Positions 1-64,000 of a stretch of DNA of 64,000 nucleotides are shown one piece after another. Position 1 is the first letter of the stretch. Every line of letters starts with the position of its first letter. A model generated the notes under the pieces. It worked only from the letters and a program-made list of their open reading frames with translations, was not told the origin of the DNA and did not search any database. The position numbers and the translations under genes are program-made. Where the stretch lies: NCBI GenBank assembly GCA_017429505.1, contig JAFROW010000001.1, forward strand, positions 48,466-112,465. Direction: 5' to 3'. This stretch comes from Clostridia bacterium. Lineage in GTDB: Bacteria; Bacillota; Clostridia; TANB77; CAG-508.

Positions 1-945
1 TTCATGTACATTAATTTTTTTATTTAAGTAATACATTGGCAAAAGTAAAATTATAAAAGTGCTTGAAAATACTAAACATGATTTTTGTGTAAAACTATAG
101 ATGTAATTATTAAATACTACATTTGTAAACATTCTTATTTTTTCTTCATCAATCTCTATTAAAGAAATGTCTGTACTCATAGTTCCTTTTAACTGCATAA
201 TTGATGGCAAAATAACTATCATTCCTATTCCAAAAGAAATGCCTATTGCAAGCAAAAATTTAAATAAAACTTTGCCAAAATCAACTAATACAGATTTTTT
301 CTGTGTTATGAAATATCTTGGTAAAAAATAAATCCCTGCAAAAAAAGCCACAATATACCCTATATAATAATTGGTTAATATTGCATAAGATAAGCTTAAT
401 ACAATTGGCAATATTTTTCCATTTTCTAAAAACTTATCCACAAAAAGTAGAATTATTGGTAACATATATACACAATCTAACCACATTATGTGGAAACTAT
501 AGCATATTACATAAGATGAAAATGCATAAATTAGTCCAAATATAATTGTTTCATTTGATTTATAATTGTATGATTTTTCTAAAAAAAACATCATAAAATT
601 CGCTATAAGTATTATTTTTATTGCAATAAGTATCTCAACAAAAATATCCATATTGCTTGTATTAAAAAACACTACAAGTATATTTAGTGGGCTCATTAAG
701 TAATATGCAAAAGTTGTATAGAAGTTGTTCGCAAGTCCTAAATTCCAACTAATCGCAATACTTTTGCCATGTAGTATTACTTCTCTTAAATAGCAAAAAA
801 AGTTAATATATTGATTGTATAGGTCACTTTTTAAAATAGAATATTTTCCAAATGGATAAATCTCCATCATTTTTAAATAAATTAAATATATTATTATGCA
901 TAAAAAAGAGGCTATAATATATTTATTTTTTATTAATCTTTTCAT
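1..945 (-). CDS. YfhO family polytopic membrane protein (N-terminal part, runs off the window)
   Basis: An open frame starts at the ATG at 943-945 and stays open to base 1, giving at least 315 residues without a stop. The N-terminus has one membrane helix, then a PFGKYSILKSD segment, NQYINF, SWNLGLANNF and YYLMSPLNIL. These are the conserved first-loop signatures of the YfhO family (PF09586), known as large membrane proteins implicated in glycosylating lipoteichoic acid or other wall polymers. Several further hydrophobic helices follow. The C-terminal half lies outside the window. No clear Shine-Dalgarno precedes the ATG; instead the start codon sits in a long inverted repeat. The family call comes from motif pattern only. 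It is separated from the polysaccharide block by the 1100-1243 miniprotein. Confidence 0.8.
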   Translation of the reverse strand, partial: MKRLIKNKYIIASFLCIIIYLIYLKMMEIYPFGKYSILKSDLYNQYINFFCYLREVILHGKSIAISWNLGLANNFYTTFAYYLMSPLNILVVFFNTSNMDIFVEILIAIKIILIANFMMFFLEKSYNYKSNETIIFGLIYAFSSYVICYSFHIMWLDCVYMLPIILLFVDKFLENGKILPIVLSLSYAILTNYYIGYIVAFFAGIYFLPRYFITQKKSVLVDFGKVLFKFLLAIGISFGIGMIVILPSIMQLKGTMSTDISLIEIDEEKIRMFTNVVFNNYIYSFTQKSCLVFSSTFIILLLPMYYLNKKINVHE

Positions 946-960
946 AAATATATTATAGCC
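910..960 (-). repeat. 17-bp perfect inverted repeat covering the YfhO start codon
   Basis: Bases 910-926 and 944-960 are exact reverse complements (GGCTATAATATATTTAT in the mRNA sense), with a 17-nt loop. In the minus-strand transcript the 5' arm ends inside the ATG of the YfhO gene and the 3' arm lies in codons 7-12, so the initiation region would be paired. It could be a translational control hairpin or an insertion scar. Confidence 0.6.
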
Positions 961-1099
961 AAATTTTTACATTAAATTACTATAAATCATCAATTTTAAT
1001 TCTTTAATTTTTTTACTTATTTGACAGCTTTCGACAGACTTTTCAAAAATTATATGCTAGAATAGTATTTACACTCACTTCAAAAGGAGGTGAATACCA

Positions 1100-1243
1100 A
1101 TGCATAAAAAGACAAACGACAAAAAATCAAAAGAAAAAAGCCATATCACAATTCCTAAAGTACTACATAAATTAATAGACATTTTTAAATTACTTTATGA
1201 ACTTTGTGTATGGATTAAAGCTATTATAAAGTTATTCTTTTAA
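1100..1243 (+). CDS. 47-aa basic/amphipathic miniprotein, function unknown
   Basis: An ideal ribosome site AAAGGAGGTG lies 7 bases before the ATG at 1100. The frame encodes 47 residues: a Lys-rich N-terminal 20 residues (HKKTNDKKSKEKSH), then a hydrophobic/amphipathic helix-like half rich in Leu, Ile and Phe ending IIKLFF. A strong intrinsic terminator follows 15 bases after the stop, so it is a free-standing unit. The gene is on the plus strand in a minus-strand neighbourhood. I do not recognise a family. The composition would fit a membrane-associated peptide, a type I toxin-like peptide or a small bacteriocin, but there is no direct evidence for any of these. Confidence 0.6.
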   Translation: MHKKTNDKKSKEKSHITIPKVLHKLIDIFKLLYELCVWIKAIIKLFF

Positions 1244-1257
1244 TAGCTTTAAGATTT

Positions 1258-1292
1258 AAAAGAGGTTGTGCTGCAACACAACCTCTTTTTTT
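1258..1292 (+). terminator. Intrinsic terminator after the 47-aa miniprotein
   Basis: The stem AGAGGTTGTG / CACAACCTCT has a 6-nt loop and is followed by a run of seven T. It lies directly downstream of the stop at 1243. Confidence 0.85.
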
Positions 1293-1508
1293 ACATTCAC
1301 TTCGAAAGAATACAATGCACAAAAATCTTTCTATATATATTATACACTATTTTCAAAAAAATGCAATAAATTTTCAATTATTTTTTCAAAAAGATTTCTA
1401 CAAAATTCGACATTTTTCATCTTAATTGCTCCATAATTTAGCACCCATTTGTTTAACAACCATTTATTTGATAAAACATTTTTTCATAATTTTTTGCATT
1501 TAATTATT

Positions 1509-3086
1509 CTACATTCTCTCAAACAATGGTTCAATATTGTCAAGAACTATTTCATTTTCTAGTTTTATAGGCTCCCATGTGCAACTTTCTAATTTTAAAT
1601 AATCTCTAATTTTCTTTGCTGTACCTGGCATAAATGGTTCAATTACATTAGAAATATTTGCAATTAAATTAGCACATGTAAACATTGTATTATTGAATTC
1701 ACCTATATCTTCTTTAGCCTGTACCCATGGCTTTCTTTCATCATAATATTTATTTGCGAAATCTAGTAGCTCTATAATTTTTAAAGTTGCATTTCTAAAC
1801 TCTATTTTTTCCATAAATTCTGCAATTTCGTTATATTTGTTTTCTATTTCTTTTTGCACTTCTTCATCAATCTTTGCTACTGGAATATTTGCCAATCCTT
1901 TAAATTTAAGAGTTCTATTAATAAAATTACCAAGTTTATTTGTAATTTCATTATGAGTCATAATATACTCTTCTTCTGTAAAGTTTGCATCTCTTGTTTC
2001 TGGACCATTTCTTAATAAATGAAATCTTAATGTATCGACATTGTATCTGTCTAATGCTTCTAAAATTGTTAATCCAATTCCCTTACTCTTCGAAAATTTT
2101 TGCTCATTAAAATTCAAATATTCTGCAGATACAATTCTATCAGGGCATTTTATTCCTTCTTCTAAACCTATTAATAATCCTGGCAAAATAAGAGTGTGGA
2201 ATGTTATATTATCTTTAGCATGAACCATATACATTCTGTTGTTATCTTTTTCTGTCCACCAATCTTTCCAATCAGCTCCTCTTTCTTCACAAACTTGCAT
2301 TGTGTCTGTAAGATAACCTAAAACTGCATCTATCCATACATACATTCTTTTATCTTCAAAACCCTCAACAGGTATTTCTATTCCCCAATCTAAATTTCTT
2401 GTAACAGCTCTATCTCTTAGCCCTTCTTTTAAATACTTATTTGTTTCGTTTATAGCATTTTTTCTCCAATTAACATTGTTTTTCTCAACATATTGTTCTA
2501 TTCTTGGTTGCAACTTTGAAAGAGCTATATATAAATTTTTATTTTTCTTTGTTGTAACTTTTGATCCACAATCTGCACAAACTGCATTTACTAAATCCTC
2601 TTTAGTTGGAACATATCCACAATCACATTGATCCCCTTTTGTTTCGTTTCCACAATTTGGGCAAATTAGTTTTAACTCTCTATCAGCAACAAATTTATTG
2701 CAACTCTCACAAAAGATATCATCATCTTCTTTTTCATAAATATATCCATTATCATATAGTTTTCTGAAAATTTCTTTTACTTTTTCTTTATGATAATCAC
2801 TTTCTGTTTTGCTATATAAATCATAAGAAAATCCCATTTTATTAAAAACTTCTGTGAATTCTTTATGATATTTTTCTGCTATTTCTTTTGGTGAAATATT
2901 CTCTTTTTTGGCTCTTTCTGTAATAGGTGTTCCATGGCAATCTGTACCTGAAACATATATTACATCATCACCTATTTGTCTATGAAATCTTGCTAATACA
3001 TCTCCTGAAATTAATCCCGCTAAATGACCTAAATGTAAAGAGCTATTTGCATAAGGCCATGCTCCTCCTATTAAAACTTTTTTCAT
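1509..3086 (-). CDS. metG: Methionine--tRNA ligase
   Basis: Class I aminoacyl-tRNA synthetase charging tRNA-Met in the cytoplasm. The HIGH-type motif is HLGH at residues 18-21 and the KMSKS-type loop is KFSKS at 330-334. A Zn-knuckle insertion carries Cys pairs at about 126/129, 142/145, 154/156 and 170/173, the arrangement of MetRS with two zinc knuckles. At 525 residues it ends with the anticodon-binding helical domain and lacks the C-terminal tRNA-binding (Trbp111-like) domain of the longer Bacillus enzyme. The ATG at 3086 is preceded by GAAGGGAATG. It starts 27 bases after the polyprenyl-phosphate glycosyltransferase stop and so probably ends the polysaccharide operon. Confidence 0.97.
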   Translation of the reverse strand: MKKVLIGGAWPYANSSLHLGHLAGLISGDVLARFHRQIGDDVIYVSGTDCHGTPITERAKKENISPKEIAEKYHKEFTEVFNKMGFSYDLYSKTESDYHKEKVKEIFRKLYDNGYIYEKEDDDIFCESCNKFVADRELKLICPNCGNETKGDQCDCGYVPTKEDLVNAVCADCGSKVTTKKNKNLYIALSKLQPRIEQYVEKNNVNWRKNAINETNKYLKEGLRDRAVTRNLDWGIEIPVEGFEDKRMYVWIDAVLGYLTDTMQVCEERGADWKDWWTEKDNNRMYMVHAKDNITFHTLILPGLLIGLEEGIKCPDRIVSAEYLNFNEQKFSKSKGIGLTILEALDRYNVDTLRFHLLRNGPETRDANFTEEEYIMTHNEITNKLGNFINRTLKFKGLANIPVAKIDEEVQKEIENKYNEIAEFMEKIEFRNATLKIIELLDFANKYYDERKPWVQAKEDIGEFNNTMFTCANLIANISNVIEPFMPGTAKKIRDYLKLESCTWEPIKLENEIVLDNIEPLFERM

Positions 3087-3113
3087 TTTACTATCATTCC
3101 CTTCTTTTCCAAC

Positions 3114-4058
3114 TTACTCATTCATTTCCTTCTCCCCATTATATTCATTAACAAGATACAATGGTCTATGTTTTGTTTCATTAAAAATTCTACCTAAATA
3201 TTCTCCAACAATCCCAAATAATAAAATTTGTACACCCGAGAAAAACAAAATAAGTATAATAATTGCTTGAAATGCTTGCATCATAGTACTTGTAATTATA
3301 CATTTAGCTATTACATATGCAAAATATGCAAAAAGCATCATAAATGTTGGAATAGCAACCCATGTCGCAATTCGAAGTGGCGAAGTTGTAAAAGAAGTAA
3401 TTCCATCTATTGCCAAATCTATAAGCTTCATATAGTTCCATTTTGTCTTTCCTGCAATTCTTGCATCTCTATCATACAAAACTTCTTTCTTTTTATACCC
3501 TATCCAACTAAACATACTTTTCGTGTTTCTCTGAGATTCTCTAAGTTTTTTAAGTGCATTCACACATCTTCTATCTAAAAGTCTGAAATCTCCTGTGTCT
3601 CTTTGTATTTCGACATTTGTCATTTTTTGTAAAACTTTATAATACATTTTTGATGTAAATTTTTTTAAGAAGGTTTCACCATCTCTTGAACGACGCCTTG
3701 CATAGACATCATCATATCCTTCTTCCCAATACTTTATAAGCTCGGGAATTAATTCTGGTGGATCTTGCAAATCTGCATCAATAAAAATCACACAATCTCC
3801 TGTTGCATAATCAAGCCCTGCCATCATCGCAATTTCTTTTCCAAAATTTCTTGAAAAATCCACATAGCAATATCTTGAATCTTTTGCTCTGTATTCTTTT
3901 ATTAACTCTATGGTTTTGTCTTTGCTTCCATCATTTACAAAGAGTATTTCAAATTGATATTTACTTAATTCATCCATTAATTTATTTAATCTTTCATATA
4001 AATATGGCAATGACTCTTCTTCGTTATATGCTGGCACTATAATACTTATTTTTTTCAT
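3114..4058 (-). CDS. Polyprenyl-phosphate glycosyltransferase (GT2, DPM1/GtrB type)
   Basis: This 314-residue enzyme should transfer a sugar from a nucleotide donor to undecaprenyl phosphate at the inner membrane face. Visible GT2 signatures are the SIIVPAYNEEESL start, FVNDGSKD, and FIDADLQDPPELI with the DAD and DLQDPPE motifs. The C-terminal 90 residues hold two hydrophobic helices, as in GtrB, CsbB and YkcC. A Shine-Dalgarno GAAAGGA lies before the ATG. It follows a GtrII-like protein by 48 bases; in GtrB/GtrII systems the lipid-linked sugar made here is used by the polytopic partner to decorate a wall polymer. The sugar cannot be told from sequence. Confidence 0.92.
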   Translation of the reverse strand: MKKISIIVPAYNEEESLPYLYERLNKLMDELSKYQFEILFVNDGSKDKTIELIKEYRAKDSRYCYVDFSRNFGKEIAMMAGLDYATGDCVIFIDADLQDPPELIPELIKYWEEGYDDVYARRRSRDGETFLKKFTSKMYYKVLQKMTNVEIQRDTGDFRLLDRRCVNALKKLRESQRNTKSMFSWIGYKKKEVLYDRDARIAGKTKWNYMKLIDLAIDGITSFTTSPLRIATWVAIPTFMMLFAYFAYVIAKCIITSTMMQAFQAIIILILFFSGVQILLFGIVGEYLGRIFNETKHRPLYLVNEYNGEKEMNE

Positions 4059-4106
4059 ATTTGCAAATCCTTTCTTTTAATACTTATATATTTAATTAAA
4101 CTATAT

Positions 4107-5720
4107 TTAATAATTGCATAAATGTAATTTATTATTTTCAAATACTATTTGCTCTTCATCAAATTCATCCCAATTTTTATTCTTAAATACTTTTTCCATA
4201 TTCTCATCTTTTTTTACTAACTTTATATCTCTTTTTAAATAATATTTTAAAATCTCAACTGTACTCCAATCACTCGAATAACTTTTAACATTCATATCAG
4301 ATGTTGCAAAAATTCCGTTATACGTATAATTGGGCTTTTCATCTTCATACCACGAAAGCTCAGTTATAGTGTTCCCTGTTGTTTCTTCATATGCTTTAAT
4401 CTGTTCAGCGATTTGCATTGTAATTTTTTGATCATTCTTATTTAGCAAATATCTATCTTTTTCAATCTTAATAAATTTTTGTGCTTGAAAAGTAAGTAGC
4501 ATCACACTAAAAAAGATAATTGCATATTTTGATATTCCTTCTAATTCATAATTCATTGCTAAATATAAAGTTAAAACTCCATACATAGAAGCAAACGAAT
4601 ATGTTGACCTAGGTCCAAACCAAATTGAATTTGTCGGTTGCAAAATTTGTGGAGCAATCGCAATAAATGTAATTCCAATTAAAATATATACAAACTTTAG
4701 TATTAAACAGAACTTTTTCTCTTCATTCCATATTTTACTACAAAAAACCGCAAAAGTAAAGAGAATAAGCAAAATAAATGTATATTTTGGAAATATTCCA
4801 TACATTGTTTTAAATATGTTGCTAGTATTTAGCCAAATTTTTTCTAGTGAATCAAAAATTGCAATTTGTCCATTTATTCTGCTTTCTTTAAATTTTATTT
4901 TTACAAATAAAAAATTAATTAGTGCCGGAATTGCATAAATAAATCCAGCTATAACATTGTTTGCAATAAACTCTTTTATTGCATAGGAAAAATCGCTAGT
5001 TTTTTCCGAAGCAACAAAGTTAAGTTTCTTTGATTCGTGCGGTTGCGAAGCAACCTGCACATGTGGCGAAGCCACTTTTCTTATATTTTTTGAATATTTT
5101 AAAATAAAAACTAAAGCAACAGACAAAAAAATTCCTACAACACCTTGATACAGGCAATTTGCTATAAACATTAAAATTAAACTATAAAGTAAAAATCTCT
5201 TTGACCCTATATTTTTTGGCAACATTTTTTTTATTTTTTTAGTTTTTTCACCATTTACTAAACTTTTACTATTTTCAAAATATTTTTGCAAATTCATCAA
5301 AGCCAATACACAGGCTAAAATTCCAAGCCACATAAAACCTTTTTCTATAAACAAAAAAAGCTCTATAGAAAATGGATTTATAATAATGAGTGTTGGAATT
5401 ATTATTTTTAACATTTTGCTCTGTACATCTCTTTCTATTGTTTTGTATAAAACATATTGACTCAAGACGGCACAAAATATTGCTAAAACATATGAAATCA
5501 GATACATAGCATGTTCTGAGATATTTATTATCTTAAAAAATTTTAAAACTGTTCCTGTAATAAACCTTCCAGACATAGCATATTGTATATATACCGCTTC
5601 TTTATCAAAATTAAATACTGCATAAGTATCTGTGGCATATTCTAATTTTATAAGCATTCCAAAAAAAGCAATAGTTATAAACAAATATAATATAAACACT
5701 TTATTTTTCAATATTCTCAC
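4107..5720 (-). CDS. Polytopic membrane glycosyltransferase, GtrII-like
   Basis: A 537-residue protein with about ten hydrophobic helices and a short hydrophilic C-terminal domain. The overall form and the adjacent GtrB-type gene suggest the glucosyl transferase GtrII family (PF14264), which moves a lipid-linked sugar onto a surface polymer outside the membrane. That assignment is an inference. The GTG at 5720 overlaps its own purine stretch (AAGGAAGGTGAG), so the TTG three codons later at 5711 is an equally good start. A hydrophilic stretch near residues 216-235 is encoded by two back-to-back GAA-loop hairpins and looks like an in-frame insertion in a cytoplasmic loop. Confidence 0.7.
   Translation of the reverse strand: MRILKNKVFILYLFITIAFFGMLIKLEYATDTYAVFNFDKEAVYIQYAMSGRFITGTVLKFFKIINISEHAMYLISYVLAIFCAVLSQYVLYKTIERDVQSKMLKIIIPTLIIINPFSIELFLFIEKGFMWLGILACVLALMNLQKYFENSKSLVNGEKTKKIKKMLPKNIGSKRFLLYSLILMFIANCLYQGVVGIFLSVALVFILKYSKNIRKVASPHVQVASQPHESKKLNFVASEKTSDFSYAIKEFIANNVIAGFIYAIPALINFLFVKIKFKESRINGQIAIFDSLEKIWLNTSNIFKTMYGIFPKYTFILLILFTFAVFCSKIWNEEKKFCLILKFVYILIGITFIAIAPQILQPTNSIWFGPRSTYSFASMYGVLTLYLAMNYELEGISKYAIIFFSVMLLTFQAQKFIKIEKDRYLLNKNDQKITMQIAEQIKAYEETTGNTITELSWYEDEKPNYTYNGIFATSDMNVKSYSSDWSTVEILKYYLKRDIKLVKKDENMEKVFKNKNWDEFDEEQIVFENNKLHLCNY
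5041..5075. repeat. Two tandem GAA-loop hairpins inside a coding sequence
   Basis: GGTTGC-GAA-GCAACC (5041-5055) and GTGGC-GAA-GCCAC (5063-5075) are perfect small palindromes separated by 7 bases. They lie within the GtrII-like gene and encode a Gln/His/Ser-rich hydrophilic patch between two membrane helices. The higher GC and perfect palindromes contrast with the surrounding AT-rich sequence. Confidence 0.6.
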
Positions 5721-5729
5721 CTTCCTTTA

Positions 5730-5764
5730 GAGTTAATTTTGGGACGGAGAAAAAATTCACTCTC
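5730..5764. repeat. GGGACGGAG repeat, copy 1
   Basis: GGGACGGAG at 5741-5749 sits in the loop of an inverted repeat formed by AGAGTTAATTTT and AAAATTCACTCT. It lies between the Wzm gene and the GtrII-like gene. The same core and flanks occur near 8779, 10143 and 32632-32709. Confidence 0.65.
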
Positions 5765-5765
5765 T

Positions 5766-6539
5766 TTACAATTGCTCTGCAAATCCTTTCTGCAACTTAT
5801 TAAAAATTTTGTATCCTATAATACAAGCTAAAATTCCTATAATAATCAAAATAACTAATGGTCTAATTTCCACCGATTTTTGATAATAAAAAATATCTCT
5901 ATATGCATTTATTATATAAGTCATTGGATTGTATTTTAAAATCCATTGATACTCTACAGGAATAGTATCTTGTGAATATACAATTGGTGCTGCATAAAAT
6001 AAAAGTTGTAAAATAATACCAATAAAATGTTGCAAATCCCTAAAATACACGCAAATGCTTGAAATGACAAAAGAAATCGTCAAAATTATTAAGTATTGTG
6101 CAACTAGAATAATCGGATAAAATAAAATATATTTTGAAAGCCCTATTCCCCCAACAATTACAAACCCTAAAATTATCAATGTAGAAATAAGAAAATTAAT
6201 TGTTTCTGCAGTAACTACAGATATTGGCACAATTTCTCTTGGAAAATACACTTTTTTTATAATATTTCCGTTTTCTATCATAGTAAATGCCGACTTATTT
6301 ATAGCTATTGAAAAAAATGTCCAAGGAATAATTCCACAGCACAAAAATATTGCATAATTATCTTGTTTGTTTTTTAGTATTAAAGAAAAAATAATTGCAT
6401 AAACCATAATTTGGAGTAATGGGTTCAAAAAAGACCACACTACTCCTAAAAAAGAATTTTTGTATTTACTTCTAACTTCTTTTTTCACACTTGTTTTTAG
6501 CAATTCTCTATAATTATATAATTCTTTAAAGACATTCAT
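5766..6539 (-). CDS. ABC-2 type polysaccharide/teichoic acid export permease (Wzm/TagG family)
   Basis: A 257-residue inner-membrane protein with six predicted helices. The N-terminal amphipathic stretch YRELLKTSVKKEVRSKYKNSFLG and the following WSFLNPLLQ motif are typical of Wzm/TagG/RfbA permeases. It pairs with the ATPase at 9208-9969 to export a lipid-linked polymer before attachment to the cell surface. A Shine-Dalgarno AAGGAAGG precedes the ATG. The two transporter subunits are separated by a broken glycosyltransferase gene, an arrangement common in O-antigen-type loci. The substrate is unknown. Confidence 0.93.
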   Translation of the reverse strand: MNVFKELYNYRELLKTSVKKEVRSKYKNSFLGVVWSFLNPLLQIMVYAIIFSLILKNKQDNYAIFLCCGIIPWTFFSIAINKSAFTMIENGNIIKKVYFPREIVPISVVTAETINFLISTLIILGFVIVGGIGLSKYILFYPIILVAQYLIILTISFVISSICVYFRDLQHFIGIILQLLFYAAPIVYSQDTIPVEYQWILKYNPMTYIINAYRDIFYYQKSVEIRPLVILIIIGILACIIGYKIFNKLQKGFAEQL

Positions 6540-6675
6540 TTTTTATTCCTTCCTTGTAATTATAACAGCAAATTCTATATTCAATGAAATATAGAAATAT
6601 TATATTTTTATTGTATATAACCGCGTTTTAAATAAAATTTAACTCAGTCAAAATTGTAATTATTTTTTAACTTTT

Positions 6676-7341
6676 TTAAATTCCCAATAATCTTTTCGCA
6701 TCCTCATAAACTCCCATCTTTCTCAAAGCCACAACTACTGGATGTTTCAGTTTATATTCTAAAGTATGTTCATAAAATTGCCTCTTCTTCAAAGCTCTAC
6801 TTCTTGACGGCAATCTGTGAATATTTTTGCTATTAAATTCGTCACAAAGCCATTCATATTGCCTCTGGCAAGAAACAAAATATGAGGAAATTAGCTCTTT
6901 AATCAAACTCAAATTTTTGGCAAGTTGCTTACCATTTTCTATTTTTTCTTTATCAGGATTTTGTACTAATTCTATAAACTCTTTTTCCATATTTTTAATC
7001 ATAGAATCTATTGTAAATTGGCTCAAAATTCTCTTTCTGCAATTTGATTTATAAAACTTTAAATTATTAATAATTTTCTGCATAGCTACAAAATAATTTA
7101 AAACTTCTTGCTTAGAATAGTCAAAATTCCAAATCTCTTTCTCATTTTGAAGGCATGGAACAATTACTCCAACTTCGCCTGTTATTAACTCCTTTTGTCC
7201 TCCAACATCACTCGAAACAATTGGAACTCCCATAGCTAAAGATTCATAACTTGTAAGTGCAAGCCCTTCTTTTATTGATGTATTTATGCTTAAATCACTT
7301 ATTGCATATATCTTTTCTGTTTTTTTAATATTTCCGCGCAA
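6676..7341 (-). CDS. C-terminal part of a frameshifted GT4 glycosyltransferase
   Basis: This frame encodes the donor-binding half of a GT4 (GT-B) transferase: YAISDLSINTSIKEG, then ESLAMGVPIVSSDVGGQKELI, the family's EX7E-type region. A roughly 90-residue helical tail follows, ending HPVVVALRKMGVYEDA. The apparent TTG start overlaps the end of the 7325-9208 frame by 17 bases and has no ribosome site. Joining the frames by dropping one T near 7343-7345 gives a continuous ...YFILRGNIKKTEKIYAISDL... . I therefore see one gene with a single-base frameshift and not two genes. It may be a real pseudogene, a slippage site or a sequence error. Confidence 0.75.
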   Translation of the reverse strand: MRGNIKKTEKIYAISDLSINTSIKEGLALTSYESLAMGVPIVSSDVGGQKELITGEVGVIVPCLQNEKEIWNFDYSKQEVLNYFVAMQKIINNLKFYKSNCRKRILSQFTIDSMIKNMEKEFIELVQNPDKEKIENGKQLAKNLSLIKELISSYFVSCQRQYEWLCDEFNSKNIHRLPSRSRALKKRQFYEHTLEYKLKHPVVVALRKMGVYEDAKRLLGI

Positions 7342-9208
7342 ATATGAAATATTTTTCTAACCTATGTTGCTTAACTTTTCTTTTTAAGCCTTCTAGCATT
7401 GGTCCGTCTCCTGCTACAATAGCTACAAAGTCATCTCTTATTTCTGTCATTTTTTTTATAACTTCAAAAAATAAATATGGTCTTTTTTGGTCAGCAATCC
7501 TACAAATATACGAAATAATGATTTTATTTTTTAATTCTTCTCCATATTTAAATTTTTTTAGCAAATCTTCTTTATCAAATTTTTCAGGATTAAATTTTTT
7601 CTCATCAACTCCAATATATACCGTTTTTACTTCTTCAGGTTTTCTTTTGAAATGTTCAATAAAAACATTTCTGCTATTTTCATTACATGTAAAAGTTTTA
7701 TCAATTACATTTTGCATACTACTCGAATCTCTTGAAAATCCACCATTTCTTATATACCATTCTTCCATATGAACAAAATCACAAATTGGAATTTGAGGAT
7801 GTTTTGCTTTTAAATATGGCAAAATTTTGTATCCAAATTCACTATTTGAATTAAAAATCAAATTTATGTTATTTTTATTTATAATGTAATTTATAAAACT
7901 TGTCCAATTTTTCATTTCTAAAAAAGTAGTTAAATCGTAAACTGTTGCATATTTTTCAAATTGTCTTCTCCATTCATTTGAACTTGGCAAAGTGGTAACA
8001 ATTGTAAAAGAAAATTTTCTTTTATCAATTTTTTTTACAAGATTTAGATTAAATCTATCTGCTCCACCTGTAACCATCCAAGGAAGAATCATAAGTACAT
8101 TTATTTTTTTGTTTTTTGTTTTACGAGATATATTCGGATTACTATTTTTAGTCAATACTTGCATTTCCGAAATTCCTGGTTCATATACTAATGATATTCT
8201 TTGCTCATCTTCTATGTCTTCCCAATTATAGTCATATTTCGGAAACTGAATTCCATTTTTATAATACACTATATCTCTTTTTTCATCTTTAATTATTTTA
8301 AGAGCTCTTTTTCTATTACTATCATTTGAAGCTTTTAGCTCGCTTGTTCCAATTTTTTGTCTATAATATGTTAAAAGTGAACTCATTCTAACAGGGAATT
8401 TTCCTGCTTTTATAAGCTTCACCCACAAATACCAATCTTCATAAACTTTTTTCTCTTTTATTCCAAAACAACCTACTTCAAATAGATCTTTTTTTCTAAT
8501 ACAAGCAGAAACAAGCAAAATATTTTCTTTTAATTCCCACTCTACATCATACCATTTTCTCCACAAAAAATTTTTAGCACCAAAATTAACAGAATCTGTA
8601 TATGTCCAACTGGCTTTAGAGTGAGTCTCCAAAGTCCAAAAACAGCACTCCAAATATGTTTTATCATATAAATCATCTGCATCTAAAAAAACTATATATT
8701 TAGAACTTTTCGCTGAGTTTCTTATTCCTATATCTCTTGCCACAGCGGGGCCAAATGAATTTAGTGACTGTGAATTTTGGGACAGAGGATTTTTGCACTC
8801 ATCTATATATTTTTCATTTAATACTAATCCGTTTGTAGCTATCCCTATATTTATTATTTTAATTCTCTTATCTAATTTCTCAATTTCTTTTAATTTTTCT
8901 TTTCCTTCTTTAGTAGATCCGTCATCAACTATTATCCATTCAAAATTTGTAAATGTTTGATTAAAAACACTTCGAGCTGTTTCATCTATATAGTCTTGTC
9001 CATTATAGTAAGGTGTAACAATTGAAATTATTGGACTTGCACTTTTCTGATTTTTGTTCATTTCTTGATTGTCTTTTATTAAATAATTCTTTCGATCTTC
9101 ATCATTAAATTTATCTTTTATTTTACTTTCTGTTTTGCCTTCTATTTCATCTTGAATCTCTCCTATTTCCTCTTTACCTAAATTTAATATTATCCCTTTA
9201 TATCTCAT
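7325..9208 (-). CDS. GT2-GT4 bifunctional glycosyltransferase, N-terminal part (frameshifted)
   Basis: Residues 60-330 form a GT2 domain (ISIVTPYYNG, IVDDGSTKEG, FLDADDLYD). From about 370 a GT4 domain begins (INVLMILPWMVTGGADRFNLNL) and is cut at AGDGPMLEGLKRKVK...YFIFARKY. The rest of the GT4 domain is in the next frame (6676-7341), so the full protein would be about 845 residues. Inside the GT2 domain, the usual short step from the donor strand to the ARDIGIRN motif is extended by about 25 residues encoded by a GGGACAGAGG repeat copy. The ATG overlaps the Wzt stop codon by one base. Its likely role is assembly of the polymer exported by Wzm/Wzt. Confidence 0.8.
   Translation of the reverse strand: MRYKGIILNLGKEEIGEIQDEIEGKTESKIKDKFNDEDRKNYLIKDNQEMNKNQKSASPIISIVTPYYNGQDYIDETARSVFNQTFTNFEWIIVDDGSTKEGKEKLKEIEKLDKRIKIINIGIATNGLVLNEKYIDECKNPLSQNSQSLNSFGPAVARDIGIRNSAKSSKYIVFLDADDLYDKTYLECCFWTLETHSKASWTYTDSVNFGAKNFLWRKWYDVEWELKENILLVSACIRKKDLFEVGCFGIKEKKVYEDWYLWVKLIKAGKFPVRMSSLLTYYRQKIGTSELKASNDSNRKRALKIIKDEKRDIVYYKNGIQFPKYDYNWEDIEDEQRISLVYEPGISEMQVLTKNSNPNISRKTKNKKINVLMILPWMVTGGADRFNLNLVKKIDKRKFSFTIVTTLPSSNEWRRQFEKYATVYDLTTFLEMKNWTSFINYIINKNNINLIFNSNSEFGYKILPYLKAKHPQIPICDFVHMEEWYIRNGGFSRDSSSMQNVIDKTFTCNENSRNVFIEHFKRKPEEVKTVYIGVDEKKFNPEKFDKEDLLKKFKYGEELKNKIIISYICRIADQKRPYLFFEVIKKMTEIRDDFVAIVAGDGPMLEGLKRKVKQHRLEKYFIFARKY
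8764..8800. repeat. GGGACAGAGG repeat, copy 2, inside the GT2 domain
   Basis: TTTTGGGACAGAGGATTTTT at 8775-8794, flanked by GTGA and CACTCA, matches the intergenic copies near 5741 and 10143 apart from one G-to-A change in the core. It encodes the Ser/Gln/Asn-rich extra residues around PLSQNSQSLNSFGP and keeps the frame open. Confidence 0.6.
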
Positions 9209-9969
9209 TACCTCGTCACCTCCACATATTTTTTTATTACTTCTTCAGCATCTCCATCCATCTCAATTTCTCCGTTGTATAACCATACAGCGCGATTGCA
9301 AAGTTTTTTTACAGATTCCATACTATGAGTTACAAAAACCATCGTCTTCCCTTGTTCTTTAAGTTCTAGCATTTTTTCAATACATTTATTTTGAAAATGC
9401 TCATCTCCTACAGATAAAATCTCATCAACAAGTAAAATATCTGCATTCACATTAATTGCAACTGCAAAAGCTAGTCTCATAAACATTCCTGAAGAATAAG
9501 TTCTAATTGGATTATCTATATAACTTTTTAGTTCAGAAAAATTAATAATCTCTTCAAGTCTTTCATCAATTTCTTTTCTTGTTAGCCCGAAAATTGAAGC
9601 ATTAAAATATATATTTTCTCTCCCCGAAAAATCAGGATGAAATCCTGCACCTAGCTCTAAAAGAGATGTTAGCTTTCCATTTACTTCAATTAATCCACTA
9701 TTAGGATACAAAATTTTTGTCATAAGTTTTAAAAGTGTAGATTTTCCGCTCCCATTTGTGCCAATTAATGCAACTGCTTCACCTTTTTTTATGTTTAAAT
9801 CTATTCCTTTTAAAACCTCTCTTCTTTCTTTTCTATTTCTCGATAAAAAAAGAAGCTTTTCTTTTATTGTATTAGCCTTGTCCAAATATACATTAAAATT
9901 TTTGTACACATCTTTTACGCAAATTGCGTATTGATTCATATTGTTATTCTTTATTTCAGATTCTTTCAT
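9208..9969 (-). CDS. ABC polysaccharide export ATP-binding protein (Wzt/TagH family)
   Basis: The cytoplasmic ATPase of the Wzm/Wzt exporter. Walker A GTNGSGKST lies at about residues 70-78, and the region after it holds LLELGAGFHPDFSGRENIY, typical of polysaccharide exporters. The signature is YSSGMFMRLAFA and Walker B is ILLVDEILSVGD. The protein stops soon after the ATPase fold, so there is no C-terminal carbohydrate-binding domain as in O9a-type Wzt. I chose the ATG at 9969 because GGAGG lies five bases upstream; upstream GTG and ATG codons overlap or abut that site. It opens the block of polysaccharide genes. Confidence 0.95.
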   Translation of the reverse strand: MKESEIKNNNMNQYAICVKDVYKNFNVYLDKANTIKEKLLFLSRNRKERREVLKGIDLNIKKGEAVALIGTNGSGKSTLLKLMTKILYPNSGLIEVNGKLTSLLELGAGFHPDFSGRENIYFNASIFGLTRKEIDERLEEIINFSELKSYIDNPIRTYSSGMFMRLAFAVAINVNADILLVDEILSVGDEHFQNKCIEKMLELKEQGKTMVFVTHSMESVKKLCNRAVWLYNGEIEMDGDAEEVIKKYVEVTR

Positions 9970-10126
9970 CATATCCTCCACAAGATATATGTATTTTTTG
10001 TATTTTTGTTATGTTTTACTAAAATAATGTCTTAAAACCAAACAACTTTTAATTCATTTATAAATATTTTCATCTTATGGATATTTTACCCAAAAATAAA
10101 ATTAATAAACAATGGCTTTAAATTGC

Positions 10127-10165
10127 GTGAGTGAAAAATTCCTCCGTCCCAAAAATCACTCACAC
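10127..10165. repeat. GGGACGGAGG repeat, copy 3
   Basis: On the minus strand, GTGAGTGA, a GGGACGGAGGAA core and TCACTCAC form a hairpin between the Wzt gene and the TIGR04086 gene. The core is on the minus strand at about 10143-10152. It overlaps the last codons of the TIGR04086 gene (stop at 10160). Confidence 0.65.
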
Positions 10166-10540
10166 ATTAACTCCTATAATACCACCAATTGCACCACATA
10201 GAATACCAATAGCCATCATAACTATTGAACCAGTATTTAATTCAAAATTTGCATTATTTACAACACTTGAAATTATATAGATTAAAAAAATATAAATTAA
10301 ACCAACTGCAATTCCTTTAATTATGCCATTTTTCTTAATTTTTCTAGTTGCAAAAAAACTTCCAACAAATATACTTATTCCTGTAACAGAAATTACAACA
10401 GGCTGAATTAAACTTTCACTTAAATTTGTGTATGTAAGAAGTGCTGAAAATACTGTTAAGCAAATAAGTGTGAAAATAATAGAAATTCCAACTCCTTTGA
10501 TTATTTTTGTTAATATATTATTTTTTTCAAACTTTTCCAT
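10160..10540 (-). CDS. TIGR04086 family membrane protein
   Basis: A 126-residue protein with four hydrophobic helices, the second pair ending in a glycine-rich GILCGAIGGIIGV segment. This length, helix layout and Gly-rich last helix fit the TIGR04086 membrane family found widely in Firmicutes, often near yajC/secDF. Its function is not established. The Shine-Dalgarno AGGAGAGG lies just before the ATG. The last codons run into a GGGACGGAGG repeat copy, so the C-terminus may have been altered by it. Confidence 0.75.
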   Translation of the reverse strand: MEKFEKNNILTKIIKGVGISIIFTLICLTVFSALLTYTNLSESLIQPVVISVTGISIFVGSFFATRKIKKNGIIKGIAVGLIYIFLIYIISSVVNNANFELNTGSIVMMAIGILCGAIGGIIGVNV

Positions 10541-10625
10541 CTAACCTCTCCTAAAAAATATTTATTATATTTATATTCAAAAAGATTAAAAATATATCTT
10601 TTAATTTATTTTTTGTAAGATTTCT

Positions 10626-10657
10626 AAAAACACTAGGCATTAAACCTAGTGTTTTTA
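10626..10657 (-). terminator. Intrinsic terminator, probably bidirectional
   Basis: AAAACACTAGG / CCTAGTGTTTT with a short loop and T-rich flanks on both sides. It follows the small gene at 10695-10889 on the minus strand. Confidence 0.75.
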
Positions 10658-10694
10658 TTATTGTTCTATATACAAAAATGGATTTCCTTTCCAT

Positions 10695-10889
10695 TTAACT
10701 TTGACTACCTATTAAAGCCCTTATGTATTCTTTGTCTTCTTCTGATAAATCATCTACTCCATATGTATCAACATATTTTTGTGTTATTTCTTTTAAAATT
10801 TCTTGTGTATCTCTTTTCAAAATTTCTTCATCAATATCATAAGGTAACGACTCTATAACCTTAACAAATTTTTCTCTTATTGGTGACAT
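10695..10889 (-). CDS. 64-aa acidic helical protein, unknown
   Basis: A strong AGGAGG ribosome site lies 8 bases before the ATG, and a terminator follows the gene, so this is likely a real small gene. The product is acidic and helix-prone, with RDTQEILKEITQKY and DLSEEDKEYIRALIG segments. The last segment resembles the C-terminal tail of some antitoxin-like small proteins, but I do not recognise a family and see no toxin partner next to it. It has no signal peptide or membrane helix. Confidence 0.6.
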   Translation of the reverse strand: MSPIREKFVKVIESLPYDIDEEILKRDTQEILKEITQKYVDTYGVDDLSEEDKEYIRALIGSQS

Positions 10890-11077
10890 TATAACAACCT
10901 CCTAGTCTATATCACTTTTAATACACCCAAATTATATCATTATTATAATTGTTTGTCTAGTATTTTTATTGTTTTTTCATTTCTCATCTTTCTTTTAATT
11001 GCTTACGCAATGAAATTCTAATTTTAGTAAATTTTTATAAATAAAATCTAAATCATATTCAAACATATTTGATTTAA

Positions 11078-11422
11078 TTAAATATTAATATAATTATTGA
11101 AATAATTATTCTTTTTTAAAATTCGAATAAAATCTTGTTTACAATTCATAATGCTAAACACAAATATCATCTTGCTCTTTTCTGAAATATAATACATAAT
11201 TCTATATGATGATTGCTTAGTCTTTTTATAAATAAGTTCTCGAAAACGTTTATCTATCATTTCTGGAATATATCTACCTATATATGGAGAATCTTCTAAA
11301 TCGTGAATTAACGAACGTATATTGTAGTTTGTTTCAATAGCATTTTTGAGAGAATAATTTAGGTTATAATAGTATATATCTAAAAGTTGTTCTCTAGCCA
11401 AATTTTCTACTTGTACTTTCAT
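11078..11422 (-). CDS. ParE/RelE-type toxin
   Basis: A 114-residue basic protein: LAREQLLDIYYYN (helix 1 of the RelE/ParE fold), SPYIGRYIPE, FRELIYKKTKQSSYRIMYYI (strands 2-3) and MIFVFSIMNCKQDF. This order fits the plasmid-stabilisation ParE family, whose members poison gyrase or translation. Its start overlaps the antitoxin gene by 29 bases, as expected for a coupled toxin-antitoxin operon. The exact target cannot be read from the sequence. The C-terminal tail (about 12 residues, Asn-rich) is longer than usual. Confidence 0.8.
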   Translation of the reverse strand: MKVQVENLAREQLLDIYYYNLNYSLKNAIETNYNIRSLIHDLEDSPYIGRYIPEMIDKRFRELIYKKTKQSSYRIMYYISEKSKMIFVFSIMNCKQDFIRILKKNNYFNNYINI

Positions 11423-11618
11423 ATAATGCTTCCATTTCTCTGTCCAATTCTTCCAAACTAATTCCTTTACCTTGATTTATATCATTTACTCCTTTTGCAA
11501 TTCCAATTAAAACATATAAATCATATAATGAACCTGAAAAAGTTCCATCATCTGTTGAAGCTTTTTTTAAAAGTTCAACTAAGTTTTCAATTTCGATTTT
11601 TTCTTGTTCTTTATTCAT
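11394..11618 (-). CDS. Antitoxin of the ParE-type pair
   Basis: About 74 acidic residues ending GISLEELDREMEALYESTSRKFG, a C-terminal helix typical of antitoxins that wrap a RelE/ParE toxin. The N-terminal half (IENLVELLKKAS) should hold the dimerisation and DNA-binding region. The ATG at 11618 is chosen because AGAGGA is 9 bases upstream; the in-frame ATG at 11627 touches that site. The gene precedes and overlaps the toxin, and pairs of this type usually repress their own promoter. Confidence 0.75.
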   Translation of the reverse strand: MNKEQEKIEIENLVELLKKASTDDGTFSGSLYDLYVLIGIAKGVNDINQGKGISLEELDREMEALYESTSRKFG

Positions 11619-11807
11619 ACAGCTCATTCCTCTTTTCTATTTAAATTTACATTCCTTGCAAATAAAATCTTTATTTTATTTTTACTTAATGTTGCATATC
11701 TACTTTAGGAGATTCGTCGTGTTTCCTATTAATATTTACGTATTAATAGCACTTATCACTTTTAATATACCTAAATTATATCATCTTTATTTTCTTTTGT
11801 CTAGCTT

Positions 11808-11878
11808 TTTTTACAAAAATTTCCAACTTTTCATCGCAAATTTCGACATTTTTCGGCTTCAGAGTATTATTCTTTAAT
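11808..11878. repeat. AT-rich intergenic repeat, copy A
   Basis: A stretch containing CAACTTTTCATCGCAAATTT, CGACATTTTTCG and TATTCTTTRAT matches 16627-16710 in the same orientation with few changes. A shorter piece (TTCGACATTTTTC) recurs near 1408-1420. It has no coding potential. Confidence 0.6.
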
Positions 11879-12291
11879 CAGTGCATTTTGCTATGTTTTC
11901 GCTGTTTTCAAGATGTTGATAACCCTAACACTTTCAATTTAAATCTTATGAAAAAAAGAATAATAAGCGTTTTTGCAATTTTTTAGTAAAAATTTTCCAT
12001 AATAATTCAAGTAAAATCCTTTTGTATTCGTATTTGCAGGCGTTTACAGATTTCTCTTTTTCTATAAATATCTAACTTAAAGAAAAGAATAGACAAAAAT
12101 CAGCAGAAATTCACAATTGAACTCCTGCTATTTTTTATTAATTATTCTATTTCTTTTTAGAATTCTATTATTTATATTTCTTTTACAAAGTATTCTTCAA
12201 ATCCCTTGAAAAGAACCATAGGTCTTATGTAGATTACTATAGAAAAAATGCAAGAAAATTCTTTGCTTTTTCAGAACTTTTAACAAAACTC
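11879..12291. other. Intergenic gap upstream of murC
   Basis: AT-rich sequence with stops in all frames. I see no gene, RNA or strong hairpin; only the murC promoter begins at its right edge. Confidence 0.6.
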
Positions 12292-12320
12292 TTGAAAAAT
12301 TCATAAGATAAGTATATAAT
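12292..12320 (+). promoter_or_regulatory. Sigma-A type promoter of murC
   Basis: TTGAAA at 12292-12297 and TATAAT at 12315-12320 with a 17-bp spacer. Transcription would begin near 12327, leaving a 135-nt leader before murC. Confidence 0.75.
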
Positions 12321-12374
12321 TTAGAAAAAAACAAAAAAGCGTGACAATAGAGATTCATTCTTAATTGAATTAAA

Positions 12375-12403
12375 TTTCAACATAATTCGACAAAAACGTG
12401 TCG
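12375..12403 (+). promoter_or_regulatory. murC leader element shared with the RluB-type gene
   Basis: The 12375-12403 segment (ACATAATTCGACAAAAACGT core, with stem TCGACA / TGTCGA) also occurs, with one base missing, on the minus strand at 21192-21220. In both places it lies upstream of a gene in the same orientation. It may be a leader element or a dispersed repeat. Confidence 0.4.
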
Positions 12404-12461
12404 ATATAGAATGATAAAAAACCAGTCCCAAATGCACTGGTCAAATCGAAAGGAGACTATT

Positions 12462-13841
12462 ATGCCAAACATAGAAAGATTAAAAAAATATAATAAAATA
12501 CATATGGTAGGAATTGGTGGAGTAAGCATGAGCGGAATTGCTGAAATACTAGTTAATTGGGGATTTACTGTTACAGGAAGTAATAATGTAGAAAATGAGA
12601 ATACAAAAAAATTAGAAAAAGCTGGAATTAAGGTATTTATAGGACACAATGCTGAAAATGTTGTAGGAAGTGATGTGGTAGTTCATACTGCAGCGGTTAA
12701 AGATGATAATATAGAACTTAAAACAGCTAAAAATCTTGAAATCCCTACTGTTGAAAGAGCAGACTTTTTAGGAGAAATTACAAGATGTTTTTCAGACACA
12801 ATTACAATCGCAGGAACACATGGAAAAAGTACCACTACTTCAATGGTATCTCTTTGCTTTTTAGAAGCAAATCAAGATCCAAGTATTCAAGTTGGAGCTG
12901 ACCTTTCTCAAATAGATGGAAACTACAAAGTTGGAAATAGTGAACATTTTATTATTGAGTCTTGCGAATATGTAGAAAGCTTTTTAAAATTTAGTCCAAA
13001 ATCAGAAATTATTTTAAATATAGATAATGATCATCTTGACTACTTTAAAACTTTTGAAAATGTAAAAAATGCATTTGTTAAATATGTAAAACTATTACCA
13101 GATGATGGAATTTTAGTTGTAAATGGTGATGATAAAAATTGTTTAGATTTACCTCAGTACACACATGCTAAAGCTTTAACTTATGGAATTACAAATAAAA
13201 ATGTTGACTTTTTTGCAGTAAACATCGTTTTTGACAATGATGGATTTCCTGAATTTGATGTTTATTCACATGATAAATTTTACGAAAGAATCAAGCTTCA
13301 TGTTCCAGGAATGCACAATGTTTTAAATGCTTTAGGATGTATTGCTTTATGTAATGAATATGGATTAAATTCAAAAGATATTAAAAATGGTCTCGCTAAA
13401 TTTACAGGTGTTGGACGTAGATTTGAATTTAAAGGTAAAGTTAATAATGCTAGTGTTTATGATGATTATGGACATCACCCTACCGAAATAATTGCAACTG
13501 CAAAAGCTTTGATGAACAAAAAATACAATGAATCTTGGGTTGTCTTCCAACCACACACATATAGCAGAACTAAGCTTTTGATGGATGATTTTGCAAAGGC
13601 ACTACTTAATTTTGACAATATTATTGTTTTGGATATATATGCAGCTCGAGAGACAAATACATATAATGTTTCATCACAAGATTTAGCAGATAAAATAAAA
13701 TCTCTTGGAAAAAATGCTATATATATAAAAGATTTTGATGAATGTGTTTCTTACTTAAAATCACATGTTAAGGAAAATGATATTGTTATTACTCAAGGAG
13801 CTGGCACAATTACAGAAATAGGCGGAAAATTAGTTCAATAG
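12462..13841 (+). CDS. murC: UDP-N-acetylmuramate--L-alanine ligase
   Basis: Cytoplasmic Mur ligase adding L-Ala to UDP-MurNAc in peptidoglycan synthesis. MVGIGGVSMSGIAEIL is the N-terminal nucleotide-binding start, GTHGKSTTTS near residue 109 is the ATP loop, and NIDNDHLDYF and DDYGHHPTEI are central and C-terminal Mur ligase motifs. The 459-residue length is usual. I chose the ATG at 12462 because AAAGGAGA precedes it by 6 bases; an ATG at 12411 has no ribosome site and lies in the leader. A class B PBP follows 67 bases downstream, forming a wall-synthesis unit. Confidence 0.97.
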   Translation: MPNIERLKKYNKIHMVGIGGVSMSGIAEILVNWGFTVTGSNNVENENTKKLEKAGIKVFIGHNAENVVGSDVVVHTAAVKDDNIELKTAKNLEIPTVERADFLGEITRCFSDTITIAGTHGKSTTTSMVSLCFLEANQDPSIQVGADLSQIDGNYKVGNSEHFIIESCEYVESFLKFSPKSEIILNIDNDHLDYFKTFENVKNAFVKYVKLLPDDGILVVNGDDKNCLDLPQYTHAKALTYGITNKNVDFFAVNIVFDNDGFPEFDVYSHDKFYERIKLHVPGMHNVLNALGCIALCNEYGLNSKDIKNGLAKFTGVGRRFEFKGKVNNASVYDDYGHHPTEIIATAKALMNKKYNESWVVFQPHTYSRTKLLMDDFAKALLNFDNIIVLDIYAARETNTYNVSSQDLADKIKSLGKNAIYIKDFDECVSYLKSHVKENDIVITQGAGTITEIGGKLVQ

Positions 13842-13908
13842 ACTATGTTAAAAATAGATGAAAAACTAGAATAATAAAGCACTATAACCTAAATAGGAGG
13901 AAAGTTAG

Positions 13909-15765
13909 TTGAATAAACAGCCAAAAAAGAAAAAAAAATTAGTCAAAGTTACTCGAATAAAAAAAAATACAGATGTTCAAAATATAATACCTAATAGAAG
14001 ATTAAAAAACATGCTTATTGTTATTATCATTTTGTTTGTTCTTTTAATGTCAAGGTTATTCTTTTTGCAAGTAGTAGATGGTGAACATTTAACAAACCTT
14101 GCTGTAAACCAACAAACAACAAGTGAAATTATTAGCAGTAAGCGTGGAAATATTTATGATTCAACAGGTGTAACTTTAGCTAAAAGTGAAACTGTAGATA
14201 CAATTTCTATCAATCCCAATAAAATAGTAAAGAAAAAGCCTGAAGATACAAAAGCATATAAAGAACTTGTAGCAAAAGGTCTTTCAGAAATATTTAAGCT
14301 AGACTATAATGAAACTTTATCTAAAGTTAACAGTACAGCTTCAGTTGAAACTATCATAAAAAAAGTTGAAGAAGATAAAGTAAATGAACTAAAAAAATGG
14401 ATTAAAGAAAATAAAATTGGAGTTGGAATAAATATTGATGAAGACACCAAAAGATATTATCCATTAAATACCGTAGCTTCTCAAGTTGTTGGTGTATGTG
14501 GTTCGGATAATCAAGGATTAAGCGGGATTGAATATTCCTATGATTCAATTTTAAAAGGTGTATCAGGTCAAATAACAACTTCAACAGATGCTGCAAATGG
14601 AGAAATTCCAAACTCTGTAGAATCTTTTGTAGAAGCTAAAGATGGCTATAATTTAAATCTTACAATAGATGTAAAAATTCAAAGTATAGTAGAAAAATAT
14701 CTAAAAAAAGCAGCTGAAAGTAACAAATGCTCAAGAGGTGGAAATTGCATAATTATGGATCCTTCTAATGGACATATATTAGCTATGGCTTCATATCCAT
14801 ATTATAACTTAAATGACCCCTACACCCCTACTTCATATTACGCAGATGATTGGGATAAACTAAGTAAAGAAGAGAAATCTAAAAGAATCTATAGTATGTG
14901 GAAAGTTCGCTCGGTCTCTGAAATGTATGAACCAGGATCTGTATTTAAATTAATTACAGCCTCAACAGCATTGGAAGAAAATATCACTTCAACCAATAAA
15001 AATGGAGACTTTTATTGTACAGGTATGCAACATGTTGGAGATAAAGACATTTCATGTTGGTCATCACATCCACATGGAAGTCAAACTTTAACAAATGCTC
15101 TTGAGAATTCTTGCAATCCTGCTTTAATGCAATTAGGTAAAAGAATTGGAGCAACTACCCTTTATAAATATTATAATGCATTTGGATTTTTCGACAAAAC
15201 TAATGTAGGGCTATCTGGTGAAGAAAAAGGAAAATTTCATAAATTAGAAGATGTTGGTCCTGTTGAACTTGCAACAATGTCTTTTGGACAACGTTTTACA
15301 ATTACCCCTCTTCAAATGGCAACAGCATTATGTGCAGTAGTTAATGGTGGATATTTAATAGAACCTACTATAGTAAAATCAATGTCAAATCCAGATACAG
15401 GCGAAACAATAAATACAGAAACTAAATATGTAAGACAAGTTATATCTTCTCAAACATCTAATCAAATGAGAGAAATAATGCAATCTGTTGTTATAAATGG
15501 AACTGGTAAAAAAGCAGCTGTTAAAGGTTATTCTGTTGGTGGAAAATCTGGTACCTCTGAACCTCCTGTCGGTAACAAAGAAGCAGGTTATGTTGCATCT
15601 TTTGCAGCAATTTCTCCTGTAGAAAATACAAAATTAGTAGTTTTAGTTACTTTATATGATCCTCATGGTACTAGTCACCAAGGTGGAACAGTTGCAGGAC
15701 CTGTAGCAGGACAAATACTTTCTGAAGTATTACCTTACTTAGGAATTGAACCTGATCAAAAATAA
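13909..15765 (+). CDS. Class B penicillin-binding protein (FtsI/SpoVD-like transpeptidase)
   Basis: A 618-residue membrane-anchored D,D-transpeptidase. A Lys-rich cytoplasmic tail precedes one membrane helix (about residues 34-54). The PBP dimerisation domain contains SKRGNIYDSTGVTLAKS, and the transpeptidase domain has SVFK at 344-347, SCN and KSGT. No PASTA domain follows, unlike canonical SpoVD, so the choice between septal FtsI and SpoVD is open. The start is TTG at 13909, supported by AGGAGGAAAG. The protein lies downstream of murC and ends at a strong terminator. Confidence 0.93.
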   Translation: MNKQPKKKKKLVKVTRIKKNTDVQNIIPNRRLKNMLIVIIILFVLLMSRLFFLQVVDGEHLTNLAVNQQTTSEIISSKRGNIYDSTGVTLAKSETVDTISINPNKIVKKKPEDTKAYKELVAKGLSEIFKLDYNETLSKVNSTASVETIIKKVEEDKVNELKKWIKENKIGVGINIDEDTKRYYPLNTVASQVVGVCGSDNQGLSGIEYSYDSILKGVSGQITTSTDAANGEIPNSVESFVEAKDGYNLNLTIDVKIQSIVEKYLKKAAESNKCSRGGNCIIMDPSNGHILAMASYPYYNLNDPYTPTSYYADDWDKLSKEEKSKRIYSMWKVRSVSEMYEPGSVFKLITASTALEENITSTNKNGDFYCTGMQHVGDKDISCWSSHPHGSQTLTNALENSCNPALMQLGKRIGATTLYKYYNAFGFFDKTNVGLSGEEKGKFHKLEDVGPVELATMSFGQRFTITPLQMATALCAVVNGGYLIEPTIVKSMSNPDTGETINTETKYVRQVISSQTSNQMREIMQSVVINGTGKKAAVKGYSVGGKSGTSEPPVGNKEAGYVASFAAISPVENTKLVVLVTLYDPHGTSHQGGTVAGPVAGQILSEVLPYLGIEPDQK

Positions 15766-15824
15766 ATTGCAGAACCATTCGTCATAAATTTGATTATTCT
15801 ATACATCAGCACATTAATATACAT

Positions 15825-15864
15825 AAAGCCTCAAATACAATCATTGTATTTGAGGCTCTTTACG
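15825..15864 (+). terminator. Terminator of the murC-PBP unit
   Basis: GCCTCAAATACAA / TTGTATTTGAGGC is a 13-bp stem with a short loop followed by CTTTA. It ends the plus-strand unit facing the minus-strand gene at 15901. Confidence 0.8.
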
Positions 15865-15900
15865 TCCCATATTATTATTATATCTTCTCGTAATACTTTT

Positions 15901-16428
15901 TTAATACATTTTCTTTCCTATGAACAAGATATCATTATCACCAACCTCTAAACTCCCTAACCACCTTTCTTTTTGATTTTTTTCTAAAAATTTTTTTAAT
16001 TCAACTAAGCTCACTTCAGCACAATAATTTAGCCTTGAATCAATAGTAAGTAATAAGCTACTTACATTTTCTTCAGACATAATTTGAGTAATAATAGCTT
16101 TTTGAACAGCATTTTCTATTTCCCTTTCTTTGTTTTGTAAATACTCTTCATACAAAATTGACCAAAAACAGAATATAGATTCTTTTATTTTTCCACCTTT
16201 TATAAGTCTTAAATAAACTTCTTCTCTGTCACTATTTTTAAATAATATTTTAGCTTTTAATAAAGAAAAATCATATTCTATAATACTTTCGAAATGTTCT
16301 ATTCCTTCAATATCAACATTGTCTATTTCCTTTTTTAAAATTCCTTCTAATAGTGACTTTATGTTTTCTTTTGACAATTCCTTTTTATTGGTACATACAA
16401 AATCATTTCCTATAAGGCATTCCCCCAA
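15901..16428 (-). CDS. Unknown protein lacking a normal start, possibly 5'-truncated
   Basis: About 175 residues, acidic, with a helical middle (YEEYLQNKEREIENAVQKAI) and a C-terminal SLEVGDNDILFIGKKM. I do not recognise a family. The only in-frame start is TTG at 16428, without a ribosome site. The frame continues upstream another 21 codons (AESLNKFKNEKFIVLGE) to a stop, with no ATG or GTG, so the true N-terminus appears lost or the gene is decaying. It lies alone between the PBP terminator and a repeat-bearing gap. Confidence 0.5.
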   Translation of the reverse strand: MGECLIGNDFVCTNKKELSKENIKSLLEGILKKEIDNVDIEGIEHFESIIEYDFSLLKAKILFKNSDREEVYLRLIKGGKIKESIFCFWSILYEEYLQNKEREIENAVQKAIITQIMSEENVSSLLLTIDSRLNYCAEVSLVELKKFLEKNQKERWLGSLEVGDNDILFIGKKMY

Positions 16429-16626
16429 TACAATAAATTTCTCATTTTTGAATTTGTTTAAAGATTCTGCAAAAAAATACTATTATGCTTACACAAATAA
16501 AACAAGATAAAATATTTTGACAAAATGAGTTATAACTCTCATAAAATGTTTGTAATGTGATTAAAATTTATTACAAACTAAAATTATATAATTCTTTATA
16601 TAGTATAAAACCTTTTTTCAATTTTG

Positions 16627-16710
16627 TCAAGTTTTTTTACAATTTTTTCCAAACTTTTCATCGCAAAATCTGACATTTTTCGACTTTTTCAAATATTGGT
16701 ATTCTTTGAT
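16627..16710. repeat. AT-rich intergenic repeat, copy B, in a 540-bp gap
   Basis: This copy matches 11808-11878 (TTTTCATCGCAAAATCTGAC, CATTTTTCGAC, TATTCTTTGAT). The rest of the gap 16429-16966 shows only AT-rich sequence with TATAAT-like strings and no convincing gene or spaced promoter. Confidence 0.6.
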
Positions 16711-16966
16711 TTTTTTTATAATAAATATTTTTCCACTACAAGACTTATTCAATTATAATAATTAGTTACAATTTTTTCACATTTTTTTCACAAAACTATT
16801 GTATTATTAAAGAGAATTAGATATATTATATATGTATGATTTGAAAAATTTGCTATAATTTTCGTTTCACATCTACGAAAAATATACAACGTTTTCTGAA
16901 ATATAATTCAGAAAATTTTTCGAATTAATTCATATTGTATGTTTACAACGAAAGGAAGTAATTAAA

Positions 16967-18199
16967 ATGGATAATAATTTTAAAAATGTATTTGACGAAA
17001 ATTATGAAAGGAAAAGTTCTTATGGATTTAAAAATAAGGTAGTTGTGCCATTCGTAAGTGGCGTGCTGGGATGTAGTTTGGTTATTGGAACATGTTTTGG
17101 AGTTCCTCAGATAAAATCTAAAATTTTAGGAACAACATCCACGCCTACATCTTCTTCTGCAAGTTCTTTATCAGACACTCATGCTGGAACTGTAGATTTT
17201 GTATCTTTAGCATCATATTCAGATACAGCTGTTTATGCAGCAAATAAAATCTTACCTTCAATAGTTGGTATAGAAGTTACATATAATGTAACACAACATT
17301 CTATATTTGATTTTTTCGGAGATAGCTCTCAAACTACATCAGAGGCAACTGCTTCAGGTTCAGGAATTATAATAAGTGAAGACGGCTATATTTTAACCAA
17401 TAATCATGTTGTTGGTTCAAAATCAACCAGTCAATTTTATAATATATCAGAAGCTACTTCTGTAAAAGTCACTTTAAGTTCTGGCGACAATAAAACATAT
17501 GATGCAAAAATCATAGGAAAAGATTCTAAAACAGATTTAGCTGTTTTAAAAATAGAAGCCACAGGTCTTACAAAAGCAGAATTCGCAAATTCAGATTCAG
17601 TTAAAATTGGAGAATTTACAATGGCTGTTGGAAATCCTCTAGCTCTTGGAACTACAATTACTTGTGGAGTTGTAAGTGCCGTAAACAGAGAAGTTGATGA
17701 TGGTGAAAAAAATAAATTTAAATGTATTCAAACAGATGCAGCTATCAACTCAGGAAATAGTGGTGGAGCATTAGTAAATAGTAAAGGTCAAGTTATTGGA
17801 GTAAACACTCTTAAAGTTTCTAGTACAGGTGTTGAAGGAATTGGATTTGCTATTCCTATTAACTCAACATTAAATGTAATTGAAGAATTAAAAACTTATA
17901 GCAAAGTTAGAAGACCATATATCGGTATTGATGGAAGAAACTTAACAGAAGATATTGCAAAAACACATAATCTAGTAGTAGGAGTTTATGTATCTACTGT
18001 TGATCAATTCTCTGCTGCAGAAAAAGCAGGTATAAAAATTGGAGATGTAATTACTGCTATTGATGGAACAGAAATTAAAACAAAGGATGAATTAAATGAA
18101 ATAAAAAATAAACACAAAATTGGAGATACAATTACTTTAAAAATATTTAGAGATGGAAAATCATTGGAGGTTCAACTTAAATTAGGAGAATCAAACTAA
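16967..18199 (+). CDS. HtrA/DegP-like membrane-anchored serine protease
   Basis: A 410-residue surface quality-control protease. A short cytoplasmic tail is followed by one membrane helix (about residues 26-48) and a Ser/Thr-rich linker. The trypsin-like domain has catalytic His147 (TNNHVV), Asp190 (SKTDLAVLK) and Ser265 (NSGNSGGAL). One C-terminal PDZ domain begins around RPYIGIDGRNL. This is the usual layout of Gram-positive HtrA. A Shine-Dalgarno GAAAGGAAG lies before the ATG, and a terminator follows directly. It is convergent with a small Cys-rich gene and a sortase gene. Confidence 0.95.
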   Translation: MDNNFKNVFDENYERKSSYGFKNKVVVPFVSGVLGCSLVIGTCFGVPQIKSKILGTTSTPTSSSASSLSDTHAGTVDFVSLASYSDTAVYAANKILPSIVGIEVTYNVTQHSIFDFFGDSSQTTSEATASGSGIIISEDGYILTNNHVVGSKSTSQFYNISEATSVKVTLSSGDNKTYDAKIIGKDSKTDLAVLKIEATGLTKAEFANSDSVKIGEFTMAVGNPLALGTTITCGVVSAVNREVDDGEKNKFKCIQTDAAINSGNSGGALVNSKGQVIGVNTLKVSSTGVEGIGFAIPINSTLNVIEELKTYSKVRRPYIGIDGRNLTEDIAKTHNLVVGVYVSTVDQFSAAEKAGIKIGDVITAIDGTEIKTKDELNEIKNKHKIGDTITLKIFRDGKSLEVQLKLGESN

Positions 18200-18207
18200 T
18201 TTTTTGT

Positions 18208-18241
18208 AAAGGCTATAGACTTAAAAAGTCTATAGCCTTTA
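18208..18241 (+). terminator. Bidirectional terminator after htrA-like gene
   Basis: AAAGGCTATAGACTT / AAGTCTATAGCCTTT is a 15-bp stem with a 3-nt loop. It lies between the ends of two convergent genes and can serve both. Confidence 0.85.
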
Positions 18242-18245
18242 ACTT

Positions 18246-18425
18246 TTATCCTCTACAACCACATCCAAAATTAGTAAATAATAATAAAAATATTATTATA
18301 AAGAATAATATTTCACTATCACATCCTCCGAAAATTCCATTATTATTGTTATTACATCCGCAACCGCAACTTCTTTCCTCGACAGGTGCCGAAAATGCGT
18401 TGTTATTATAATTATCTGTAGGCAT
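18246..18425 (-). CDS. 59-aa Cys-rich miniprotein with C-terminal hydrophobic segment (YjcZ-like)
   Basis: GGAGGGTTAC precedes the ATG at 18425. The 59 residues hold an Asn-rich region, CGCGCNNNNNG, IFGGCDSEIL, a strongly hydrophobic FFIIIFLLLF stretch and a C-terminal CGCRG. This Cys/Gly plus single-helix layout resembles YjcZ-type small proteins of sporulating Firmicutes, which are thought to be spore-associated. That is an analogy in design; no family motif is decisive. The gene sits between the HtrA terminator and the sortase terminator and so is a monocistronic unit. Confidence 0.7.
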   Translation of the reverse strand: MPTDNYNNNAFSAPVEERSCGCGCNNNNNGIFGGCDSEILFFIIIFLLLFTNFGCGCRG

Positions 18426-18483
18426 ATGTAACCCTCCTTTTTGTTTTTATATATATTATGAATTTTAAAAAAATTGGTTACAA

Positions 18484-18522
18484 AAAAATTAAATCGCGTG
18501 CTATTTAATTGCACACGATTTA
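18484..18522 (-). terminator. Terminator after the sortase gene
   Basis: AAATCGTGTGC / GCACGCGATTT pair around an AT-rich loop, followed on the minus strand by a T run. It lies just after the sortase stop at 18548. Confidence 0.75.
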
Positions 18523-18547
18523 ATTTTTTTATTATTAATATATATTT

Positions 18548-19429
18548 TTAGTTTGCTTCTGCTTGAACAATTACTCTTTTCTTGCTATCATTTGTACATG
18601 TAATTATAGTTACTACTCTTTTATTTTCTTTGCCTGGCACATCATTTATGCAATCTGTATTTGTTGGATTCACCTCATATTTATCAAAAATTGTATAATT
18701 TACTTTTTTTCCTGAGGCATCTGTTATTTTTATTCTATCTCCAATTTTTAAAGTTGGAACTTTGCTAAAAAATCTTTTATTTCTGTAATTATGACCTGCT
18801 ATACTTAAATTGCCAATTTCATTTGGATATACTCCCCAAAACATAACTGGTGATACCTTTAACCAATCTACTAAGGTATCTCCTGATGTTTGTGCTAAAA
18901 TAGCATAATTAACTCCGATTTTTGGAATCTCTATTCTTCCTACACTTGGATATCTTTTCCCATTTGAAGCTGTAATGTATTTTATTTTCTTTTTTTCACT
19001 GCTTTTTTTTGAACTAGAGCTAACAATAGAACTTGGATTTGTACTACTACTTACATTATTGTTGTTCTGTATACCATTATTTACGTTAGTTTGAGTATTA
19101 CTTTGCGCATTGTTTTGTTGTGTATTTTGCGAATTTTTTGTATTTGAGCCATTTTGTTGTTGAACTTGAGAAATCATTATTTTCCAAACACTTTCTTCTT
19201 CGCTTGCTGCAACTCTTTCTGCTTCATTCATTTCTTCTTCTACAATTCCTTCTAAGATATCTTGTGATATATCTTCTTCTTTGTTTCTTGCATATTCTGA
19301 ATGAGCATAAAACGAACATAGAATTACAATCGCAACTATAGATAATATGAAATTAATTTTGTACATCTTCTTTTTTCTTTTAAGTTCAGGTGTAACATAT
19401 AACTTCTCAGTAACTAGTATTTGATTCAT
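18548..19429 (-). CDS. Membrane-anchored sortase
   Basis: A 293-residue transpeptidase. One N-terminal helix (about residues 23-43) is followed by a Gln/Asn/Ser-rich linker, and the sortase barrel begins near GRIEIPKIGVNYAIL. Catalytic residues are His in IAGHNYRN, Cys in TITCTND and Arg in KKRVIVQAEA. The TITCTND form and the WGVYPNE context fit class D/E-type sortases of Clostridia, which anchor housekeeping or spore proteins; the class is an inference. No LPXTG-type substrate gene was seen in this window. Confidence 0.92.
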   Translation of the reverse strand: MNQILVTEKLYVTPELKRKKKMYKINFILSIVAIVILCSFYAHSEYARNKEEDISQDILEGIVEEEMNEAERVAASEEESVWKIMISQVQQQNGSNTKNSQNTQQNNAQSNTQTNVNNGIQNNNNVSSSTNPSSIVSSSSKKSSEKKKIKYITASNGKRYPSVGRIEIPKIGVNYAILAQTSGDTLVDWLKVSPVMFWGVYPNEIGNLSIAGHNYRNKRFFSKVPTLKIGDRIKITDASGKKVNYTIFDKYEVNPTNTDCINDVPGKENKRVVTIITCTNDSKKRVIVQAEAN

Positions 19430-19515
19430 TCTCTGTTTCCTTTCTGTATTTTTTATAAATAAAAATATTACTAGCTAACTTCTTAGAGCATAGCTTTTTA
19501 CTTTCTATAAAACTT

Positions 19516-20397
19516 TTATCTATTCTCGCTAATATTTTTTAAAAATAAATCTGTAAGCTTTGCAAAATCTTCTATTTTCATATTTTCAGGTCTTATATCT
19601 TCCTTAAGTCCCAATTTTTTAAGCATTTGAATACCTTCTTCTTTGTTTTTAAAAACTCCTACACTTGTTAAAGAATTAATAAGTGTTTTTCTTCTTTGCA
19701 TATATGCGCTTTTAATAATATTAAACATTACTTTTTTATCTTTTACTTGAACTGCAGGAATCTCTCTTAAGTTTAATGTAATAACTTCTGAAGTAACTTC
19801 TGGCTCAGGTATAAAGCAAGTATTTTCTACTTTTCTAATTTTCTTGCCTTCACAATAATAATACATAGTATATGTTATAGCTCCGGTTTCTTTTGTTCCT
19901 GGAATTGCTATAAGTCTTTCTGCAACTTCTTTTTGAATCATTACTGTAATTCCATTTATATCCAAGTCATTTTCCACCAATTTCATAATTATTGGCGTAG
20001 TTATGTAATATGGTAAATTTGCTACAACCTTTACGTTTTTAATGCTAGTGTCATTTTCTTTTTCTGCTTTTATAAGATCATTTAAATCTATTCTTAAAAC
20101 ATCTTCATTAATAATTTCTAAATTATTGTATGCAATAAATCTGTCTTTAAGAATCTTAACCATCTTTTTATCTAGCTCAATGCATATTACTTTCTTAGCT
20201 TTTTCTAATAACAATTTTGTTAAGCTTCCAAGACCTGGTCCAATTTCTATAACTAAGTCATTTTTACTAATCTCGGCTCCATTTGCAATATCTTGTAATG
20301 CATTATCATCAATCAAGAAATTTTGTCCTAAATTTTTATTTGCTTTTATTTTATATTTTTTCATCAAAAATTTAGTTTCTTTTAAAGCTTCACTCAT
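19516..20397 (-). CDS. rsmA: 16S rRNA dimethyladenosine transferase
   Basis: This 293-residue enzyme (KsgA/RsmA) dimethylates the two adjacent adenines of the 3' hairpin of 16S rRNA using SAM. Motifs are NKNLGQNFLID, VIEIGPGLGSLTKLLL (SAM-binding motif I), CIELDKKM, and the catalytic NLPYYITTPI. The C-terminal domain has the usual YMQRRKTLINSL. Length is normal. It lies just downstream of the pseudouridine synthases in the same direction. Confidence 0.97.
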   Translation of the reverse strand: MSEALKETKFLMKKYKIKANKNLGQNFLIDDNALQDIANGAEISKNDLVIEIGPGLGSLTKLLLEKAKKVICIELDKKMVKILKDRFIAYNNLEIINEDVLRIDLNDLIKAEKENDTSIKNVKVVANLPYYITTPIIMKLVENDLDINGITVMIQKEVAERLIAIPGTKETGAITYTMYYYCEGKKIRKVENTCFIPEPEVTSEVITLNLREIPAVQVKDKKVMFNIIKSAYMQRRKTLINSLTSVGVFKNKEEGIQMLKKLGLKEDIRPENMKIEDFAKLTDLFLKNISENR

Positions 20398-20453
20398 AAA
20401 ACCCTACTTTCTTAACTCACTAAAAAATATTATACCATAAAACTTTACAATAA

Positions 20454-21269
20454 TCAATCCTTTTTATGTAAATTTTCAATTTCTTTTCTTGTTAAATAGC
20501 GCCACTCTCCAATTTTCAAATCTTTAACTTCAATATTTGCTATGCTACTTCTATGAAGAGCCAATACATTTTTGTTAATCGCTTCACACATTTTTCTAAC
20601 TTGTCTATTTTTACCCTCATGAATTGTAATTTGAATTCTTGAAACATTTTTTTCTTTATCAATTTTTAAAACCTTTACTTTTGCTGGCTTTGTGATATAT
20701 GAACCATCTATCTCAACACCATTTTGCAATTTTTTCACTTCTTCTTGAGATATTTCACCTTTTATAGTTACATTATATGTTTTGTTTACTTCATTTTTTG
20801 GATGAGTAAGCATATTTACAAATTCGCCATCATTTGTTAAAATCAATGCTCCTGAAGTATACATATCTAGCCTTCCTACAGGCACAATTCTTTTATCTAT
20901 TTTAACCAAATCCAAAACAGTATCTCTTTGAAATTGATCTTTTGCAGTAGTTACATATCCTATTGGTTTATTTAGCAAAATATATACTTTTTCTTCTACA
21001 GGCTTTACAACTTTGCCCTTGTATTTAACTATATCTTGCTCAGAAACCTTTGTTCCAAGTTCTGTAACTACTTTTCCATTCACCTCAATTTTTCCGTCTA
21101 AAATTAATTCTTCACATTTTCTTCTTGACGCAATTCCCGCATTTGCAAGATATTTTTGCAATCTCATGTTGATATGTACCGACTCTTTTTGGACACGTTT
21201 TGTCGAATTATGTCGAATTTTATTATTTAAGGTCGTCCCTTCTGTTGTTCTTTTTATATTTGAATTCAT
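20454..21269 (-). CDS. RluB/RsuA-type pseudouridine synthase
   Basis: The S4 domain begins at MRLQKYLANAGIASRRKCE, followed by the catalytic domain with VPVGRLDMYTSGALILTNDGE (catalytic Asp in GRLDMYTSG) and HEGKNRQVRKMCEAI. It should convert a uridine in 23S or 16S rRNA to pseudouridine. The start is uncertain: the ATG at 21269 has GAAAGGA upstream, but the family normally begins at the Met at 21167. The extra 34 codons contain a hairpin element shared with the murC leader, so they may be untranslated leader. Confidence 0.92.
   Translation of the reverse strand: MNSNIKRTTEGTTLNNKIRHNSTKRVQKESVHINMRLQKYLANAGIASRRKCEELILDGKIEVNGKVVTELGTKVSEQDIVKYKGKVVKPVEEKVYILLNKPIGYVTTAKDQFQRDTVLDLVKIDKRIVPVGRLDMYTSGALILTNDGEFVNMLTHPKNEVNKTYNVTIKGEISQEEVKKLQNGVEIDGSYITKPAKVKVLKIDKEKNVSRIQITIHEGKNRQVRKMCEAINKNVLALHRSSIANIEVKDLKIGEWRYLTRKEIENLHKKD
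21192..21220 (-). promoter_or_regulatory. Leader element shared with murC
   Basis: On the minus strand this reads TTCGACATAATTCGACAAAA followed by CGTGTCC, nearly identical to 12375-12403. It lies about 25 bases before the conserved Met of the RluB-type protein and contains the same GACA / TGTC mini-stem. Confidence 0.4.
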
Positions 21270-21311
21270 TATTATAATCATTCCTTTCGGTAATATATCG
21301 CTAAAATTTAA

Positions 21312-22211
21312 TTATTTTTCAAATCCCAATATTTTTTCAAAATATTCAGGCATTGGAGCTTCAATATATAGCTCTTTTCCTGTAATAGGATGTTTAAAAT
21401 TTAAAGACTTTGCATGTAAGCATTGCCCTTGAATATTCCACTTATTTTTCCCGTTAGAATACACTTCATCTCCTATTATAGGATATCCAATATGAGATAA
21501 ATGCACCCTAATCTGATGAGTTCTTCCTGTTTCAATATTTATCTCTAAAAGAGTACAATCTTGATAGCGTTTTATTACTTTAAAATGTGTAATTGCCTCT
21601 TTTCCATTCTTATCAACATCCATCTTTTTTCTATCTTTTTTGCTTCTTGCAATTGGCATATTTATTGTAGCATTATTTTCCTTTACAATTCCTCTAACTA
21701 AAGCAATATATGTTTTCTTAATTTCATGATTTTTTAGCTGTTCACTTAAAGCAATATGTGCCTTATCATTTTTTGCAATAATAATTGCACCTGATGTATT
21801 TTTGTCAAGTCTATGAACTATTCCAGGTCTTATTTCTCCGCCTATTCCTGAAAGAGAATCTTTACAAATTGACATTATTGCATTAACTAAAGTACCGTCA
21901 GGATTACCATTTGCAGGATGAACCACCATTCCTTTTGGCTTATTTACTACAATTATGTCATTATCTTCATACAAAATTTCAAGTGGAATGTCTTGTGCTT
22001 TAAGTTCTGTTTCTCTTGCAGGCTCTTCTTCTATTTCTATTTTATCACCATTTTGTACTTTATATGAAGATTTTTCTTTTTTTCCATTAACTTTAATTTT
22101 TTCTTCATCAATTAGCCTTTGAATTGCAGTTCTTGAATATTCTGTTTTTTCTGAAAGATATGCATCAATTCTTTTTGGCTCTTCAATTTCTGCTATTATT
22201 TCTTTTTTCAT
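21312..22211 (-). CDS. RluA/RluD-family pseudouridine synthase
   Basis: A 299-residue enzyme. The N-terminal S4 RNA-binding domain (RIDAYLSEKTEYSRTAIQRLIDEEKIKVNG) is followed by a catalytic domain with VVNKPKGMVVHPANG and the catalytic HRLDKNTSGAI motif, then GRTHQIRVHL. This layout is RluD-like, the synthase acting on helix 69 of 23S rRNA, although Firmicutes carry several paralogues. It starts 40 bases after the LspA-like gene, the common lspA-rluD arrangement of Firmicutes. Confidence 0.94.
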   Translation of the reverse strand: MKKEIIAEIEEPKRIDAYLSEKTEYSRTAIQRLIDEEKIKVNGKKEKSSYKVQNGDKIEIEEEPARETELKAQDIPLEILYEDNDIIVVNKPKGMVVHPANGNPDGTLVNAIMSICKDSLSGIGGEIRPGIVHRLDKNTSGAIIIAKNDKAHIALSEQLKNHEIKKTYIALVRGIVKENNATINMPIARSKKDRKKMDVDKNGKEAITHFKVIKRYQDCTLLEINIETGRTHQIRVHLSHIGYPIIGDEVYSNGKNKWNIQGQCLHAKSLNFKHPITGKELYIEAPMPEYFEKILGFEK

Positions 22212-22250
22212 AAATAATTCTTTTCCTTTCTCACTTCTCTCAATAACATA

Positions 22251-22718
22251 TTATTTTTTAGCACATTCCTTATTTTTCTTTTCTTTAATTCTGTCACTTG
22301 TGTATTTTGTAAGTATTACAGCCATTCCAATCCATGTAATTATAAAATACACATAAGAAAAATTTATAGGTGTAAATTTTGGAATATTAAAATAATTTAT
22401 TGTTCCTCCATTCCAAATTCTATCTATTGCATTACTTATTGCTCCTGCAATTGCAAAACTTAAAATAACTCTACTATCAGTTTTTATAAATGTATTATTG
22501 CTCTTTATGTATCTTACAAGCATCATTATAGTTATTATAGAAATTAAAATATATGCTATATTATTTTCTGTTTTTGAGTTGTCTATTATTCCTATTCCCC
22601 ATCCACTTGCATTGATAAGTATAATATTTGTTTTAAATAATACTATTTTTAATATCTGATCTACTAGTATTAAAGCTATAATTAAAATAGTTATAATTTT
22701 CTTTTCTTTTGGTTTCAT
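22251..22718 (-). CDS. Divergent signal peptidase II-like membrane protein
   Basis: Four hydrophobic helices, about 155 residues and location before rluD all suggest LspA, the aspartic protease that matures lipoproteins. One active-site motif is present (AISNAIDRIWNGGTINYF, Asp in NAIDR). The second, normally FNxAD, aligns with INFSYVYFI, so the catalytic Asp appears replaced by Tyr. The protein may be inactive or a paralogue with another role. I use the ATG at 22718 because AAAGGA lies 12 bases upstream; the ATG at 22739 precedes that site. Confidence 0.75.
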   Translation of the reverse strand: MKPKEKKIITILIIALILVDQILKIVLFKTNIILINASGWGIGIIDNSKTENNIAYILISIITIMMLVRYIKSNNTFIKTDSRVILSFAIAGAISNAIDRIWNGGTINYFNIPKFTPINFSYVYFIITWIGMAVILTKYTSDRIKEKKNKECAKK

Positions 22719-22875
22719 TTCTATATCCAATCCTTTCATTTGCTTTTCTATTGCATTTATTTTACTATATTTTTATGGATTTTTCAAGATTATTTTTTTG
22801 ACAAAACCGTCATTATATTTATTGTATAATATAGTTATAGGAATGTTTTGAAAATATTGAAAAGGAGAGATACTT

Positions 22876-23400
22876 ATGAAATTATTAAAAAAAATATTAT
22901 TGTCGATTTTAATAATTACAACTGTATTTACTTTTTCACAAATTACACCGTTAGAACTTCCTACAACTTCTATTGTACAAGCCTCAAATATTAGCATCAA
23001 TAGAAAAAGATATACATTAGTTAAGGGATCAACTTTTAAATTAAAGATTAATGGAACTTCAAAGAAAGTAAAATGGAGCTCTAATAATAAAAAAATAGCA
23101 ACTGTTAATTCAAATGGTAAAGTCACTGCAAAGAAAAAAGGCACTTGCACAATTACCGGCAAAGTTAATGAAAAAAAATATAGCTGTAAAATTACTGTAA
23201 AAAATGCAAAGTCAAATTATGTATATAATACATCAAAATCAAATTCCTCAACAAACGAAAAATCTTCTACTGTTTATATTACAAAAACAGGAAAAAAATA
23301 TCACAGATTAAATTGTAGAACTTTAAGAAGTATAATAAAAACAACAAAAAAAGAAGCGCAAGCTAGAGGATATACTGCTTGTAAAGTTTGTTGTCCATAA
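22876..23400 (+). CDS. Secreted Big_2-domain protein with Cys-rich C-terminal motif
   Basis: The AAGGAGAG ribosome site precedes the ATG. A signal peptide (LLKKILLSILIITTVFTF) is followed by a bacterial Ig-like group 2 domain (LVKGSTFKLKINGTSKKVKW, NGKVTAKKKGTCTITGKVN). A Ser/Asn-rich linker leads to a KYHRLNCRTLRS...ARGYTACKVCCP motif. That last motif, a Cys after a His-x-x-x-Cys pattern plus CKVCCP, is a metal-binding Ada-like segment common at the ends of exported Firmicutes proteins. It is probably extracellular. TTGACA and TATAAT lie upstream but 21 bases apart. Confidence 0.8.
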   Translation: MKLLKKILLSILIITTVFTFSQITPLELPTTSIVQASNISINRKRYTLVKGSTFKLKINGTSKKVKWSSNNKKIATVNSNGKVTAKKKGTCTITGKVNEKKYSCKITVKNAKSNYVYNTSKSNSSTNEKSSTVYITKTGKKYHRLNCRTLRSIIKTTKKEAQARGYTACKVCCP

Positions 23401-23421
23401 TTGTTTGTAGAAATAAAAAAA

Positions 23422-23472
23422 GCGGAATAAATTCCGCCCTATGAGAACTCTGCCCTTCAGAGTTCTCTTTTT
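23422..23472 (+). terminator. Double hairpin / terminator
   Basis: GCGGAAT / ATTCCGC (23422-23437) is followed by GAGAACTCTG / CAGAGTTCTC and TTTTT (23443-23472). The second is a good terminator for the Big_2 gene; the pair may also mark the left side of the IS91-like element. Confidence 0.7.
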
Positions 23473-23522
23473 CCATTTAAATATTCTAAAATTTATGATA
23501 AAATATTTTTGGTGAGAATATA

Positions 23523-24665
23523 ATGTCCGAATTTACAATCAAGCAAATTTTCCAAGACCATTGGGATAACTTTGTTTTAAAAAATGCCGACGAAGTTCAG
23601 ATTCGTTCTATTGTTTTTGAAGAAGTAAATAAGATAATAAATTGTGGCAACCCTGATTTTGGTTATGCTTTGTACATTTGTAACCATTGTGGTAAACTTC
23701 TTAAAGTTCCTTTTCGATGTAAATCAAGATTTTGCAATACTTGTGGCGTTAAGTACGCTCAAGATAGAGCCCTTTCTATGGCTAAAAAATCTATTCGTTG
23801 TCAACATAGGCATATCGTTTTTACTATGTCTGATAAACTTTGGTTCTACTTTCGAAAATATAGATTCCTTCTTGATGGCTTGTTTTGGGCTGCTTCTCAT
23901 ACTGTTCTCTCTTGGTTCTATGAAATTAATAAATCTCAGAATTTTACTCCTGGTATCATGTGTACTTTGCATACTTTTGGTAGAGATTTAAAATGGAATC
24001 CTCATATTCATATGTTGTGCACTGAAGGTGGTGTTGGTAATACAGAAGTTTTTCGTATTGTTAAACATATTAATTTTAAAGCTCTTCGTTTTAGATGGCA
24101 AAAACTTCTTTTAGATTACTTATCTCAAAACCTTCCTTCTTGTGAACTTCCTAATTTTAAAAAACTTAAAAATCAAATATATAAAGATTTTGAAAATGGT
24201 TTCTATGTTTATGCTAAGCCCGATAATATTTCTTCTGTCACTCAAACTATTAACTATGTCGTTAGATATACTGGTAGACCTGCTATGGCTCAATCAAGAA
24301 TTTTGAATTATGATGGTAATTATGTCACATATTACTTTGAAAGACATGAAGATGGCAAATATGTTGAAGAAACCGTTCATGCTTTTGAATTTATTAAACG
24401 TTTAATTAAACATATTCCTGATAAGAATTTTAAAGTTGTTAGATATTATGGTATATATGCTAAAAAGCATAAACACTTTAAAAAATTAATTAGAATATTA
24501 AATGATAACCAAGTCAAAGTTAAAGAATTACTTAGAAAGTGGCACTTTTCGATTGAATTATCTTTCAAACATGACCCTACTAAATGTCCCTGCGGTGGCA
24601 AATTCATTTTCTGGGATTTATTTTTTCCTTCCTCAAAACTATTGCCAACTACTCTCCTCTCATAG
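23523..24665 (+). CDS. IS91-family-like transposase (HUH, zinc-binding N-terminus)
   Basis: A 380-residue rolling-circle transposase. The N-terminal zinc domain shows YICNHCGKLLKVPFRCKSRFCNTCG. The HUH motif is NPHIHMLCTEGG, and a candidate catalytic Tyr region is INYVVRYTGRPA. A Zn-binding CPCGG motif follows near the C-terminus. Single-strand transposases of this type move without terminal inverted repeats. The translated protein is intact. A small acidic gene follows 24 bases later and is likely part of the same element. Confidence 0.88.
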   Translation: MSEFTIKQIFQDHWDNFVLKNADEVQIRSIVFEEVNKIINCGNPDFGYALYICNHCGKLLKVPFRCKSRFCNTCGVKYAQDRALSMAKKSIRCQHRHIVFTMSDKLWFYFRKYRFLLDGLFWAASHTVLSWFYEINKSQNFTPGIMCTLHTFGRDLKWNPHIHMLCTEGGVGNTEVFRIVKHINFKALRFRWQKLLLDYLSQNLPSCELPNFKKLKNQIYKDFENGFYVYAKPDNISSVTQTINYVVRYTGRPAMAQSRILNYDGNYVTYYFERHEDGKYVEETVHAFEFIKRLIKHIPDKNFKVVRYYGIYAKKHKHFKKLIRILNDNQVKVKELLRKWHFSIELSFKHDPTKCPCGGKFIFWDLFFPSSKLLPTTLLS

Positions 24666-24689
24666 TATAATATTGACGGAGGAGATACT

Positions 24690-24956
24690 ATGAGCAACAA
24701 AAAAAGTAAAAAAAATAATAAATTCCCATTCGCTAATGAAATTCAATTAATGAAATCTGAATTTAAAAATATGATTGACTCTATGTCTGATGATGAATTT
24801 CTTGATTTAATTTCTTTCTTATCTTTAAGTTCTGATGATATTGAAGATGAAGATTGGACTTTTGACGAAGAATGGGAAGATGAAGCTGAAAAATTTTACA
24901 ATAACAGAAACAATAACTCTATTAATTTTGACGAGGATGATTCATTGCCATTTTAA
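24690..24956 (+). CDS. 88-aa acidic protein, IS91-element companion
   Basis: GGAGGAGA precedes the ATG. The product has a basic N-terminus (SNKKSKKNNK) and a strongly acidic C-terminal half (SSDDIEDEDW, EEWEDEAEK). No conserved catalytic motif is visible. Its position directly after the transposase, on the same strand with its own ribosome site, suggests an accessory gene of the insertion element. The role is unknown. Confidence 0.65.
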   Translation: MSNKKSKKNNKFPFANEIQLMKSEFKNMIDSMSDDEFLDLISFLSLSSDDIEDEDWTFDEEWEDEAEKFYNNRNNNSINFDEDDSLPF

Positions 24957-24989
24957 CTTCATATTTATGTTAACTCAATATCTATATTT

Positions 24990-25020
24990 TTGAGGTGTTT
25001 TCTTTGTGCCTCATTTTTTT
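24990..25020 (+). terminator. Terminator after the acidic IS companion gene
   Basis: TGAGGTG / TGCCTCA with a 9-nt loop, followed by a T run. Confidence 0.6.
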
Positions 25021-25061
25021 ATTTGTATTATTACTTAAAAATAGAACTTTCCTATTATATA

Positions 25062-25090
25062 AAAAATGCACCTTATGGTGCAATTTTTTA
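25062..25090 (-). terminator. Bidirectional terminator beside yafQ
   Basis: TGCACC-TTAT-GGTGCA flanked by A and T runs on both sides. It follows the yafQ relic on the minus strand. Confidence 0.7.
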
Positions 25091-25094
25091 AATT

Positions 25095-25383
25095 CTATTC
25101 AAATAAATCCGAATGTGAACCTGTTCGTGTTAAAGTTAAAATCAAAATATTATTGTTCTTTTCATATTCTAATAACCAATCAGGCTTTAAATGACACTCC
25201 CATAATCCGTTTACTTCTTGGCTCCAATAAATGATTATTATATTTTTGCTCTAATTGAATATCATTTGCTAATTTTTCTACTACTTCATTCAATAAATCT
25301 GCATCAAAATAATTTCGTTTTCTCACTGTTTTTAAATCTTTCTTAAATCTGCTAGTCATCTTAATTTCATATTTATTCTTCAT
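25095..25383 (-). pseudogene. yafQ: yafQ-type toxin gene with a single-base frameshift
   Basis: The first frame (25180-25383) gives SRFKKDLKTVRKRNYFDADLL and then breaks after NNHLLEPR. The second frame continues with VNGLWECHLKPDWLLEYE and LTLTRTGSHSDLFE up to the stop at 25095. Together they form a complete YafQ-like mRNA interferase, including the ECHLKPDWLL and TRTGSHSDLF motifs. Removing one base near 25209-25212 restores the frame and the normal spacing between the conserved His and ECH. As written, the toxin is inactive. It overlaps the DinJ-type antitoxin gene by 11 bases. Confidence 0.85.
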
Positions 25384-25657
25384 TGTCTATCTCCTCAATC
25401 ATTTCATAAACATTATTGTAACTTTTATAATTTTCCGGATGCTTCATTATTTCATCTGCTTCTTTTATTGCTTCTAATGTTTCTTTATTGAATTTTGGTC
25501 TTTTTATTTGTAATGGAATACTATCTGTTAAAACTATCTGTTTAAAATAAATAGTTACAGCATCGGAGATGTTCATTCCTAAATCAGTTAATATTTCTTC
25601 TACTTGCTTTTTTAAACTTGGTTCAATTCTTATATTCATTGATGTTGTTTTAGACAT
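25373..25657 (-). CDS. dinJ: DinJ/RelB-type antitoxin
   Basis: The 94-residue protein has a ribbon-helix-helix N-terminus (TSMNIRIEPSLKKQVEEILTD), then NISDAVTIYFKQIVLT and a long acidic C-terminal helix. This is the RelB/DinJ pattern. The ATG at 25657 follows AAGGAGGGG by 7 bases; the longer reading frame to 25711 begins in the promoter. It precedes and overlaps the broken yafQ gene. The promoter carries direct repeats that could be its own operator. Confidence 0.88.
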   Translation of the reverse strand: MSKTTSMNIRIEPSLKKQVEEILTDLGMNISDAVTIYFKQIVLTDSIPLQIKRPKFNKETLEAIKEADEIMKHPENYKSYNNVYEMIEEIDNEE

Positions 25658-25682
25658 TTTTATCCCCTCCTTATATATATCT

Positions 25683-25711
25683 ATTTTACCACATTGTAAA
25701 TACATTGTCAA
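25683..25711 (-). promoter_or_regulatory. Promoter and possible operator of dinJ-yafQ
   Basis: On the minus strand TTGACA (25706-25711) and TAAAAT (25683-25688) are 17 bp apart. The spacer holds a pair of direct repeats ACAATGT (25691-25697 and 25702-25708), a reasonable site for the antitoxin. Confidence 0.75.
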
Positions 25712-25789
25712 CTATATTTTATTATTATTTGCATAATTTTGTGATTTTATTCTATAAATAAAAAATAAAAAAGAAAATTGATTTATTAC

Positions 25790-25818
25790 GAGGTTACTGA
25801 AAAAGTAGCCTCTTTATT
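25790..25818 (+). terminator. Terminator-like hairpin
   Basis: GAGGTTAC / GTAGCCTC with one G-T pair and a T-rich tail. It lies between the dinJ promoter and the tRNA-Phe fragment; which transcript it ends is unclear. Confidence 0.5.
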
Positions 25819-25902
25819 ACTTCAATTTCCTTTTTATTTAGTTTTATTTTTTTAAGAGTTCGAATAATACGTAGTTGGTGTAATCACTATGAATCGAACT
25901 GT

Positions 25903-25927
25903 TGACACAAGGATTTTCAGTCCTCTG
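25903..25927 (-). other. tRNA-Phe fragment (25-nt perfect match)
   Basis: These 25 bases are the exact reverse complement of 26841-26865, the anticodon arm and variable loop of tRNA-Phe. Sequence around it (GTTCGATT on the minus strand) loosely resembles a T loop, but no acceptor stem is present, so it is not a functional tRNA. It may be an integration scar or pseudo-tRNA. Confidence 0.7.
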
Positions 25928-25941
25928 TTACCTTGAATATT

Positions 25942-26379
25942 CTATAGAAAATTCTTAAGTTCCTCGTAGCTTTTCTCTTGCATTTTTACAAAATCACACA
26001 AAAGAGTATGAATATCTGCATCTATATGTGGATTTTGATTAATAAGTCTTCTGCCTTCAATAACTCCCATATTTGTACCATTTAGAAGAAGTTCAGAAAT
26101 ATTTGAATTACTCTGATCAGACATAACTTTCATTTGAACTCCCCACCAAGTCATTAATTTATTCATTGCACTTGCTTCATGTGGTTCTTTGTTTGAAGGC
26201 ATTTTCTCATATAAATCATTTGCTCTATTAGAAATTTCTTGATATTTAGCATATTGTGCATTTAAAACTTCTCTAAAGTTTTCATCTCCTACTTTTTTCT
26301 CTACAAATTGAATTGCGTCCATTCCCATAGTTGCTCCTTTATTTACTTCATCAAGTACATTCAAATCATTTTCATTCAT
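25942..26379 (-). CDS. Helical-bundle protein, unknown (DUF2383-like shape)
   Basis: About 145 residues, almost wholly helical: NVLDEVNKGATMGMDAIQFV, FREVLNAQYAKYQEISNRAN, KLMTWWGVQMKVMS and HTLLCDFVKMQEKSYEELKNFL. The length and four-helix pattern resemble ferritin-like/DUF2383-type bundles, but metal-binding Glu/His pairs are not obvious. I chose the ATG at 26379 because AAAGGA lies upstream; the ORF's earlier start at 26403 overlaps it. No operon partner is visible. Confidence 0.65.
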   Translation of the reverse strand: MNENDLNVLDEVNKGATMGMDAIQFVEKKVGDENFREVLNAQYAKYQEISNRANDLYEKMPSNKEPHEASAMNKLMTWWGVQMKVMSDQSNSNISELLLNGTNMGVIEGRRLINQNPHIDADIHTLLCDFVKMQEKSYEELKNFL

Positions 26380-26521
26380 AAAAAACTCATTCCTTTCTTT
26401 CACACTTTATTTAAAGGTTTTCCCCGTTTTAAAAAAGACTTTTTCTTTAAGACTAAAGTCGTCTTCCCCCTGTTTATTAATATATTTTTCACAAAATTTT
26501 GAAAAATATTCAAAAAAACAC

Positions 26522-26550
26522 TTGACAATTGAAAAAAAAGATAGTATACT
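26522..26550 (+). promoter_or_regulatory. Promoter of the tRNA cluster
   Basis: TTGACA (26522-26527) and TATACT (26545-26550) with a 17-bp spacer, 19 bases before tRNA-Val. Confidence 0.85.
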
Positions 26551-26569
26551 AGTTATTGTCAAATGAAAT

Positions 26570-26645
26570 GGTCGCTTAGCTCAGCTGGGAGAGCATCTGC
26601 CTTACAAGCAGGGGGTCATAGGTTCGAGCCCTATAGCGACCACCA
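26570..26645 (+). tRNA. tRNA-Val (anticodon TAC)
   Basis: Acceptor GGTCGCT pairs with AGCGACC. The anticodon loop CTTACAA gives TAC, the T loop is GGTTCGAGCC, and the CCA end is encoded. Confidence 0.97.
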
Positions 26646-26726
26646 TTTATATATAAAAGAGTAACTTTGCAATTGTTCTAATTCTAAAGCAATTGTGCAA
26701 ATCAAAAAACTTTTTTTAATATATAC

Positions 26727-26803
26727 GGCCTGGTAGTTCAGTTGGTTAGAATGCCGCCCTGTCACGGCGGAGGTCGACGGTTCGAGCCCGTTCCAGGTCG
26801 CCA
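26727..26803 (+). tRNA. tRNA-Asp (anticodon GTC)
   Basis: Acceptor GGCCTGG pairs with CCAGGTC (one G-T pair). The anticodon stem CCGCC / GGCGG encloses GTC, the discriminator is G, and CCA is encoded. Confidence 0.97.
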
Positions 26804-26816
26804 TTTTTTTATATAT

Positions 26817-26892
<76 letters not shown>

Positions 26893-26899
26893 TAAAACA

Positions 26900-26930
26900 A
26901 AGCTTTGGTAAATCCAAAGCTTATTTTCTT
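26900..26930 (+). terminator. Bidirectional terminator between the tRNAs and trmFO
   Basis: AAGCTTTGG / CCAAAGCTT with a 5-nt loop, followed by ATTTTCTTTT. It lies between convergent units. Confidence 0.8.
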
Positions 26931-26932
26931 TT

Positions 26933-28285
26933 CTAAAAATTCTTAAGTGACCTCTCTGCCATTTTTTGATATTTCAATTTTTTATCTTTTATTTTTTCAT
27001 CCAATTCTGGAACTATTCCAAAATTTGCATTCATTGGCTGAAATCTATCATTTTCAGTTGAAATATATTTTGCTAATGCTCCCATTATAGTAGTATTTGG
27101 AAAAGTTACTTTTTTTGAGTTTTTATATTTTGCAATTGCATTTAACGCTGCAACCATTCCTGAAGAAATTGATTCAACATACCCTTCTACTCCTGTTATT
27201 TGTCCTGCAAAGAAAATATTTCTGTTTTTCTTCAAGTTGTATGTTTCATCTAACAATGTTGTAGAATTGATATATGTATTTCTATGCATGACTCCATATT
27301 TTACAAATTCAGCATTTTCAAGACCAGGAATTAAACTAAATACTCTTTTTTGCTCCCCAAATTTTAAATTTGTTTGAAATCCAACTAAGTTATATATTTT
27401 GCCTTCTGTATCATCTTGTCTTAATTGAACCAAAGCATAAGGTCTTTTGGCTATTCTTGGATCATCAAATCCAACAGGCTTTAATGGGCCAAATCTTAAA
27501 GTATCTACCCCTCTCTTTGCCATAATTTCTACAGGCATACATCCCTCAAAAATCTCTCTTTTTTCAAAATCGTGAAGTGTTACAACCTCTGCACTTATTA
27601 GTTCATTATAAAAAGTCTCATACTCTTCTTTATTCATTGGCAAATTAATATAGCTTGCATCTTGATTTTCAAGCCTCTTCTTCCATTCCTCTATAGACTC
27701 TTCTTTTTGCTTTTCTTCTTCATATCTATTGCCAAAAAATGCAATATTAAAATCTATACTTTCTTTTGCAACTATTGGCGCTGCAGCATCATAAAAATAA
27801 AGCTTGTCTTGTCCTGTTATGTCTTGAATCTCCTTTGCAAGTGGCTTTGAAGTTAAAGGTCCTGTTGCAATAATTACAATTCCATCTTTAGCTAAATCTT
27901 TTATAGATATGTCTTCCCCCACTTCTTTATTAACAATTTCTATTAACTCATTTTTATTTATACTTTCTGTTACCTTTTCAGCAAATATTTCTCTATCTAC
28001 TGCTAATGCTTGTCCTGCAGGCACACTTGTCTCATCTGCAATTTTTATTAGCAATGAGTCTAGTCTTCTAAGTTCCTCTTTTAATAATCCACATGCATTT
28101 GTTAATAAATTTGATTTAAAAGAATTGCTACATACTATTTCTGCTAAATTTTTGTTATTGTGTGCAGGAGTGTATCTTTTAGGCTTCATTTCATATAGCT
28201 TAACTTTTATTCCTTGCTTCGCAATTTGGTATGCCGCTTCTGTTCCGGCTAATCCTCCACCTATTATTGTTATATAATCTTTCAT
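26933..28285 (-). CDS. trmFO: Folate-dependent tRNA (uracil-54) methyltransferase
   Basis: TrmFO makes m5U54 in the T loop of tRNAs using methylene-tetrahydrofolate and FADH2. The N-terminal FAD-binding IIGGGLAGTEAAYQ is followed by YTPAHNNKNLAEIVCSNSFKS, with the catalytic Cys motif, and FAGQITGVEGYVESISSG near the C-terminus. The 450 residues match the family. AAAGGAACAC lies before the ATG. Suitably, it faces the tRNA cluster. Confidence 0.97.
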   Translation of the reverse strand: MKDYITIIGGGLAGTEAAYQIAKQGIKVKLYEMKPKRYTPAHNNKNLAEIVCSNSFKSNLLTNACGLLKEELRRLDSLLIKIADETSVPAGQALAVDREIFAEKVTESINKNELIEIVNKEVGEDISIKDLAKDGIVIIATGPLTSKPLAKEIQDITGQDKLYFYDAAAPIVAKESIDFNIAFFGNRYEEEKQKEESIEEWKKRLENQDASYINLPMNKEEYETFYNELISAEVVTLHDFEKREIFEGCMPVEIMAKRGVDTLRFGPLKPVGFDDPRIAKRPYALVQLRQDDTEGKIYNLVGFQTNLKFGEQKRVFSLIPGLENAEFVKYGVMHRNTYINSTTLLDETYNLKKNRNIFFAGQITGVEGYVESISSGMVAALNAIAKYKNSKKVTFPNTTIMGALAKYISTENDRFQPMNANFGIVPELDEKIKDKKLKYQKMAERSLKNF

Positions 28286-28359
28286 TTTGTGTTCCTTTCT
28301 AATTTACTTTACAGATATTTTAATACCTAATTAATTTGATGTCAATGTTTTATGATATA

Positions 28360-28751
28360 TTATTTATTTATGGTTTTTCCTAATCTTGAAATAATTCTAT
28401 TTTTATCGATATATCTAGCTTCATATAGCATAACTACTGTATTTCTTTGAAAACCATCATTAGCTGTTCCAACTTCAAATTTTGGATAAATATTTCCAAT
28501 TTTATCTTTTCTAGGAGTACCACTTGAACAGGGAACTATAAATATTTTTGTCGCAGTTTCTTTTATAACAATAGCAGGATGTATATAAGCAAATTCTCTA
28601 TCATAATTATTCCAGCCTAAATCAACTAAAAAAATTTCTCCTAAACTATATTTAGTAAAATTGTTTTTCTGAGAAGCAGACAAGTGCTTTTCATTCGATT
28701 CAATTCACAACGCAATTTCATAAGCTGATTGTTAAGTTTATTTAAACTCAT
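28360..28751 (-). pseudogene. MazF/PemK-like toxin with a one-base frameshift in a poly-A run
   Basis: The main frame (28360-28683) encodes a PemK/MazF barrel: YSLGEIFLVDLGWNNYDREF, HPAIVIKETATKIFIVPCSSG and NTVVMLYEARYIDKNRIISRLG. It has only a TTG start without a ribosome site. The preceding helical segment lies in another frame from the ATG at 28751 (NKLNNQLMKLRCELNRMK). Adding one A to the A run read from 28688-28691 joins them as ...ELNRMKKHLSASQKNNF... . The full protein would then have an N-terminal helical extension like the PemK homologue at 30650-31147. It may be broken, phase-variable or a sequence error. Confidence 0.7.
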
Positions 28752-28892
28752 AATTCTTTAAAGATGTAAAAAACTCTTTTTTTAACTATTCATCTTACAT
28801 AAATTTTATATTCTTGAATTTAACATCATTTCTTTTTATGATATTGATAATATTTTTATTTACATTCATTTAAATGATTTCACTTCATTATT

Positions 28893-29909
28893 TTACACTA
28901 ACGAATAAACCATATTCCTTAAATCATCATATAAATCCCCTATTTCTTTTAATGGTTGTACATTATTTAAGTATAAGCATTCAACCATTTTTAAGTAATC
29001 CTCTTTTGGCACTATTCCCAAAATTTGGCTTTTATGAATATTATAAATTGGCATGACTCTTGGCTTTATTTTATACATTAATGCATTAACCCCATAATAC
29101 TTATTATTTGCCTTAAAAAGATACACCATTTTGTTTTTTCCAACTTGAAATATTGTTCCACTTTCATACGTCATCTTATTATTATTTTTAATATGTTCTT
29201 TCTTTTGAATGTTTGATAATTGTTTTTGTTTCATTCCCTTTTTCTGTTCTAAAATTTCATCAATTTCAATGCTATATGCAATATTAACAATACTTAACTC
29301 TTCCTTTCTGTTAAAATATTTCTTAATTTTAAAATTTGTATAATATGTTTTATTATTTATATTTATCTTTTCATATCTTTCTCCATCTTTCGGATACTTT
29401 TTAAATATTAAAAAACAATAAACATATACATTATCAGTTGAATATACATAATAAAATTGATTTTCAGATTCAATTACATCACCTTCTGAAATATAGATAT
29501 TTTCTATAAGTTTATAGCTACTTTTATTTACATTGAATCGTTTTTGAATATTTTTCAAATCTACTTTATTAAGAGTATTATGCTTATTTTTTAATTTATA
29601 AAAAGGAATTTTATATACTTTAGTCAAATTCAAATAACTATCTTTACTTTGTTTGTATCTATATTTGTTTATTCTGTATTCTTGGCAATTGTTTAGAGTA
29701 CTTGACTGTTTTGATGAAGACTGATATGCGTAGATAAAAAAAAGACTTTTATCTACTACTAAATAAGGTCTGACTTGATGTTCTTTTTCTATCTTTTTTA
29801 ATTCTTTTCTTGATAATGGCATTTTTGACCAAACTAAATCCCCTGGCTGTAATACATTCATTAATTTTATTTTTTCTTTTAATTTTTTTATAAATCTAAA
29901 CATTTTCAC
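28893..29909 (-). CDS. Large PemK/MazF-like protein of unknown function
   Basis: A 338-residue basic protein with a start like that of MazF/PemK-fold proteins (LQPGDLVWSKMPLSRKE, then HQVRPYLVVDKSLFFIYAYQSSSK). Two more SH3-like segments follow (SEGDVIESENQFYYVYSTDNVYVYC and YESGTIFQVGKNKMVYLFKAN), so the protein seems to contain three related barrels. No antitoxin gene precedes it. MazF-fold RNases are usually about 110 residues, so this could be a multi-barrel nucleic-acid-binding protein. The ribosome site is GGGAGGTG, about 6 bases before the ATG. Confidence 0.6.
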   Translation of the reverse strand: MKMFRFIKKLKEKIKLMNVLQPGDLVWSKMPLSRKELKKIEKEHQVRPYLVVDKSLFFIYAYQSSSKQSSTLNNCQEYRINKYRYKQSKDSYLNLTKVYKIPFYKLKNKHNTLNKVDLKNIQKRFNVNKSSYKLIENIYISEGDVIESENQFYYVYSTDNVYVYCFLIFKKYPKDGERYEKININNKTYYTNFKIKKYFNRKEELSIVNIAYSIEIDEILEQKKGMKQKQLSNIQKKEHIKNNNKMTYESGTIFQVGKNKMVYLFKANNKYYGVNALMYKIKPRVMPIYNIHKSQILGIVPKEDYLKMVECLYLNNVQPLKEIGDLYDDLRNMVYSLV

Positions 29910-30317
29910 CTCCCAATGTTAATTTTTACCAAAATAAAACTATATGTTATCTATAGCTTAAAAATTTATCTTTCTCCCCTTTCCTGTTAATATTTTCTAT
30001 TTTAGAATATTCTTTTTAAGAATATAGAATCTTTTATGAAATCAACTTTTAGCTTTGAGTATATAATTTATTTTTGTTATATCCAAGTTGCTTAATTATT
30101 TAAATTTTGGTTTAAAAAATTGCTTATGCACATAAAAATCGTGCACTATTATTGTATCATAAATTTTCAAAAAGTCAACCCTTTAATTAGATATTTTTGA
30201 ATTGCTGGTATATTAATAAAGATTAATCATAAAATATATTAAAAGTTTGTGCAAGTAATTAATAGTTGTAAATTGTATCTAGATACTATAAAATTTATAA
30301 TTTTTTTCACATTTTGA
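29910..30317. other. Intergenic gap before tRNA-Thr
   Basis: AT-rich sequence with no ORF. It holds one small perfect hairpin, ATATTCTT / AAGAATAT, at about 30004-30022. I see nothing else. Confidence 0.55.
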
Positions 30318-30346
30318 TTGATTTTTATCGCTTTATAGTTTATAAT
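30318..30346 (+). promoter_or_regulatory. Promoter of tRNA-Thr
   Basis: TTGATT (30318-30323) and TATAAT (30341-30346) with a 17-bp spacer, 12 bases before the tRNA. Confidence 0.75.
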
Positions 30347-30358
30347 ATAATTGCTTAT

Positions 30359-30434
30359 GCCTTCATAGCTCAGTAGGTAGAGCGTCGCCTTGGTAAGGCG
30401 GAGGTCACGGGTTCGATTCCCGTTGTAGGCTCCA
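30359..30434 (+). tRNA. tRNA-Thr (anticodon GGT)
   Basis: Acceptor GCCTTCA pairs with TGTAGGC (one mismatch). The loop TTGGTAA gives GGT, the T arm is GGGTTCGATTCCC, the discriminator is T, and CCA is encoded. Confidence 0.94.
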
Positions 30435-30534
30435 GTAACGTTTCTGTTCGAACTTATTTGAGCAGATAAATGCAACCATATTATTTGTAATAATTCTTAC
30501 AAAATTTCATATACTAATAATGTCAAATTTTAGT

Positions 30535-30563
30535 TTGACAAATCAATAAATATTTGTTATAAT
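30535..30563 (+). promoter_or_regulatory. Consensus promoter of candidate small RNA 1
   Basis: TTGACA (30535-30540) and TATAAT (30558-30563) with a 17-bp spacer, pointing at a region with no plus-strand gene. Confidence 0.75.
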
Positions 30564-30569
30564 ATATTT

Positions 30570-30656
30570 AACAAATATTTTCCACGTAAGGTGGAACTTG
30601 CATACACAAAAGTGTATGGTTGATTTGGAGTAGGTTTAACCTACTCTCTTTAATTT
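30570..30656 (+). ncRNA. Candidate small RNA of about 85 nt with three hairpins
   Basis: Behind a consensus promoter lie TTCCAC / GTGGAA (30580-30596), CATACAC / GTGTATG (30601-30618) and GAGTAGG / CCTACTC (30628-30646), the last followed by TCTTT. There is no coding potential on this strand and the next gene is convergent (PemK, stop at 30650). The structure resembles a short trans-acting RNA. I do not recognise a family. Confidence 0.5.
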
Positions 30657-31147
30657 ATATTTAGATTTTTTAAGATTCTTTTTTCAAGTCTTTCCATAAA
30701 GTCAGGAGTTAGCTCTCCAATTTTGTGAATTAATCTTGCTTTATCAATACAAGTTATTTGTTCTGCTTTAGCTTTAGATGGTAATTTGTTCAATTGTCCT
30801 TGCCTAATATCATTTTTTGTTATTTTTTCGTGTGTATCATAAAGCTTTAATGAACTTGATATAGGTATTACAACAACCGTACTTGAAACGCTATTTTTTA
30901 GTGAATCTTGAACAATAATTCCCATATGTGTATTGCTCAATTCAGTTCCCACATTTTGTCCAAAGTCTATTAAATAAATTTCTCCTTTTCTTGGTCTTAA
31001 AGGGTGAAGTCCATTTTTCTTTTTATTATTTAATTGAACTGATTTATCTGTTAGTGTAAATTTTTGAATAAACCAATTGAAATATTTTTCAAAATCAATT
31101 CTTTGTACTACATTGTTAAGTTTTGTTATAAAGTCTTTTAAATCCAT
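30650..31147 (-). CDS. PemK/MazF-family protein with helical N-terminal extension
   Basis: About 165 residues. The N-terminal 60 residues are helical (DLKDFITKLNNVVQRIDFEK, WFIQKFTLTDKSVQLNNKKK), followed by a MazF-type barrel: RPRKGEIYLIDFGQNVGTEL, HMGIIVQDSLKNSV, TVVVIPISSSLK and KAEQITCIDKARLIHKIGEL. The ATG at 31147 has AAAGGAGAG upstream; the reading frame before it runs over the gene's own promoter. The toxin's ribonuclease fold is intact here, in contrast to the 28360 homologue. No antitoxin gene is adjacent; the N-terminal extension could provide self-control. Confidence 0.75.
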   Translation of the reverse strand: MDLKDFITKLNNVVQRIDFEKYFNWFIQKFTLTDKSVQLNNKKKNGLHPLRPRKGEIYLIDFGQNVGTELSNTHMGIIVQDSLKNSVSSTVVVIPISSSLKLYDTHEKITKNDIRQGQLNKLPSKAKAEQITCIDKARLIHKIGELTPDFMERLEKRILKNLNIN

Positions 31148-31184
31148 TGTTTCTCTCCTTTGCCTTTTATTAAATTGTACATAT

Positions 31185-31213
31185 ATTATATCAAACAAAT
31201 GTTTATTTTGCAA
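31185..31213 (-). promoter_or_regulatory. Promoter of the PemK-family gene
   Basis: On the minus strand TTGCAA (31208-31213) and TATAAT (31185-31190) are 17 bp apart. This fixes the downstream start at 31147. Confidence 0.75.
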
Positions 31214-31219
31214 TACCTA

Positions 31220-31248
31220 TTGAAAAATTTGTGAAAATATTTTATAAT
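31220..31248 (+). promoter_or_regulatory. Promoter of candidate small RNA 2
   Basis: TTGAAA (31220-31225) and TATAAT (31243-31248) with a 17-bp spacer, back to back with the PemK promoter. Confidence 0.6.
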
Positions 31249-31254
31249 ATACAA

Positions 31255-31359
31255 AAAGAGAATGAGAAATCAGTTCGTAACTTGTTGCCAAACCGCTCCA
31301 AAGATATTATTTCGAACCAAAATAATGCTTTGATTTATTGATCAAAGCATTATTTTTTC
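31255..31359 (+). ncRNA. Candidate small RNA of about 105 nt ending in a terminator
   Basis: The segment has no ORF and an outer GTTCG / CGAAC pairing (31274-31278 with 31312-31316), then a 14-bp stem AATAATGCTTTGAT / ATCAAAGCATTATT and a T run. The hairpin could instead terminate the minus-strand gene at 31386, which is the alternative explanation. Confidence 0.4.
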
Positions 31360-31385
31360 ATACATTAATTAATATTTTTTATTAT

Positions 31386-32255
31386 TCACATAACCTTTTC
31401 TTTTTCCTTCTCTGCCAATTCCTCATCAAGTGTTTTTTCTAGTAATTCTGGATGTCTTAAATATCTTGTAAGCATTTTGAAAGAATGAGCATAATAATAT
31501 CCGTCACAAATCCTCTCATCACCTACAAATGCAAGATTAACGCATTTTTCTTTAACAATTTCATCATCTTCAAAAACATAAGATTTTTTCTTTTTACCTA
31601 CTGCAAAAAATAGGCTTGTAGTTCCAAAATTATATATATGATGATAAATAGAGTCAATTCCAAGTGAACCTACATTTGTAACAAATGCACTTGTGTGGAA
31701 AGGACTTATTTCTATAATCTTTTTTGGTAATCTTCCTTTGTTGTCTAAATGTGCTAATAATCCTACAACTGCTTTTAAAATACCTGTTGGAATTTTTGAT
31801 AAAAAATCTGCTGTTTTATCTGTTCCATTTTCATTTTCTTGTGATTTGTTTTCTGCAATCAGTTTTTGCAATTTATCTTTAACCTCAAAAAGATTTTCTT
31901 TTCCAGTAAATGGCACTTTTATTGTAGTCTCTTCTCCTTCATCTGTAAGAGATTTTTTTATAGACATACAAATTGTAATTCCATTTCTTTGATAAGCTCT
32001 GCCGTTTTTAGCAAATCTATTAAGTGCTGGTCTTTGTCCTAAGATTCTTACAATTCCTGCAAAAACCACATCTATTAATGTAATTCTTATTCCTTCTTCA
32101 TTTTTTTTGCTTATGTATTCTTCTATTGCAGCTATTGGTACATCTTGGTTAAAAAATACCTGACTATCTGATCTTTCTTTCATGAGCATTGGCATAAGCT
32201 TAAATTCAGCAGGCATCGTTTTCAACTCTACTCCATCACTTCTTCTTCCAAACAT
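31386..32255 (-). CDS. 2-oxoacid dehydrogenase acyltransferase (E2)-like catalytic-domain protein
   Basis: A 289-residue stand-alone CAT-like fold with no lipoyl or peripheral-subunit-binding domain. Recognisable parts are FFNQDVPIAAIEEYISKKN, ITLIDVVFAGIVRIL, RPALNRF and AFVTNVGSLGIDS. The catalytic E2 motif, normally DHRxxDG, reads DERICDG here, so the acid-base His is Glu. It may not transfer acyl groups by the usual mechanism. The ATG at 32255 is preceded by AAAGGGG; the frame from 32285 lacks one. No E1, E3 or partner gene is next to it. Confidence 0.85.
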   Translation of the reverse strand: MFGRRSDGVELKTMPAEFKLMPMLMKERSDSQVFFNQDVPIAAIEEYISKKNEEGIRITLIDVVFAGIVRILGQRPALNRFAKNGRAYQRNGITICMSIKKSLTDEGEETTIKVPFTGKENLFEVKDKLQKLIAENKSQENENGTDKTADFLSKIPTGILKAVVGLLAHLDNKGRLPKKIIEISPFHTSAFVTNVGSLGIDSIYHHIYNFGTTSLFFAVGKKKKSYVFEDDEIVKEKCVNLAFVGDERICDGYYYAHSFKMLTRYLRHPELLEKTLDEELAEKEKEKVM

Positions 32256-32429
32256 TTTATTTTCCCCTTTTATTGTTATTTTCATGTTATAATTTATAAT
32301 TCATGTGTCATAACATAGTGACATACATCGTAAATTATAAAAATTATTTAGTAATTATAAATTTATACAACTTACATATTTATTATAATATATTGTTTTG
32401 TATTTTTCAATTACACTTTTTGGAAATTG

Positions 32430-32609
32430 TTATTTATTTTCTTTCTTAGTTATTGCTTTTAATGCTTTTTCTCTTGGCATAACAACTATATGTCCACAAT
32501 TTGTACACTTTAGTTTAAAATCTACACCTACTCTTGTAATTTCCCACAATTTGCATCCACAAGGATGAGGCTTTTTTGTTCTAACAATATCTCCTATATT
32601 ATATTCCAT
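32430..32609 (-). CDS. DUF951 family protein
   Basis: A 59-residue protein starting MEYNIGDIVRTKKPHPCGCK, with CTNCGHIVVMPREKA near its C-terminus. This is the DUF951 signature (PF06107), with a conserved PHPCG and CxxCG that probably bind zinc. DUF951 genes are widespread in Firmicutes, typically beside ychF or chromosome-maintenance genes. Its function is not known. The ATG has GGAGAAATT upstream. It lies after gltX on the same strand, separated by a GGGACGGAG repeat. Confidence 0.88.
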   Translation of the reverse strand: MEYNIGDIVRTKKPHPCGCKLWEITRVGVDFKLKCTNCGHIVVMPREKALKAITKKENK

Positions 32610-32631
32610 AATTTCTCCTTTAGGTTCTTTT

Positions 32632-32709
32632 TTGGGACGGAGGAAAAAAGTAACCTTGGTCCAAAATTAACTTTTAATTAACGAGGTTCCTTTTTTCCTC
32701 CGTCCCCAA
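32632..32709. repeat. Full-length GGGACGGAG inverted-repeat element, copy 4
   Basis: A 78-bp element whose left arm (32632-32656) and right arm (32684-32709) are near-perfect inverted repeats beginning TTGGGACGGAGGAAAAAAG. The short spacer holds TTAATTAA-like sequence. It looks like a small non-autonomous element; single arms occur near 5741, 8775 and 10143. Confidence 0.75.
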
Positions 32710-32717
32710 AATCCACC

Positions 32718-34370
32718 TTAGTTCTCCATAGCTTTTCTTAATCTATTTTCAACACTTGTCTTTCCTAAAACTTGCATTATTTCATACATATCTGGAGTGT
32801 TTGTTCTTCCTGTTAATGCCACTCTTAAAACTGTACTTACATCTCCAACATGAGCTTTATAGCTATCAGGATTTGCTTTAAATTCTTTTACTTCTCTTGC
32901 ATATCCCATTTCTCCTGCTAAGTCTTTTATTTTGTCAAACCAAGTTTGTTTGTCGTCATTTTCATCATAATATTTTTCTATATATAACTCTAAAATTTTG
33001 TTAATACTTTCTTTGTCAGAAATTACTTGATATGGATATTCTTGTTTGCTGTTTAAGAATTTGTCATCATACATATATATAATATTTTCTTTAACATCTG
33101 ACCATTTTGCAATATCTTTTCTAGGTTTTGCATTTCCTCTTTCTATTCCTAAAACTTTTAAAGAATATTCTTTATCTGATAACATTTCTACTAATTCATT
33201 GTCATGTTTTTCTGCCCATTTTAAAGATTCATTATATACTTCACCAGCTGTAAATCTTGAAATTACTATTTTTGAAACATCAGCAAGTTTTACCATATCA
33301 AACAAAGCACCACTAACACTCATTTTGTTTAGATGAAATTCGAAATCATCTATAGATAAATCTTTATTTTGTCTTCTCCAATTTTCAAAAGTTGAGTTTG
33401 CAATATTTAATAAATACTCTTTAACAGCTAAGCTTGGAACTCCTATTTCTTCATAATATGAAGCTGCAGCTTCTGGGTCTTTTCTTTTACTTATTTTACG
33501 CTTATTTCCATTATCATTTTTTAAAAGTGTTGGTGTATGTGCGTATCTTGGAGCTTTAAATCCCATTTCTTGGAATAATTGCAAATGAAGTGGAACTGAA
33601 GAAAGCCACTCATCTCCTCTTGTTACAATTGTTGTTCCCATCAAATGATCATCAACAAGGTGTGCAAAGTGATATGTAGGAAGTCCATCTGCTTTTATTA
33701 TTACGATGTCTTGATCATTTTCTGGAAAGTCTACTTTTCCTTTAATAATATCTTTATGTTGAATTTTTCTATCTTCTCTACCTGGTGATTTAAATCTTAT
33801 AATATATGGCATTCCAGCTTTTATCTTTTCAGCTGCTTCGTCTAATGGTAAATTTCTGTATTTAGCCCATACTCCATAATATCCAGTTCTAACTTTTGCA
33901 ACTTCTTGTTTTGCTCTCATTTCTTCTAATTCTTCAGGAGTTGCAAAACAAGGATATGCTTTTCCTTGCTCTAACAAATATTTTGCATAAGCTTGATAAA
34001 TATCTTTTCTTTCAGATTGCTTATATGGTCCATAATTTCCTATTTCTTCTGTTTCAGAAGTCATTCCCTCATCAGGCTCTAAATCAAAAGTTTTTAATGC
34101 CTCTATAATTTGTGAAATTCCACCTTCAATTTCTCTTTTTTGGTCTGTATCTTCTATTCTTAAAAAAAATACTCCACCTGTTTGTTTCGCAAGTTTTTTA
34201 GCAATTAATGCTTGGTCAATTGTTCCTATATGTACATTTCCTGTAGGACTTGGTGCAACTCTTAAAACTTCTGCTCCTTCTGGTAAATTTCTTCTTGGAT
34301 ATTTTTCTTCATAATATGAAATCTCCTTTGCATCTGGAAATATCATATCTGCTAATTCTTTATAATTCAT
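32718..34370 (-). CDS. gltX: Glutamate--tRNA ligase
   Basis: A 550-residue class I synthetase. VLRVAPSPTGNVHIGT carries the HIGH-type motif (HIGT) and KRKISKRKDPEAA is the KMSKS-type loop. The longer insert and length are typical of the clostridial GltX form. It charges tRNA-Glu; whether it also charges tRNA-Gln (non-discriminating) cannot be judged here. AGGGAGGAAA lies before the ATG. Downstream lies a GGGACGGAG element and the DUF951 gene. Confidence 0.95.
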   Translation of the reverse strand: MNYKELADMIFPDAKEISYYEEKYPRRNLPEGAEVLRVAPSPTGNVHIGTIDQALIAKKLAKQTGGVFFLRIEDTDQKREIEGGISQIIEALKTFDLEPDEGMTSETEEIGNYGPYKQSERKDIYQAYAKYLLEQGKAYPCFATPEELEEMRAKQEVAKVRTGYYGVWAKYRNLPLDEAAEKIKAGMPYIIRFKSPGREDRKIQHKDIIKGKVDFPENDQDIVIIKADGLPTYHFAHLVDDHLMGTTIVTRGDEWLSSVPLHLQLFQEMGFKAPRYAHTPTLLKNDNGNKRKISKRKDPEAAASYYEEIGVPSLAVKEYLLNIANSTFENWRRQNKDLSIDDFEFHLNKMSVSGALFDMVKLADVSKIVISRFTAGEVYNESLKWAEKHDNELVEMLSDKEYSLKVLGIERGNAKPRKDIAKWSDVKENIIYMYDDKFLNSKQEYPYQVISDKESINKILELYIEKYYDENDDKQTWFDKIKDLAGEMGYAREVKEFKANPDSYKAHVGDVSTVLRVALTGRTNTPDMYEIMQVLGKTSVENRLRKAMEN

Positions 34371-34501
34371 TACGTTTCCTCCCTTTAAAATTCTATATTA
34401 GGCCAATTTAGTTTTGTATCTTTTTTCTCTTAGGCTATGCTGGTATTATATACTATATTCAAAAAAATATCAAGTCTTTTGACATTTTATGTAAAATATA
34501 A

Positions 34502-34528
34502 AAAAACTAGACTTAGTGCCTAGTTTTT
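34502..34528 (-). terminator. Terminator at the end of the DUF5615 gene
   Basis: AAAAACTAG / CTAGTTTTT with A and T flanks, overlapping the stop at 34520. Confidence 0.65.
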
Positions 34529-34960
34529 ATTTTTTACTTTTTGTTTTTTACTAATCTTATCAAAATTAATTTCTAATGTTTTTATCTTTCCAAATATTCC
34601 ATTCTTGTTTTTATATTCTATAAAATATTCGTCTTTTCTTATTGCAATAAATGCACTTTGGATTTTAACATTGTGCTTTTGAGCATTTTCTAATATCCAT
34701 TTAATTTTTTCACAAATATCTTTTTCTCTTCTTGCTTTTGGTGTAATCCATATTATTGGAATTTTATATTTAAAACCTCTTGCCTTAAAGTCATCATCTC
34801 CTGTTATCAATACTCTTTCTTCTTTATTAGCAAGTTCAAATACTTGATTATCTGTAATTCCTTTATGTATATCATTAATATGTTTTACATCATTAAGACC
34901 AAAACTAATTAATCCTTCTTTAATCTTTTTAGCTACATTTTCATCTAGTAAAACTTTCAT
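34520..34960 (-). CDS. DUF5615 PIN-like toxin
   Basis: A 146-residue protein starting MKVLLDENVAKKIKEGLISF, with VLITGDDDFK and IPIIWITPKARRE. These are the acidic and fold motifs of the DUF5615/Mut7-C-like PIN-related family, which are predicted ribonucleases in toxin-antitoxin pairs. The start codon overlaps the stop of the upstream DUF433 gene by one base. The C-terminal 45 residues are a Lys-rich extension beyond the usual length. Confidence 0.85.
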   Translation of the reverse strand: MKVLLDENVAKKIKEGLISFGLNDVKHINDIHKGITDNQVFELANKEERVLITGDDDFKARGFKYKIPIIWITPKARREKDICEKIKWILENAQKHNVKIQSAFIAIRKDEYFIEYKNKNGIFGKIKTLEINFDKISKKQKVKNKN

Positions 34961-35346
34961 TAACTGTTCATCACAACCTTTAATATAAAATTAATCGTAT
35001 TTATTTTATTAATCTCATACATTATCGCATATATAACTTGTTCTTTACTTTCAATCGAAGGATATTGTTCGCATATATATTCGAAAATATCTTTTTCTTC
35101 AGGGCATTCTGACATTATTAATAAAACTTCTTTTGTTGTAATTCTAGTTCCTTTTATAACAGCTTTTCCATTTCTAACATCATTATTTTTTTCTATATAA
35201 TTATTTATCTCACTTTTTGCTTGTTTAGATATGGATTTTACTTTTAAAAAGTTAAATATTTTATCTATTTTAGGTGTTTGATAATTAGGTTTTATTTCTT
35301 CTGCTTCCATAAAATATTTTATATTATTAACTATTGTATCTGTCAT
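34960..35346 (-). CDS. DUF433 antitoxin
   Basis: A 128-residue protein with the DUF433 (VapB45-type) core at its C-terminal half: VRNGKAVIKGTRITTKEVLL, SECPEEKDIFEYIC and YPSIESKEQVIYAIMYE. The winged-helix-like core should bind DNA and the DUF5615 partner. The ATG at 35346 follows AAGGAGGAGGGG; the ORF's earlier start at 35376 lies in that site. It precedes its toxin and overlaps it by one base, a typical coupled pair. Confidence 0.85.
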   Translation of the reverse strand: MTDTIVNNIKYFMEAEEIKPNYQTPKIDKIFNFLKVKSISKQAKSEINNYIEKNNDVRNGKAVIKGTRITTKEVLLIMSECPEEKDIFEYICEQYPSIESKEQVIYAIMYEINKINTINFILKVVMNS

Positions 35347-35569
35347 ATTCCCCTCCTCCTTTTTATTATAAATCATTCTTGCCTCCTTTTATATTAATTA
35401 TATATCAAATAAATATAAAAGTTTGTAGAATGTTGTCATCATCATAAAATATTTTTCTATTTAATATTATACCATAAATTTTACATAATATCAAATTTGT
35501 GAATTATAACTTTCTGTTATACTTATTAAATCATTTTTGTTAAATTTTGTCAATACTTTTCTCAAATTT

Positions 35570-35598
35570 TTGACATATTATGTAAAATATAGTATAAT
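35570..35598 (+). promoter_or_regulatory. Consensus promoter of the 35668 gene
   Basis: TTGACA (35570-35575) and TATAAT (35593-35598) with a 17-bp spacer; a 63-bp leader runs to the ATG. Confidence 0.8.
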
Positions 35599-35667
35599 AT
35601 AACTAGATTAGCTTGATACAGTTCATTCTAAGTTATACCCACCATATCAAACATAGGAGGAAATACA

Positions 35668-36255
35668 ATGAAAAAAAGTAATATTTTATTATTACCAATA
35701 TTATTATTTGTAACTATTTTTTTTGGCATTATGGTACATGATGTACAGCAAGTAATAGAGTACAATTCACAGGTAAATTCTCTCTTTGCACGGGAAAATA
35801 ATTTAACACTCGATTTCAATTTCTCAAACGAAGATTTAATTGAGTTTATAAAAGATTTCCCTGTAAACGGAGTCACTATATCTGATAGTGATTTTGAGAA
35901 CCGATTCACATTCATTGAGAAAAAAGATTGGTATCCTGATTCAGTAAAAAAATTCCTGGAGCTGGATAAGACAAGTTTTCGCTCATGGACTCTAGTAGAA
36001 GAATATGAAGGGGATATCTATGGAGAGAACTTCATAATGAGTTACCGTGAAAATAAAGACGGAATACAACTTCTGTTTTATAATCAGATAGACGGTATTG
36101 AAGTTCAGATGGAAATCCCCGGAGCCAAAAACCCAAAAGAGGTATGCACGTTTGGTGGCAATTCTGATTACAAGTGTGCGTATTACCTTGTCTTTTCCAT
36201 CGATGATGAAGTAATGGCAATATCACAGGACATGCACATGTATATGGTAAAATAG
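35668..36255 (+). CDS. Membrane-anchored or secreted protein, unknown
   Basis: The AGGAGG site, a consensus promoter and a terminator define a monocistronic gene. Its 195 residues have one N-terminal helix (ILLLPILLFVTIFFGIMV) and a soluble acidic domain with FSNEDLIEFIKDFP, FRSWTLVEEYEGDIYGE and CTFGGNSDYKCAYYLVFSIDDE. The two Cys in that last part could form a disulfide outside the cell. I recognise no family. Its base composition is richer in G+C than neighbours, which suggests recent acquisition. Confidence 0.7.
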   Translation: MKKSNILLLPILLFVTIFFGIMVHDVQQVIEYNSQVNSLFARENNLTLDFNFSNEDLIEFIKDFPVNGVTISDSDFENRFTFIEKKDWYPDSVKKFLELDKTSFRSWTLVEEYEGDIYGENFIMSYRENKDGIQLLFYNQIDGIEVQMEIPGAKNPKEVCTFGGNSDYKCAYYLVFSIDDEVMAISQDMHMYMVK

Positions 36256-36286
36256 CGGCATATTCTGTTACAAAGGTGGGTAATTG

Positions 36287-36316
36287 AAAGGAGGTGGCAA
36301 TGCCACCTCCTTTTGC
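36287..36316 (+). terminator. Terminator after the 35668 gene
   Basis: AAAGGAGGTGGC-AAT-GCCACCTCCTTTT, a 12-bp stem. It contains an AGGAGGTGG string, which is part of the stem and not a ribosome site. Confidence 0.8.
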
Positions 36317-36327
36317 TATGCTATTTT

Positions 36328-38193
36328 TTATACTTCCATTACAATCGGAATAATCATAGGGTTTCTTTTTGTTTTTTCAAAAATATAATCTCTTAAATTG
36401 TCTCTAACAATATTTTTAATTGTAGTCCAATCTGTAATTCCCCTATATTCGCATTCTCTAACTTCTTGTCTTACTTCGTTTTTAATATCTTCCATAACAC
36501 TTTCAGAATCTTTAACATAAATAAATCCTCTTGTAATAACATCTGGTCCAGCTACAACTTCACCTGTAGATCCTTCTAGTGTTAAAACTACAACAATTAA
36601 TCCATCTTGAGATAGATGTTGTCTGTCTCTTAAAACCACATTTCCAACATCTCCAATTCCAAGTCCATCTACCAAAATTCTTCCTGATGGCACATTTTCT
36701 GCATATTCTGCACTTTCTCTGTTCATTTCCAAAACGAGACCATTGTGTAACATAAATATATTTTCTTTTGGAATTCCAACAGATTTTGCAGTTTCACTAT
36801 GTGCAATCATATGTCTGTAATCTCCATGAACTGGTATAAAATATTTTGGTTTTGCAAGTGAAATTATTAATTTTTGTTCTTCTTGGCAAGCATGTCCTGA
36901 AACGTGAATATCTTCTAATGCGCTATATACAACCTCTGCACCTATTTGCATTAAATCATCTATAACTTTAGAAACATATTTTTCATTACCAGGAATTGGT
37001 GTTGCTGAAATTATAACCAAGTCATTTTGTGTTATTTTTACTTTTTTGTGTGTTCCTGTAGCCATTCTAGTTAAAGCAGACATTGCCTCACCTTGGCTTC
37101 CTGTTGTAATTATTACTAATTGATTATCTGTGTAATTGTTTATCATATCTATATCTATAAATAGATTATCTGGACATTTAATATATCCTAATTCTCTTGA
37201 AGTATTTATCATATTTATCATACTTCTACCACATACAGCAATTTTTCTACCATATTTAACTGCTGAATTTACAATTTGTTGAACTCTGTGCACATTTGAA
37301 GCAAATGTTGCAACAACTATTCTTTTTGTACAATGCATAAATAACTTGTCAAATACTTCTCCTACAGAACTTTCAGACATTGTATATCCTTTTCTTTCTG
37401 AGTTTGTACTATCTGACATTAAAGCTAAAACGCCTTTGTTTCCAATCTCTGCAATTCTTCCTAAATCCATAATTTTTCCATCTATTGGAGTAAAGTCAAT
37501 TTTAAAATCTCCTGTATGCACAATTGTTCCAACAGGTGTATTTATTGCAAACATTACAGAATCCGGAATACTATGTGTACTTCTAATAAATTCTATTTTG
37601 AAACATCCGAGTTTAATTGTTTGACCTTGTTCAACAACATGTAGTTTTGTAGAATTCACTAAATTATGCTCTTCAAGTTTGTTTTTTATAAGACCAATTG
37701 TAAGCTTTGTTCCATAAATTGGAACATTTAATTGTTTTAAAAAATATGGTATTCCTCCAATGTGATCTTCGTGTCCGTGTGTAATTACCAATCCTTTAAA
37801 CTTTTCTTTATTGTTTAAAATATATGTTATATCTGGGATTACTAAATCTACTCCTAACATATCATCTTCTGGAAAAGATAGACCACAGTCAACTGCTATC
37901 ATCTCATCTCCATATTCAAATACAGTAATATTTTTACCTATTTCGTGTAATCCTCCTAATGGGATTATTCTAAGTTTTGGTCTTTTAAAGCCAAATTGCT
38001 CTTCATCATTGCTTCTTGTTCTAGTAGTTCTTGTAATAGTACTAGCGCCTGTACTTATGTTTTTATTTGTGCTCGTTCTTCTTGTTTTTCCTTGTGTTCT
38101 TACACTATTTCTTGTTTTTCTTTGTACTACGTTATTACTTTGAGCTCTTGTGTTTCTTCTAGCTCTAGTAGTCCTTTGTTGTTTTTCTTCCAT
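36328..38193 (-). CDS. rnj: Ribonuclease J
   Basis: A metallo-beta-lactamase/beta-CASP RNase of 621 residues. The metal-binding motif is ITHGHEDHIGGIPYFL, and further conserved parts are HTGDFKIDFTPIDG, SDSTNSERKGYT, TGSQGEAMSALTRM and HVSGHACQEE. It has 5' exonuclease and endonuclease activity in mRNA decay and rRNA maturation. An Arg/Thr/Asn-rich basic N-terminal extension of about 70 residues precedes the enzyme, longer than in Bacillus RNase J1. The ATG at 38193 is preceded by GGGAAGGAAT; the frame from 38232 is not. Confidence 0.94.
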   Translation of the reverse strand: MEEKQQRTTRARRNTRAQSNNVVQRKTRNSVRTQGKTRRTSTNKNISTGASTITRTTRTRSNDEEQFGFKRPKLRIIPLGGLHEIGKNITVFEYGDEMIAVDCGLSFPEDDMLGVDLVIPDITYILNNKEKFKGLVITHGHEDHIGGIPYFLKQLNVPIYGTKLTIGLIKNKLEEHNLVNSTKLHVVEQGQTIKLGCFKIEFIRSTHSIPDSVMFAINTPVGTIVHTGDFKIDFTPIDGKIMDLGRIAEIGNKGVLALMSDSTNSERKGYTMSESSVGEVFDKLFMHCTKRIVVATFASNVHRVQQIVNSAVKYGRKIAVCGRSMINMINTSRELGYIKCPDNLFIDIDMINNYTDNQLVIITTGSQGEAMSALTRMATGTHKKVKITQNDLVIISATPIPGNEKYVSKVIDDLMQIGAEVVYSALEDIHVSGHACQEEQKLIISLAKPKYFIPVHGDYRHMIAHSETAKSVGIPKENIFMLHNGLVLEMNRESAEYAENVPSGRILVDGLGIGDVGNVVLRDRQHLSQDGLIVVVLTLEGSTGEVVAGPDVITRGFIYVKDSESVMEDIKNEVRQEVRECEYRGITDWTTIKNIVRDNLRDYIFEKTKRNPMIIPIVMEV

Positions 38194-38587
38194 TTTTTCA
38201 TTCCTTCCCTTATTTTTTATTATACACATCACAAATTATAGGCATAAATCCCCTAATTTAGCCATAACTTGTAATTATTACACATATAATCTCATTAAAA
38301 ACTCTTGTTATTATACCACTTTTATCCTATAAAGTCAAATCACATGTAATTTACATAATTTTTTATATTTTACACATAAACTAAAATCGTTATACATTTT
38401 TATCTAATTTAACGAAAATTTACCTATGAATAAATTTGAAATTGATAAAAATTTTTTTATTAAATACAAATATTTTTGAAACATTATCCAGAAGTATGTG
38501 GAAGTTTCCAAATAATATTTCGTATAGTTTTGATAATATTGCTAATAACTAAATATGTAAATTAAATATCAAGGAGATGTGTTTTAA

Positions 38588-38845
38588 ATGATAATATCCG
38601 AAGCAATAAAACTCAGAATAAACGAACTACTTGAACAAAACAATCTAAGCGCTTACAAATTATCATACAATTCAGGAATGTCTGCCTCAATACTTAGTGA
38701 TTGTTTAAGAGGAAAAGTTAAAGAACCAACTATAAGTTCCATTATACACATTTGTGAAGGTTTAGAAATTCAGTTAAAAGATTTTTTCGACTCTCCTCTT
38801 TTCCAAGATGTAGAAGCTTATGAAAGAAATGAGAAATCAAAATAA
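38588..38845 (+). CDS. XRE-family helix-turn-helix regulator
   Basis: An 85-residue protein, almost entirely one HTH_3 domain: LRINELLEQNNLSAYKLSYN, GMSASILSDCLRGKVKEPTI and LEIQLKDFF. AAGGAGATG lies before the ATG. It stands alone, between the RNase J start and a large empty gap, so its targets are unknown. It is related in type to the small regulator at 51127. Confidence 0.85.
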   Translation: MIISEAIKLRINELLEQNNLSAYKLSYNSGMSASILSDCLRGKVKEPTISSIIHICEGLEIQLKDFFDSPLFQDVEAYERNEKSK

Positions 38846-39355
38846 TTTATTTTAAAAAATTGCTTAAATTTCAAGGACTTGTTATATTCTTTTTATCCCA
38901 CTTTAAGTTATATTTTTTCAAAATATATTAAATAATAGAAAAGAAATCTAATTATATAAATCCCCTCCCTGACACTTTACTAAAAAAATTTCATTTTAAT
39001 ACTAAAATATATTTTATTTTTTAAAAAATTTCTACGCACCCCAAAAATTGGACCTTAGCTGAGGTTAAACACTATCCTATTTTCAGCATATTTAAAATTA
39101 TTTTTTTCATTTTTTTGTAAAAGTCTTGTTATATTTGACTTTCATGGCAATAAAACTACTATTTAATACTAGTCTGACCCATCAAATTTACTTTAAAAAA
39201 TGCTTTACAAATTTTTTATTAAATAATATATTTATCCTTAACCCAAACTTCCAAAAGTACATTATAAAATTAATCTTTTCCTTGAAAATGCAATAATAAC
39301 TTTATGTTACATAGCTTACTTAGCAGATTCATAAAAATTCTTATAATTCGCAACT
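38846..39355. other. Empty gap between the XRE gene and smc
   Basis: About 510 bases of AT-rich sequence. The best feature is a near-palindrome ACCTTAGCTGAGGT near 39052-39065. I see no gene or RNA. Confidence 0.55.
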
Positions 39356-39381
39356 AAAAAAGTGGCAAAGCCACTTTTTTT
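39356..39381 (-). terminator. Terminator of smc
   Basis: AAAAAGTGGC-AAA-GCCACTTTTT, flanking the smc stop. Confidence 0.8.
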
Positions 39382-42300
39382 AGTTTAATTTCATAGATAA
39401 AAGTTTAGAAATTCCATGTTCTTCCATAGTAACACCATAAACCGTATCTGCAGCTTCCATAGTACCTTTTCTGTGAGTAATAAGTAAAAATTGAGTATCT
39501 CTTGCAAACTTTTTCAAAAACTCTGCATATCTATATACATTTACATCATCTAGAGCAGCCTCGATTTCATCAAGCACACAGAATGGTGCAGGATTCATTT
39601 TTAGAATCGCAAACAATAATGCAATTGCTGTAAAAGCTCTCTCTCCTCCAGATAGAAGCAACATATTTTGTAACTTCTTTCCTGGTGGCTGAACATTAAT
39701 ATTAATTCCACATTCTAGCACATTGTTTTCGTCTTCAAGCAAAATCTCAGCCTTTCCGCCTCCAAACAAATCACTAAATACTTCTCCAAAATTCTTATTT
39801 ATTACTTTAAATCTTTCTTTAAATTGCTTTTTCATCGTCTCTGTAATTTCTGCAATTATATTATTTAATTTTGCCATTGTGTTTTCTAAATCTAGTCTTT
39901 GCTCACACATGAAATCATATCTAGTTTTCAAATTATTATATTCATCTATAGAATTTACATTTACATCTCCTAAGTCACGAATATCTGCATGCAAATTGTT
40001 AACTCTTTTTTGTGTTTGGCTAAAATTTTCAGGCTTTTCGAATTCTTCAGTTGCATTTGGAGTAAGCTCATATTCTTCCCAAAGCTTATCAATTTGCAAT
40101 TTCAAATCTTCCTCGATTTTATTCTTTTTAACATCAAGCTTAACTATTTGAGATTTTAAATCTTCTATAATCCTATATTCATCAGCTTGTTCGTTTTCTT
40201 TTTGTGCAAGCTTTTCATTTGTTTTTATTCTTTCTTGTTTTAATTTTTCTATGTTCTCACCACTATTTTGTACTTCATTTTTTACTTCTTCTATTTTCTT
40301 TAAGCTATCTTCTATTTTTTCACTAAGTTCAATGTTTTCTTTCTTAATATCTTCAATCAATTTTTCTTTTGAAGAAATACTTTTCTTACTATTTTCTATA
40401 TCTTGCTTCATTATGTTCGTAATTTCTTCTATAGAATTTTCGCTCTCGTCAAATGAAGAAACTGAAATCTTTAAATTTGTAATATCAAAATTTAAGTCAT
40501 CAACCTTTTTTTGTGTATCTTTATTTGATTCTGCAAATTTTTCTATCATTTGTTGTAACTCTGAATTTGTCTCTACAATTTTTTCCACATTTTCTTCAAA
40601 AGTTTTTATATTTTTCTCTGCCTCTTCTTTTTGCTTAACCAAAGTCTCTTTTTCTTGTTTCAATTTTTGAATTGTGTGTTCTATTTTAGAAATAAATTGT
40701 TCAATAGATTCTTTCTTTTGTTTTTGAACATTATATTCTATTTCTGCAGTTTTTGCCTTTTCTTGCAATTCTTTTTCCTTTTCAAAAATATCTCTTGAAC
40801 CATCTAAAACTTTTTGTTTTTCATTTTGTAGCATCTCTATTTGAGCTTTTAAATCTTCAATCTGCTTTGCTAGTTTTTCAATCTCTTTGCTTCTTCCTAA
40901 AATATTTACAGTTTTTTTTGCAACAGAACCACCTGCCATTGCACCTGATGGATTAACCACATCTCCTTCTAATGTTACAATTCTAAAAGAATATCCATTT
41001 TTCTTTGCTAAATCAATTGCCACATCCATATTTTTAACAATTACAGTTCTTCCCAATAAACTAAAAATAATTTGCTCATATTTTTTGTTGTATTTTATTA
41101 AATCTGAAGCAATTCCTAGAACTCCGTCTCCCGCACCTTTTATTTTATCTAATTTTTTTCCTCTTACAGATGTAATTGGTAAAAATGAAGCTCTTCCAAG
41201 TTTATTATTTCTTAAATGTTCTATTAATCTTTTTGCATCTTCTTCACTTTCTGTAACAATATTTTGTAGACTTGCACCTAGAGTCATTTCTATTGCTGTT
41301 TGTAACTCATCTGGCACTTCTATAAGTTCTGCTAATGCTCCATTCATACCTTTTCCAAGTTCTTTTATATTTTGGCAATCTTTTAAAAGTGATTTTACAC
41401 TATTTATATATCCTTCTTTTTCCTTTTCTGTCTCTACCAAAAATCTATGTCTTGACTCTTTAAAATGAAAGTCTTGATTAAGATTATTTAATTTAAGATC
41501 TATAGTTTTTATTTTGTTTTCTGCTTCTTGTTTTTTGGTTAAAATATCACTTAAATTTTTGTCTACTTCGTTTTTAACTTTTTGTGCTTCATAACATAGT
41601 CTTTGTATATCTTCTTTATCAAAATTAATTCTATCTTTTTCAGAAATATTAGAAGATATTTCATTTTCTATTTGTTTACTTCTTTTTTCTATATTTGCGA
41701 TATTAGTGTTTTGTGTATTAATCTCAGATTCAATCTCATATTTTTTGTCTATATTTGCTTCTAATTTTCTTTTTGCCTCTTCTATTTTTAGTTCTTTTTC
41801 AGAAAAATTTGCCATTATTGTTTTTAGTTCATTTTCCTTTTTTTCAAGTTCATTCACAAACTTTTCTTTATTTTCTTTAAGACTTGTTTTTTTATCAAGT
41901 TTTGTATTCATCTCTTCTTCAGAAGTTGCAATTTTCTTCTTTAGTTCTTCAATTTCTTCAACATATCTTTTTTCATTTTGCTCATTATTTTCTATTTTAG
42001 ATTTGAATACATTTATATCTGAATTTAGTTGTTCTTGCTTTTTTTGGCTTTCAAAACCTATATTTTGCATCGCTTCTATTTTGTTTGTTATTTCGTCTAT
42101 GTTTTCTTTAAGTCCTTCTTTTAAAATCTTTATTTTTTCCAATTTGCCTTCTTCAAGATTGCAGTTAGATGTGATAATATCAATATCTTCTGTCACTTTT
42201 TGCATATCTTTTTTATATTTTTCTATATTATACACAAAAAGTCCCACTTCAATATTTTTAAGCTCTTGCTTTAAATCTAAATATCTTCTAGCCTTTTCAG

Positions 42301-42925
42301 ATTGCTTTTTTAGAGGTTCAAGATTTGCCTCTATTTCTGTTAGAATGTCATTTATTCTAAGCAAGTTAAGTTTAGTTCTTTCAAGCTTTTTCTCAGATTC
42401 TTCTTTTCTTGTTTTATATTTTACAATTCCTGCAGCTTCTTCAAAAACATTTCTTCTATCTTCAGATTTATTACTCAAAATTTGATCAATTTTTCCTTGA
42501 CCGATTATAGAATAGCCATCTTTGCCAATTCCTGTATCCATAAATAATTCTATAATATCTTTTAGTCTACAAGGTGTTTTATTAATAAAATAGCCTGTTT
42601 CACCACTCCTATATATCTTTCTTGTAACAGTAACTTCTGTAAATTCTATTGGAAGAGCACCATCTGTGTTGTCAAAAATTAGAGAAGCTTCTGCAAAGCC
42701 TAAAGATTTTCTAGTTTGAGTTCCTGCAAATATGATATCACTAGATTTTCCACCTCTTAGCTCTTTCATACTTTGTTCACCCAAAATCCATTTTATACTA
42801 TCTACTATATTACTTTTTCCTGATCCATTTGGTCCGATTACACTTGTAATTCCTGGCATAAATTCTAATACTGTTTTGTCTGCAAATGATTTAAATCCTT
42901 GCATTTCTAGTCTTTTTAGGTACAT
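39380..42925 (-). CDS. smc: Chromosome segregation protein SMC
   Basis: An 1181-residue condensin subunit. Walker A GPNGSGKS is at residues 31-38. Two very long coiled coils flank a hinge with GASLQNIVTESEEDAKRLIEHL and GEVVNPSGAMAGGS-like sequence (here LEGDVVNPSGAMAGG). The C-terminal head has the signature LSGGERAFTAIALL and Walker B FCVLDEIEAALDD. It works with ScpA/ScpB in chromosome organisation. AAGGAGAAAT precedes the ATG. The DNA glycosylase gene lies 162 bases upstream on the same strand. Confidence 0.98.
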   Translation of the reverse strand: MYLKRLEMQGFKSFADKTVLEFMPGITSVIGPNGSGKSNIVDSIKWILGEQSMKELRGGKSSDIIFAGTQTRKSLGFAEASLIFDNTDGALPIEFTEVTVTRKIYRSGETGYFINKTPCRLKDIIELFMDTGIGKDGYSIIGQGKIDQILSNKSEDRRNVFEEAAGIVKYKTRKEESEKKLERTKLNLLRINDILTEIEANLEPLKKQSEKARRYLDLKQELKNIEVGLFVYNIEKYKKDMQKVTEDIDIITSNCNLEEGKLEKIKILKEGLKENIDEITNKIEAMQNIGFESQKKQEQLNSDINVFKSKIENNEQNEKRYVEEIEELKKKIATSEEEMNTKLDKKTSLKENKEKFVNELEKKENELKTIMANFSEKELKIEEAKRKLEANIDKKYEIESEINTQNTNIANIEKRSKQIENEISSNISEKDRINFDKEDIQRLCYEAQKVKNEVDKNLSDILTKKQEAENKIKTIDLKLNNLNQDFHFKESRHRFLVETEKEKEGYINSVKSLLKDCQNIKELGKGMNGALAELIEVPDELQTAIEMTLGASLQNIVTESEEDAKRLIEHLRNNKLGRASFLPITSVRGKKLDKIKGAGDGVLGIASDLIKYNKKYEQIIFSLLGRTVIVKNMDVAIDLAKKNGYSFRIVTLEGDVVNPSGAMAGGSVAKKTVNILGRSKEIEKLAKQIEDLKAQIEMLQNEKQKVLDGSRDIFEKEKELQEKAKTAEIEYNVQKQKKESIEQFISKIEHTIQKLKQEKETLVKQKEEAEKNIKTFEENVEKIVETNSELQQMIEKFAESNKDTQKKVDDLNFDITNLKISVSSFDESENSIEEITNIMKQDIENSKKSISSKEKLIEDIKKENIELSEKIEDSLKKIEEVKNEVQNSGENIEKLKQERIKTNEKLAQKENEQADEYRIIEDLKSQIVKLDVKKNKIEEDLKLQIDKLWEEYELTPNATEEFEKPENFSQTQKRVNNLHADIRDLGDVNVNSIDEYNNLKTRYDFMCEQRLDLENTMAKLNNIIAEITETMKKQFKERFKVINKNFGEVFSDLFGGGKAEILLEDENNVLECGININVQPPGKKLQNMLLLSGGERAFTAIALLFAILKMNPAPFCVLDEIEAALDDVNVYRYAEFLKKFARDTQFLLITHRKGTMEAADTVYGVTMEEHGISKLLSMKLN

Positions 42926-43087
42926 TTTATTTCTCCTTATCTTTGTCTATACTTGTCATTTTATCATAAATTTTTGCAATATAAAAGAGTTTTTTGCATT
43001 TTTTACAAAAAACTCTTAAACATCGTTATGATTCACAACTAAATTAATTATAAAGCTAGTGCTAGTAGTAAAATCTAAAAATTGTAA

Positions 43088-43951
43088 TTAAGCCTCTCTT
43101 TTCCAATAAAACAAATACTGTTGTGCTAGCCCTTGTATTGCTCCAAATTTTTGCTCAGCTATTTTCATAATTTCTTTTTTGCTAACTTTGTTTTCATCAT
43201 CATTTTTAATATAAAGCTCATTCATTACACGCCTTACCCACACATCAATTGGAAAAACATCAAACCTTTTAAGTGTAGAAAAAAGTAAAATACAGTCAGC
43301 AACTTTTGGTCCTACACCTGATAAGGTAAGAAGTTCATCTCTTGCAGTTAAAGTATCTTTTTTAGCGATTTCATTTAAATCAACCTCTCCCCTTAAAACT
43401 TTTCGAGTTGTCTCATAAATTCTTATGTCTCTAAAGCCTGTACCTAATGCTCGCAAGTCCTCTACTGTAGCCTGACTTAATTGCTCAGGAGTTGGAAAAG
43501 TGTAATATTTCTTTCCATTCCATTCAATTTCTGTTCCATATTTTTCAGAAATTCTTTCAATTATCCCTTTAATTCTTGGAATATTGTTGTTTGCAGATAT
43601 TATAAAAGAAATAATAGTTTCCCACAAATCTTGGTTCAGAATTCTTATTCCTTTTCCATATTCTACACTTGTTTTTAAATATTTATCAATATTTGAAAGC
43701 TGAGCCTTTATTTCTTCATAATTTCGATCTAAGTCAAAATAAAATCGTACTATTTCTTCAATATCTCCATCTAAAACACTTGTGAAAATAACTTTTTTAC
43801 CTTGTTTTTCCACATTTAGTACACCTTTGTTTATAACTCCAGTGTATGTTCCATCTTCATTTTCGTTCCATCTAAAACATTGTCCACATTCAAATATGTC
43901 TTTTAATTCAAATGATTCTTGGTTCTCTATTATATATTTTTGCTGTTTCAT
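43088..43951 (-). CDS. OGG1-like 8-oxoguanine DNA glycosylase/lyase
   Basis: A 287-residue bifunctional base-excision repair enzyme. The N-terminal OGG_N domain (FELKDIFECGQCFRWNENED) is followed by the HhH-GPD domain with LWETIISFIISANNNIPRIK, the hairpin LTLSGVGPKVADCI carrying the catalytic Lys, and DVFPIDVWVRRVM with the catalytic Asp. It removes 8-oxoguanine and nicks the abasic site. The full two-domain form is less common in bacteria than MutM. It lies between smc and a CNNM protein, all minus strand. Confidence 0.92.
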   Translation of the reverse strand: MKQQKYIIENQESFELKDIFECGQCFRWNENEDGTYTGVINKGVLNVEKQGKKVIFTSVLDGDIEEIVRFYFDLDRNYEEIKAQLSNIDKYLKTSVEYGKGIRILNQDLWETIISFIISANNNIPRIKGIIERISEKYGTEIEWNGKKYYTFPTPEQLSQATVEDLRALGTGFRDIRIYETTRKVLRGEVDLNEIAKKDTLTARDELLTLSGVGPKVADCILLFSTLKRFDVFPIDVWVRRVMNELYIKNDDENKVSKKEIMKIAEQKFGAIQGLAQQYLFYWKREA

Positions 43952-44048
43952 TTTTTCCCTTTCTATTTTTGCTTGGTATTATTTGTCTATGATTTTGCTT
44001 CAAGTTGCGTAGCTCAATTAACAACTTTATAGTAAATCCTGTTATATA

Positions 44049-44076
44049 AAAGAATAGCCTATATCGACTATTCTTC
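44049..44076 (-). terminator. Terminator-like hairpin at the CNNM gene end
   Basis: AGAATAG / CTATTCT with a 10-nt loop followed on the minus strand by TTTT, overlapping the stop. Confidence 0.55.
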
Positions 44077-45396
44077 CTCTTTTTCCTCTTCTTCTGGCTT
44101 TGGATTATTTTTACAAGCCTTAACTCTTGTAATTCTTTTATCTTTTATTTCTTCTATCTTATAAGTAATATCAGGAGTTTCAACAACTAATCTTTTTTCC
44201 TTTTCATCAGGAATTCTTCCTAATTGTTCTACTAAATATCCTGAAAGTGTATCATAATCTCCATCTTCAATTTCGATATTTAGAAGTCCTTCAACCTCGT
44301 ATATTGCCATGCTTCCACTCAAAATAAAAGTATTTTCATCTATTTCTTGATAAATATCTTCTACTTCATCATATTCATCATAAATTTCTCCAACAATTTC
44401 TTCTAATATATCTTCCATTGTTACTAGTCCTGAAGTTCCACCATATTCATCTACCGCAATTGCTATTTGCTTTCTATTTTTTCTCATTTCTTCAAATAGC
44501 TCATTTACAGGCTTTGAATCAGGAACAAAATATGCCTCTTTTACAAGATTTTTTATCTTTGTATTTTTGTTTTTTCCTGAAAGCAAAATATCTTTAAGAT
44601 ATACAATACCTTTTACATTATCGATATTTTCTTCATAAACAACAATTCTACTATATCTAAATTCTTCGTTTTCTGTCATTTCTTCAATAGATTCTGAAAT
44701 ACTCAAATTCATATCTACAGCATATATTTCTGTTCTTGGCACCATTATTTCAGAAACAATTTTATCATTAAATTCAAAAACATTGTTAATCATTGTTTTT
44801 TCTTCTTCGTCGATTGTTCCCTTTTCTTCCCCAACATCTACCATCATTCTAATTTCTTCTTCTGTTACTGTCTCTTCTTCATTCTCAGAAACTCCAAAAA
44901 TTTTTGAAACTATATTTGTTGAAAAAGTTAAAAATCTTACAAATGGAGACATTACTATAGAAATTGCTCTTATTACTCCAATTGATCCATATGCAATTTT
45001 TTCACTATATTTCATTGCAATACGTTTTGGAACAAGCTCTCCAAAAATTAATGTAAAATATGATAATATTATTGTAATTATTATAATTGCAACTTTATTC
45101 CAAGCACCTAAACTTATACTAGGAATCCAATTATACAAAATTGGTGAAAGTTCCCCTGCAAACTTTTCTGCTGCAAACGCACTTGATAAAAATCCTGCAA
45201 ATGTTATTCCTATTTGTATTGTTGCTAAAAATTTGCTTGGATTTTCTAGCATTCTCTTTATTTTTTTAGCTTTCTTGTTTCCATCTTTTGCTTCTATATC
45301 AATCTTTGCATCATTTAAAGAAATAAATGCAATCTCACTTGCTGCAAAAAATGCATTTATTAAAACAAGTATAATCAAAATTAAAATTTCTTCCAT
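44068..45396 (-). CDS. CNNM/CorC-family (hemolysin-type) membrane protein
   Basis: A 442-residue protein. The DUF21 membrane domain (three to four helices, AFFAASEIAFISL) is followed by two CBS domains (IMVPRTEIYAVDMNLSISE, AVDEYGGTSGLVTMEDILEEI) and a CorC_HlyC C-terminal domain (YDTLSGYLVEQLGRIPDE). Family members are magnesium exporters or metal-homeostasis proteins. The C-terminus has an acidic and Glu-rich tail. AGGAGAGAC precedes the ATG. Confidence 0.93.
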   Translation of the reverse strand: MEEILILIILVLINAFFAASEIAFISLNDAKIDIEAKDGNKKAKKIKRMLENPSKFLATIQIGITFAGFLSSAFAAEKFAGELSPILYNWIPSISLGAWNKVAIIIITIILSYFTLIFGELVPKRIAMKYSEKIAYGSIGVIRAISIVMSPFVRFLTFSTNIVSKIFGVSENEEETVTEEEIRMMVDVGEEKGTIDEEEKTMINNVFEFNDKIVSEIMVPRTEIYAVDMNLSISESIEEMTENEEFRYSRIVVYEENIDNVKGIVYLKDILLSGKNKNTKIKNLVKEAYFVPDSKPVNELFEEMRKNRKQIAIAVDEYGGTSGLVTMEDILEEIVGEIYDEYDEVEDIYQEIDENTFILSGSMAIYEVEGLLNIEIEDGDYDTLSGYLVEQLGRIPDEKEKRLVVETPDITYKIEEIKDKRITRVKACKNNPKPEEEEKEEE

Positions 45397-45474
45397 GTTT
45401 GTCTCTCCTATTGTTTTATTTTTTTCATTTTATCATAAAATTATTAAAATTCATAGTGTTTTTTGAAAAAATTT

Positions 45475-45505
45475 AAAAGAAGTCTGGTTTTTAAGACTTC
45501 TTTTA
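45475..45505 (-). terminator. Terminator of the MMPL operon
   Basis: AAAAGAAGTC / GACTTCTTTT with a 10-nt loop and T-rich tail, just after the stop at 45512. Confidence 0.8.
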
Positions 45506-45511
45506 TATTTA

Positions 45512-47524
45512 CTAATTAGACTTTTCATCTTCCTGCTTTTCATCATTTTTAATTGAATCAACTAAAGAAATAAAATTAATATCTTCTCTCTTCTCATCAG
45601 AACTAAATTTATCATATTCTTTAGCAAGTTGTTCTAGCTTTTTACCTCTTGTAACTAAATTTTTTAAGTCTTTATTTACAAAATTTGATATTTTGCTAAT
45701 GCCTTCATTATCAAATTTAACAATTCCATCACTTAATTTGCTAGCACCTTTATTTAATTCACTTGTTCCTTCTTTTAGTTTAGATGCACCTTTGTCAAGC
45801 TCTTTAATTCCTGAAGTTAATGGTGTTAACCCTTCATCTAATAGAGTTTGTAATTGAGTTTTTACTTGTTTTAAAACTTCAGCTTTTACTTCTTCAGCAA
45901 CAGAACTTGCTACACTTATTGCTGTTTTCTCTGCAACACTTGGAGCCACTTGTTTTGCAACATTTTCGGCTGTAGCTCCTGCAACTTGTTTTGCCATATC
46001 TTCTAATTTTGTGCTAATTGTTTTTTGAATTTCCTTATTTGACATTTGACTAACTATTTGATTTGCAGTTTCTTTAACACTAGCTTCTGCTACGCCACTT
46101 ATTACTCCACTTGATAGTCCTTTTGATGTTATTGTAGCAGCTATAGTTGCAGCTTTTGTTGCAACTTCTTTTATCTCTTTTTCTTGTGCTGAAACTACTT
46201 TATCTACTTCATTTTGTGCTTCTTTAGTTGCTTTTTCTCCAGCTTCTTTTTCAACTTTTACAACTATTCTTTCAACCATTTCTCTTGTATCTTTATCTAA
46301 ATTATTGTAATCTTCACTATTTTTATATTCATTTCCAATAGAAACCTCTATATCATCTACTTTTGCATTTTTAGATAATCCACTTAAATCTATTGAACTT
46401 GTACCTGCTTGTACTGCTTGTTTTTCTAATGCTCCAAGTTGAGCTTCCATAGCTTTTGTAATGCCTTTACTTATTCCTGTAACAAGTTCTGGCATTTTAG
46501 TTTCAACCTTATTTTTAATTAATCCCATTACTCCATTTAGTATCGTATCTTCTTGTTTTTTAACTTCTTTTACAGCTCCTTTTTCAGCTAAATCTTTTAT
46601 TTCGCTTACTTCTTTTTCTATGCTTGTAGAAGCTTGTTTGCTCGCTTTTTCTCCAATTGAACTTAAAGTTTTTTCATCAAGTACTTTTTCTTTGTTATTT
46701 TCCATAGCTTTTACTGAATTTAATACTTGCTTTTTAATCTTTTTACTTCCTTCATATACTTTAGAAGTTCCTTTTTTTAGTTCCTTTGCCCCATCATCTA
46801 ACTTACTTGTTCCTTTATTTAACTCTTTTGCCCCATCTTCAATTTTATTTATTCCATTTTGAAGCTCATTTACTTTATCAAATAACTCATCTAAATTGCT
46901 CCAATCTATATCTTCTGTTAATACTTTTGGAGTTGAGAAAGTCATTATATTTGACATTTCAAAATTGTTAGAGTCCATTGTAATTTCTATTTTGTCAGGC
47001 ACATCAACTTTTGCAAGTGTTCCACCTAAATTTAGGCTTTCTTCAAGCCCTGGAAAAACTACTCCTACTACTATTGTCTTTTCTCCATTTTCGACAATTC
47101 TTCCTGCTTTTGAAACTTTTATATTTTTGTTGTTTTTATTATTTATAACTGTACCTAAAGCAACCATAAATGGTGTGTACATTGTTTGACTTTTTCCATT
47201 TATAATCATATTTTTAGAAGATTTATTTTTATATTCAATTTTAATTTTTACTTTTCCATTTTTTCCTGTCAAATCTTCTGGTTTAATATCTTTTCCATCT
47301 AATTCATAAGAAATTTTTGCTTCTATCGGCAAATCTTTTTCTGTTTCTTCTTGTCTTACTTCTTCCCCATCTTTTGTTGTAACTATAGTTTTATAAACTT
47401 CACCATTTGAATTCATTTTGCTATAAATTGTCTCTTTATTTGAAATTGCATATACTGGTGAAACATAAGCAATCGTTGTAATTATTGCAATTAACGAAAT
47501 TGCACTTTTAAAAAACCTTTTCAT
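45512..47524 (-). CDS. Exported helical-repeat protein (YhgE/Pip-like)
   Basis: A 670-residue protein with a signal-type N-terminus (SAISLIAIITTIAYVSPVYA), a beta-rich N-terminal region and then long helices with repeats of KELNKGTSKLDDGAKELKKG type. This repeat is characteristic of YhgE/Pip and related proteins that accompany MMPL transporters in Firmicutes. No C-terminal membrane cluster is visible, so it may be periplasm-facing or cell-wall located. It follows the MMPL gene by 132 bases and shares its promoter. The substrate is unknown. Confidence 0.75.
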   Translation of the reverse strand: MKRFFKSAISLIAIITTIAYVSPVYAISNKETIYSKMNSNGEVYKTIVTTKDGEEVRQEETEKDLPIEAKISYELDGKDIKPEDLTGKNGKVKIKIEYKNKSSKNMIINGKSQTMYTPFMVALGTVINNKNNKNIKVSKAGRIVENGEKTIVVGVVFPGLEESLNLGGTLAKVDVPDKIEITMDSNNFEMSNIMTFSTPKVLTEDIDWSNLDELFDKVNELQNGINKIEDGAKELNKGTSKLDDGAKELKKGTSKVYEGSKKIKKQVLNSVKAMENNKEKVLDEKTLSSIGEKASKQASTSIEKEVSEIKDLAEKGAVKEVKKQEDTILNGVMGLIKNKVETKMPELVTGISKGITKAMEAQLGALEKQAVQAGTSSIDLSGLSKNAKVDDIEVSIGNEYKNSEDYNNLDKDTREMVERIVVKVEKEAGEKATKEAQNEVDKVVSAQEKEIKEVATKAATIAATITSKGLSSGVISGVAEASVKETANQIVSQMSNKEIQKTISTKLEDMAKQVAGATAENVAKQVAPSVAEKTAISVASSVAEEVKAEVLKQVKTQLQTLLDEGLTPLTSGIKELDKGASKLKEGTSELNKGASKLSDGIVKFDNEGISKISNFVNKDLKNLVTRGKKLEQLAKEYDKFSSDEKREDINFISLVDSIKNDEKQEDEKSN

Positions 47525-47570
47525 AAAATTATCATCCTTTATTTTTTTGAATATATAATTAAATATTTAT

Positions 47571-47653
47571 TAGAAAAATCTAATTTTAAAGTGAAAGAGC
47601 TTAAGCTAAGCGTAAAGCGGGGTTGAACGAGAAAATCAGATTTTTCTAATATA
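47571..47653. repeat. Inverted repeat between MMPL and YhgE-like genes
   Basis: TTAGAAAAATCTAATTTT (47570-47587) pairs with the near-complement at 47636-47653. A GC-richer interior has AGCTTAAGCT and GTAAAGCGGGGTTGAAC. It could be an mRNA-processing or termination structure inside the operon. Confidence 0.5.
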
Positions 47654-47656
47654 AAA

Positions 47657-49735
47657 TTATTTTATCTCCCTCATACCAATTGTACTTTTACAAATCACCT
47701 TATCAAAAATCATCAAAAATGCTGCAAACATTAAAACAACAGTAATTGTACTTACAATCGCACCTCTTGCCATTAAAGTACAAAGTGATCCTATCATTTC
47801 TATATTTGAAAAAACTCCAACTCCAAATGTTGCACCAAAGAAACATAAACCACTTACAAATATTGAATTTACAGAAGTTCCCACTGCATATTCTACTGCC
47901 TCATGTTTATTTTTGCCTTGTTTTCTCATCTCAACATATTTAGTTGTAATTAAAATTGCATAATCTATTGTCGCTCCTAACTGAATAGTTCCAATTACAA
48001 TAGATGCAACAAATGGCAATGTTGTATTTGTAAAAAATGGTATTCCCATATTTATAAATATTGCAAATTCTATTATGCATATTAAAATTACTGGCAGTGA
48101 AATAGATTTTAGTACAAACATCATAATTACAAATATAATACCAATCGAAACTGTATTAACACTATTAAAGTCATGGTCAGACACCTCTACTAAATCATTC
48201 ATTAAAGGACCTTCTCCTGCGAGAATTGCGTTTTTATCATATTTTTCTATTATTTTGTTTACTTCTTCTATTTGCTTATTTAACTCATTTGTAGCCATCT
48301 CATATTTAGAATTTATAACTACTAACTGATATTTATCATTTTTAATCTTCTTTGTTAACTCCTCGGGTAACATCTCTGTTGGAATACCTGCTTTAGAAAT
48401 CTTAGATAAACTTATGCTCCAATCTATACCTTCCAAATTATCTATTTCATCAAGCATTTTATTTACTTTTTCATCACTTAAATTTCTGTCTACTAAAAGT
48501 ATCTCTGGAGATACAATTTTAAATTTATCCTTTACCTCATTGTTTGCAGAAACACTTGCTAAAGTATCTGGCAATGAGCTATCCAATTTGTAGTAAACTT
48601 TTGTATTTTTGTAGCCATAATATGCAATTGGAAGAATTACTACAAATGCAATTGCAAGAACTATATAGTGTTTTGTAACAAACTTAGTAATTGTTCTAAA
48701 TTTAGGTAAAACTTCTTTATGTTTTGTTTTTTCAATTAAATTATTACATGTAAGTATTAATGCTGGCAAAACTGTAATTACACATACAAGTCCAAATAAA
48801 ACTCCTTTTGCCATTACAATTCCTATATCTTTTCCAAGTGTTAAATCCATACTGCATAATGCTAAAAATCCTGCAATAGTAGTTAAAGAACTTCCTATAA
48901 CAGATGTCATTGTTTTAGAAATTGCAACACTCATTGCTTCATTAATATTTTTTGTATGTTCTTTTTCTGCAACAAAACTATGATACAAAAATATTGCAAA
49001 ATCCATTGTTACACCAAGTTGTAAAACCGCACTTATTGCTTTCGTAATATATGAAATTTGTCCTAAAAATATATTTGTTCCCATATTGTAAAGTATTGCA
49101 AATCCTATATTTAAAAGAAGTAATACAGGTGCTGCATAAGAATCTAGAGCAAGTTGTAAAATAACTAAACAAAGTGCAACTGCAATTATTACGTAAATTA
49201 AAATCTCAGATTCTGATAGACTTCTTGTATCTAAAAGAGTTGCAGACATTCCACTTATTTTGCATCTTTCATCAGTTATCTCTCTTAACTTTTCAATAGA
49301 TTGCATTGTTGCATCTGATGAAATTGCGTCTTTAAATGTAACCATCATAAGTGTTGAGCCATCTTTATACACTTTGTCTTTTATCTCATCAGGTAGCATT
49401 TCGATAGGAATCTCTTCATCTACAACATCTGCTATACTTGCACACATTTCTACATTATCTATTTCTTGTTTTACTTTCTCTTCTAATTTTAAAATATCTT
49501 TTGTAGGCATATTATCTAATACAACAATTGAATACGCTCCTGTTTTAAAATCTTTTGAAAGAATGATTTCTCCCTGTACTGTTTTTATTGTATTTGGTAA
49601 ATACGTCAAAATATCATAATTAATTCTTGTTGACTTATATCCAATTATAGATGGAATAAGTAAAATAATTGCAATTACAAGAATTAACTTACTGTGTTTT
49701 ACTATAAAGTTGCTAATTGTTTGCATTTTTATCAT
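47657..49735 (-). CDS. MMPL/RND-superfamily transporter
   Basis: A 692-residue membrane protein of two similar halves, each with one helix, a large outer domain (TRINYDILTYLPNTIKTVQGE; KVYYKLDSSLPDTLASV) and five further helices. Motifs include LQLGVTMDFAIFLYHSF and IQLGATIDYAILITTKY, with the Asp of the proton relay in each half. MMPL proteins export lipids, surfactants or drugs. A divergent TetR regulator and a TetR-type operator lie upstream, indicating inducible expression. Confidence 0.92.
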   Translation of the reverse strand: MIKMQTISNFIVKHSKLILVIAIILLIPSIIGYKSTRINYDILTYLPNTIKTVQGEIILSKDFKTGAYSIVVLDNMPTKDILKLEEKVKQEIDNVEMCASIADVVDEEIPIEMLPDEIKDKVYKDGSTLMMVTFKDAISSDATMQSIEKLREITDERCKISGMSATLLDTRSLSESEILIYVIIAVALCLVILQLALDSYAAPVLLLLNIGFAILYNMGTNIFLGQISYITKAISAVLQLGVTMDFAIFLYHSFVAEKEHTKNINEAMSVAISKTMTSVIGSSLTTIAGFLALCSMDLTLGKDIGIVMAKGVLFGLVCVITVLPALILTCNNLIEKTKHKEVLPKFRTITKFVTKHYIVLAIAFVVILPIAYYGYKNTKVYYKLDSSLPDTLASVSANNEVKDKFKIVSPEILLVDRNLSDEKVNKMLDEIDNLEGIDWSISLSKISKAGIPTEMLPEELTKKIKNDKYQLVVINSKYEMATNELNKQIEEVNKIIEKYDKNAILAGEGPLMNDLVEVSDHDFNSVNTVSIGIIFVIMMFVLKSISLPVILICIIEFAIFINMGIPFFTNTTLPFVASIVIGTIQLGATIDYAILITTKYVEMRKQGKNKHEAVEYAVGTSVNSIFVSGLCFFGATFGVGVFSNIEMIGSLCTLMARGAIVSTITVVLMFAAFLMIFDKVICKSTIGMREIK

Positions 49736-49875
49736 CCTTTCTGTGTTGAGAGGGACCGGTTCTTTATCATTACGTTATGTCCAATTGTGTCAATTTTTTC
49801 TGATTTTGGACTGATTCTCTTCTTTTTTATATAGACATCTAAGCCTATATCTCTATTACTTATTATTATATTAAG

Positions 49876-49904
49876 ATTATATAATAAAAATGACCAATAG
49901 TCAA
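49876..49904 (-). promoter_or_regulatory. Promoter and TetR-type operator of the MMPL operon
   Basis: On the minus strand TTGACT (49899-49904) and TATAAT (49876-49881) are 17 bp apart. The palindrome TGACTATTGGTCA (49891-49903) overlaps the -35 box, the expected position for repression by the TetR-family protein at 50371. Confidence 0.75.
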
Positions 49905-49968
49905 TATTATTTTCAAAAAAAGCCCGATGAATGCGAAAATCATTGCAAACACCAGACTTTTCCAGTGA

Positions 49969-50151
49969 TCAGAAAGGCATGAAAAGAGCCAGAATAACCG
50001 CCATCCCGATAAAACAAAAGCAGATAATAACCCCTACAATGGTTTCTATCTTTTTTTTGATTGTCATTTTATTTCTTAAAAAACGGAGAATGAGATGACG
50101 CGCTACATAGATACTTATCAAAACAATACCGCCTAATTCTAAATAAATCAT
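49969..50151 (-). CDS. 60-aa membrane miniprotein in a GC-richer islet
   Basis: The ATG at 50151 has GGAAAGGAAAAG upstream. The 60 residues have two hydrophobic helices (GGIVLISIYVARHLIL and TIVGVIICFCFIGMAVILAL) and a basic loop. Base composition from about 49918 to 50215 is richer in G+C than its surroundings, so the region may be inserted between the MMPL operator and the TetR gene. Function and family are unknown to me. Confidence 0.55.
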   Translation of the reverse strand: MIYLELGGIVLISIYVARHLILRFLRNKMTIKKKIETIVGVIICFCFIGMAVILALFMPF

Positions 50152-50370
50152 CTTTTCCTTTCCGCCCTGCTTCATCGTAGCAGGACTTGCTAATTGCCAT
50201 AAGCATTACAGTGTGTTAACATAAATATATCATATCACAAACACCTAAAAAATGCAAATAAAATTTGACTCTTCTTTTTTTTTATGCCATAATGTAACTA
50301 TATTAGTAAAAATCAGAGGCTCATTCCTATGTAGTCCTTTAAAAGATGCTAGAAAGGAATAGAATTTATT

Positions 50371-50964
50371 ATGAAAAGAGAAAAAGATCCAGAAAAAGAA
50401 AATAGACTATTAGAAAGTGCTTTTAAACTTTTTACAGAAAAAGGCTTAAAAGCAACTTCTATTCAAGGAATTGTAGATGAATCAAATGTAGCAAAAGGTA
50501 CTTTTTATTTATATTTTAAAGACAAATATGAATTAAGAGATATTTTAATTGAAAAAAAATCAAAAAAATTATTTATGGATGCAGTAAACGAATTAAGAAA
50601 AAACTACATACAATCTTTAGATGATCAAATAATTTTTATTGTAAATCATATAATCAATGAACTTTCTAAAAATACTATATTGCTTAAATTCATTTCAAAA
50701 AACTTATCATGGGGAGTCTATAGTAAAACAGTAAACAAGCTTTATCAAAATTCTGAATCTGAAGAAGAAAGTGTTTACTCATTATTTTTGAAAGGTATAA
50801 AAGAACAAAATATTAAGTTAAAAAACCCAGATGTTACTTTATATATGATTATAGAATTAGTCAGCTCATCATGTTTTAATTCTATTCTATATAATGAACC
50901 TCTTCCTATTGAAGAGTACAAGCCATTCCTATATGATGCAATTAGAAAATTAATGCACGAATAA
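50371..50964 (+). CDS. TetR-family transcriptional regulator
   Basis: A 197-residue repressor. The N-terminal HTH is AFKLFTEKGLKATSIQGIVDE...VAKGTFYLYFKDKYELRDIL, the classical TetR signature. The C-terminal ligand domain is helical with no recognisable ligand motif. A Shine-Dalgarno AGAAAGGAAT lies before the ATG. It is divergent from the MMPL operon and probably binds the TGACTATTGGTCA site at 49891-49903. Confidence 0.92.
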   Translation: MKREKDPEKENRLLESAFKLFTEKGLKATSIQGIVDESNVAKGTFYLYFKDKYELRDILIEKKSKKLFMDAVNELRKNYIQSLDDQIIFIVNHIINELSKNTILLKFISKNLSWGVYSKTVNKLYQNSESEEESVYSLFLKGIKEQNIKLKNPDVTLYMIIELVSSSCFNSILYNEPLPIEEYKPFLYDAIRKLMHE

Positions 50965-51013
50965 TTTTCTAATTTAAATTCGAAATTTACATATAAATTA
51001 CATCATTAACCTC

Positions 51014-51039
51014 ACTTACAAGTGCTAGTACTTGTAAGT
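51014..51039. repeat. 10-bp perfect palindrome between two regulators
   Basis: ACTTACAAGT-GCTAGT-ACTTGTAAGT lies after the TetR stop and about 90 bases before the small XRE gene. With no T run it is a poor terminator; it could be an operator of the XRE protein. Confidence 0.5.
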
Positions 51040-51126
51040 ACAATATTATAAAATATATTTGCTGAAACCAACTACTATTACGGAGTTTCCGAGTATAATT
51101 GTAATATTGAAAAGAGGTTTTTAATA

Positions 51127-51345
51127 ATGATAATTTTAAATGTAGAAAAAATCCTAAAAAAACAAGGAAAAACAAAATCGTGGTTATGTAATGAAATGGA
51201 TATTACTTTTTACAATCTTAATAAAGCTTTAAAATGTGGCAAAAAATCTATTTCTTACAAATATCTTGAAGGTTTTTGTAAAAATTTAAATTGCACTTTT
51301 GATGAATTGCTAAGTATTGTTGAAGATAAAGAAGTAAACTCTTAA
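51127..51345 (+). CDS. Small XRE/Cro-like HTH protein
   Basis: A 72-residue protein: LNVEKILKKQGKTKSWLCNE, MDITFYNLNKALKCGKK and YLEGFCKNLNCTFDELLSIV, a Cro/C1-type HTH. AAAAGAGG lies before the ATG. A 10-bp palindrome upstream could be its operator. It is convergent with the KAP NTPase gene. Confidence 0.8.
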   Translation: MIILNVEKILKKQGKTKSWLCNEMDITFYNLNKALKCGKKSISYKYLEGFCKNLNCTFDELLSIVEDKEVNS

Positions 51346-51377
51346 ATTTTGCAAAATCCATAATAAAATCTTAAAGA

Positions 51378-51417
51378 AAGGTCTATAAAAGCAGATATTT
51401 CAACTTTTATAGACCTT
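51378..51417 (-). terminator. Terminator of the recD2-comFC-KAP operon
   Basis: AAGGTCTATAAAAG / CTTTTATAGACCTT with a 12-nt loop, then CTTTCTTT on the minus strand. It also faces the XRE gene. Confidence 0.8.
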
Positions 51418-53362
51418 AACCTTCATCAGCAATAATTTGGTCCAAATCCTTAGCAAATCCTTTCATAATTACAGTTTTTATTGTTGTATCTTTTCCTTTC
51501 AAGTAGTCAGTAATCATACGTTTTAAAGAATTCATATTTTTCATTTCTTCTTTTAATACTTCAGGATGTTGTTTTGCTCTTTTTAACATTCTTTCTTTTA
51601 TTATAACTATATCTTCATTTGGTGCACAGGAAATTCTTTGCAAAATTTGGTATGGATCATAATATTTAAATATTGGTATATCCATACACTCTGTGTCAAA
51701 TCTTTCATAAAACTGTTCCATTTTCATAGGTATATTTTTGAAAATTTCTTCTGCTTTTATTTCATATTCTTTTTCTAATAATTCATCATTAAGTTGATTA
51801 AAACTACTTACCACATCATTTATATCATCAGAAGAATTGTTATAAATTGAAATCTTTTCAAGCTCTTCGCGAACATTTGGAAAATATCTTGAATGAGCAA
51901 CTGCAAGATTCATTCCAGTTATAAAATCTTCTTTTAATGTTTTTAAATCATAACTTATTAAATTATTGTTGTAAAAATAAATATAATATACAAATAATTT
52001 TGCAATTTCTATTAACTGAAGATTTCCCTTTTTAACATCTTCTAAAGCTTCATACACAACTTCAAAAAATTTATCATCTGGAATTTTCCAATATTCTTCT
52101 ACTAATATTTTCTTGTATGCAGGCATTTCTTTTTCCCCACCTGAAGCAAGTTCGGCTTCTTCCATATCTTTTTTAAATAATTTCATATCAAAAATTCTTG
52201 TTCTAATATAATACTCTACAAATTTAAAAAATCTATATTCAGCCTTAAAATTATAATAATAATTACTATCAAATTCTTTTATATAAAATTGTTTATTATC
52301 CATCAAAACCCTTGATGATACAAGTATTGATTTGTATTCTTCATTATCTTCTATATATTTAAATTTCTCCTTTGTAATCTTTCCTGCCTTTATCTCAAAT
52401 GACGCTGCTATTGTAAATATAAGCATTGTTTGCATTATAAGTCTATTTGTATTTGGATAAAGCTTTTCTGTCATTTCATACACTTTTTTAAAATCATTTA
52501 AAGCCTGTTTCAAAATACGCAAATTTCTTGTTCCACTTCTTTTAAATGTAGCCATTATATAACTTGAGTTTTCTCTTAAAAACTTTAGAAGTGATGGATT
52601 TGATTCATATCTCATCAAAATTCCATTTATTATATAATCAAATTTTGGTGCATATTCAAATGTTTCTCCTATAAGTTTTTCTTTAATTCTTTCATAATCA
52701 TTTGTTCTTTCAAACACTTTTTCAATTCTATCTTTTATTTTCTCTACCATTGGTAAATCGTTATTGTTTAACTCTCCTTGCTTATCTAAAAGATATGTTG
52801 CTATAAATGTTTTCATTTCAAGATTCTCACTCTTCATCTTTGTTGCTAATTCTTTTTCATTACAAATAATTATTGTTTTCATATGATCATGCTCAACAAA
52901 ATTATTAATATACCCTAAAATATCTATAACATCTACATTAGCTCTTTCTAGGTCATCAAAGCACAAAACTTTATCTGTAACTGAAAAAAATTCGTCATAA
53001 TCTATTTTTTCTCCGCTCTTAGAAACACCAAATAAATTTGCCATATCTATACTCGTTTTTGCATACTCTGGAATTCCATCATGTTCATGTGTTTGCATAT
53101 ATCTTCTTAAATCTTTGTCCATAAGTTGTGTTGTTTCTATAAATATCTTTTTACTTATTTCTTCTAAGTTCGAAATTCCATACAAAGACATATATATTGT
53201 TTTGTATCTTCTACCATTTAGACTAAGTGACTCTATTTTTCTCTTAATTTGATTATTCCAAAAATATGTCTTTCCTGCTCCCCATTCTCCATTTATCATT
53301 ATGGCATAATCTGTGTAATCTGATCTTACATAATCAAGTACACTTTCTAATAAATCATCCAT
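51416..53362 (-). CDS. KAP-type P-loop NTPase
   Basis: A 648-residue STAND-like ATPase. Walker A GEWGAGKT is at residues 25-32 and Walker B FDDLER at 135-140, with a sensor region IIICNEKELATKM. That order is the KAP P-loop family (PF07693). The C-terminal 450 residues are helical and match no domain I know. No membrane helices are evident, unlike many KAP proteins. AAAGGAGA lies before the ATG, and the gene starts 15 bases after comFC, so it is translationally linked to recD2-comFC. Several KAP-like ATPases are anti-phage proteins, but a housekeeping role with RecD2 is equally possible. Confidence 0.85.
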   Translation of the reverse strand: MDDLLESVLDYVRSDYTDYAIMINGEWGAGKTYFWNNQIKRKIESLSLNGRRYKTIYMSLYGISNLEEISKKIFIETTQLMDKDLRRYMQTHEHDGIPEYAKTSIDMANLFGVSKSGEKIDYDEFFSVTDKVLCFDDLERANVDVIDILGYINNFVEHDHMKTIIICNEKELATKMKSENLEMKTFIATYLLDKQGELNNNDLPMVEKIKDRIEKVFERTNDYERIKEKLIGETFEYAPKFDYIINGILMRYESNPSLLKFLRENSSYIMATFKRSGTRNLRILKQALNDFKKVYEMTEKLYPNTNRLIMQTMLIFTIAASFEIKAGKITKEKFKYIEDNEEYKSILVSSRVLMDNKQFYIKEFDSNYYYNFKAEYRFFKFVEYYIRTRIFDMKLFKKDMEEAELASGGEKEMPAYKKILVEEYWKIPDDKFFEVVYEALEDVKKGNLQLIEIAKLFVYYIYFYNNNLISYDLKTLKEDFITGMNLAVAHSRYFPNVREELEKISIYNNSSDDINDVVSSFNQLNDELLEKEYEIKAEEIFKNIPMKMEQFYERFDTECMDIPIFKYYDPYQILQRISCAPNEDIVIIKERMLKRAKQHPEVLKEEMKNMNSLKRMITDYLKGKDTTIKTVIMKGFAKDLDQIIADEG

Positions 53363-53377
53363 AAGCTTTTCTCCTTT

Positions 53378-53989
53378 CTAGTCCTTAGCTATTGTAAAAA
53401 TTCCCACACTATTTGCATTATTTTCTTTTAAAACTCTTGCGCATTCATTTGCAGTACTTCCTGTTGTAAAAATATCATCTACTAACAAAATCTTTTTTTG
53501 ATATATATTTCTTGGCGCTTTAAGTTTATAAACTCCTTTTACATTCGTACTTCTTTCATGCTGTCCTAACTCACTTTGAGGTTTGTTATCTATTATTTTA
53601 ACCAAAACATTTTCTTTATACTCTATATTTAACACCTTTGCCAAATTCCTTGCAATTAATGCACTTTGATTATATCCTCTTAAGTTTAATCTTTTTTTGC
53701 TTATTGGTATTGGCATAATTATATCATATTTTTTTATTTGTGCACATATATTTTCATTATTTTTTATAAATTCTAAAAACGTCCTATAAATGTGCGATTG
53801 TTCATTAAATTTATAATTTAAAATTGCATCTCTTACCTCTCCATCATATTGAAACAAATAGATATGTTCATCAAAATAACTTGATGTTTCTCTGTAATCT
53901 TCTATTTTGCAAATAGCATTTTTTTGTATTCGAATTTTGCATTTATTGCATAAAGAATTTTTGTCTAGTTTTCCACAAAATCCACACAC
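53378..53989 (-). CDS. comFC: ComF-family phosphoribosyltransferase-like protein
   Basis: 203 residues from the GTG at 53989: a zinc-finger-like CGFCGKLDKNSLCNKC, a linker, and the PRTase fold with MPIPISKKRLNLRGYNQSALIAR and ILLVDDIFTTGSTANEC, the PRPP-loop motif. ComFC acts in DNA uptake or recombination after uptake. Family members normally begin about a dozen residues earlier with an Ile-Phe-x-Pro-Pro segment. That segment is present in frame (KILDIFYPPV), starting at an ATT at 54025 with GGAGG seven bases upstream. The true start is probably that ATT. The gene overlaps recD2. Confidence 0.88.
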   Translation of the reverse strand: MCGFCGKLDKNSLCNKCKIRIQKNAICKIEDYRETSSYFDEHIYLFQYDGEVRDAILNYKFNEQSHIYRTFLEFIKNNENICAQIKKYDIIMPIPISKKRLNLRGYNQSALIARNLAKVLNIEYKENVLVKIIDNKPQSELGQHERSTNVKGVYKLKAPRNIYQKKILLVDDIFTTGSTANECARVLKENNANSVGIFTIAKD

Positions 53990-54017
53990 AGGTGGATAAA
54001 ATATGTCTAAAATTTTG

Positions 54018-56276
54018 CTAAAAATCTTTTTTCCTCCTCAATTTATATTTTAGCCCAGTATTTCTCTTCTTACTATCCACATTATTAATCATAAATTCTG
54101 TCACATTTTTATCTCCCACAATTATTAAAAGCTCTTTTGCTCTTGTAATTCCTGTATACAAAAGATTCCTTGTAAGAAGAACTGGAGCAGTTCTTGGAAC
54201 ACACATTATAACAACATCAAATTCACTTCCTTGTGCTTTGTGAATAGTTATAGCATAACTATGCTCTATTTGTTCCAAGTCTGTATATGCATATAAAGCA
54301 ACTTTTTCATCATCAAATTTTATTGTCACACTTTTTTCTCTTTCATCAATTGCTGTAATTGTTCCAATTTCTCCATTAAATACACCTGTTCCATACTCAA
54401 TGCCTTCTTCTCTAAAAGGATTTTCTTTTTCCCAAGTAATATCATAATTATTTTTAACTTGCATTATTCTGTCGCCAACCCTGTATATTGCACCATTTGC
54501 ACGTTTCTCATCTTTAAATTTATCTTCAGGATTTAATGCATTTTGCAGATATGCATTTAGCTCTTTAGTTCCAAGCATACCTTTTTTAGTAGGTGTAAGT
54601 ATTTGAATATTTTTAAAAAAGTCATAGTCTCCATAATTTTGAAGCCTCCCTGTACATAAAGATAAAACTTGATATAGAATTTTTTCTTGATTTTTTTCAT
54701 TTATAACAAAAAAATCTTGTTTAGAATCTTCTTCTAAATCTTCTTTTGGTAAAAAATATTCTCCTTCATTTACTCTATGGGCATTTACAACTATTTGACT
54801 TTTTGCAGCTTGTCTAAAAACTTTATCTAAATGAATTGTTTCCACTGTTTCTGATTCTATTAAATCTTTTAAAACACTTCCTGGTCCCACAGATGGAAGC
54901 TGGTCACTATCTCCTACCAAAACAAGTTTTGTGCCTTTATATAAAGAACTTACAAGGTAATTCATCAAAAACATATCTACCATAGAAACTTCATCCACTA
55001 TTACAACATCTGCATCTATTGGAGTTCCTTGATATTCTTGCTGTTTTTTTAAGAAAATATTGTCATCAAATTTACCAATTTCTAGAAGTCGGTGAAGTGT
55101 GCTTGCTTCTTCGCCTGTTGTTTCTGTAATTCTTTTTGCAGCTCTCCCTGTTGGCGCAGCTAAAACTATTTTTTTTCCTTTTGCTTCGTATATATGAATA
55201 ATAGATTTTATAATTGTTGTTTTTCCTGTACCTGGTCCTCCTGTTATGATGCTTACATTATTATCATTTACAGCTTCTATTGCTTCTTTTTGTTTTTCTG
55301 AAAGTTCAATATCATCTATAATCTCAATTTTACCAAGCTCTTTTTTTATATTTTTAATATATTTTGTATTTTTAGCATTGCTTAAATCTATTATTTTATT
55401 TGCTATTGAATTTTCCGTATCAAAAAAGTTTGCTAAATACACCCATATTTCGCCATTTTCTCGTTCTTCTTCAACAATTTCTCCTGATATTTTTAAATTA
55501 ATATATCCATTTTCTATATCTTCTAAACTAATTCCTAAAAGGTTTCTTACATACTCTATTAAGTTTTCTTCAAGTGTGCAACAATGTCCATTATATGTAA
55601 TCCTTATAAGTGCATATTTTATAGCACTTTTCACTCTTTTATCATTATTTTCTTCAATACCCAAGTCCATTGCCATTTTGTCAACTTGCTTAAAATCCAC
55701 TCCTCGTGCAATATCAATTAAAATGTATGGATTTGCTTCAATTTGTTCAATTGCATTTACTCCTAGCTCGTCATAAACTCTTTTTGAATTCTCTGCACCA
55801 ATTCCAAACCTCTCTAAAAATCCAACAATTTGCCAAACTTCCCAATGTTCTATAAAACTTTCAGAAATCTCTAATGCTTTTTCTTTTGTAATTCCTTTTA
55901 TTTGTGAAAGTTTTAAAGGTTGAAATTTTATAACATTTATTGTGTCATCTTGAAATGTATTAATAATTTTTCTTGCTGTTGCAGGTCCTACACCTTTTAT
56001 CATTCCATTTCCTAAATATCTTTCTAATGCCTCTAAAGTTTGTGGCATAAGCTTTTCAAAAGTATCTACTCTAAACTGTCTTCCATATTCTTTATGCTCT
56101 ACAAATCTTCCTGTAACTTTAAGCTCATCTGCCTCAACTACAAAAGGCAAGTACCCTACAATTGTAATTAAATTGTCTTCTTTTCCATCTATCTCATCTA
56201 CATACATTTCTGCAATTGTGTAGCTATTTACTTCATTTTGATATATTATTGATGTAACTTCTCCTTCTAGTTCCAA
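54018..56276 (-). CDS. recD2: RecD2-type DNA helicase
   Basis: A 752-residue ATP-dependent 5'-3' helicase of the RecD-like family without RecB/C. The N-terminal helix-hairpin-helix region (GNGMIKGVGPATARKII) is characteristic. Walker A GGPGTGKTT is at 346-354, followed by VVIVDEVSMVDMFLM, LVGDSDQLPSVGPG and the C-terminal HKAQGSEFDVVIM and YTGITRAKELLIIVG motifs. It takes part in DNA repair and replication restart. comFC and the KAP NTPase follow in the same operon. Confidence 0.96.
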   Translation of the reverse strand: MELEGEVTSIIYQNEVNSYTIAEMYVDEIDGKEDNLITIVGYLPFVVEADELKVTGRFVEHKEYGRQFRVDTFEKLMPQTLEALERYLGNGMIKGVGPATARKIINTFQDDTINVIKFQPLKLSQIKGITKEKALEISESFIEHWEVWQIVGFLERFGIGAENSKRVYDELGVNAIEQIEANPYILIDIARGVDFKQVDKMAMDLGIEENNDKRVKSAIKYALIRITYNGHCCTLEENLIEYVRNLLGISLEDIENGYINLKISGEIVEEERENGEIWVYLANFFDTENSIANKIIDLSNAKNTKYIKNIKKELGKIEIIDDIELSEKQKEAIEAVNDNNVSIITGGPGTGKTTIIKSIIHIYEAKGKKIVLAAPTGRAAKRITETTGEEASTLHRLLEIGKFDDNIFLKKQQEYQGTPIDADVVIVDEVSMVDMFLMNYLVSSLYKGTKLVLVGDSDQLPSVGPGSVLKDLIESETVETIHLDKVFRQAAKSQIVVNAHRVNEGEYFLPKEDLEEDSKQDFFVINEKNQEKILYQVLSLCTGRLQNYGDYDFFKNIQILTPTKKGMLGTKELNAYLQNALNPEDKFKDEKRANGAIYRVGDRIMQVKNNYDITWEKENPFREEGIEYGTGVFNGEIGTITAIDEREKSVTIKFDDEKVALYAYTDLEQIEHSYAITIHKAQGSEFDVVIMCVPRTAPVLLTRNLLYTGITRAKELLIIVGDKNVTEFMINNVDSKKRNTGLKYKLRRKKDF

Positions 56277-56335
56277 AATTTCCTCCTTGTTGTTTTTCTA
56301 TTTTTAAGAATTTTATCACTTTTTTTGAATGTTGT

Positions 56336-57069
56336 CTAGTGGTGGATTTTTCCTTTATCTAGCTCCTTTGTCTTTTCATATTGATAATCTAAAGCATTTT
56401 TTGAGCTTATAACTGATTTTCCTAAGTTTTTTTCTAAATCATCTCTTGCAACTTTTGCAGCATGCCCTCCCATTTTTGCAATATTTTTGTTCTGTTCTAA
56501 CCCATAAGGTTTATGTTCTTTTGCTAATTCTCTTGTAGCAATCTCACCTAAATCAGTTAGTGCAACTTCTATATCTGTCATATTATCTCTTAAAGATTCT
56601 TTTCTTATGTTTTTATACTTTTTGTATTCACTTGCTTTCATTCCTGACCAACTTTTATATATTTCATTTGTAAGTATTGCATATTCATAATCTTTTTCTA
56701 TTCCGTTTTCTTTCCATACATCTGTTAGTTTATTTCTTGTTAATATTCCTTTTAGTCTTGCTTCTATCCACTTATCACTATATCCTCTATTTCTGTAATA
56801 ATTTACTGCCCTTTTAATTGCAATCTCTGGGTCAAATACTTCATCAATTCTTTCGCTGCCCGTTTGTGCTAGCCATAGTTTAAATGGTTCTGCTTTTTTG
56901 CTTGGAACTGACTCTATAAGTCTTAAAATTCCTTTTGTATCTAATGTATCTGTTAATCTGTTTTTACCATCTTTAGCTCTTAGTTTCAACTGTACGATTT
57001 TTTCGTACAGTTGACTTCCTTCTTTTGTTAATGTTCTTTTTATATCTGTCCAATATCTTTTAGGAGAAT
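56336..57069 (-). pseudogene. BRO-family phage antirepressor, 5'-truncated by transposon insertion
   Basis: The frame runs from 56989 (TTG, not a real start) and can be read upstream to about 57069 as SPKRYWTDIKRTLTKEGSQL and then LKLRAKDGKNRLTDTLDTKG. This is the second half of a Bro-N domain followed by the usual C-terminal region (SKKAEPFKLWLAQTGSERI, AILTNEIYKSWSGMKASEYK, KMGGHAAKVARDDLEKNLGK). The N-terminal part is missing because the mobile element begins at 57072. The rest should lie just beyond base 64000. Intact, it would be a DNA-binding protein common in phages and in Firmicute chromosomes. Confidence 0.85.
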
Positions 57070-57070
57070 G

Positions 57071-57087
57071 CTTTAGTTAAGTACACT
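57071..57087 (-). repeat. Left terminal inverted repeat
   Basis: Reads AGTGTACTTAACTAAAG on the minus strand, matching 63976-63992 with one mismatch. It lies between arms GGAGAATG (57063-57070) and CATTCTCC (57093-57100), which are themselves complementary. Confidence 0.75.
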
Positions 57088-57123
57088 AAAATCATTCTCC
57101 CCTTAAAATAAGTTATTTCAATA

Positions 57124-58824
<1,701 letters not shown>

Positions 58825-58895
58825 TTATAGTTTCTACTTTGTAAGTAGTGTTTATAATATACCATATTTCAAACTAAAAATTCAATACAAAAATA

Positions 58896-59159
58896 TTACT
58901 TTTGGAAGATTTCAAAAAATCTAGTTAGTATGGTGTGTTCTGAATCTTTGTTAAAATAGGTATTTACTTTATAAACAGTACCTTTTATTTCTTTTTCAAA
59001 GTTCAAATTTTGCTCTAAGCAAAAGCTTTTTAAATATTCTGTAATTTCTTCACTGCTCATTTTAGAGAGTTTGTTACAAAACTCATTCTTTAAATTTTCT
59101 AAATATTCATATTCTTCATTAGTGAGTTCAATTCTATATATTTTTTCATTATCTTGCAT
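58896..59159 (-). CDS. TnpW-like small transposon protein
   Basis: An 87-residue protein, helical at the N-terminus (YRIELTNEEYEYLENLKNEF) with a C-terminal GTVYKVNTYFNKDSEHTILT segment. This C-terminus resembles the short conserved core of TnpW proteins of Tn4451-family elements, and the position directly after the relaxase supports this. The start overlaps the relaxase stop by 11 bases and has AAGGAGG upstream. The family call is tentative; function is unknown. Confidence 0.6.
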   Translation of the reverse strand: MQDNEKIYRIELTNEEYEYLENLKNEFCNKLSKMSSEEITEYLKSFCLEQNLNFEKEIKGTVYKVNTYFNKDSEHTILTRFFEIFQK

Positions 59160-60426
59160 CTCTGTCAGTCCTCCTTTTCTTGTATTCAGGAGAGTTTTTT
59201 AGTTTCTGCTTTTCAAGTCTTGCTTGTTCACGAGCTTTTTTCTCAGCTTGTATTTTTTCTTGCTCAATTCGTTGTCTTTCTAATTCATCTTGTTTTTCTT
59301 TATCGAATATACCTTTAAAAAAGTCAAATACTTTTTGAGGTGCAAGTTTAATAGCATGAAAGTAATCTTTTGTTTTTTCTACTATATCATCATATAGAGA
59401 TTTCCATTTATCTACAGCATTTCTTAAATTATCAATTCTATTGTTAAGTTCATATATTTCTTTATCTGCGACAATTCCTTTTTTAGCGTATTCAGTTAAA
59501 TTCTCATAATCTTCTTGTTCTAATTCAATCTTTTTGGAGAATCTTTTTTGTTTTCCTAAATTTGAAATATCTTCAATTTGTTTGTCATACTTCATATATT
59601 CACTATAAGAAGATTCCTTTTCTTCAACTTTATTTGTAATGTTTTCTAGTCTTTCAGTATCTTTTTTAATTTTAAATTGTAGGTCATCTAAATGTTCTTG
59701 ATTACTGCCTTTTATACCACGAATAAAGTCTTTATAGCCACTATCAGACATATACTTAAAAAATCTATCTTGCAATAAGCTGTACGATTTTATTAAAACT
59801 GCATTTCCTTTTTTATCATATACAGGCTTTCCTTGATTATCTAATACTTGCTCTGATTTCCATTTATTACTATGGCTTACTTGATTTACTACTTCTTTTG
59901 TAGTTCCAATTAGTGCTTTATCTTTACATTTTTTTGTCCATTTTACTTCTTTTCTTACAACAGGAAGTGCCACAACATGCAAGTGATAATGATAGATAGG
60001 TTTTCCGTATTCTTCTGTTAAAGCAGTATTTAGCTCATCTGCATGCATTACTGCTGATATAATATTATTAGTTCCCATTTCTTGTTCAGCAAAGTGGAAA
60101 GCTCTCTCGTAAAATTCTTTTGCAAATTCGTAACCACCATGTTTTTCAAAATAGTCAGAGTTAATATCAAATATAAGTTCATCAAAAAGTTTAGCATTTT
60201 CTCTTAAACCTCTTAATGATACTTGTCCTTTATCAAGCAACTCTTTTAATTTTTCATTATAGGTAGTTTCACATCTTTTGTAGTGTATATTATTTTGTGT
60301 TTGCTCTAAATCAACATTCATATTAGAATATGATTTATTTTTTCTTTCGTTGTGTCTTTCAGCTTTAGTTATACTTGTTTTAGTATAAGTTTCTACTCTA
60401 GCTACTGAATAATTTGTTTTGTCCAT
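59149..60426 (-). CDS. mobV: MobV-family relaxase (TnpZ-like)
   Basis: A 425-residue mobilisation protein. The N-terminal MOBV domain has SVARVETYTKTSITKAERHN, the Asn-rich H-N-E-R region, and YHYHLHVVALPV, the metal-binding His triad. A coiled coil and a Gln/Glu/Arg-rich C-terminus (ERQRIEQEKIQAEKKAREQA) follow. It would nick at oriT and mobilise the excised circle with a helper conjugation system. GAAAGGATAT lies before the ATG. The hairpin-rich region at 60475-60699 directly upstream is its likely oriT. Confidence 0.93.
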   Translation of the reverse strand: MDKTNYSVARVETYTKTSITKAERHNERKNKSYSNMNVDLEQTQNNIHYKRCETTYNEKLKELLDKGQVSLRGLRENAKLFDELIFDINSDYFEKHGGYEFAKEFYERAFHFAEQEMGTNNIISAVMHADELNTALTEEYGKPIYHYHLHVVALPVVRKEVKWTKKCKDKALIGTTKEVVNQVSHSNKWKSEQVLDNQGKPVYDKKGNAVLIKSYSLLQDRFFKYMSDSGYKDFIRGIKGSNQEHLDDLQFKIKKDTERLENITNKVEEKESSYSEYMKYDKQIEDISNLGKQKRFSKKIELEQEDYENLTEYAKKGIVADKEIYELNNRIDNLRNAVDKWKSLYDDIVEKTKDYFHAIKLAPQKVFDFFKGIFDKEKQDELERQRIEQEKIQAEKKAREQARLEKQKLKNSPEYKKRRTDRDAR

Positions 60427-60474
60427 ATAAAATATCCTTTCTTGCAGGTAGCTAAGCAGGCGACCAAAGGGAGC

Positions 60475-60699
60475 GGTTACATACTTTCTTGCGAAAGTAT
60501 GTAACCCACTATGACACTTTCAAACTACGTTTGCAAAGATGTCGTGGGCTCCTAGCGGAGGGCTCATAAATTATCTAATTTTGCGATAGATAATTTATGT
60601 TTGGCTTCGCCAAATCAAAATAATATTTTTCACTTCCATTCAAATATTATTTTGACTACTGAAAAATTTTTGTGCTACCTAGCATAAAATTTTTTCAGT
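60475..60699. other. Array of six hairpins, candidate oriT
   Basis: Perfect or near-perfect stems: 14 bp (60475-60506, GGTTACATACTTTC arm), an imperfect long one (60506-60547), 13 bp (60565-60599), 6 bp (60600-60614), 13 bp (60616-60654) and about 20 bp imperfect (60658-60699). They lie directly before the MobV gene. Origins of transfer recognised by MOBV relaxases have inverted repeats of this sort; the number here is unusual. Confidence 0.6.
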
Positions 60700-61091
60700 A
60701 TCTTTCTGCTATGCTTTGTAAGAATATAGAGCAATACCTAGATAGTCTTTTTTAGCATAACAAAAAGACCCATTAGGCACAACAAATAAAACTACTGATA
60801 TTGCATTTTTTTTGCAAAGTAATGAGTTTTACTTGAAACATGCTAATCGGTCTTAACCACTGCTGGACATTTTACAAACTATTCTTCTAAACCAGCCAAA
60901 ATATTTTTCACCGCATTGGGCTAATAAGTTTCCTACAAATCTTAATTCTCTATGTCTCGAAAGTGGGAGAATAGCTTATTGTATCCCTTATTAACCAGTG
61001 TTTCGTGTCTATTAATTTTTCAGTGTACTATAAAATACAGATATTATATATCATAATTTTACATAAAAGTCAATAAATTTAACCATAATTA
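60700..61091. other. Non-coding gap between the hairpin array and the RiPP promoter
   Basis: One more small hairpin (GTCTTTT / AAAAGAC, about 60745-60768). Otherwise no ORF or RNA is apparent. Confidence 0.5.
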
Positions 61092-61120
61092 TTGAAATTT
61101 ACATAAAAATATGATAAGAT
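61092..61120 (+). promoter_or_regulatory. Promoter of the RiPP cassette
   Basis: TTGAAA (61092-61097) and TAAGAT (61115-61120) with a 17-bp spacer; the precursor starts 84 bases downstream. Confidence 0.65.
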
Positions 61121-61203
61121 ATTTTTGTTATTTTTATTATCTTGCTTTAAGCAAGTGTATATATAAATCCTATCTAAATAATTTTATACGAGGAGGAATA
61201 CTT

Positions 61204-61491
61204 ATGTTTAAAAATTTTTTTAAGACGTTGTTTGGTAAGAAATCTTCTGATGAGGATACTCGGAAAATAGAAGATTCCTGTTACTATTGGGCTGATAAAG
61301 ATGCAGTAGATTATTCTCCTTCTTTTACAGCACAGGATGTACTCTCTTCTACAGAAACAGTTAACGCTAGCGATACTACATTATCTAAAGAAACAGAAGA
61401 AGATAAGAAAAATACTTCTGGTGGCAGTTGGGGCTGTGGAGGAGGTTGCGGTGGAGGCTGCATTGGTGGCTGTGGTGGAGGTTGTTTATAA
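61204..61491 (+). CDS. RiPP precursor peptide with CXXX-repeat core
   Basis: 95 residues from the ATG at 61204, with GAGGAGGAAT upstream. The first 70 residues form a Lys/Asp/Glu/Ser-rich leader starting MFKNFFKTLFGKK. The C-terminal core has Cys78, 82, 86, 90 and 94, spaced every four residues with Gly-rich fillers (CGGGC, CIGGC), ending in Leu. This is the design of substrates of SPASM radical SAM enzymes that form thioether bonds (CXXX-repeat and ACGX-type systems). It is followed 17 bases later by such an enzyme. One more Cys (26) lies in the leader. Confidence 0.88.
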   Translation: MFKNFFKTLFGKKSSDEDTRKIEDSCYYWADKDAVDYSPSFTAQDVLSSTETVNASDTTLSKETEEDKKNTSGGSWGCGGGCGGGCIGGCGGGCL

Positions 61492-61508
61492 TCTCAGGAG
61501 GGATAGTA

Positions 61509-62543
61509 ATGGCACAAAAATACTTTGGACTACAATGGCATATTACAGATAGTTGTGATCAAAGATGTAAACATTGTTATATTTATGCAGGAAAAGATTT
61601 GTGTAAAAACAATGATTTACCTTTCGAAAAACTTTCTGTAATATTGCAAGATTTTATTATTACCAGTAAAAAAATGAAACGGACACCTTTTATCTCTGTA
61701 ACTGGTGGAGATCCTTTACTTTATAAAAATGTATGGGATTTTCTCGAGTTACTCAAGCAAAACAACATTAAATTTGCGATATTAGGAAATCCATTTCATA
61801 TTACAGATGAAGTAGCTATGAAACTCAAAGATTATGGATGTATTAATTATCAAATGTCTTTGGATGGATTAGAAGCAACCCACGACTTTATTAGAAAAAA
61901 AGGCTCTTTTACTGCAACCTTAAGTAAGCTTAATTGCCTGAGAAAAGCAGGAATTGCTACTACTATTATGGCTACTGTTTCAAAGAGTAATATCGACGAA
62001 ATTCCTAATTTGGTTGACACAGTTGTAAAATATGAGGTAGACAATTTTGCTTTTGCAAGATATTGCCCTAATCCAGATGATTTTCAAAATATTGTGTCTG
62101 CAGAAGAATATCACGAATTTTTAGGCACAATGTGGGAAAAGTTTATTTCCTATAAAGACAGTCATACGAAGTTTGTATTAAAAGATCATTTATGGACTTT
62201 ATTTCTTTATGAAAATGGTTTGTTTAATATAGACAATGTTGAAAATCCTAAGGATTTGATATTAGATGGGTGTCGGTGTGGAATTTCTCATATGACAGTT
62301 TTGTCTGATGGAACAGTATATGCTTGTAGAAGATGTGAATCTCCAATTGGAAAAGTACCAGAAGAAAGTCTGTACGACATTTTTTTTGGTGAAAAAATGA
62401 AACAATATAGACAGTACGAAAAATTTGAAGAATGCTCAAAATGCAAATTGAAAAATTTTTGTCGTGGTTGTCCATCAGTCGCTAAATGTCTTTCCGGTAA
62501 TTTTTACGGTAAAGATCCTCAATGTTGGAAAACAATTAAATAA
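61509..62543 (+). CDS. Radical SAM/SPASM peptide maturase
   Basis: 344 residues from the ATG at 61509 (AGGAGGGAT upstream); an upstream in-frame extension overlaps the precursor and is not real. The radical SAM cluster is Cys16, 20 and 23 in SCDQRCKHC, followed by SVTGGDPLLY. The C-terminal SPASM domain has LDGCRCGISHMTVLSDGTVYACRRC and CSKCKLKNFCRGCP, enough Cys for two auxiliary clusters. The start KYFGLQWHITDSC is like that of ACGX/CXXX-type maturases. It probably installs thioether crosslinks in the adjacent Cys-repeat peptide. No transporter or protease follows. Confidence 0.93.
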   Translation: MAQKYFGLQWHITDSCDQRCKHCYIYAGKDLCKNNDLPFEKLSVILQDFIITSKKMKRTPFISVTGGDPLLYKNVWDFLELLKQNNIKFAILGNPFHITDEVAMKLKDYGCINYQMSLDGLEATHDFIRKKGSFTATLSKLNCLRKAGIATTIMATVSKSNIDEIPNLVDTVVKYEVDNFAFARYCPNPDDFQNIVSAEEYHEFLGTMWEKFISYKDSHTKFVLKDHLWTLFLYENGLFNIDNVENPKDLILDGCRCGISHMTVLSDGTVYACRRCESPIGKVPEESLYDIFFGEKMKQYRQYEKFEECSKCKLKNFCRGCPSVAKCLSGNFYGKDPQCWKTIK

Positions 62544-62550
62544 CGTAAGT

Positions 62551-62584
62551 AACCCGTTTTGATTTTTTCAAAACGGGTTTTACT
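62551..62584 (+). terminator. Terminator of the RiPP cassette
   Basis: AACCCGTTTT / AAAACGGGTTT with a 9-nt loop and TTT tail. Confidence 0.8.
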
Positions 62585-62589
62585 ATTCA

Positions 62590-63426
62590 CTATTTTATAT
62601 AATAATTATTATCTAATCCTTCTAATTTTTTTATTCCTTTACTATCTTGTAATATATTATATTGCTTTTTAGCTATTTCATTTAATCTTTCAAGTCTTGT
62701 CTTTTGTTCTATTCCTTGAGCTATCATCTCGCTATTTAAATTTTCTAAATTACTCAAAATTACTAACTGAAGAATATTTGCATAGTCTCTCATATTGCCA
62801 TCTAAAGTAGGATTTTTATCTTTCCATTCTTTTGCAGTCATTCCAAATAATGCAACATTTAAAATATCTGTTTCATTGGCATATACATATAATTTTTGCT
62901 TTTCAGTTAGTATAGGAATTATATTTTCTTTTATACTATCAGTATGTATTCTATAATTTGTTTTTGCAAGTTCTCTTCTAACTGACCAATCAATTTTGTT
63001 TTGATAGCTTTCATTCTGCTTTAATCGTTCAAATTCTGTAATTAAATATAATTTAAATTCTACATTCAACCAACTTGCAAACTCGAAAGCAATATCAGGG
63101 TGTGCAAATGTACCTATGCTATATTTTCCACTGCTTGGAATAATTCCAATAGCATTAAACTCTTTCTTCCAACGATTTGGTGTCATAGTAAAACGGTTAT
63201 ATCCAACTTCATCGATTTTAATTCTGTGTGATTCCACGGAATTAAAATTTTCATTATGTAATTCTTCCCAAAGATTATAAAAATCAAAAGAATTTTTATT
63301 AGACATCCAATTACGTATAACTCCTGATGGATCATTTTCATTTTGATATTTTGCTAAATCTGTTAGAGATATATAATCTACATTATCTACTCTCATAACT
63401 CTAACTAATTTATTATTTACATTCAT
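62590..63426 (-). CDS. KilA-N domain protein
   Basis: About 278 residues from the ATG at 63426. The KilA-N domain has DYISLTDLAKYQNENDPSGV, IRNWMSNKNSFDFYNLWEEL, FNAIGIIPSSGKYSIGTFAH and PDIAFEFASWLNVEFKLYLI. A C-terminal domain of the DNA-binding phage type follows. The open frame extends to 63570, overlapping tnpV, but it has no better start; the ribosome site at 63426 is weak (AAAGAA). It is a cargo or regulatory gene of the transposon. Confidence 0.85.
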   Translation of the reverse strand: MNVNNKLVRVMRVDNVDYISLTDLAKYQNENDPSGVIRNWMSNKNSFDFYNLWEELHNENFNSVESHRIKIDEVGYNRFTMTPNRWKKEFNAIGIIPSSGKYSIGTFAHPDIAFEFASWLNVEFKLYLITEFERLKQNESYQNKIDWSVRRELAKTNYRIHTDSIKENIIPILTEKQKLYVYANETDILNVALFGMTAKEWKDKNPTLDGNMRDYANILQLVILSNLENLNSEMIAQGIEQKTRLERLNEIAKKQYNILQDSKGIKKLEGLDNNYYIK

Positions 63427-63524
63427 TTGTGTTGTTATAAGTTCTTTACTAATAATATCACTTCCAATCTCTTTAAATTCTCCACTTATTATAGAACAAT
63501 CGTTTGCAGCTGTCAAGTAAAAAT

Positions 63525-63887
63525 CTAAATATAAATTAATTCTTTGAATATAATTTCTTCTGCTGAACACTTATAATTATTCATAATTCCAGTCCATTTT
63601 AGTGGGTCAGTATCTTTCAAATGTTCATCAATAGGATTTTTCTGTAGCATTTGTTTCATAAGTATTTCAAATTTCCTTTTAGCTTGTTTATCAGTTTCAA
63701 CAATATGTTTTCTTAAAGTCTTGTTCATAAACATTATTATATATTCTGCTTTCTTATGATTTTTTAAATATTCTAATCTTAAATGACCATACTTTCCAAT
63801 ATTATAATCTTTTGCATATTCCTCTTTCTCTAAAAATAAGTCAGGAATAAAATAATCTCCCTCTTTGTGATAAGTTATCTCTACCAT
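63525..63887 (-). CDS. tnpV: TnpV-like transposon protein
   Basis: A 120-residue protein: EITYHKEGDYFIPDLFLEKE, GKYGHLRLEYLKNHKKAEYI, ETDKQAKRKFEILMKQM and WTGIMNNYKCSAEEIIFKEL. This is the TnpV signature (PF14198) found in Tn4451/Tn4453-type elements. AGGAGGATTT lies before the ATG. Its presence next to the right inverted repeat is strong evidence for the element type. Function is not established. Confidence 0.9.
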   Translation of the reverse strand: MVEITYHKEGDYFIPDLFLEKEEYAKDYNIGKYGHLRLEYLKNHKKAEYIIMFMNKTLRKHIVETDKQAKRKFEILMKQMLQKNPIDEHLKDTDPLKWTGIMNNYKCSAEEIIFKELIYI

Positions 63888-63975
63888 AATAAAATCCTCC
63901 TAAAATTTAATTTTACTACTTTTTAGAACTATATTTTATATCGTTTTCAGCTATCTACAAATATAAATTTTTAAA

Positions 63976-63992
63976 AGTGTACTTAACTTAAG
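63976..63992 (+). repeat. Right terminal inverted repeat
   Basis: AGTGTACTTAACTTAAG, the inverse match of 57071-57087. The final 8 bases of the window (TCTACTGG) are probably the BRO gene flank. Confidence 0.75.
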
Positions 63993-64000
63993 TCTACTGG

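Follow-up and report, generated by a model that had tools for sequence, protein, structure and literature searches.

The maturase SbtM is described as removing four hydrogens from Cys or Sec, a thiooxazole having been seen with the Cys substrate (PMC11002830). Thiooxazole peptides made by MNIO enzymes are reported to bind copper, and the paper on bulbicupramide and the bufferins notes that no protease is found nearby and that the peptide may remain in the cell; the same paper hesitates over a protective role and allows that structures of the class may be revised (PMC12538549). For mobile elements, Tn6104 of C. difficile, which is related to Tn4451, is listed with lantibiotic-synthesis cargo in a table not all functions of which have been demonstrated (PMC5704250, Table 3), and its TnpX/TnpV kinship, its 2-bp repeat and its nesting in another element have been described (PMC3158075). 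Lanthipeptide genes near genetic-exchange systems were reported in a 2025 paper (PMC12715929), and a sequence-similarity map of the rSAM-SPASM proteins exists, the main text of which does not list the ACGX system by name (PMC9062424). Both the enzyme family and the element type treated below are already known, and in the open-licence full-text literature we found no paper on the ACGX system under its names.

The window analyzed here, a stretch of 64,000 nucleotides from a gut Clostridia bacterium (assembly GCA_017429505.1, contig JAFROW010000001.1), is closed by a 6.94-kb element, in the middle of which two genes are located on the plus strand with an intergenic gap of 17 nt (Table 1). The initial annotation had placed a radical SAM/SPASM gene 17 bases after a precursor with five Cys at four-residue steps, and both statements were borne out: the precursor contains Cys at positions 26, 78, 82, 86, 90 and 94, the last five of which form the regular run. 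The suggestion that the unit has its own promoter and terminator held for the terminator, a hairpin with a T-rich tail 3' of the maturase stop codon (-19 kcal/mol, z -6.1; none of 200 shuffles equally good), but not for the promoter, since promoter-like sites were not enriched in the region (18 observed as compared to a shuffle mean of 20.2). A promoter of its own is nevertheless plausible for the cassette. The genes for the MobV relaxase and TnpV enclose the unit as had been claimed, and a KilA-N gene, missed earlier, sits between the terminator and the TnpV gene.

Table 1. Features of the cassette and of the surrounding element (positions in the window).
Feature	Position	Strand	Basis
Bro-N/DinD-like gene, C-terminal part, split by the element	56336..56989	-	weak sub-cut-off matches
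Whole Tn4451-type integrative mobilizable element	57063..64000	.	right end = contig end
Left terminal repeat AGTTAAGTACACTAAA	57075..57090	+	repeat search
Large serine recombinase (TnpX-like)	57124..58788	-	Resolvase, Recombinase, Zn_ribbon_recom
TnpW-like small protein (weak)	58896..59159	-	20.0 bits vs cut-off 25
MobV relaxase (TnpZ-like)	59149..60426	-	Pfam Mob_Pre 132.7 bits; NCBIfam MobV 60.8, below cut-off 100
Exchangeable cargo slot, approximate limits	60690..63530	.	L109 and L110 share only the arms
Promoter-like site	61092..61120	+	extended -10, 9/12 match; not above shuffles
Precursor peptide gene (acgA-like), 95 aa	61204..61491	+	ORF; homologues 5' of the maturase in L002, L003, L005, L054
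Leader motif YYW-x13-AQ, residues 27-44	61282..61335	+	branch-A precursor comparison
Core CGGGCGGGCIGGCGGGCL, residues 78-95	61435..61488	+	17/18 residues identical in L054
Radical SAM/SPASM maturase (acgM, TIGR04340), 344 aa	61509..62543	+	468.7 bits; invariant Cys; structure model
Intrinsic terminator-like hairpin, 12 pairs	62551..62579	+	hairpin search and folding
KilA-N domain protein, cargo region	62590..63570	-	57.5 bits
TnpV	63525..63887	-	117 bits
Right terminal repeat, inverted	63973..63988	-	2 mismatches to the searched pattern

The maturase scored above the cut-off of 400 bits for the NCBIfam family TIGR04340 (radical SAM/SPASM domain protein, ACGX system), in agreement with the initial view that the two genes form an ACGX-like RiPP pair with a radical SAM enzyme. 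The runner-up was SbtM (TIGR04082) with 191.5 bits, below its cut-off of 350 and covering profile positions 197-515 of 516 only, so that the N-terminal part of SbtM (1-196) is missing from the maturase. Heme b synthase came third with 124.7 bits (cut-off 500), and the sactipeptide and ranthipeptide maturase models PapB, StsB and SkfB were not reached (72.5, 68 and 66.4 bits; cut-offs 340, 625 and 300). SbtM-type proteins were found in three of 85 genomes from the class of a Desulfobacteraceae locus, and in the two that were scanned TIGR04340 ranked second with 146.6 and 158.5 bits, the third family reaching 87.2 and 86.4 bits. By profile score, the ACGX maturase and SbtM are therefore reciprocally nearest NCBIfam families. 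The Cys clusters singled out at the start stood up in the alignment: the radical SAM motif C16-x3-C20-x2-C23 and the C-terminal Cys 255, 257, 273, 309, 312, 318, 321 and 339 were invariant in all 36 aligned sequences, including the window copy. The eight C-terminal Cys presumably fit a two-cluster SPASM domain. At the N-terminus there is no room for an RRE, since the cluster motif already starts with Cys16 and the first strand of the predicted AlphaFold2 model spans residues 5-11. This model (pLDDT 75, pTM 0.78) was built on 9 sequences only, and its last 27 residues score below 50. Its structural neighbours include SuiB, SkfB, anSME, PqqE and viperin, and the best PDB sequence match of the maturase is the sactipeptide maturase SkfB. 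Because the neighbours of the predicted fold span several chemistries, the structure was dropped as a pointer to the reaction.

Relatives above the cut-off numbered 15 in 385 genomes of the order, 16 in 391 of the class and 13 in 390 of the family, in samples that overlap and that each contain the window's own genome. A scan of genome contigs gave 12 loci, six of which (L002-L007) were 50-100% identical, and a plasmid search returned four records with relatives at 46-53% identity, two of them versions of one plasmid. Carriage of the window maturase by a phage or plasmid was rejected: no phage record was found, no viral contig contained the maturase by exact patterns derived from the window protein alone, and no plasmid contained DNA close to the cassette. 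In a maximum-likelihood tree of 65 rows, the ACGX rows grouped together (98/98) and split into two sister branches, namely branch A, to which the window belongs (support 99/96; its 19 rows include L108, the duplicate of the window copy), and the classical branch B (19 rows; 100/99). SbtM joined the ACGX rows next (96/90), followed by L101-L103, which score below the cut-off and come from one other family of the class. Absent from the tree are near-copies or partial copies (L002, L005, L007), a split gene (L083), a gene with a stop codon (L093) and a partial gene (L029). The SbtM rows sit on a long branch (2.26) and were flagged for atypical letter composition, and several outgroup rows are also long, which makes the order of the outer groups less certain than the split between A and B.

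A Cys-rich precursor ORF was located just 5' of the enzyme gene in 37 of the 40 ACGX loci searched, the exceptions being L097, L098 and L107. The window precursor ends in GCGGGCGGGCIGGCGGGCL, and its five repeat Cys are followed by Gly at three positions and by Ile and Leu at the other two. When the whole 95-aa protein was shuffled 300,000 times, five Cys spaced regularly by four arose in 5 cases; shuffling the last 20 residues alone, again 300,000 times, gave 102 such cases. No NCBIfam model matched the window precursor at E<=1, neither TIGR04341 (ACGX-repeat peptide, cut-off 28 bits) nor TIGR04117 (CXXX-repeat target peptide, cut-off 50), which gave 9.9 bits with the relative L046. Among eight other precursors scanned, TIGR04341 exceeded its cut-off with L044 (31.2 bits) and L082 (73.8 bits), matched L006 (15.5 bits) and L083 (12.9 bits) weakly, and had no match to the four from the window's branch. 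A CXXX-repeat peptide and a classical ACGX peptide were both ruled out by these models. The search against RiPP-family models recommended at the outset thus gave a positive answer for the maturase (TIGR04340) and a negative one for the precursor.

Comparison of the branch-A precursors revealed a leader motif, [YF]W-x11-13-AQ, in 18 of 19 sequences (near-copies counted), the exception being L047 with FQQ. The relatives display NYW, NFW or AYW, then x11-13 and AQ. The residue preceding [YF]W is Asn in 17 of the 19 precursors, Ala in L004 and Tyr in the window copy only, and the YYW in place of NYW might mean that the window leader is weakened. The core CGGGCGGGCIGGCGGGC recurs in L054, which belongs to another taxonomic family of the order, with a single change of the final Leu to Ile; eight of its codons are identical, nine synonymous and one non-synonymous. 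Outside the core, 21 of 77 leader residues are identical between the two, and the enzymes are 66% identical. This match, as compared to the divergent leader, is the best sign that the core itself, beyond the operon, may be under selection. Other cores vary widely, for example CSCNCSSGCSACSSSC... and CSCGVGGCGSGGGC... Both L003 and L005 retain the last four repeat Cys, but L003 lacks the first one and L005 contains two extra, so that five is no fixed number. Judged from these alignments and profile scores, the gene pair, its enzyme family, the leader motif and the conserved core are well established.

Gene neighbourhoods up to 8 kb on either side of the enzyme were compared using phmmer with reference proteins, most of them Pfam-named. 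In the 21 loci of branch B, we observed HxlR in 20, macrodomain, Sir2, nitroreductase and PNPOx/4Fe-4S proteins in 15 each, DUF1848 in six, a zinc-type dehydrogenase in five and a methyltransferase in none, these counts being of loci and not of independent events, as several B loci come from one family and branch A includes the near-copies L108, L002 and L104. HxlR, macrodomain, Sir2, nitroreductase, PNPOx/4Fe-4S, DUF1848 and zinc-type dehydrogenase were all absent from the 19 branch-A loci, 10 of which lack over 1 kb of the 8-kb flank on one or both sides. The Sir2 reference protein lies just under its Pfam cut-off (22.7 vs 24), and a plasmid relative is annotated with Sir2 and protein-ADP-ribose hydrolase. 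For the HxlR protein of L044, the closest model is that of the redox regulator RrpB, whose cut-off is not reached (123.8 vs 175 bits). The setting of the classical ACGX loci, with HxlR, nitroreductase, macrodomain and Sir2, thus appears redox-like from gene content. A classical ACGX-like locus (L083) was also seen near BREX genes on the archaeal Methanosphaera plasmid pNP174, where the rSAM gene is annotated in two pieces. In L101-L103, the rSAM protein scores below the ACGX cut-off (284-308 bits) and no Cys-repeat precursor was found; the gene pair directly downstream resembles, by eye, what we take to be AgrB and an AgrD-like autoinducer peptide.

The cassette itself encodes neither an exporter nor a protease nor an immunity protein. 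Within 5 kb, ABC-ATPase signatures turned up at three of the 19 branch-A loci, in one case in what looks by eye like an SMC protein. Among the matches listed, none of the transporter or peptidase families hit two or more of 88 branch-A neighbour proteins. These 88 were scanned out of 105; the other 17 are six L002 genes, two precursor ORFs, four methyltransferases, three L055 mobile-element genes and two small ORFs. The lack of an exporter and a protease, which the initial annotation regarded as special, is therefore ordinary: the bare pair is the usual form of branch A, across whose loci no exporter or protease recurs. A TehB-type methyltransferase adjoins the enzyme in 10 of the 19 branch-A loci (upstream in L077); the window has none. 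As a separate observation, its gene is broken by a +1 shift of frame, at one and the same alignment position in all eight loci where both parts are visible (L045, L046, L050, L051, L055, L105, L107 and L077), always at a frame-0 CGG codon and with both halves conserved. It is a single intact ORF in L004 and is cut by the contig end in L052. From the sequence, the split resembles a programmed frameshift at a rare codon.

The Tn4451-like mobilizable carriage proposed initially was confirmed by the serine recombinase, TnpV, the Mob_Pre relaxase and a 2-bp direct repeat GG, read by eye at both junctions. The N-terminal part of the split Bro-N/DinD-like gene, named by eye, opens contig C6. Across 57063-64000, the window is 95.4% identical to L002 from another MAG. 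Two sister elements, L109 (genome G338) and L110 (G360), are 87-89% identical in the left arm from recombinase to relaxase and 84-86% identical in the right arm with TnpV and the end, and carry different cargo: CN-hydrolase, GNAT and nucleotidase genes in L109 (6492-8548), and genes for a pyruvate-kinase-like barrel, adenylosuccinate synthetase, a uridine-kinase-like protein and a protein kinase in L110 (5175-10155). The shared arms and exchanged cargo define the slot in Table 1, which here contains the cassette and the KilA-N gene. In L003, a 2.0-kb derivative remains, made up of the two ends, the cassette and 0.1 kb that derives from next to the relaxase gene, and L005/L007 keep the cassette with scraps of KilA-N and TnpV. 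The KilA-N gene is retained in L002, fragmented in L007 and mostly absent from L003.

Elsewhere in the assembly to which the window belongs, contigs C2 and C6 begin with the final 141 bases of the element, and C11 finishes with its initial 141 bases. C14 and C6 flank the split Bro-N/DinD-like gene, and C2 runs on into the relaxase gene of a resident element. It is possible that the element is present at two sites in one genome or that two strains share one bin; on excision as a circle, the two insertion points bear only indirectly. The insertions in L002 and L109 lie between a serine recombinase gene and a relaxase gene, and the L110 insertion has a serine recombinase on one side and, on the other, sequence that starts like the relaxase gene before the contig ends; L111 has the same left flank. 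Comparison of these copies clearly shows the ends of the element, the exchange of its cargo and its presence at several sites. Insertions recur beside resident recombinase and relaxase genes at a CCCCGAGTT...AACTCATAGG hairpin (L002 5560 and 12486; L109; L110; G000 C11/C2), which is possibly an origin of transfer. Mobile genes (Mob_Pre, TnpV, Recombinase, Phage_integrase) were found within 10 kb of acgM in 10 of 20 genomes among the matches listed, as compared to 3.2 expected from the density of such genes (simulated P 0.0002), in a test where one genome (G037) is of the classical branch, many of the 10-kb flanks are cut by contig ends and genome sizes are rounded. Without G312, which has the same element, and with G151, possibly a housekeeping Xer, set to none, the count was 8 of 19 among the matches listed (expected 2.8, P 0.003).

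The cassette stretch is 96.3% identical to L003, whereas the single matching chromosomal stretch (3.6 kb) is 69.5% identical. With L003 and L005 together, the cassette identity is 96-97%, and the one chromosomal stretch of L005 that matches (0.4 kb) is 72.5% identical. The near-identity of the cassette in organisms with divergent chromosomal stretches indicates recent horizontal transfer: in the two chromosomal stretches that could be compared, the organisms sharing the cassette are only about 70% identical. CGG makes up one of one Arg codons in the precursor and two of 10 in the maturase, as compared to five of 590 in the long ORFs of the window; three of these five fall in the long ORF containing the maturase. 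The recurrence in the cassette genes of a codon that is rare in the window can be read as atypical codon usage.

For leader binding, reaction, place of action, function and present mobility, we infer the following. The radical SAM/SPASM enzyme AcgM would bind the leader with its [YF]W-x11-13-AQ motif and oxidize the Cys residues in the Gly-rich core at the C-terminus. The likeliest reaction is the conversion of Cys to thiooxazole with a loss of 4 Da each, by kinship with SbtM, and thioethers with a loss of 2 Da each come second. This order follows from the SbtM kinship, from the similarity of the SG-Sec-GG repeats to G-Cys-GG and from the missing N-terminal room for an RRE; SbtA-like frames with SG-Sec-(G/S)G-type repeats were found 5' of three SbtM genes when TGA was read as Sec. 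On this analogy, we regard the conversion to thiooxazoles as about evenly balanced, and that to thioethers as the second choice and distinctly less probable. As no dedicated exporter or protease was seen in branch A, the product would probably remain intracellular and serve in thiol/redox or metal handling. The cassette rides in the exchangeable middle of the Tn4451-type integrative mobilizable element, which would move by means of its serine recombinase, with GG as the 2-bp core, and would probably be mobilizable via the MobV relaxase. Taken as a whole, the account of a two-gene RiPP-type cassette with SbtM-like Cys oxidation, an intracellular product and Tn4451-type cargo is moderately probable. 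Against this account count the maturase score far below the SbtM cut-off, the missing N-terminal part, the long and compositionally atypical SbtM branch, the mixed chemistries among the fold neighbours with SkfB as best PDB sequence match, the Ile and Leu after two of the five Cys, the varying number of Cys, the YYW of the window leader and the redox genes, which belong to the sister branch and not to the window's own.

A rather unlikely alternative is that AcgM joins Cys through thioethers to Gly or to other carbons, as in sactipeptides or ranthipeptides, to give a bacteriocin or signal. It would suit a radical SAM/SPASM enzyme with a Cys-rich core, the position of SkfB as best PDB sequence match and the structural proximity of SuiB and SkfB, but the PapB, StsB and SkfB models scored far lower, no N-terminal extension is able to hold an RRE, and exporter, protease and immunity genes are missing from the cassette, with no recurrent transporter or peptidase family among the 88 branch-A neighbours in the matches listed. 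The initial expectation of a 2-Da loss per crosslink presumed such thioethers, while SbtM, the closest family with a described reaction, takes four hydrogens; the antimicrobial or signalling role suggested along with it found no support, the context of the sister branch pointing to redox or thiol stress. Less probable still is another radical SAM outcome, such as formylglycine-like oxidation, epimerization or the making of a cofactor, in which the Cys-rich core would be a substrate or would bind metal. The structural neighbours anSME and PqqE and the rank of heme b synthase as next family after SbtM are in its favour, yet the heme-family score is far under its cut-off, and the frequency of Cys-rich precursors together with the core conservation in L054 fits a peptide end product.

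We also considered that the cassette might be a decaying passenger, an inactive remnant carried by the element, and found this very improbable. Genes of the element are indeed partly decayed in L002, where TnpV has a stop, and in L005/L007, and the window leader contains the specific change N27Y. Both cassette frames are, however, intact in the window, L002 and L003, non-synonymous changes are fewer than synonymous ones per site in both genes as compared to L003 and L005 (ratio 0.19-0.48, with few changes), the core in L054 is unchanged except for one residue, and the 2-kb derivative L003 dropped the recombinase and relaxase and retained the cassette.

Within the preferred reading of SbtM-like oxidation and an intracellular product, a redox or metal role is favoured over an antibiotic by the parallel with the MNIO thiooxazoles and by the HxlR/Sir2/macrodomain loci, and the context of the relatives suggests thiol or metal handling more than antibiosis. 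A tentative extension, which we consider possible and not probable, is that ACGX peptides are an anaerobic counterpart of the MNIO-made bufferins, with thiooxazoles made by a radical SAM enzyme and an intracellular metal or electrophile binder as product, one branch having shed the redox context to spread as bare cargo. If so, the classical operons would tie the ACGX peptide to an HxlR/Sir2/macrodomain redox response. Through the comparison, the ACGX system gains a testable chemistry (minus 4 vs minus 2 Da per Cys), with the leader motif, the conserved core and the classical redox-like operon as further concrete handles, and the mobile branch represents a modification system compact enough for 1.3 kb of cargo. 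Among the matches listed in the open-licence literature, we found no description of branch A with its leader motif and CGGG core, of a kinship with SbtM or of the redox genes that surround classical ACGX loci.

As compared to the known systems, the locus resembles the ACGX system (TIGR04340 acgM, TIGR04341 acgA) in a maturase well above the cut-off, a precursor directly upstream, a two-gene core and Cys/Gly-rich C-terminal repeats. It differs in a precursor unrecognized by TIGR04341, in CGGG instead of ACGX repeats, in the leader [YF]W-x11-13-AQ instead of the classical short MALSNLxxW-type start, and in lacking HxlR, nitroreductase, Macro and Sir2 neighbours. The SbtM/SbtA thio(seleno)oxazole RiPPs have the reciprocally nearest enzyme family and likewise Sec or Cys in Gly-rich repeats, whereas the window locus has no Sec and its enzyme lacks the N-terminal part (profile 1-196) and scores under the SbtM cut-off. 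The MNIO/DUF692 thiooxazole RiPPs, such as bufferins and bulbicupramide, are alike in having a Cys-containing peptide beside its enzyme (PMC12538549); MNIO is, however, a non-haem iron enzyme unrelated to radical SAM, and the metal role of the window peptide is putative. A RiPP cassette on a Tn4451-like element, initially thought to be new, is not wholly so, as Tn6104 appears to provide a precedent (PMC5704250). The element is similar to Tn4451, Tn4453 and Tn6104, as described in PMC5704250 and PMC3158075, in its TnpX-type serine recombinase, TnpV, relaxase, 2-bp direct repeat and the carriage of cargo, and differs from them in a weakly matched TnpW and in the cargo itself, an ACGX-type rSAM cassette together with a KilA-N gene.
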